Shown piece by piece: positions 1 through 23,363 of a stretch of DNA of 23,363 nt. Both the position numbers and the translations under genes were made by a program. This DNA is from a virus: positions 1 through 23,363 of IMG/VR virus record IMGVR_UViG_3300047564_001000; one strand, written 5' to 3'. The stretch's first letter is position 1; each line of letters opens with the position of its first letter. The notes beneath the pieces are model-generated. The model made no database searches. It saw only the letters and a program-made list of their open reading frames with translations, and was not told where the DNA came from.

Positions 1-2180
1 GCTGATATTGCGGCATATCCAGTCTGCGCACTTGTAAAAGTTAATGATAGTGAGTTTGCTGTTAAGAAAGATATAGTTGGATAATCGTATCTACCTACAA
101 AACTATTGCCAGTACTATCTACAGGTTCGACATTAAGATATTGATTATTTAAATTATGATTTACAGTCCAAGTAGTACTTGGGGAACTCTGGGTATGTAG
201 ATATACTGATCCTAATCCAGTAGCACCTGTTAAACCAGTAGCACCAGTCGCACCTACACCGTCTATTCCAGGAACTGTTGTATCATACCATAAAACATCA
301 GTCATAGGAGGTGCAGTAGGTCCTTCAACTATGCCCGGTAAGCCAGTAGAACCTGTGGCACCCATGACGTTCTGCAATTCAACAGCAGAGATTACTGGGC
401 CTGCGCTCTCACCGAACACCCAACCTACACCATTGTTGTCTACTATTTTGACTGAGTATGTATGTGTGCCGGCTGCCGGTTCATCAATAATTTCTAATGC
501 ATAAGGTACATTTTCTTGCGTGTCGCTAGACTCACATTGTACATTAGCGCCGACTGGTGTGCCATCTCTAAAAATATTTAAGATAACAAACGCGCCTGTT
601 GATAATGGGTTAGCATCACCTGTCGCAATGATTTGTACTGGGCCACCACTTGTAGATATCGTTGTGCTTACAATTGTAAATGGTTTTGGCTCACCGCTAT
701 AGACAACTATATTACCTAATGTCTGTGAATAATTTACAGATGCTAGTATTGGTGCAGGACCAGTAGCACCTTGCGGGCCAGTTGCACCGGTAGAACCTCG
801 TAGACCAGTAGCACCATTAGTGCCTGGGGCACCAGTAGCACCTGTTAAACCAGTAGCACCGACAGGACCAGTTGCTCCTGTAGTACCGCCACCACCACCT
901 CCAGTACCCCAATATAATGCACCATTCCCATAAGTAGTTAATACATTACCGGCGGCACCGCCGGTGATAGTTAAGTTTGCGATAGAGCCTAAGTTAGCAC
1001 TTTGATTTACATTTAATGTATTTGCACTTACTGTATTTCCTTCAATCTCACCTAAAGGAACAAAGACATCATCTGATGTAATACTACCATTAACAATGAA
1101 TGACGTATCTGTTACAGTTACAACGTTAGGAGTACTGTTAACAGAAATAGTCACATTACCTGCAGGTTGAATGACTACATTTGAGTCGCCGTTGTTGATA
1201 GAACTTACATTTGCTTGAACGTTAGTTAATCCGCCTGCATCACCTTCAAAATAAACACCTTTTACTGTGCCTGTAACATTTAGAACATTATTGGCTGCAT
1301 CAAATGTGAAATTAGGAGATGCCGCAAAATTATCATTTAAATTATATTGTACTTCATAATTTGAACCAGCCGCTTGTTGTAAGTCCCAAGGTTGACCGTT
1401 AGCATAGAGCAAGTTATCTGTTCTTAGATTACCTACATTAGCGGTGTTATTTACAGTTAAATTACTAGATACAACAACTGTTGTTAAAAAAGAAGTTCCT
1501 GTCGCGCTTAAATCATATGTATAAACAGTACCGGTTATATTTACATTAGATGCATTAACATTACTTGATACATTTACAAAATTTGCTGTGGCTAGATTAC
1601 CAAGATTAGCATTTAATGAATTGATATTGCCGCTAAAGTTACCAACTACAGCATTGACGTTATTTGTTATGTTGACGTTACCGGTAACATTTACATTACC
1701 TGCTATATTAGCAAGATTACCTATTAGGATGTTACCTGTTATAGTTCCATTGGCTCTGATATCTCCTAGACCCATGCTTGTGTTAGGTACTGCACCTATC
1801 ATCACATTAGGAGCATTATTAGGATTACCGACAACTAAACTGTTAGAGATATATGAATTATCTCTTAGATCGATATACAATGTCTGAATAGCATTGTTAA
1901 CTGTAGTAGCATATCCTAAACTATTCGGGCTTAAACCCACTTCTAAACTAGTTGTCTGTAAATTTAGTCTTGAGAAATCTGCTGAAATTAATACGTTACC
2001 GGTAGGATTGTTTACTGATATACCGGGCTGTTTGGTGCGGTTGATCGATAAGACCCCGCTGGAATTTGTTAATGCGTAAAGATCGGTAAAATTTTCCTGG
2101 GTCTTTTGAAACGCCGCCCTAATTGCATCGGCATCTGGATCATCAGGAAAGGTACCGAAATCAATGTTTTGTTGTGCCAT
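1..2180 (-). CDS. Tail fibre/adhesin-like structural protein with collagen-like repeats (3' end outside window)
   Basis: The frame is open from an ATG at 2180 to the left edge (about 726 codons) with no stop, so the C-terminus is missing. The protein starts MAQQNIDFGTFPDDPDADAI. A long Asn/Val/Thr/Gly-rich stretch follows, with repeated N-V-T-G-N-V-N type units at about residues 140-220, as expected of a beta-structured fibre shaft. A glycine run leads into collagen-like G-A-T-G triplets at about residues 427-475, and shorter G-A-T-G blocks recur near residues 607-617 and 637-658. There is no enzyme motif. Fibres with collagen-like triplets are common in phage host-binding proteins, so a receptor-binding or fibre role is inferred. 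The start is supported by AAGG about 12 nt upstream and a late-type promoter box 22 nt upstream. A terminator at about 2250 separates it from the preceding gene, so it is its own transcription unit. Confidence 0.8.
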   Translation of the reverse strand, partial: MAQQNIDFGTFPDDPDADAIRAAFQKTQENFTDLYALTNSSGVLSINRTKQPGISVNNPTGNVLISADFSRLNLQTTSLEVGLSPNSLGYATTVNNAIQTLYIDLRDNSYISNSLVVGNPNNAPNVMIGAVPNTSMGLGDIRANGTITGNILIGNLANIAGNVNVTGNVNITNNVNAVVGNFSGNINSLNANLGNLATANFVNVSSNVNASNVNITGTVYTYDLSATGTSFLTTVVVSSNLTVNNTANVGNLRTDNLLYANGQPWDLQQAAGSNYEVQYNLNDNFAASPNFTFDAANNVLNVTGTVKGVYFEGDAGGLTNVQANVSSINNGDSNVVIQPAGNVTISVNSTPNVVTVTDTSFIVNGSITSDDVFVPLGEIEGNTVSANTLNVNQSANLGSIANLTITGGAAGNVLTTYGNGALYWGTGGGGGGTTGATGPVGATGLTGATGAPGTNGATGLRGSTGATGPQGATGPAPILASVNYSQTLGNIVVYSGEPKPFTIVSTTISTSGGPVQIIATGDANPLSTGAFVILNIFRDGTPVGANVQCESSDTQENVPYALEIIDEPAAGTHTYSVKIVDNNGVGWVFGESAGPVISAVELQNVMGATGSTGLPGIVEGPTAPPMTDVLWYDTTVPGIDGVGATGATGLTGATGLGSVYLHTQSSPSTTWTVNHNLNNQYLNVEPVDSTGNSFVGRYDYPTISFLTANSLSLTFTSAQTGYAAIS

Positions 2181-2202
2181 GAACTAACTCGCCTTTATAA
2201 TG

Positions 2203-2210
2203 TATTTATC
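2203..2210 (-). promoter_or_regulatory. T4-type late promoter box GATAAATA
   Basis: GATAAATA on the minus strand, 22 nt before the ATG at 2180 and downstream of the terminator that ends the previous unit. It differs from the T4 late box TATAAATA only at the first base. The same octamer recurs upstream of other virion genes in this window. Confidence 0.7.
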
Positions 2211-2235
2211 GTTTCGGGACAAACGCGCCGACCAA

Positions 2236-2265
2236 AAAAATACCCGGGCATTGCCGGGTATTTTT
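2236..2265. terminator. Rho-independent terminator, bidirectional in form
   Basis: TACCCGG (2241-2247) pairs with CCGGGTA (2254-2260) around a 6-nt loop, extended by A/T pairs on both sides. A run of A before the stem on the plus strand gives a U tract for minus-strand transcripts. It lies 20 nt after the stop of the 746-residue gene and closes the minus-strand late cluster. Confidence 0.85.
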
Positions 2266-2284
2266 AAAGCATTAAATTGCTTTA

Positions 2285-4525
2285 TTACTGACCTAAGCCT
2301 GCTAGTCTTTTCCACTCTGCTACATCTTCATCACCTGTGCGATCCTTATCACCTGCTAATACAGGGATAGTCTGCTGTCCAGTTGACTTAGGCTTGTTGA
2401 GTCCACCTGAGATGACCTTAGTCATAAACTCAATGTCGCGCTCAAATGTCTGTTGTGTGCCATCTTTACCAGCATCATTAGCCCACTCATCTAGCTTCTT
2501 GTCTTTCTTGTCATCGTATTCGATGTCTTTCTTTACTTCTTTGCCGGCTTTTTCTGCTTTGTCATCATCCTTACCTTTATGACCTTCATCATATTCGATA
2601 TCCTTAGCGACTTTCTTAGCAGCCTTTTCTGCCTTGTCATCTTTCTCGGCAGTTGATTCTTCAGATAACAATGCTAATTTTTTGTATAGATTCAAGAAAC
2701 TTGATTCTTTCATGGCTGCTTCTTGCTCCTCATCTGCGTCTGCCGCGGCTACTGCGCCGTTTGCTAATGGATTGCTTTCCATGCCGTCTTCATTTGTAGC
2801 ACCACCTTTTGATGTACCACTGGCTGCTAAGGCTGAGTCAATCTGAGCGCCGGCCTCTTGACTCTGCTCGTAACCTTCGCCGTCATCTTCTGCTACTTGA
2901 TATTCCATCTGGTCTTCTGATTGTACTTCATCGACCATTTCTTTACCTTCGCCACACTTATGACCTGCTTCCATCATGCCACCGCACTCGTTACAAGTTT
3001 CTTCATTTGAATGATCATGACCTTCTTCATCTTTATTATCTTCTCCGCCTGACATGACTTTCATTAAGTCCATCATACCTGCTTTGTCATCATAACCACC
3101 AAACTTAGGTGCACCATAATCGCTAGAAATTGCTATTGCTGGTTCTGCAGGACTATCTAGTGGCTTGTCTGCGCCTAATCCACCTAGACCAACTTGTTTG
3201 ATGAATGCTAACAACTTACTAGCATCATCGCCTGTTGCTGAAACGCTAACTGAATCATCTCCCATGCCATCGTTTAAACCTTGTGACATGTTTACGCTCA
3301 AGCCTTCTGCTACGGCTTCTTCACCTTCAGTTAGTAATTCATTCAATTGCTTCTCTAATGATTCAAATGCAAATGAATCCATTTCTAATACATCTTTATC
3401 GTGCATAGTCTGACCAAATGCTTTGAATGTGTCACCAGGTGTCTTCATGGCTTGTTGCTTCATGTAAGCAGTCTTGTCCATCTCGCCTAGTGCGCCTTCT
3501 TCAGCACCATAACTTGCCATATTGTCAACGACATCTTGTCCTGATTCAACTTCGCTAACTACTAGTCCGCGATTTGGCATCAAGCCATAGCATTCATCGA
3601 TGCCTTCTTTGAAACCTTCGTGATAACGACGGTGTTCATCACTTCCCTCGTTGTAGCGGCAAGCATAACTATGCTTGCTCAAACCGTGTGATTTGCCTTC
3701 GTGATAGGCTGCTTCTAATGTGTTCATAGCTTCATTTACCTGTTTAGATTCTAATACATCAGGATTGCGACCAGCGCCTAATCCAGCGCCTCTCGTGTCC
3801 TGATCTTTTGTCGAGGCTATATCGCCTTCATGCATCTTTTTCAATGTCTGTGCTAATCTAGCACGTTGACCTAACTTGCCACCCTTCTCGGCTGCGGCGG
3901 CTAACTTACCTGCGGGTATTGGCTCATCTGCAGGTACGCCTAATTGTTTCTTTAATGCGCCTGGCTTCTTGATCGCCTTTTGAATCCACTTGTCAGCCTC
4001 TAACATTGCTGATTCTGGATTATCTTCGGCTGCTTCATTCTTGCCATGCTTCTTGTTATACATGCTCCAAGCGATAGCGTATGCTCTGCCTTCTTCGCCT
4101 GGGAATTTTTTCTTCAATGATAAAACAACATCTTCCATTCCTGGAGGTGCCTTTTCCATCATTGGCTCTTCTTCTTTTAATTGATCGCCCGCTAATGACA
4201 TTTCACCTTTGCCTATTGCTGACTTAATAGTAGCGGCAAGTGCAGGATTGCTAACAGTGCCTAAAGTCTTTGTGCCTTGTTTGATGACTTGTGTTGATTG
4301 TTTTGCAGGCTCCATAGTGATCTGCTCTGCTTCTGATAATAATTTTTCAGTTTCAACTTTCTCAAACCAATCTTTTAAAGATTTCTTTTTATCTTTAGCG
4401 GCTAATGCGGCTTTCTTGGCGCGCTCTGCGGCTGCTTCTTTATCGTGTGGCTTATCAGATGGCTTAACGTCTTTATCGTAAGCATCTTCTTCGTTAACCA
4501 TCTCTAAGAATTTTCTAAAGTCCAT
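2285..4525 (-). CDS. Large acidic repeat-rich structural protein, possibly prohead-associated
   Basis: 746 residues, very rich in Glu, Asp, Lys, Ala and Gly and mostly low complexity. Recognisable pieces: a Lys/Ala-rich helical N-terminus (1-60); a short segment around FPGEEGRAYAIAWSMYNKK (about 141-159) of a kind seen in T4-like phage structural proteins; a His/Tyr/Gly segment around 274-314; a possible zinc knuckle C-x2-C-x9-C near 505-525 preceded by His residues; two tandem 25-residue acidic/basic repeats near 627-671; and a conserved-looking end (DIEFMTKVISGGLN, then a Thr/Pro stretch). Two sites fit the T4 prohead protease consensus (L/I-x-E before A/G/S): L63-S-E65/A66 and L398-T-E400/G401. 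Its start lies 11 nt after the upstream gene's stop, with AAGGGG as ribosome site. No homologue with known function is recognised. A head-core or structural role is inferred from context. Confidence 0.7.
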   Translation of the reverse strand: MDFRKFLEMVNEEDAYDKDVKPSDKPHDKEAAAERAKKAALAAKDKKKSLKDWFEKVETEKLLSEAEQITMEPAKQSTQVIKQGTKTLGTVSNPALAATIKSAIGKGEMSLAGDQLKEEEPMMEKAPPGMEDVVLSLKKKFPGEEGRAYAIAWSMYNKKHGKNEAAEDNPESAMLEADKWIQKAIKKPGALKKQLGVPADEPIPAGKLAAAAEKGGKLGQRARLAQTLKKMHEGDIASTKDQDTRGAGLGAGRNPDVLESKQVNEAMNTLEAAYHEGKSHGLSKHSYACRYNEGSDEHRRYHEGFKEGIDECYGLMPNRGLVVSEVESGQDVVDNMASYGAEEGALGEMDKTAYMKQQAMKTPGDTFKAFGQTMHDKDVLEMDSFAFESLEKQLNELLTEGEEAVAEGLSVNMSQGLNDGMGDDSVSVSATGDDASKLLAFIKQVGLGGLGADKPLDSPAEPAIAISSDYGAPKFGGYDDKAGMMDLMKVMSGGEDNKDEEGHDHSNEETCNECGGMMEAGHKCGEGKEMVDEVQSEDQMEYQVAEDDGEGYEQSQEAGAQIDSALAASGTSKGGATNEDGMESNPLANGAVAAADADEEQEAAMKESSFLNLYKKLALLSEESTAEKDDKAEKAAKKVAKDIEYDEGHKGKDDDKAEKAGKEVKKDIEYDDKKDKKLDEWANDAGKDGTQQTFERDIEFMTKVISGGLNKPKSTGQQTIPVLAGDKDRTGDEDVAEWKRLAGLGQ
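2511..2645 (-). repeat. Two imperfect tandem coding repeats (75-nt period)
   Basis: Copies at about 2511-2570 and 2586-2645 both encode D-D-K-A-E-K-A, then a Lys/Val stretch, then K-D-I-E-Y-D. They lie inside the acidic structural protein and differ at several synonymous and non-synonymous positions, so this is an established duplication. Confidence 0.75.
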
Positions 4526-4536
4526 GTGTTATCCCC

Positions 4537-5148
4537 TTATGCCAATGCGCCAGTCTTAGGCTTTGCTGGACGCTTGATGTCACTCATAGGGCTCTTATCA
4601 CCCATTGACTTATCATCTAGATATGGCTTGAATGGATCAAATGCGTCCGGTGTTTCTTTAGCGGCATATGGCATCATTATCTTGCTATCTTTAGATTGCT
4701 CTTTGATACTGTTAAGATATGAATCACCGTAGTCTTTGCTTGCTTGATCTGCACCGCTTATCTTATCGAAATCTTTTGCATTAGGTGTCATTTGGTTAGC
4801 ATACTCTTCTTGCTCACGATTGATGCTATCATCGTACTTGCTATCGACCAAACGAACATAATTTAAGTTATAACCTAGCAACTGTGCTAATTGCTGAACC
4901 ATTGGTTCTGTGCATGGATAACGAAATTTGCACTTTAGCAAAGTAACAGGTTCATTTTTAATGCCCGGGAAACCATAGACATCTTTTTGTATTGGTAATG
5001 TTTTAGGTGTTATCGGTGTTGCTGGATCAAATTTATTAAGATTGAAAATGAATAAGTCAAGGAAATTCTTATCGACTTCCCCTGCGATTTTAATGGTTAC
5101 TTCGTACAAATGTACGCTTTCTGCTATGTAATGTTTAAGGCTTTTCAT
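4537..5148 (-). CDS. Putative internal/prohead-targeted virion protein with an internal-protein-like N-terminal peptide
   Basis: 203 residues. The N-terminus MKSLKHYIAES closely resembles the capsid targeting peptide of T4 internal proteins (MKTYQEFIAEA), which directs them into the prohead core and is cut by protease gp21 after E10. Here I8-A9-E10/S11 fits the same cleavage rule at the same position. Residues 14-110 look like a compact mixed alpha/beta domain (V-T-I-K-I, L-L-K-C-K-F-R-Y-P, L-G-Y-N-L-N-Y-V-R-L). The C-terminal third is polar and probably disordered (many Asp, Lys, Ser and Pro). A late box lies 21 nt upstream of the ATG, so it starts a transcript with the 746-residue gene. The domain function is not recognised. 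The head-internal location is inferred from the N-terminal peptide and the neighbouring head genes. Confidence 0.7.
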   Translation of the reverse strand: MKSLKHYIAESVHLYEVTIKIAGEVDKNFLDLFIFNLNKFDPATPITPKTLPIQKDVYGFPGIKNEPVTLLKCKFRYPCTEPMVQQLAQLLGYNLNYVRLVDSKYDDSINREQEEYANQMTPNAKDFDKISGADQASKDYGDSYLNSIKEQSKDSKIMMPYAAKETPDAFDPFKPYLDDKSMGDKSPMSDIKRPAKPKTGALA

Positions 5149-5169
5149 ATCTATAGTTCCCGTATCTAA

Positions 5170-5177
5170 TATTTATC
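5170..5177 (-). promoter_or_regulatory. T4-type late promoter box GATAAATA
   Basis: GATAAATA on the minus strand, 21 nt before the ATG at 5148. It overlaps the TGA stop of the small terminase gene (5176-5178), giving TGATAAATA. Confidence 0.7.
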
Positions 5178-5655
5178 ATTTATTCATGTTTTTGTCAAGG
5201 AGAGCCTTGAGTATCTCATTACGGTCTAATGATTTACCCTGCCCTACAGGAGTAGCATCTATCTCTTTATCCTTGCTATTTTGCTTCTGATCCAATGCCG
5301 CTTTCTTTAACTGTAACTCAATCATCTTGAGTTTCTTGCTTACTTTAGCGGTCTTTGCTGTTATAGCATGACCTAGCATAGTACCAGCAACCCCAAATAT
5401 CTCGCTACTAAAGCGGCTATCTACTTGCATACCTAAGTCCATCAAGTCTTTATAACTGTTCTGTGCTAGGTTTGCTAATTCATCCATCTCAACGTCAGCA
5501 GTCTCAAGACCCCTAACTTGGGGCAATGCGTTTTCGATCTTTTCTAGGTTATTCAATGCTTCCTGAGTGATCTCTTTAGTCTCAGGCGGCAATTCTAACT
5601 CAGTTTCCTCTTCTTTACTAGAGAGGTTAAATAGTTCTTCTAATTTCTTAGTCAT
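5176..5655 (-). CDS. 16: Terminase small subunit, gp16-like
   Basis: 159 residues, almost the length of T4 gp16 (164). After an acidic N-terminus, a predicted central helical hairpin (about 60-120) contains a Leu/Asp/Gln helix and S-E-I-F-G-V-A-G-T-M-L-G-H, then a Lys-rich helix with K-L-K-M-I. This parallels the T4 gp16 segment H-M-E-V-F-A-T-L-M-G-Q-M followed by L-K-L-H-K-D-M-K-D-I, which forms its oligomerisation coiled coil. In the family the ring regulates the large terminase and DNA recognition during packaging. The large subunit gp17, adjacent in T4, is not in this window. The ATG lies 7 nt after the gp4 stop and has no clear Shine-Dalgarno. An AATAAATA sequence sits 4 nt before it. 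The call rests on hand comparison. Confidence 0.7.
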   Translation of the reverse strand: MTKKLEELFNLSSKEEETELELPPETKEITQEALNNLEKIENALPQVRGLETADVEMDELANLAQNSYKDLMDLGMQVDSRFSSEIFGVAGTMLGHAITAKTAKVSKKLKMIELQLKKAALDQKQNSKDKEIDATPVGQGKSLDRNEILKALLDKNMNK

Positions 5656-5662
5656 CGACTAT

Positions 5663-6100
5663 TTATTTGCGTTTGCCCTTGTAAAACAAATCGTCTTCAG
5701 TTATCACTCTAAAGGTACAACCTATCCTCTTGGAATAAGCCATAGCAGCCGCCCATTTAGCATGATTCAATGCTACTACTGCTCTTTCTTTAGCACTAGC
5801 CACACGGCTTTCGATAAGGCTTTGTTTCTTGGGTTTTATCTCAACTATCTCGGCTTTCTGATTACCATTCTTGTCTTGGTACACAACGAAAAAATCCGGT
5901 ATGTATACAGTTTGTTTACCCGTCAATGGATTTCTATATGGTATCTGTATCGCTTCGCTAGCCCATTGAATTACCCCGTCATGATTATCGCAGAACATCA
6001 TAAAAGTGAGTTCCCAACCACTACGATATTTAGGCTCGCCTTTGCCCACATACTTGTTTTTGTTTTTTACCTGATATCTACCTTGTGCAAAATTGGCCAT
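5663..6100 (-). CDS. 4: Head completion protein, gp4-like (PD-(D/E)XK nuclease fold)
   Basis: 145 residues, matching T4 gp4 (about 150). Family hallmarks are visible in order: Y-R-S-G-W-E (25-30), a cysteine-containing F-M-M-F-C-D helix, the I-Q-W-A-S-E strand, I-P-Y-R-N-P-L-T-G-K, then Y-I-P-D-F (66-70) and V-E-I-K-P-K-K (86-92). P68-D69 and E87-x-K89 form a PD-(D/E)XK pattern, with E30 as a likely extra acidic residue. gp4-family proteins act on filled heads before tail joining, and the nuclease pattern suggests trimming of the packaged DNA end. The gene starts one nucleotide after the TGA of the upstream gene and is followed within 7 nt by small terminase, so it belongs to the late head/tail operon. 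Confidence 0.85.
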   Translation of the reverse strand: MANFAQGRYQVKNKNKYVGKGEPKYRSGWELTFMMFCDNHDGVIQWASEAIQIPYRNPLTGKQTVYIPDFFVVYQDKNGNQKAEIVEIKPKKQSLIESRVASAKERAVVALNHAKWAAAMAYSKRIGCTFRVITEDDLFYKGKRK

Positions 6101-6101
6101 A

Positions 6102-6464
6102 TCATAGTACTACGTTTCTCGCTACAGGCTGTATAGGTCTAGGTATTACTGCCACTCCATATAAACTTACTTTACTTTTAAAACTATTCATATAGTAAGC
6201 CATAGTTTGATTGAGTTCTACAGTATTGTTTAAGCCTTTTATTTCCTGTAACAATTCTAAGGCATCAATATCTGCCTCTTGTGCTATTCTAAAAAGAAAA
6301 GCAGTAAAATTATCTGCGGTCTTCTGATCAGAACACACGCCTATGAAATAACTATGCACTACATCATATTGATTTGTAGGTACAGATAAATTAACATTAT
6401 AAAAATCATCAAAGATTTTTATTGTTCTATCGATTGATTCTTGTTGAGTGTATATTAAAGGCAT
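6102..6464 (-). CDS. Conserved-looking small virion-cluster protein, function unknown
   Basis: 120 residues, mostly helical in appearance (D-V-V-H-S-Y-F-I-G-V-C, then N-F-T-A-F-L-F-R-I-A-Q-E-A-D-I-D, L-L-Q-E-I-K-G), ending in a Pro/Val-rich tail. It lies tightly between the tube-fold protein and gp4, with 3 nt between the upstream stop and its ATG and 1 nt before the gp4 start. It is therefore almost certainly co-translated with the virion genes. I do not recognise a family with known function. A chaperone, connector or assembly role is only a guess from position. There is no signal peptide or membrane segment. Confidence 0.75.
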   Translation of the reverse strand: MPLIYTQQESIDRTIKIFDDFYNVNLSVPTNQYDVVHSYFIGVCSDQKTADNFTAFLFRIAQEADIDALELLQEIKGLNNTVELNQTMAYYMNSFKSKVSLYGVAVIPRPIQPVARNVVL

Positions 6465-6467
6465 AAT

Positions 6468-7667
6468 TTATTTTCTTACCTGTGTACCTGCTGTAGGTAT
6501 ATTCGTTACTGCGTTAGGTGTAGATGGATTGCTAATAGTAGGAGCACCTGCTGTACCAATAAAATAAGGTGTGACTGATCTATCAGGTACATCAAACAAT
6601 ATATTTCTATTAGTACTGATTGGACTACCGAAGCCACCTCTAGATGGTGCTAACATACCTTTGATCTCTTGTTTGAAATTTGCTTTTAGATTTGAATTTT
6701 TTGCAGTATTGTATGCAGTACCGGCATCTCTGATTGCCTTCAAATAATTTCCATCTGTTAAATCTTTTATGATACCACCACCTGCATCTAATAAACCACC
6801 TGGACCTAATATGTTACCATTACTACCGGGTCTTGCTATAGGACTCTCAGTTCTATCATAAGTTGCTTGATCACCGAAACCAGTCACGATGTCATTAGGC
6901 TTGCGACCGTCTATTGCACCTTCATTATACACAACGGTTTCATAATCTAACGTCATATTATTTTTCATGACACCACTACCTTCTTCGTAGTTGTATGTGT
7001 CGTGACCAAAATTTGTTATGATAGGATTAATGAGTGTGTATGCTGTAAAGTTATGCTGATTGAAACCAAATATAGTTACATTTTTAAAGAAAGGTACTTT
7101 CTTACCATTTCTAGGATTTGATGTCTCACCTATATAACCCCAGTTATCATTACCTTGAATGCTATCGCTATAAATGTTGTTAACATCATAGTCGGCATTA
7201 GTTGTGCCGGGTGTGTTGCTAGTTCCGGTGCTAGGAGGGGTCGCGCCTCGTTTGCCTAAATATACTGTAGGCTTAGTTGCATCAGCATAATAATAAGTGT
7301 AGTAAGCATACCAAAGTTTATTGACTGTATTGCCGTTATCGTCATGAAAATTAATTTGTATGGGATCGTATTTTATTTTTGTCTGTACAATTCGTTTGCG
7401 ATTATATTGATTTAATTGAACTGTTTGAAAATTATAACTAGGTAGTTTGATATCTTTGACTAATAAACCATAATTAGTATTCACGCCTGTAGGAAATGCT
7501 TCAGGGTTAACGTTGAAGTAAGTGTGGAATACAAATTTATATTTAGGAGCATTCTGATAAGAATTGCTCCTAAATGTTTTGCTTGCGTGTGTGTAATCTC
7601 TAAGGTAATCGTTACCAAAGAAACCGGCCGCAGTATCCTGTAATAAGTTCTGAAAAAATCCTGACAT
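6468..7667 (-). CDS. Tail-tube-fold-like virion protein
   Basis: 399 residues. Residues about 40-135 look like a contractile-tail tube domain: a Y-K-F-V-F-H strand, V-K-D-I-K-L-P-S-Y-N, a loop with N-R-K-R, then K-I-K-Y-D-P-I-Q-I-N-F-H-D-D-N-G and an aromatic helix Y-A-Y-Y-T-Y-Y-Y. That order (strand, linker, charged strand ending in Asp-Asp, helix) matches gp19-type proteins. The middle contains G-Y-I-G-E and a second beta region (about 190-250). The rest is Gly/Asn/Thr-rich. It sits directly downstream of gp19 with AGGAG 9 nt before the ATG. It may be a tube initiator, tube cap or minor tube subunit. Which one cannot be decided by eye. Confidence 0.7.
   Translation of the reverse strand: MSGFFQNLLQDTAAGFFGNDYLRDYTHASKTFRSNSYQNAPKYKFVFHTYFNVNPEAFPTGVNTNYGLLVKDIKLPSYNFQTVQLNQYNRKRIVQTKIKYDPIQINFHDDNGNTVNKLWYAYYTYYYADATKPTVYLGKRGATPPSTGTSNTPGTTNADYDVNNIYSDSIQGNDNWGYIGETSNPRNGKKVPFFKNVTIFGFNQHNFTAYTLINPIITNFGHDTYNYEEGSGVMKNNMTLDYETVVYNEGAIDGRKPNDIVTGFGDQATYDRTESPIARPGSNGNILGPGGLLDAGGGIIKDLTDGNYLKAIRDAGTAYNTAKNSNLKANFKQEIKGMLAPSRGGFGSPISTNRNILFDVPDRSVTPYFIGTAGAPTISNPSTPNAVTNIPTAGTQVRK
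7541..7575 (-). repeat. Long inverted repeat (hairpin) inside the coding region
   Basis: ATTTAGGAGCATTCT (7541-7555) and AGAATTGCTCCTAAAT (7560-7575) are complementary over 15 pairs with a single bulged base and a GATA loop. The hairpin lies about 31-42 codons into the tube-fold-like gene and has no U tract. Confidence 0.75.
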
Positions 7668-7686
7668 GTACAGGATCTCCTAACTA

Positions 7687-8325
7687 TTAAGTTGTTGCGC
7701 CGATACCAGTCGTGCTGTCGCCTGATAGTATTCTGCCAATGCTCTGACCAACGCCTGATGTCAATGGTGACTGTACTGCGTTATCATAAGCGATAGCAAG
7801 TGCGATTGTTACTGCTTCTGATGTACCATAGTTCAATGCGTTATAGTTTGCTGATTTTAAGAAGCAACCATATAATTCCCATGTCTCAAGTACGATCGGA
7901 GCACTAGTACCATTACCACCATCTAATATTTCGATGTTAGTCTGGAACTTGTAATCTTGACCAGTCGCCGCTGAAGCCTGTTCTACGAAATCTAACTGCT
8001 TCTGTAACTGCTGACCAACTGCTCTTGAAACTGACCCTGAAGCATCATCACGAACGTTGACGTTGATATCAGCCCATGTGTGCTTACCAGCAAGTTTGAT
8101 AGTTGAGTTATAAACTTGCAATGGGATTTCAGCGAAACTTAAGTTAGGACGTGCGCAGTCTATAACTTGCTTTGTAAGGCTTAGACCACCTGCGGCATCA
8201 ACACCAAAGTTTAGGAAGTTGACACGGAAGCGGAATTGTAGTTTTGGCATTAACAGGCCCTGATTGCCACCGGCATTATCAGATGCTACTGTCATGTTGA
8301 ACAATGATTGTGAGGCTGTTGCCAT
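7687..8325 (-). CDS. 19: Tail tube protein gp19-like
   Basis: 212 residues (T4 gp19 has 163). The tube-domain order is clear: P-K-L-Q-F-R-F-R-V-N-F-L-N-F (about 27-40), L-T-K-Q-V-I-D-C-A-R-P-N-L, then I-P-L-Q-V-Y-N-S-T-I-K-L-A-G-K-H-T-W-A-D-I-N-V-N-V-R-D-D, a long Gln-rich helix, and a final strand with V-L-E-T-W-E-L-Y-G-C-F-L-K-S-A-N-Y. Hexamers of this fold stack to make the inner tail tube through which DNA passes, surrounded by the sheath. It follows the sheath gene, as in T4 (18 then 19). The ATG has AGGAG 9 nt upstream and a late box 23 nt upstream. Confidence 0.9.
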   Translation of the reverse strand: MATASQSLFNMTVASDNAGGNQGLLMPKLQFRFRVNFLNFGVDAAGGLSLTKQVIDCARPNLSFAEIPLQVYNSTIKLAGKHTWADINVNVRDDASGSVSRAVGQQLQKQLDFVEQASAATGQDYKFQTNIEILDGGNGTSAPIVLETWELYGCFLKSANYNALNYGTSEAVTIALAIAYDNAVQSPLTSGVGQSIGRILSGDSTTGIGATT

Positions 8326-8348
8326 TTGTAAATTCTCCTACTGTATAG

Positions 8349-8356
8349 TATTTATC
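8349..8356 (-). promoter_or_regulatory. T4-type late promoter box GATAAATA
   Basis: GATAAATA on the minus strand, 23 nt upstream of the tail tube ATG and immediately downstream of the hairpin after the sheath gene. It would give the abundant tube protein its own transcript. Confidence 0.7.
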
Positions 8357-8361
8357 ATGTT

Positions 8362-8386
8362 TGAGAGCCCCTCGCCGAGGCTCTCA
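8362..8386 (-). terminator. Strong hairpin between sheath and tube genes (weak or atypical terminator)
   Basis: TGAGAGCC (8362-8369) pairs perfectly with GGCTCTCA (8379-8386) around a GC-rich 9-nt loop, 10 nt after the sheath stop codon. No U tract follows on the minus strand. It could be a partial terminator, an RNA-processing site or a 3' end stabiliser for the sheath mRNA. Confidence 0.55.
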
Positions 8387-8396
8387 TTATTTCTCA

Positions 8397-11300
8397 TTAC
8401 GCTCCTGACAACTCACCTGTGTTCAAGATACGAACTGGGATATAGATGAATTCAGCAGCCTTGACAGGCTCAACTGCAACATCGATCCACAATTCGTTGC
8501 GATCTATTCTAGCAGGAGTGTTGTTACTCTCATCACAGACTACCAAGTAGTCATAGATGCCTCTCTTAGAAACAAGATCGACCATCAATGATTGAACAAC
8601 ACCTGCGATCTGCTGGCGTGTCAATGCATCGTTAGGTTCGAACACGAATGGTCTTGCGGCAATCGTCAATTGACGACGGATATAAGCAACAAGTCTTGCA
8701 ACGTTTGTTCTATCCAATGCGCTCTGACTATTGAATGATGTCTTGTTACCATAGTTCAACAAGCCGTTACCAGTGAAGAACACTAGTGGGTTGATGAAGT
8801 TGATGTATAGAACATCACGTATACCGATACGTGTCTTGATGACTTGGAATTCACCAGTTACACGATTCAAATAACCGATGTTCAATGCGTTGTCGATGAT
8901 ACCACGGCGAGTACCTGCTGCCGCTAACCAAGGATAAGCGACTGTATCGTTACGCAAGAATGTACGCAACATCATGTGTGATGCTGGAACTGCTACTTCG
9001 TTACCACTCAAGTCTAGTGCGATACCACTTGGGTAGAACAAGCCAAGATAAGTGTTGCGTGTTACGCAGCCATCTTCGCCTGTGCTTGTAGCGCCTGCGG
9101 CATTAGTTGCCCATGCTTGAATTGCTGTTGCATCTTCTGGTAGACCCATTGGGGTGTCACCTAAGATGTAACCTGTCTCACCACGGTCAGCATTCAATAC
9201 GACCATGTTTGGCTGACACTCTGGATAATTAGGTGTTGCCATCAAGTTGAAGAAGTTATCTTCATCACGTATTGACAAGTTAGTATCAATTACTGAACGT
9301 AATGATGCTACTACCATTGCTCTCTGAGCCTTGCGACCCATGTAAGGAGCACCGTTTGATTGTAAGCCGCTTGCGCTTACCCATGTGCTACGTATAGTTG
9401 GTATTGTCTCATCAGGGAAACTCAATGAATTGAAGTAATTGTTTCTCCACTGCTTGACGTTATAACCACTTCTACGTGTATTGAATAACAACATACCCAC
9501 TGGGTAGTTGCTTGCACTTGGCGCATCTAAGTCGAGATTGTTGCTTACTAACAATGACTTGATTGTCGGGATAGGATCATTTGCAGGATTGATTGCATTT
9601 TGATTGCTTGACCAACGTGCGTCTGCAAACACTATGCCATTCGATGCTGTCTGATCAGTCTTATCAATCAACACCCATTGATCTTCACCGTCAACCATTT
9701 GCCAACGGCTGATAGTTGGATAATTTTCTAGATCAGCGGTGCTTACCCATAGATCACCGTATGCAAGTGCTGTACCATCACTTTGAGTTGTTGGTATGCT
9801 TGCGCTTATGATAGGACCATTTGGATCAGTTGCGTTAGAGCCACTTGGTAGTGGGAAGCCGTTGCTGTTGAAGTTGACATTACGATAACCCTTCCAACCT
9901 GCTGTTGTGTTTACCATGATGTCGCATTCGTCAGTCACGCTATAGAACCAGTTTGTACCGTTCGCTGGTAGTTCTGTTGGAGCACCTTCGTTTGCTGTGT
10001 ATTCAAACTCTACGAAATTACTTAATAGAAGATCCAAGTTGAATACTGGTACTTGACTAATATCAGCGATTGCAAGATGTGTTGCACCACCGCTACCATT
10101 AATAGCACCTACTACGAATACGCAATCATTTGCTCCGTTTGTACCACCTAATACTGAACCCTGAATAGTGATAGTATCACCCACTGCATATCCAGTACCA
10201 GTTGCGGCGATGCTTAACAATTGATAACCATTACCGCTCGCTCTGATTGACATCTGGCATCCTACACCTGCACCTGAAGTACTGCTTTGTGGAACACCTG
10301 AGAAGCCAGTTGATATTACGTTGCCGTATCTGCAACCAAGTGTGGCACCTGCTACGAAACCTGCGTCTGCTAATAGACCACTTGATATACCTGTTGTAGC
10401 ATTGATATCGTTAAGTCTAATAGAACCACCTAGTGTATGTGTCAACTGTATAGAACCATCAGTTGCAAGAGCTGCTTCTGTATAAGGAACTGCTGCCGCT
10501 TGGAATGCAGTCACGAAATCAGTAGCATCACTATTATCTGCTAGAGACATAGTGTAAGGACCGCTCCATGTAGAACTATTTGGAGTAGTGACATAAATCG
10601 ATAGAGTTGTGTTTCCACCTGTCCAGTTCAATGCTGTTTCGGTACCTGTTACTACTGTTGCACCTGTTGCTAGTCTTTTCCATAGATAGATAGGAGCATC
10701 TTTATATTCACCATCATAGAAATACTGAGCATAAACAGTTCCGGCTGGGATAGCCTGACCACCTGTTGCATCTAGTTGCGCAATTGCAGTCGGATCATTT
10801 TGTGCTAATGATACATTCTTAATGATCCATGCATTTGCAACGCTGTCATATTCTTTTACTGAAGGATTGTAACCATTACCTGAGCTGCCCATCTTCAACC
10901 ATACTGAACCAGTTGGTCTTGGAGTTGTTTGTCCAACTCCCCATAGTGGCATACCTGATGAAGTTGCAAATGTTACATGAGGCGCATTGTACTGAGCAGC
11001 CGGTATACCTAAATCAGTCAATACAGTACCTGTACCGGCTGTTATGGTAATTTTTGTTACATACTCGTCTGAAGCAAATAACTGTAAACGACCAGTATCA
11101 CCTGATGCTTTCAAGTGCTGCCAACCCAATGCATTGATTGCTGTTGCTACGCCAACAACGTTATTTGAACCTAGACCAGGTACTGTAATAACTGCTGAAG
11201 TTGTTGCATCAGGATCGTTATTAACTAATGTTACGGTGAAAGTATTACCTGCAGATAATGCAGGATTGCTATTAGTACCTGTTATTGTTGGAACGCTCAT

Positions 11301-11960
11301 CATCCAATCATCGCTTTCTACAGATACCCAAGCATTATTTGAGTTCTTGTAGAAATATTGTGATGCGGCGCTAGGGTTATAACTTTGCTGTAATGCTATC
11401 ACAGCATAATCACCTATACTACCTATGTATCCTGCCGGAAGTCCAGCATCTACATTGTCTGCATCTGTGATGACGATTGGTAACTTGTTAGTGAACAACT
11501 GAGTAGTTGCGTTCCATTCATAGATACCCCATGCTGTAGTAGTAGTATCTAACCAATATGCGCCGTCTTCTGGCTCACCGGTTGGGCGACCTGTCTGACC
11601 TACTAAACTTGCTAAGTCGATGTCTGCTCTCAAGCAGTATACGCGGTTAGTTACACCTAATGCTGAGTATGCGGCTAATAGACCATACTCGTTTAATTCA
11701 TAACCTTGAATTGGAGTACCGTCTGTAGTCTCATAGAAGAATGGTGTACCATATAATGTTACAAGATCGCGCTGACTTGTTACTTGGAATAACTTGCCTG
11801 CATTAGCGGCAGTAGTACCCTGCGCAATGCCTGTACCATTTGGATTCGCTTTGTCTTGTGCAGTTGCAAAGACTACTAGCGGAACTGATGCTGTCGGGGC
11901 TGGAAGATACTGACTTTGGTCAACGATTGTAACTTCTACGCCGGGTGATGTAAGTGCCAT
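8397..11960 (-). CDS. 18: Tail sheath protein gp18-like, giant form with large insertion
   Basis: 1187 residues against 659 in T4 gp18. The N-terminus (L-T-S-P-G-V-E-V, 3-10, then a sheath-type domain to about 120) and the C-terminus are canonical. The C-terminal third has R-T-F-L-R-N-D-T-V-A-Y-P-W-L-A-A-A-G-T-R-R-G, the N-P-L-V-F-F-T-G-N-G-L-L strand, and the closing I-D-R-N-E-L-W-I-D-V-A-V-E-P-V-K-A-A-E-F-I-Y-I-P-V-R-I typical of contractile sheaths. Between about 120 and 770 lies an insertion of beta-rich modules (see findings). The sheath contracts around the tube to drive it through the cell envelope. I chose ATG 11960 (MALTSPGVEV) over an in-frame ATG at 11999 because AGGAAA lies 7-12 nt upstream and family members start this way. 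The gene is monocistronic: a hairpin and a new late box follow it. Confidence 0.93.
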   Translation of the reverse strand: MALTSPGVEVTIVDQSQYLPAPTASVPLVVFATAQDKANPNGTGIAQGTTAANAGKLFQVTSQRDLVTLYGTPFFYETTDGTPIQGYELNEYGLLAAYSALGVTNRVYCLRADIDLASLVGQTGRPTGEPEDGAYWLDTTTTAWGIYEWNATTQLFTNKLPIVITDADNVDAGLPAGYIGSIGDYAVIALQQSYNPSAASQYFYKNSNNAWVSVESDDWMMSVPTITGTNSNPALSAGNTFTVTLVNNDPDATTSAVITVPGLGSNNVVGVATAINALGWQHLKASGDTGRLQLFASDEYVTKITITAGTGTVLTDLGIPAAQYNAPHVTFATSSGMPLWGVGQTTPRPTGSVWLKMGSSGNGYNPSVKEYDSVANAWIIKNVSLAQNDPTAIAQLDATGGQAIPAGTVYAQYFYDGEYKDAPIYLWKRLATGATVVTGTETALNWTGGNTTLSIYVTTPNSSTWSGPYTMSLADNSDATDFVTAFQAAAVPYTEAALATDGSIQLTHTLGGSIRLNDINATTGISSGLLADAGFVAGATLGCRYGNVISTGFSGVPQSSTSGAGVGCQMSIRASGNGYQLLSIAATGTGYAVGDTITIQGSVLGGTNGANDCVFVVGAINGSGGATHLAIADISQVPVFNLDLLLSNFVEFEYTANEGAPTELPANGTNWFYSVTDECDIMVNTTAGWKGYRNVNFNSNGFPLPSGSNATDPNGPIISASIPTTQSDGTALAYGDLWVSTADLENYPTISRWQMVDGEDQWVLIDKTDQTASNGIVFADARWSSNQNAINPANDPIPTIKSLLVSNNLDLDAPSASNYPVGMLLFNTRRSGYNVKQWRNNYFNSLSFPDETIPTIRSTWVSASGLQSNGAPYMGRKAQRAMVVASLRSVIDTNLSIRDEDNFFNLMATPNYPECQPNMVVLNADRGETGYILGDTPMGLPEDATAIQAWATNAAGATSTGEDGCVTRNTYLGLFYPSGIALDLSGNEVAVPASHMMLRTFLRNDTVAYPWLAAAGTRRGIIDNALNIGYLNRVTGEFQVIKTRIGIRDVLYINFINPLVFFTGNGLLNYGNKTSFNSQSALDRTNVARLVAYIRRQLTIAARPFVFEPNDALTRQQIAGVVQSLMVDLVSKRGIYDYLVVCDESNNTPARIDRNELWIDVAVEPVKAAEFIYIPVRILNTGELSGA

Positions 11961-12016
11961 TTTTTTGTTTCCTATAATGTTATATTTTGAGGGTAACAAC
12001 CCTAAATGCTTACTAT

Positions 12017-12024
12017 TATTTAGT
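12017..12024 (-). promoter_or_regulatory. Possible late promoter box ACTAAATA for the sheath gene
   Basis: ACTAAATA on the minus strand, 56 nt before the sheath ATG. It keeps the TAAATA core of the other late boxes but differs in the first two bases and gives a longer leader, which contains a small GGGT/ACCC tetraloop hairpin (11991-12002). Confidence 0.45.
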
Positions 12025-12053
12025 TGAGTTTATAAAAAACACTGGGTTATCGA

Positions 12054-12065
12054 ACCTTCGAAGGT
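12054..12065. promoter_or_regulatory. Perfect 12-bp palindrome ACCTTCGAAGGT (operator candidate)
   Basis: ACCTTCGAAGGT lies in the divergent intergenic region, 6 nt upstream of the TAAATA-type box of the HNH gene. Its position, at the -20 to -31 region of that promoter, would suit a repressor or activator dimer. It could also form a short hairpin. Function is not known. Confidence 0.4.
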
Positions 12066-12071
12066 AAAATC

Positions 12072-12079
12072 ATTAAATA
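12072..12079 (+). promoter_or_regulatory. Late-type box ATTAAATA with start codon 5 nt downstream
   Basis: ATTAAATA-ACTAT-ATG. If the box occupies -13 to -6, as in T4 late promoters, the A of the ATG is +1, which predicts a leaderless mRNA. No Shine-Dalgarno is present between box and ATG. Confidence 0.5.
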
Positions 12080-12084
12080 ACTAT

Positions 12085-12438
12085 ATGGCCATCATAAGAC
12101 CCATATGTAAAGAGTGTAACAAGAACTACCGTGCTGTGAATTATATAAGAGACGGTGTCACCCATTACCGTAGCATATGTGATGATTGCGGCAAGAAGAA
12201 ACCTAAGGCTAAATCTAAAAGAACATTATGGGAAAAGGCAGGTTATAAGAAAAAACCTGTATGTGACATATGTGGATTTAGGTCACTATATCCAAGTCAA
12301 ATGACCGTGTTTCATATAGACGGAGACCTTAGAAATACTAACTTTAGCAATCTAAGGTCTATATGTCTTAATTGCGTCGAGGTCGTCAAACGCAAAGAGG
12401 TGACTTGGAAGCGCGGTGATTTACAAGTTGATTATTGA
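12085..12438 (+). CDS. Small double zinc-finger / HNH-like protein
   Basis: 117 residues with two four-cysteine sites: C8-x2-C11 with C32-x2-C35, and C60-x2-C63 with C94-x2-C97. The second encloses an HNH-like core, F-H-I-D-G-D-x3-N-x3-N-L (H77, D79, N84, N89), which resembles the H-H-I-D-G-N...N-x4-N-L core of HNH endonucleases. The usual first His of the HH pair is Phe76, and the His normally after the last Cys pair is Val98, so catalysis is uncertain. Many Lys residues suggest nucleic acid binding. It is the only plus-strand gene in this part, lies between sheath and dNMP kinase, and its 3' end overlaps the kinase 3' end by 18 bp. It could be a homing-type or packaging-linked nuclease, or a non-catalytic DNA-binding protein. 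Confidence 0.7.
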   Translation: MAIIRPICKECNKNYRAVNYIRDGVTHYRSICDDCGKKKPKAKSKRTLWEKAGYKKKPVCDICGFRSLYPSQMTVFHIDGDLRNTNFSNLRSICLNCVEVVKRKEVTWKRGDLQVDY

Positions 12439-13053
12439 TTCAACTTTCTTATGTAGATCATCGATAGTACCATCATTAACGATGTGATGGTCATATTCAA
12501 GTCCTACGCTACTATATTCGCTGGCATGCACATTGTAGGACTGAAGTGTTTTCATCGCTTCCTCATACCCAGCAGTATAATACCCTTTAGAAAACGCAAT
12601 CGCGGCATCATGCCAAGGTGGATTTTCTCCCCTATGTACTCTGATAGTTACCCCGCCCATTCTTTTGATAGACTTCAATTCATTGGGGAATCTGCAATCG
12701 CTGATGACGATATCATCTTTTGCTGTTCGTAGTTGATTCTCAATACTAGCGATCCAGATGTCATCATGGAATGCCCTGCGTCCTACTTCAGTGCCCCATT
12801 GTTGTAATACCCATCTTGGGGTCAAGTGTTTGATCTCTAATCTTTCTGCCCACCAAGGATCTATGGTATCTCGCCACTCGCGGCTATATTTTGTTGTACC
12901 TTCTAATAGATCACGATCCCAATTAAAAATACTTGCTACCGCATCTTTTAATGGGCCAGCGAAACTAGTTCGCTTGAAGCCTTTGAATGTGATCAGATAA
13001 TCTGCGATTGTATCTTTACCGCTACCTATGAATCCTGCAACTCCAACAATCAT
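12421..13053 (-). CDS. 1: Deoxynucleoside monophosphate kinase (T4 gene 1-like)
   Basis: 210 residues. The Walker A loop is G7-F-I-G-S-G-K13-D14-T15, in the GxxGxGKD form typical of T4 gp1-like dNMP kinases. It is followed by S-F-A-G-P-L-K-D-A-V-A and F-N-W-D-R-D-L-L-E-G, then S-R-E-W-R, W-W-A-E-R-L, T-P-R-W-V-L-Q-Q-W-G-T-E-V-G-R and I-W-I-A-S-I, and a D-C-R-F-P-N-E core strand loop (about 118-123). The enzyme phosphorylates dNMPs to dNDPs in the cytoplasm to feed phage DNA synthesis. It has its own sigma70-like promoter rather than a late box, consistent with early or middle expression. It converges on the HNH gene, and the two 3' ends share a small inverted repeat. Confidence 0.9.
   Translation of the reverse strand: MIVGVAGFIGSGKDTIADYLITFKGFKRTSFAGPLKDAVASIFNWDRDLLEGTTKYSREWRDTIDPWWAERLEIKHLTPRWVLQQWGTEVGRRAFHDDIWIASIENQLRTAKDDIVISDCRFPNELKSIKRMGGVTIRVHRGENPPWHDAAIAFSKGYYTAGYEEAMKTLQSYNVHASEYSSVGLEYDHHIVNDGTIDDLHKKVESIINL
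12425..12446. terminator. Inverted repeat at the convergent 3' ends (weak bidirectional terminator)
   Basis: AAGTTGA (12425-12431) pairs with TCAACTT (12440-12446), with an 8-nt loop that contains the HNH stop codon. A short T-rich stretch follows on the plus strand only, so efficiency is doubtful. Confidence 0.4.
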
Positions 13054-13074
13054 ATATTGGTCCTTATCTCATGA

Positions 13075-13094
13075 ACTAGTATTATAACACTAGT
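13075..13094 (-). promoter_or_regulatory. -10 box enclosed by two ACTAGT half-sites (operator candidate)
   Basis: ACTAGT at 13075-13080 and again at 13089-13094 flank the -10 hexamer of the dNMP kinase promoter. ACTAGT is self-complementary, so the two copies also form an inverted repeat with an 8-nt loop. A bound protein would block the -10 element. Confidence 0.4.
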
Positions 13095-13108
13095 GTAGAG
13101 AAAAGCAA
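13081..13108 (-). promoter_or_regulatory. Sigma70-like promoter of the dNMP kinase gene
   Basis: Minus strand: TTGCTT (13103-13108), 16-bp spacer, TATAAT (13081-13086), 27 nt before the kinase ATG. The -10 is a perfect consensus; the -35 keeps only TTG. Confidence 0.6.
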
Positions 13109-13126
13109 ATATGCAGTTTGACCTAA

Positions 13127-13912
13127 TTAGCCCTGAATCCAAGTTAATGGCTGACTGTAATCGACATAACGCTTGAGTTCATCGATCAATCTTTCTTGCT
13201 CGGCTTTACCTTCTGATTTCATAGCCCCACCATTCAAACTAGTGCCGCCACTTGGTCCTGCGATACTAGCATACTTTTCACGGGCTTCGCCTATGATTAT
13301 CTTTACTGTGGCAAGAATGAAATCGGTGATCCATATACCTATACCCGGATCTTGTAATAATTCAGTCTCGGGTCTAGTCATGTCTGCCCAAATCAATACA
13401 CGCTCACCTGTTCCCTTGAAATCACGGACCACGCGCAATACCTTTGTGACAGGATTGAATGTGTAAGTGACATATCCACCGAACATACGAGCAGCCAATT
13501 CTACATAACCTGCATAGAAATCATATGTAGCCATGCCACCTGTGTAGTTATAATTCAACAAATAAGTGTTAAGGATAGCACTTGAGAACGGATCAAATGA
13601 TGTACTGCTCGGGCCAGTTTCTAGACCTACTGTTCTACGAAAGATAGCACGGACATTGACGAATTCACTAGGTAAAGTATATGTGTCAACATTCTTGATG
13701 ATAGTCATCAAGGTGTAAGTTTCCTGAGTTGAATTCTGAGCCTTCTGACGATATACTTTGATAGCATAATCGTATGCGGCTTCATAATGCTGTGGATCTA
13801 ATTCTAGATCGATGATGTCACCACCGAGGCGAAGTCTAATGTTGTTAAACAACGCTTCTTTTAATTCTTCTAAGTTAGCATTAGTAGGTGTTGATAGTGG
13901 GTCTGCAGCCAT
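13127..13912 (-). CDS. 13: Neck protein gp13-like
   Basis: 261 residues (T4 gp13 has 309). Features shared with T4-like gp13 proteins: an N-terminal helix pair with D-P-Q-H-Y-E-A-A-Y-D-Y-A-I-K-V-Y (about 39-54); an L-P-S-E-F-V-N-V-R-A-I-F-R strand (80-92); a mid-region with F-D-P-F-S-S-A-I-L-N; the R-V-L-I-W-A-D-M strand; then Q-D-P-G-I-G-I-W-I-T-D-F-I and a helix leading to G-G-T-S-L-N-G-G and E-L-K-R-Y-V-D. gp13 and gp14 form the neck that closes the filled head and receives the tail. The late box 22 nt upstream of the ATG fits. In T4 genes 13 and 14 are adjacent; here the gp14-like gene is on the other strand, 2.5 kb away. The call rests on hand comparison. Confidence 0.72.
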   Translation of the reverse strand: MAADPLSTPTNANLEELKEALFNNIRLRLGGDIIDLELDPQHYEAAYDYAIKVYRQKAQNSTQETYTLMTIIKNVDTYTLPSEFVNVRAIFRRTVGLETGPSSTSFDPFSSAILNTYLLNYNYTGGMATYDFYAGYVELAARMFGGYVTYTFNPVTKVLRVVRDFKGTGERVLIWADMTRPETELLQDPGIGIWITDFILATVKIIIGEAREKYASIAGPSGGTSLNGGAMKSEGKAEQERLIDELKRYVDYSQPLTWIQG

Positions 13913-13934
13913 GTTATATTCCGATTAATAGTTG

Positions 13935-13942
13935 TATTTATC
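13935..13942 (-). promoter_or_regulatory. T4-type late promoter box GATAAATA
   Basis: GATAAATA on the minus strand, 22 nt before the gp13 ATG and 6 nt past the stop of the MutH-like gene. It marks the switch from the upstream early-type cassette to late expression. Confidence 0.7.
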
Positions 13943-13948
13943 GGAATC

Positions 13949-14548
13949 TCAACTATAACTAAAAAGGCTGTTGAACACCGGAGCGGTATTTGCCATGTTG
14001 ATGAAACGCTTCATACCCCGATGGTCGATACGGAATGCGTAACTTGAACCATCCTTGTACTCTAAAAATGCCAATCTATCATCACCCTTGATAGTGTAAT
14101 CCTTGAGAATATCACCATTACTTATTAGATGAAAAATTCTAAGTTTACTTCTAGCATCTTCATATGAACGCTCAAGTTCCCTGTCAATGTCAGGATCATC
14201 ACGGAAATGTATGACGACCTGTTCAGATACTTTTCCTGTTTTTGTATCAATAGTGACTCTGAACTGACTTTGTAATTTTTGTCTAAAACTAGTGTCTTTC
14301 CATGATGTATTCAGGATATCATCATGTGTCATTGTGCCCACAGTATGAGGAGAATCAGTAGAACTTTTTCTAGTTTTGATTTCTAACTGTAAGTCAGGTA
14401 AGTCGATGACACCTGAAGATACTTCAAATCCCTGTCTAATCAATTCTTGTTCAACTGCCCTTCCCATGCTACCATCATTACAATTTTTAGCATAAGGAAA
14501 ATACAGTTGACTAAGATCAACTTTTAGCGTTTTGACACGTATAGTCAC
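13949..14548 (-). CDS. MutH/Sau3AI-like PD-(D/E)XK endonuclease
   Basis: 199 residues. Hand alignment with E. coli MutH gives: D-G-S-M-G-R-A-V-E33 against K-G-W-I-G-V-L-L-E56; D49-x6-E56-I-K58 against D70-x6-E77-L-K79 with identical spacing; and W83...T-S-F-R-Q-K91-L against W...T-S-H-V-R-H-K116-L. All four MutH catalytic residues (D70, E77, K79, K116) thus have counterparts, as does the helix glutamate E56. Family members cut at GATC: MutH nicks unmethylated strands in mismatch repair, and Sau3AI is a restriction enzyme. The start is GTG, overlapping the TGA of the MazG-like gene by 4 nt (GTGA), with AGGTGAT upstream, so translation is probably coupled. It is the last gene of a sigma70-driven cassette. 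It could degrade host DNA, act in recombination or repair, or exclude competitors. Substrate is not known. Confidence 0.75.
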   Translation of the reverse strand: MTIRVKTLKVDLSQLYFPYAKNCNDGSMGRAVEQELIRQGFEVSSGVIDLPDLQLEIKTRKSSTDSPHTVGTMTHDDILNTSWKDTSFRQKLQSQFRVTIDTKTGKVSEQVVIHFRDDPDIDRELERSYEDARSKLRIFHLISNGDILKDYTIKGDDRLAFLEYKDGSSYAFRIDHRGMKRFINMANTAPVFNSLFSYS

Positions 14549-14997
14549 AAATCACCTGCTTTCCGATTCTCACTATGGAATACGTCAAAGTGTCCGCCCG
14601 GGTAACGGGCCTGCAACTTCTTGACATTCTCGGCTACTACATCGTTAGGATCAAGATTCAATGCACGACATGCATTTACCCAATACCACATGATATCACC
14701 AAGTTCACGCTTCATATGAAACAATGTTTCATGATTAAGTGGCTTGCCCTGAAAGGTAATCTTCTTTACGATCTCTTGGAATTCACCGGTCTCACTACCT
14801 AGACCGATAGCGCCACATAGCAATAATGGAACGTTGACATCTGGACCATGCATGTATTCACCATTGGGTCCATATGCTTCATAGTTACCGTCAAGCCTAT
14901 CTAACTGATTCATGAACGTAGTAAGATCATGACTTTCTTTGCTAGTTACAGCCTGTACGAATTCCATATACTTGTTCAAATCAACTTGGTTACTCAT
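14545..14997 (-). CDS. mazG: MazG-like nucleotide pyrophosphohydrolase
   Basis: 150 residues from ATG 14997. The metal-binding pattern of the all-alpha NTP pyrophosphohydrolases is present: E69-T-G-E72 in one helix and E98-L-G-D101 in the next (R-E-L-G-D-I-M-W-Y-W), followed by a V-A-E-N-V-K-K-L-Q-A-R-Y-P-G-G-H-F end typical of phage MazG-like proteins. These enzymes hydrolyse (d)NTPs to monophosphates, and phage versions have been linked to nucleotide recycling or stress-nucleotide control. I moved the start from an upstream in-frame ATG (15051) to 14997: GAGGAG lies 7-12 nt before it and the product then begins MSNQVDLNKY, a normal N-terminus. It overlaps the upstream 66-residue gene by 8 nt and the downstream nuclease by 4 nt. 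Confidence 0.82.
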   Translation of the reverse strand: MSNQVDLNKYMEFVQAVTSKESHDLTTFMNQLDRLDGNYEAYGPNGEYMHGPDVNVPLLLCGAIGLGSETGEFQEIVKKITFQGKPLNHETLFHMKRELGDIMWYWVNACRALNLDPNDVVAENVKKLQARYPGGHFDVFHSENRKAGDL

Positions 14998-15190
14998 TTG
15001 ATACTCCTCTAAACATTTCTTTACGACCTTCTTCGCCCAATATATGATCAAAGATTTCTCTGGTCCTTTGCAACATAGCGCAGGCTAGCATCAATTGATC
15101 TTGTGGGTTACTTGTGCTTGTGATAGCAGTATCTATCACAGTCATCATAGTTTCCATTCTTTTTTCTAGGGGGTCGAATGAGTTTGTCAT
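14990..15190 (-). CDS. Small helical protein, unknown
   Basis: 66 residues, apparently all helical (M-T-V-I-D-T-A-I, then D-Q-L-M-L-A-C-A-M-L-Q-R-T-R-E-I-F-D-H-I-L) with an acidic/basic end. Its ATG overlaps the upstream stop (TAATG) with AAGG upstream, and its stop overlaps the MazG-like start by 8 nt. The tight overlaps on both sides support real translation. I recognise no family. It may be a partner or regulator of a neighbouring enzyme, but that is inference from position only. Confidence 0.7.
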   Translation of the reverse strand: MTNSFDPLEKRMETMMTVIDTAITSTSNPQDQLMLACAMLQRTREIFDHILGEEGRKEMFRGVSNE

Positions 15191-16317
15191 TAAAATGCCT
15201 TTAATATGATCATGTCTGCATTGAAGCGACCATTGGGTGTGACGCTTACAGCCTTGATGTCCTTGAAGAACTTACGTGCCGCGGGCTTACTACCCATGAC
15301 CTCTTTGATCTGAGTTTCAGGCTTGCGCAATGTCTTGACTTCACTCTGCTTAGTGCAGAAGCCAAGAACACTATTACCCTTCACAGTAAGACTCTTTGCG
15401 TAATCATCGGCAACATAGTGATGCAGTTTACGCTTCTTAGTGTCATAGACCCAAGCCTCAGCACAACCATGCAACTTAGTAGGCGGTACGCTTACCAATT
15501 CAAGTTTATCAAGTTTGAACGTCTTGAGATACTTGAGGCTACGAACAATCTTTTCGACGGGTACCGGCTTCTTAGCACGTGGCTTGCGACCAGTCTTCTT
15601 GATATTGATATAACTATTGAGTTCAGCGATCACCGATTCGATAGTACTGATGATGTTGCGAATCTGAATCTTACCGAATCGTGCATAGCCTTCGTTCAAC
15701 TGCTCATCCTCGCCTGCCTGCACTTCATAATATTCTTCTAACTTCTTTTGCCAAGCACTAGTCAGAATATGAATATGTTGTGGTAGAATGTTATATTGTG
15801 ACAAGGTGCCGATGACGTTGATAGCATTCTCTTTCTTACATCCATCGTTGATATACTCGTCCCATAGACCTTCAAGTTCTCCACCCGCTTCACGTGCCTT
15901 ATCTTTCATGATCTCCTGCACGTTAGGTCGATTAGTGACTGGCTTCTCAGTAGCCTGTACCACTTCTATGGTTCGAATCATACGATCAATTTCGTCATTG
16001 AATCGTGCTGTTTGTTCTTCAGTAGGTTGATATCCGCGCATGATGCATCGCGCAAGATAACCATAACTAGTAATCACCTGATTCTCATTCACCCGACGTA
16101 CAGATTTGGAGCGTGTCATATCGCCATTAGCATCAAGATACTGTGCGATAAACTCACGGGCATCCTTCTTGTCATAAAAATGACCATACCAAGTCAATGC
16201 ACTACCCAATGACCATTTAGTGCTGTCCTCGCTAAAGAACGGTTCTGGCCCAAAGTACTTGGTGTCAGGATCCTTAGGATGCAGTTCTTTAATTTCAGTA
16301 GATTTAGTGCGGGCCAT
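15190..16317 (-). CDS. Unknown early-cassette protein with basic C-terminal half
   Basis: 375 residues; first gene of the sigma70-driven cassette. The N-terminal part (about 30-90) holds W-S-L-G-S-A-L-T-W-Y-G-H-F-Y-D and a helical region with Y-L-A-R-C-I-M-R-G-Y. The middle (about 95-230) is helical and acidic. A Lys/Arg cluster (T-G-R-K-P-R-A-K-K-P, about 241-250) separates it from a C-terminal domain with A-E-A-W-V-Y-D-T-K-K-R-K-L-H-H-Y and a final beta-like end, N-G-R-F-N-A-D-M-I-I-L-K. No catalytic motif, membrane segment or signal peptide is visible. The basic linker suggests nucleic acid contact. The ATG has GGAG about 9 nt upstream. The stop overlaps the next start by one base. I do not recognise its function. 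Confidence 0.75.
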   Translation of the reverse strand: MARTKSTEIKELHPKDPDTKYFGPEPFFSEDSTKWSLGSALTWYGHFYDKKDAREFIAQYLDANGDMTRSKSVRRVNENQVITSYGYLARCIMRGYQPTEEQTARFNDEIDRMIRTIEVVQATEKPVTNRPNVQEIMKDKAREAGGELEGLWDEYINDGCKKENAINVIGTLSQYNILPQHIHILTSAWQKKLEEYYEVQAGEDEQLNEGYARFGKIQIRNIISTIESVIAELNSYINIKKTGRKPRAKKPVPVEKIVRSLKYLKTFKLDKLELVSVPPTKLHGCAEAWVYDTKKRKLHHYVADDYAKSLTVKGNSVLGFCTKQSEVKTLRKPETQIKEVMGSKPAARKFFKDIKAVSVTPNGRFNADMIILKAF

Positions 16318-16349
16318 GTGTCAACTCCAAATGTTTAACGATATTATAT

Positions 16350-16378
16350 ATTCTAATACCTTTCTTTATGGGTGTCAA
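16350..16378 (-). promoter_or_regulatory. Sigma70-type promoter for the nuclease/MazG cassette
   Basis: Minus strand: TTGACA (16373-16378, perfect -35), 17-bp spacer, TAGAAT (16350-16355, 5 of 6 of the -10 consensus), 32 nt before the ATG at 16317. No late box lies upstream of this gene, so host polymerase should transcribe the four-gene cassette early. Confidence 0.75.
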
Positions 16379-16404
16379 GTCCTATTTAAGCCATTGAATA
16401 CTAG

Positions 16405-16412
16405 ACTAAATA
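16405..16412 (+). promoter_or_regulatory. Late-type box ACTAAATA with start codon 5 nt downstream
   Basis: ACTAAATA-CATGT-ATG. The spacing is identical to that at 12072-12087. With T4 late geometry, transcription starts at the A of the ATG, and no Shine-Dalgarno is present. It is divergent from the sigma70 promoter of the opposite cassette. Confidence 0.55.
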
Positions 16413-16417
16413 CATGT

Positions 16418-18136
16418 ATGCCCAAATTATCGCTTTATAGCCCAACCAAACAGAACGATTATAAATTCTTCGACAGGACTATTTCGGAGCAATTTACGGT
16501 GGGCGGAACGGATCTGTACATACACAAATATATGGGTCCGAATGCGCAGACACCTAGTCCCGATTATACACAACCGCAATACTTAAGCCCCGATCCCACG
16601 CAGATACAGGATTTATTATTTTTAGAGAATCGTGACAGGGTATACGATCCAAATATCTATAGATTGCGTGGTCATTATAACGTTCAGAATCTTGATTTCG
16701 ATCTAAGCCAGTTTGGCTTATTCTTGAATAATGACATTATTTTTATTACCGTTCACTACAACGATATGATCGATATTGTTGGTAGAAAATTAATGGTGGG
16801 CGATGTTTTAGAACTACCGCATCTATTAGATTATAACCCATTAAAAGAAACCATACCGGTCGCACTAAAAAGATTTTATTCGATTACAGATACGAACTTC
16901 GCAAGTGAAGGTTTCAGTCAAACATGGTATCCACATCTATGGCGAATCAAATGCGAGCCATTAGTAGACAGTCAAGAATTTAGTCAGATATTATCTGAGC
17001 CGATTGATAAAGATAATTGGTTAGGTCCATGGGACAAAGATAAAGTATATCCTCCTGGATATGTAATCACATATGGTGATAAGAATTATATCAGTTTAAT
17101 TGAGGTACCTGCAGGCATCGCGCCACCTAATCCAACATATTGGCAACTTGATCCTAATCAAAATCTCAAAGATATCTTGTCAACATATAACAAGAATATT
17201 GAGATCAATAACGCACAACTTGAAGAAGCAAAACGTATTGTACCTAAAGCAGGTTACGACAACAGCAAACTTTATGTCGTACCTACATATGGTGTGTACG
17301 AAAGTAACAATACTCCTTCAGGTAAACTAAATCAACCTGCACCACCTATCAATATTATAAGCAGTTCTGCAGGAGCACCAAGCACTACAGGTACTGTAGT
17401 GTATATGCGCAATCCTAAATATAAGAATCCAAGCGTTGGTATAAGAATAAGCAAGGATACCATAAAGAGTATATGGGATATGACTGCTGACATGGATATC
17501 AAAGATAAGTTTGATAAGTTCGTGCAGGCAAGTTTAGAAGTGACTGAGACTAGACCTTATGTATTACCAGAAGGCTCAGGATCCAGAGCGTTAGAAGGAA
17601 ACAGAGTACTTCAAGTGATGTCTAACGGCCCTGTCACAGGCCCATATGGAACAGCAGATAACACTTATGCTACTGCTGACGCAGATCCTACTCAGCCTGG
17701 ATTCACCGGTACTATCAGCACACAGATGGACTGGCGTGCAGATTGCGATCCTGCATATCAATATATCAGCCGCGCAAGCCCAAGAAGTTTCGGTTATGAG
17801 ACTGCATATCTATCAGGCGATGGTCAAGCACCAAACGGTTATCCAAGTGGTGCGGGCATTGCATTCCCACAAAATCCACAAGTGGGCGATTATTTCTTAC
17901 GCATAGATTATATGCCTCAGATATTATACCGCTGGGACGGAAAACTATGGGTTCGTATAAGCACTAATGTACGAACAGACACAGGATTTACAGCAACCGA
18001 TCAAGCGCAGAAATCACAATTCATCAACAATGAAGCCGTGATATATAACAATAATCAGCAAGAGTTAATACCATCAGCACAACCGCTGTCAGGTATTTTA
18101 CAATTGGCTCCAGACAATTTACCGCCCCAACCATAA
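16418..18136 (+). CDS. 14: Neck protein gp14-like with long C-terminal extension
   Basis: 572 residues from ATG 16418 (MPKLSLYSPTKQNDYKFFDR); T4 gp14 has 256. The first 200 residues show the gp14 layout: an early Y-I-H-K-Y strand, F-L-E-N-R-D-R-V-Y, an F-D-L-S-Q-F-G-L strand, G-D-V-L-E-L-P, and W-Y-P-H-L-W-R-I-K-C-E-P-L. After this, residues about 200-245 form a small aromatic module (W-x-Y-P-P-G-Y-V-I-T-Y-G-D-K-N-Y...Y-W) resembling carbohydrate-binding modules of the chitin-binding type. The C-terminus (about 485-515) carries V-G-D-Y-F-L-R-I-D-Y...L-Y-R-W-D-G-K-L-W-V-R. It precedes gp15 by 9 nt, matching T4 order. An ORF extension to 16220 exists but would run through the promoter and antisense to the opposite gene. 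The gp14 assignment is by layout plus synteny. Confidence 0.68.
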   Translation: MPKLSLYSPTKQNDYKFFDRTISEQFTVGGTDLYIHKYMGPNAQTPSPDYTQPQYLSPDPTQIQDLLFLENRDRVYDPNIYRLRGHYNVQNLDFDLSQFGLFLNNDIIFITVHYNDMIDIVGRKLMVGDVLELPHLLDYNPLKETIPVALKRFYSITDTNFASEGFSQTWYPHLWRIKCEPLVDSQEFSQILSEPIDKDNWLGPWDKDKVYPPGYVITYGDKNYISLIEVPAGIAPPNPTYWQLDPNQNLKDILSTYNKNIEINNAQLEEAKRIVPKAGYDNSKLYVVPTYGVYESNNTPSGKLNQPAPPINIISSSAGAPSTTGTVVYMRNPKYKNPSVGIRISKDTIKSIWDMTADMDIKDKFDKFVQASLEVTETRPYVLPEGSGSRALEGNRVLQVMSNGPVTGPYGTADNTYATADADPTQPGFTGTISTQMDWRADCDPAYQYISRASPRSFGYETAYLSGDGQAPNGYPSGAGIAFPQNPQVGDYFLRIDYMPQILYRWDGKLWVRISTNVRTDTGFTATDQAQKSQFINNEAVIYNNNQQELIPSAQPLSGILQLAPDNLPPQP

Positions 18137-18145
18137 GAGTAACGC

Positions 18146-19522
18146 ATGGCACAATTTTTTTATGACAATCAGATACGCAGATTCTTATTGCAATTTGCAA
18201 AAATCTTTAGCAACTGGTATGTGACTAAAGGCAAAGACCCTAACGGCAATGATATATTAGTTCGTGTGCCTATCATGTATGGAGATCAAAGCAGACAAGT
18301 ATCTACTGTCATCGCTAATAACAGCGCAAGCAATTTGCCTAGTGCACCATTGATCACATATTGGATCTCGGGATTAGAATACGATCAGCGTAGAATGCAA
18401 GAACCTACCTTTATTGATAAGATAAATGTTCGCCAACGTGCATACAATCAGGAAACACAATCATATGAAGAGACACAGGGACAAGCATTTACAATAGAAA
18501 GATTAATGCCTGTACCTTATACATTGAGAATACAATTAGATATATGGACTACTAACTATAATCAAAAATTAGAAATAGTAGAACAGTTAGGTACACTATT
18601 CAATCCTGCATTGGAAATACAAAGCACTGATAATTTTGTTGACTGGACATCGTTAACGGTTGTATATCAAGATGGTCTTACATTCAGTAGCCGTACTATA
18701 CCTCAAGGCACAGGTAATCCTATAGATGTATTGACTTGGAAGTTTTATATGCCTATATGGATAAGCACATCAACTAAACTCAAGAAGATGGGCGTCATCA
18801 ATAAGATCATTGCTAGCATTTACAAAGGCAGCGCATTACAAGATATACAAGATGAAGATTTATTATTAGGCACAAGACAAAAGATAACACCATATGGCTA
18901 TAAGTTATTATTGATAGGTAATCGATTACAATTATTACCGGCTAATGAAGCATTCTATCCACCTAATACTGATCTGGATGATCCTACACCGCCTAACACT
19001 AATCTATACTGGTCTAGTTTGTTAAACGTATATGGTAAATTCAAGCCCGGCATCAGTCAGATATGGTTGCAGAATCCATATATGGAGGATGATATCGTAG
19101 GAACTATAGTTCCGGATCCTACTGACGATAGGATATTGATATATGATATCGACCCTGATACATTACCACAAAACACATTGAATCCTGTTGATAGCGTGAT
19201 AAACCCGCAACTTCAGGGACCTAACGCAGGCTTGCCCGGTCCCATAAACGGACGCAGATATCTCATCGTTGAAGATATAGGTAGTCCAGGAAGTCCCACA
19301 GTAAGTTGGGGTAACTTAGTCGCAAAGGCTAACGACATCATAGAATATGATGCCGGAACAAGTTCATGGTTCGTATCATTTGATGCAGAACAATCCACAT
19401 CTGTACAGTATGTCACCAATCTAACCACAAATATCCAATATCGATATGTAGAGCAAGAAGGTCAATGGATGAAATCGTATGAAGGTTGGTACGATCAGGG
19501 CGACTATAGTGTTGTAATTTGA
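18146..19522 (+). CDS. 15: Tail sheath stabiliser gp15-like, extended
   Basis: 458 residues against 272 in T4 gp15. The N-terminus F-F-Y-D-N-Q-I-R-R-F...F-S-N-W...I-L-V-R-V-P-I-M-Y-G aligns well with T4 gp15 (Y-F-Y-N-S-S-F-R-R-Y...F-S-N-I...F-I-R-V-P-I-T-Y). P-V-P-Y-T-L-R-I-Q-L-D-I-W-T-T-N-Y-N-Q-K-L-E-I-V-E-Q (about 126-152) matches the T4 I-Y-E-L-S-I-F-T-R-Y-E-D-D-M-F-Q-I-V-E-Q. gp15 caps the tail and joins it to the neck. The extra C-terminal part (about 255-458) includes R-R-Y-L-I-V-E-D and A-N-D-I-I-E-Y-D...W-F-V-S-F, a beta module probably exposed on the virion. It follows the gp14-like gene by 9 nt with only a weak AAGAG ribosome site, so translation is probably coupled. Confidence 0.88.
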   Translation: MAQFFYDNQIRRFLLQFAKIFSNWYVTKGKDPNGNDILVRVPIMYGDQSRQVSTVIANNSASNLPSAPLITYWISGLEYDQRRMQEPTFIDKINVRQRAYNQETQSYEETQGQAFTIERLMPVPYTLRIQLDIWTTNYNQKLEIVEQLGTLFNPALEIQSTDNFVDWTSLTVVYQDGLTFSSRTIPQGTGNPIDVLTWKFYMPIWISTSTKLKKMGVINKIIASIYKGSALQDIQDEDLLLGTRQKITPYGYKLLLIGNRLQLLPANEAFYPPNTDLDDPTPPNTNLYWSSLLNVYGKFKPGISQIWLQNPYMEDDIVGTIVPDPTDDRILIYDIDPDTLPQNTLNPVDSVINPQLQGPNAGLPGPINGRRYLIVEDIGSPGSPTVSWGNLVAKANDIIEYDAGTSSWFVSFDAEQSTSVQYVTNLTTNIQYRYVEQEGQWMKSYEGWYDQGDYSVVI

Positions 19523-19540
19523 TATTGTATTTGCTATAAT
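19512..19540 (+). promoter_or_regulatory. Sigma70-type extended -10 promoter at the Nudix start
   Basis: TTGTAA (19512-19517), 17-bp spacer, TATAAT (19535-19540) preceded by TGC (extended -10). The -35 overlaps the last codons of gp15. Only 6 nt separate the -10 from the ATG at 19547, so +1 is predicted at or next to the start codon: a leaderless mRNA. Confidence 0.7.
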
Positions 19541-19546
19541 CAAAGA

Positions 19547-19960
19547 ATGAAAAACACTTCGGCTGGCATATTCTTTTATTGCACTACTACGGATAGATTC
19601 TTATATCTTATGCGTAGTGATGCCAATTTTGCTTGGGGTGTGCCTGGTGGGAAGATTGAAGAGAATGAGACCTTGTTAGAAGGTTTACAACGCGAGTGTA
19701 TGGAAGAAGTTAACTTTTGGCCTATGAATCCAAAACTCATACCTATACAAAAATTCGTGAATAATACTTTCACGTACCATACATTCTTTTGTGCTGTAGA
19801 TGAAGAATTCGTTCCTTATCTTAATGATGAGCATGTTGGATACGCTTGGATAGGTAATAATCAACACCCTAAGCCAATGCATCCTGGCTTGTTCAGCACG
19901 ATCAACATCGATATTGTCAAAGAAAAATTAGAAATATTGACAAATAAAAACGGGGCCTAA
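19547..19960 (+). CDS. Nudix hydrolase
   Basis: 137 residues. The Nudix box is G-x5-E-x7-R-E-C-x-E-E-V-N-F (about 35-57), the GX5EX7REUXEEXGU signature with Asn in place of the last Gly. The preceding A-W-G-V-P-G-G-K is the usual substrate-side loop. Nudix enzymes hydrolyse nucleoside diphosphates linked to another group (T4 NudE acts on ADP-ribose and related nucleotides); the substrate here cannot be told. The gene has its own extended -10 promoter and no Shine-Dalgarno, unlike the late gp14-gp15 pair before it. Its stop codon lies in the loop of the terminator, so the hairpin encodes the last residues. An early or middle nucleotide-metabolism role is likely. Confidence 0.9.
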   Translation: MKNTSAGIFFYCTTTDRFLYLMRSDANFAWGVPGGKIEENETLLEGLQRECMEEVNFWPMNPKLIPIQKFVNNTFTYHTFFCAVDEEFVPYLNDEHVGYAWIGNNQHPKPMHPGLFSTINIDIVKEKLEILTNKNGA

Positions 19961-19971
19961 GCCCCGTTTTT
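19946..19971. terminator. Strong bidirectional rho-independent terminator
   Basis: AAAAA-CGGGGC, 4-nt loop, GCCCCG-TTTTT (19946-19971). It serves the plus-strand gp14-gp15-Nudix unit and, read on the other strand, the minus-strand unit ending at 19991. The Nudix TAA occupies the loop. Confidence 0.92.
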
Positions 19972-19978
19972 ATGGTCA

Positions 19979-19995
19979 TTTGATACGTTATCAAA
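19979..19995. repeat. Inverted repeat TTTGATA-CGT-TATCAAA
   Basis: A perfect 7-bp inverted repeat with a 3-nt spacer, overlapping the TGA of the small coiled-coil gene and lying next to the terminator. It has no U tract of its own. It may be an auxiliary hairpin or a protein site. Confidence 0.5.
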
Positions 19996-20311
19996 GATGT
20001 CCTATGATTGATTTAAATGCTTCTACGCCGGTAGCGCCTAATACCGCTGCCGCGCCCATCAACATCCACTTGATCTTTTCTAATGAAGCAAACTTCTCTA
20101 CTAGTTCATCATGAGACTTGTCATTAGCCTCTTGAAATTCTTTTAGAATAAGTTTTGTTTCATCCATATTACGATCAAGACAATCATGCAAGTCCTTGAC
20201 CTCGACTTTGAGATCATCAATCTTCTCATTCAGATTTCCGAACTGAACTTGTAAGACTGCGATCTCAGTCTCAGCCTGCTCTACACGTTTGACAGCATTA
20301 ACAGTAGACAT
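19991..20311 (-). CDS. Coiled-coil protein with C-terminal membrane segment
   Basis: 106 residues. Residues about 5-78 are a continuous heptad-like coiled coil (V-E-Q-A-E-T-E-I-A-V-L-Q-V-Q-F, L-N-E-K-I-D-D-L-K-V-E-V-K-D-L). A hydrophobic segment follows (W82-M-L-M-G-A-A-A-V-L-G-A-T-G-V) and then a short amphipathic end. This layout, coiled coil then one C-terminal transmembrane helix, resembles XhlA-type proteins that accompany holins. A lysis or membrane role is therefore possible but not shown. A tail or virion coiled coil is the alternative. It starts 12 nt after the stop of the 334-residue structural gene with AGGAAA upstream, so it is in the same late transcript. The terminator lies just beyond it. 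Confidence 0.75.
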   Translation of the reverse strand: MSTVNAVKRVEQAETEIAVLQVQFGNLNEKIDDLKVEVKDLHDCLDRNMDETKLILKEFQEANDKSHDELVEKFASLEKIKWMLMGAAAVLGATGVEAFKSIIGHL

Positions 20312-20323
20312 GCTCGTTTCCTA

Positions 20324-21328
20324 TTAACCTGCGTTGATAGTAACGATAGGATATGGCTGACCACCATAAGTGTTGGCAGCATAGGCAGTATTGAACGTAC
20401 CGAATGCTGGTGAACTGTTATTGATGTTTGCAGTTTCATTTGGCAATGCTGTCTCGCCAGATGTTGCTGTAAAGATTTCTACAGTATGATCACTTAGTGA
20501 TTGTACCAATGTAGTTGCTGTGTTTGCATATGTAGCAATGATTGACATTGTGTTTGGTAACAATGCGGCATTTGCTAGATTTGCTGTATAGCAAGGACCT
20601 ACTAATCCGCTAGTTGAACCCTTTACAAGATACTTCTGCTTGCCTTTTTGACGAACAATGTAACCTGCTTCGTTCAATGCGAACACGAATGCACCATCAT
20701 AATCTTCGTTGCTATTTGCAAGTAGATCGAGAGTAGTGTCATCTGTGATTGTATCTACGAAACCTAATAAATTTCCTTCAGCGTCAGTAATGCACTCACC
20801 GCCTGATAGTTCAGTAGTGAATAATGTGCCTGTACCAGTTACAGTAGTGCTTGATGTGCTTGCGCTGATTGTACCTGTACCTGCCTGACCGATTGCTACT
20901 TGGCAAAGTACTTGATTACCATAGATTGCTGTGTTACCACCAACTACTGAGTAAGTATTTGCGTTTGTTGCTGGGTAGCCTGCGCCACTGAGTGGGTTGT
21001 TGAAGTATGCATCAACGACACCTACTGAGGCTGCTACAGTTACAGGACCTTCGTCTGCTAATGTGAATGCAGTATAAGTTGGATTTGCTGATAATTGTGT
21101 TGCTGAAACAGTAAATGTGCTGTTAGCACCTGCGTTTACAACTGATAGAATCCAATAAGTAGTACCTGCAACTAAATTACCTACGTTAGTTGCTGGAATG
21201 AATGGCATGCCGGCAATGATACCTAGGTTTGTGAAGTTTGCGTTAGTAGTTACTAATCCTGTTGCGGCTGTAGTATCAGTAATTGTGACAACAGCCTGTG
21301 CTTTTGCGATTTTAAGTGGACGTCCCAT
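20324..21328 (-). CDS. Beta-rich virion structural protein
   Basis: 334 residues, rich in Thr, Ala, Gly, Asn and Val, with almost no charged helices. Three regions are visible: residues about 20-110, with G-N-L-V-A-G-T-T-Y-W-I and F-T-V-S-A-T-Q, a module type found in phage fibre and decoration proteins; residues about 149-217, with T-V-T-G-T-G-T-L-F-T-T-E-L and the D-T-I-T-D-D-T-T-L strand, shared with the next protein upstream; and a C-terminal region with the K-G-K-Q-K-Y-L-V-K-G strand. There is no signal peptide. AGGAG lies about 8 nt before the ATG, and a late box lies 81 nt upstream with a structured leader between. A role as head or tail decoration protein is inferred from composition and late expression. 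Confidence 0.75.
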   Translation of the reverse strand: MGRPLKIAKAQAVVTITDTTAATGLVTTNANFTNLGIIAGMPFIPATNVGNLVAGTTYWILSVVNAGANSTFTVSATQLSANPTYTAFTLADEGPVTVAASVGVVDAYFNNPLSGAGYPATNANTYSVVGGNTAIYGNQVLCQVAIGQAGTGTISASTSSTTVTGTGTLFTTELSGGECITDAEGNLLGFVDTITDDTTLDLLANSNEDYDGAFVFALNEAGYIVRQKGKQKYLVKGSTSGLVGPCYTANLANAALLPNTMSIIATYANTATTLVQSLSDHTVEIFTATSGETALPNETANINNSSPAFGTFNTAYAANTYGGQPYPIVTINAG

Positions 21329-21349
21329 TTGTTTTCTCCTGTTAAGTGC

Positions 21350-21388
21350 GGGTTCTAGCCGCTACGCAGTGGGTTACTGCATAAACCC
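21350..21388 (-). promoter_or_regulatory. Structured leader of the 334-residue structural gene
   Basis: Inner stem GCAGT (21366-21370) with ACTGC (21376-21380), outer stem GGGTT (21350-21354) with AACCC (21384-21388), between the late box and the ribosome site. Most late genes in this window have 18-23 nt leaders; this one is about 81 nt. An mRNA stability or translation role is possible. Confidence 0.4.
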
Positions 21389-21409
21389 TCACCATGAGAG
21401 TATATGTTA

Positions 21410-21417
21410 TATTTATC
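21410..21417 (-). promoter_or_regulatory. T4-type late promoter box GATAAATA
   Basis: GATAAATA on the minus strand, 81 nt before the ATG at 21328. The box matches the others exactly, but the leader is longer than usual. Confidence 0.65.
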
Positions 21418-21444
21418 AAAAACTACGATTTTTTTACGCTAGTA

Positions 21445-22002
21445 TTATGATAGAGGTCCGCCGGCTGCTGGAGTTGCTAATACTCCACTTGTGCCGGTGT
21501 TGGGATGGGGAGCACCCAATTCAGTGATACTGAATTCATGTGGGCTGCCGCCGCCTATGTCTAAGAATGATACAACATTACCTTGACCCACGATGATACT
21601 ATTTTGAACAGTGTTTGCAGGGATTATTGTTGAGTTAGCATCTGCTACCGTGTATGCTACACCATATGGATTATAACGTGCAGTCGCGCCTGATATTGCT
21701 ACTGCGGCGTTAGCAGTCAATGTTAGACTTGTATTGTTAGCAATAGATTGAACAATACCTACAGTAGTACCTGCTGTGTTTCCTATCCAAGCACCGATGT
21801 TTAATTCTGATAAGAATGCTGTACCTGATCCAGTAACAGTATTGCTGTTTGTAGCACAAGTTACAGTACCAGTTACCGCAACATTGGGGAAACTGGTAGT
21901 ATATTGAATTGGTGAAGCCGTAGTCGCAATTCTGACTTTATCAGTTGCTATGTTTGCTGATGCTGTGGCTGAACCACTTGCTGTATATACGTATGATGCC
22001 AT
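21445..22002 (-). CDS. Small beta-rich virion structural protein sharing a module with its neighbour
   Basis: 185 residues, Ala/Thr/Gly/Asn-rich. Residues about 43-110 (G-T-V-T-C-A-T-N-S-N-T-V-T-G-S-G-T-A-F-L-S-E-L...I-A-N-N-T-S-L-T-L) repeat the module of the downstream 334-residue protein. The remainder has a strand-rich region (I-I-P-A-N-T-V, V-V-S-F-L-D-I-G-G-G) and a Gly/Pro/Thr-rich tail. It is probably exposed on the capsid or tail. The ATG has AGGA 11-14 nt upstream and a late box 18 nt upstream, directly after the stop of the protease gene. I do not recognise a named family. Confidence 0.75.
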   Translation of the reverse strand: MASYVYTASGSATASANIATDKVRIATTASPIQYTTSFPNVAVTGTVTCATNSNTVTGSGTAFLSELNIGAWIGNTAGTTVGIVQSIANNTSLTLTANAAVAISGATARYNPYGVAYTVADANSTIIPANTVQNSIIVGQGNVVSFLDIGGGSPHEFSITELGAPHPNTGTSGVLATPAAGGPLS

Positions 22003-22020
22003 TGTTTTAATCCTGTCTTG

Positions 22021-22028
22021 TATTTATC
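22021..22028 (-). promoter_or_regulatory. T4-type late promoter box GATAAATA
   Basis: GATAAATA on the minus strand, 18 nt before the ATG at 22002 and directly adjoining the TAA of the protease gene (22029-22031). Confidence 0.7.
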
Positions 22029-23363
22029 TTAGGGTATATTTTTCCAAGTCAGCCCTGGACCTAAAGTAAAATTACCTGCAGTGTTCCCTGTAGTTACTGG
22101 AAGCACAAGGTTATTGTACAACACTCTGCTAGTACCGCCCATCAAACTGTTTACATTTTGCCAATCTGGGGAGTTAGCACCAACCGGGTCGGGTCCTTGA
22201 TAAAAAGTTGTATCAGATTGTAAGGTCAGTGACTGCATCCAAGTTCTAACATTAGCATATGTCCATGATCTGTTAACTTGCATTTGTGTCGCTATCAATC
22301 CGGCTGCTACTGGACAGGCTGCGCTAGTACCACTGAATGATGTATCGTAAAATATAGGTTGTCCATATGCTGAATTTTGTCCTACTTGCACATCTATTAC
22401 ATTTGAATTTTCGTTGAGTGTAAATTCATATACCATGTTAGGGCTACCTTCTACTCCTGAGGTTGCATTAGTACCTTCCCAGCGTATTCTGAAAGTTCTA
22501 GTAGGAGCAGACCCGGATACGCCGTAATATATTCTCTGGCATGAAAAATCAAATCCAGCATATGCTTTGCTACCACAAAAAATTACACCAGGACCGGGAG
22601 AGTTAACATAACAATTGTTTGTAGTAGATGGTTCCACTCCGGATGAAGTTTGGAATTGTACATAACCGTTAGTTCCTACAAATATCGTGCTTATGTTTAC
22701 ATCTAGATATGTCATAGTGAACGGTAAATTAACAGTCCAGTAACCGTTGTTATTATCTCCGCCAGTTGGTGTAGCAAAAGGACCGGATAGACCTGAAGAT
22801 CCTAATATACTATTAGGGATAGTTGTGCAAGTGCCGGAGACAGTAACTCCGTCATATGACGTTGTTATTCTGTATCCTGTGTTAGGTATTGAATTGAAAG
22901 AAGTAAGTCCGGGTATCTGTGCAAAAGCACTACAGACTGATACCATACCAGTACTATATCCAGAGCCATATGTATCTGCTCTTCTATAAGTTGTGGCATA
23001 TGAATTATTTGATGTGAGTGTGCGGTTTGCAGGGGCGTAACAATCAGTACTTTCTCCCATTACACTGTAATCAACTTTTTGTTCTTTACCTGTGGAGTGC
23101 AAAAATGCATCCAATGCACCGATAGCCAGTACCGGGTATACTATCTCACTACCGCTAGTAAATCTTCCTATCTGCTGTGGAAATCCTCTGCGACTAGTTG
23201 TGTTATAGCAATCGACACCGAATGCTTGATGTATCGCAATTGAAAGTGGAGTGTCAGCATTATTAGACCAATAATTATTATAATCAGCGTTAGTATTTTT
23301 AACTATTTTTTGATTGCTATTGCCGGCGGCTGCGATAAAGATAACTCCTGAATTTACTAATTC
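22029..23363 (-). CDS. Subtilisin-like (S8) serine protease with an inserted fibre-type beta domain (5' end outside window)
   Basis: The frame is open to the right edge: 444 residues visible, with the N-terminus (including catalytic Asp and His) missing. The fragment begins with G-V-I-F-I-A-A-A-G-N15, the subtilase strand with the oxyanion Asn. S-F-S-G-T-S347-A-A-C-P-V-A-A-G is the catalytic Ser motif followed by its helix. The two are 332 residues apart, against 66 in subtilisin. The gap holds a beta domain (about 140-335) with T-I-F-V-G-T-N-G-Y-V-Q-F, Q-R-I-Y-Y-G, R-T-F-R-I-R-W-E-G and S-P-N-M-V-Y-E-F-T, a module I associate with T4-like phage fibre and structural proteins. T-D-C-Y-A-P-A-N-R before it corresponds to the subtilase pre-Ser loop. 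An in-frame TTG at 23114 is not the true start. It is likely a virion or fibre-borne protease acting on surface protein or on another fibre. Confidence 0.85.
   Translation of the reverse strand, partial: ELVNSGVIFIAAAGNSNQKIVKNTNADYNNYWSNNADTPLSIAIHQAFGVDCYNTTSRRGFPQQIGRFTSGSEIVYPVLAIGALDAFLHSTGKEQKVDYSVMGESTDCYAPANRTLTSNNSYATTYRRADTYGSGYSTGMVSVCSAFAQIPGLTSFNSIPNTGYRITTSYDGVTVSGTCTTIPNSILGSSGLSGPFATPTGGDNNNGYWTVNLPFTMTYLDVNISTIFVGTNGYVQFQTSSGVEPSTTNNCYVNSPGPGVIFCGSKAYAGFDFSCQRIYYGVSGSAPTRTFRIRWEGTNATSGVEGSPNMVYEFTLNENSNVIDVQVGQNSAYGQPIFYDTSFSGTSAACPVAAGLIATQMQVNRSWTYANVRTWMQSLTLQSDTTFYQGPDPVGANSPDWQNVNSLMGGTSRVLYNNLVLPVTTGNTAGNFTLGPGLTWKNIP

Follow-up and report, generated by a model that had tools for sequence, protein, structure and literature searches.

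The PA-domain subtilases, among them the C5a peptidases, lactococcal PrtP, plant SBT3 and Photobacterium P57, have an S8 catalytic domain that is interrupted near the side of the active site. In P57 the inserted PA domain binds the substrate collagen, and in the C5a peptidases the PA domain lies near the cleft (PMC5177683). S8 peptidases have also been reported from phages: T4-GC518 is known from cyanophages (Sullivan et al. 2010, PMC3037559), and PHROG 9158, T4-GC 292 of P-SSM2 and S-SSM7, and the "subtilisin-like serine protease" entries of S-WAM2 and S-H9-1 belong to the same family as the protein described here and share its tail-fibre/baseplate setting. Both the presence of S8 peptidases in cyanophages and the insertion of domains into subtilases are already known. 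The stretch of DNA analysed here, referred to as the window, comprises an entire virus record (23,363 bases), and the gene at one end of it is, by its sequence, the C-terminal part of an S8 subtilase. The features of this gene and its surroundings are as follows, where L003 denotes a full-length relative and its locus.

22029..23363, minus strand: C-terminal 444 residues of a predicted phage S8 subtilase (PF00082, phrog_9158; 66% identity to L003)
23319..23333, minus strand: oxyanion-hole Asn motif AAAGN, residues 11-15 (Asn codon 23319-23321; Asn invariant in 88 of 88 relatives)
22350..22967, minus strand: inserted all-beta module spanning residues 133-338 (about 206 residues), a distant relative of nidogen-like (NIDO) domains, delimited by alignment with uninserted relatives
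22311..22340, minus strand: catalytic Ser motif SFSGTSAACP, residues 342-351 (Ser codon 22323-22325; Ser invariant in 87 of 87 covering relatives)
21445..22002, minus strand: neighbouring gene of 185 aa with a partial match to the tail-fibre family phrog_1980
20324..21328, minus strand: neighbouring gene of 334 aa with a weak tail-fibre match (phrog_1980) and an L003 counterpart of 77% identity at the same place
18146..19522, plus strand: T4 gp15-type tail sheath stabiliser (PF16724, E = 1.1e-21; phrog_11196), 93% identical in L003

The frame at 22029-23363 stays open to the contig end and has no start, since the record ends there, and exact matching of its last 30 bases retrieved no overlapping viral contig that would supply the missing upstream half. 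The Pfam profile Peptidase_S8 (PF00082) matches the gene with an E value of 1.2e-8 (35.1 bits, cut-off 21.8) and the phrog_9158 profile with an E value of 3.8e-25. With both profile matches in hand and both motifs present at the places given for them, the original prediction of an S8 protease stands, as does its count of 332 residues between the oxyanion-hole Asn and the catalytic Ser. In the window gene the Asp and His fall beyond the contig end, and the intactness of the catalytic site is read from L003. This relative, 66% identical and 856 residues long, starts at an ATG and has the N-terminal region; its locus is nearly syntenic with the window, with neighbouring genes that are 77-93% identical except for the adjacent 185-aa gene, for which only short matching pieces are found. 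PF00082 scores 40.6 bits against L003, and phrog_9158 matches residues 3-533 with an E value of 3.2e-98. The protein has the Asp motif VVSDEATWYGHVEF, the His motif NHGTACSG, the Asn motif AAAGN and the Ser motif GGTSAACP. The upstream Asp and His motifs, whose absence the original prediction had named as evidence against itself, are present in L003, and in the 88-member family alignment the catalytic residues are invariant wherever they are covered (Asp 87/87, His 87/87, Asn 88/88 and Ser 87/87). An AlphaFold (AF2) model of L003, made from 36 sequences, has a pLDDT of 82 and a pTM of 0.68, and in a Foldseek comparison its top PDB matches are subtilisins, with fervidolysin as the best (E = 2e-9; TM up to 0.58 by target) and pro-subtilisin E and pro-Tk-subtilisin close behind. 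By eye, the N-terminus of L003 resembles an I9 propeptide, and the fold matches include pro-forms; since Pfam gives no I9 match in L003, only its appearance makes a propeptide likely. The window gene product is an intact-looking subtilase and a putative protease.

The spacing between the Asn and the Ser is bimodal among the 88 homologues, at either 117-152 or 314-347 residues. The original prediction had set the 332 residues of the window gene against a baseline of about 66, which is the spacing of classical subtilisin; the uninserted relatives in this family have 117-152, so that the true insert is about 200 residues long. It takes the place of a short loop that links the D-T-Y stretch to Y-D-x-x-F-x-G-T-S, and its edges are clear because about 60 aligned relatives lack it. 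By alignment, insert-free homologues are found in the isolated cyanophages S-SSM7, S-SCSM2R, Sf-FS3, S-TIM54 and S-T4. The extent first given for the insert, 22360-22946, had the right region but was slightly short of that obtained from the alignment. An AF2 model of the window insert alone has a pLDDT of 72 and a pTM of 0.74, and the order of strands is the same in this stand-alone model and within the L003 model, indicating that the insert behaves, as modelled, as a self-contained all-beta unit, in keeping with the earlier view of a lobe distinct from the protease. Two other accounts of the insert were rejected: a mere lengthening of a protease loop, as the same domain stands alone and occurs in unrelated proteins, and chance or misassembly, as in-frame insert-bearing homologues are found in more than 25 contigs.

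No credible match to the insert was obtained from Pfam or PHROGs, the PDB gave nothing credible by sequence or by fold, and 13 module sequences had no match to NIDO (PF06119) up to an E value of 1. The insert does match gp332 of the Synechococcus phage S-SRM01, which is 29% identical over 96% of the insert (E = 6e-7) and whose own gene is flanked by baseplate-wedge genes. Scanning with an alignment of modules gave 141 viral loci, of which 80 were kept; this sample consists of the best-scoring matches, and frequencies within it do not estimate abundance. Outside the subtilases the module is carried as a standalone protein of about 217-290 residues or makes up the C-terminal portion of long tail-like proteins, and further copies lie inside an RCC1 propeller protein (L149 3584-7447) and beside the glycine-rich fibre domain of another protein (L133 3080-8344). 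A structural search among viral models likewise returned S-SRM01 gp332 and a phage RCC1 protein. The original expectation that the insert would resemble phage structural proteins was borne out by gp332 and by the standalone, tail-like, RCC1 and glycine-rich fibre proteins. The module also had seven matches in bacterial genomes, two of which (L176 and L178) have NIDO above the Pfam cut-off, and an hhalign comparison of the phage modules with the bacterial domains gave a probability of 99.4% over about 120 positions. It is on this alignment that we call the insert NIDO-related, and it appears to be distantly related to nidogen-like domains via these intermediates.

Among the subtilases the module is found at four positions.

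Position A, before the catalytic Ser: the window
Position B, directly after the Asn motif: L055, L056, L064 and L070
Position C, between the SWG motif and the Asn: L134, L160 and L171
Position D, appended at the C-terminus: L138 and L164

In a tree of the protease core, built with the inserts cut out, the presence and absence of the module needs nine changes, and for position A alone at least 7 changes are forced by supported branches. The position-B clade is the sister of a position-A clade with 99% support, a pattern that would arise if the module had changed loops inside a single lineage. In both the core tree and the module tree, the B proteins are closest to the A proteins L020, L024, L027 and L147. 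The module tree places all protease-borne copies together with the RCC1 and glycine-rich copies in one supported group, where the C, D and RCC1 copies sit among the A copies; S-SRM01 gp332 falls in a different branch. The proteases of positions A and D are on average 26% identical in the core, and their modules are 45% identical on average and up to 60%; for L169 and L017 the module is 67% identical and the core 56%. Modules of up to 60% identity in proteases of 26% identity argue that the module is exchanged among phage proteases and tail proteins, as judged from these comparisons, and since the modules are more alike than their carriers, repeated loss alone does not easily explain the distribution, which transfer of the module can explain. 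Of the A/B pairs, 93% show lower conservation in the module than in the core. More tentatively, phages may carry a general, exchangeable NIDO-related recognition cassette that is spliced into protease loops and propellers and set beside fibre domains, so that specificity would evolve independently of the enzyme, much as in tail-fibre tips, though here within the fold of an enzyme.

Other domain arrangements were also seen among these proteins. In L134, L160 and L171 a further domain of about 110-130 residues is nested inside the module, which is itself nested in the protease, and L171 has two adjacent subtilase genes with the module in both. The subtilase of Marine virus AG-345-F15 (L004 4333-6792) has a different insert between the His and Asn motifs, which is cupredoxin-like by a weak Pfam match. 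In S-TIM54 (L008 5577-11996, UYE97265) a 2140-residue protein annotated as a virion structural protein has an esterase-like alpha/beta hydrolase domain followed by the subtilase and then by Ig domains, and the uninserted subtilases of L038, L039 and L041 continue at the C-terminus into extensions exceeding 1000 residues.

The tail sheath stabiliser gene at 18146..19522 marks a structural gene block in the window, and by this gene the phage of the window seems nearer to the Atu_ph07/Phosso/PA5oct group. The window also encodes a tail sheath protein (8397-11999, minus strand) that is unusually long at 1200 residues and matches known sheaths over 61-63% of its length, in two pieces, the best matches being those of the Pseudomonas phages Paride and PA5oct and the Sinorhizobium phage Phosso. 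Scattered among the structural genes are genes for a dNMP kinase, a MazG-like pyrophosphatase and a NUDIX hydrolase (12421-13053, 14545-15051 and 19547-19960). Among the relatives, the immediate upstream neighbours of the subtilase match the tail-fibre families phrog_6942 (10 of 22) and phrog_30742 (7 of 22), and the baseplate wedge-fibre connector phrog_677 is matched by 9 of 22 upstream and 7 of 23 downstream neighbours; the subtilase gene often overlaps or abuts the preceding large fibre gene. The P-SSM2 homologue, T4-GC 292 with a PF00082 match, lies among tail-fibre genes and has intact catalytic residues by reading, and the S-SSM7 homologue, also T4-GC 292 with PF00082, lies beside gp9. 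A more distant homologue, SSCSM1_228 of S-SCSM1 (23% identity, no insert), is annotated as "virion protein", has an S8 match (2.9e-26) as well as lectin-like domains, and contains all four catalytic residues by reading. In S-SCSM1, 45 virion proteins were detected by mass spectrometry, and ORF213 and ORF214 are among those named (PMC9602691). These two genes carry the same "virion protein" tag in the S-SCSM1 record and several other structural genes do not; from the two genes checked, we infer that the tag denotes detection by mass spectrometry. The tail-fibre and baseplate neighbours, together with the distant S-SCSM1 homologue, give indirect support for virion association.

The explanation that we favour, and consider rather probable, is a tail-mounted subtilase with an exchangeable NIDO-related recognition lobe beside the active-site cleft, which steers cleavage of a host surface or envelope protein. 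In classical subtilisin the primed side of the substrate cleft is lined by the residues that immediately precede the catalytic Ser, and a domain tethered a few residues upstream of the Ser would therefore, going by subtilisin numbering, sit at the active-site rim. The protease would be located on the tail fibre or baseplate with the module as a recognition lobe at this rim; the module may bind a surface protein or glycan and, once bound, would steer the protease, while the phage adsorbs, to cut a host surface or envelope protein. By analogy with the PA domain, binding of a surface component by the module should deliver a protein substrate to the cleft. A role in recognition fits the fast divergence of the module, its repeated exchange and its presence in other tail proteins better than a fixed connector does. 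The term "attachment module" in the original prediction was a guess at function, and substrate recognition would fit the precedent of the PA-domain subtilases better than a simple tether.

The main rival reading is that the subtilase processes fibres during assembly, maturing tail fibres or baseplate proteins in the infected cell while the module docks onto fibre subunits. The location of the gene directly beside fibre and baseplate genes, with its frequent overlap or abutment with the large fibre gene, is what such a protease would be expected to have, and the module does occur as a separate protein next to baseplate-wedge genes. The repeated gain and loss of the module, however, resembles recognition of varying outside targets more than conserved docking, as does its faster divergence relative to the protease in the A/B pairs; the distant S-SCSM1 homologue, going by its tag, stays in purified virions, and no cleaved fibre substrate is known. 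We regard assembly processing as unlikely on this evidence. Somewhat less probable again is docking in the sense of the original wording, in which the insert serves to hold the protease on the virion without a role in the choice of substrate. A shared structural connector could occur, as this module does, in several tail-type proteins, but it is missing from about 60 homologues with the same gene surroundings and from the virion-tagged S-SCSM1 homologue, so that virion mounting does not seem to need the module, and a conserved connector should occupy a single place, not several loops and the C-terminus. That the subtilase fold is a catalytically dead scaffold merely carrying binding domains, in line with the general reuse of enzyme folds as fibre scaffolds by phages and with the long extra loops of this protein relative to subtilisin, is very improbable given that all four catalytic residues are invariant in 87-88 divergent homologues and, by reading, are also retained in S-SCSM1 and P-SSM2.

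Most of the virion enzymes known to open a way to the host cell act on polysaccharide or peptidoglycan. If the reading of a tail-mounted subtilase with a recognition lobe is true, so widespread a protease of the tail region, with an inserted lobe that can be swapped, would suggest that protein surface layers are targeted. The family would also represent a natural domain-insertion experiment in which one fold takes one module at several loops, and closely related empty and filled versions of the protease allow direct comparison.

In the open-access literature on phage subtilases and phage nidogen-like domains we found no description of the domain or of its insertion into a phage protease, nor of one module placed at several loops of a single enzyme family. 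Compared with the NIDO domain (PF06119), the likeness of the insert runs through bacterial intermediates over about 120 positions, and the insert itself is without a Pfam match. S-SRM01 gp332 and similar standalone phage proteins contain a homologous module, but as a separate gene and with no protease. The cyanophage S8 peptidases have the same family and gene setting, but the isolates checked by alignment are without the insert, unlike the window. The PA-domain subtilases likewise have an S8 domain interrupted on the active-site side, but the phage insert is NIDO-related and not a PA domain, for which Pfam gives no match in the window gene, L003 or the inserts; it is found at three internal loops and at the C-terminus, and its carrier is a gene of the phage tail region.
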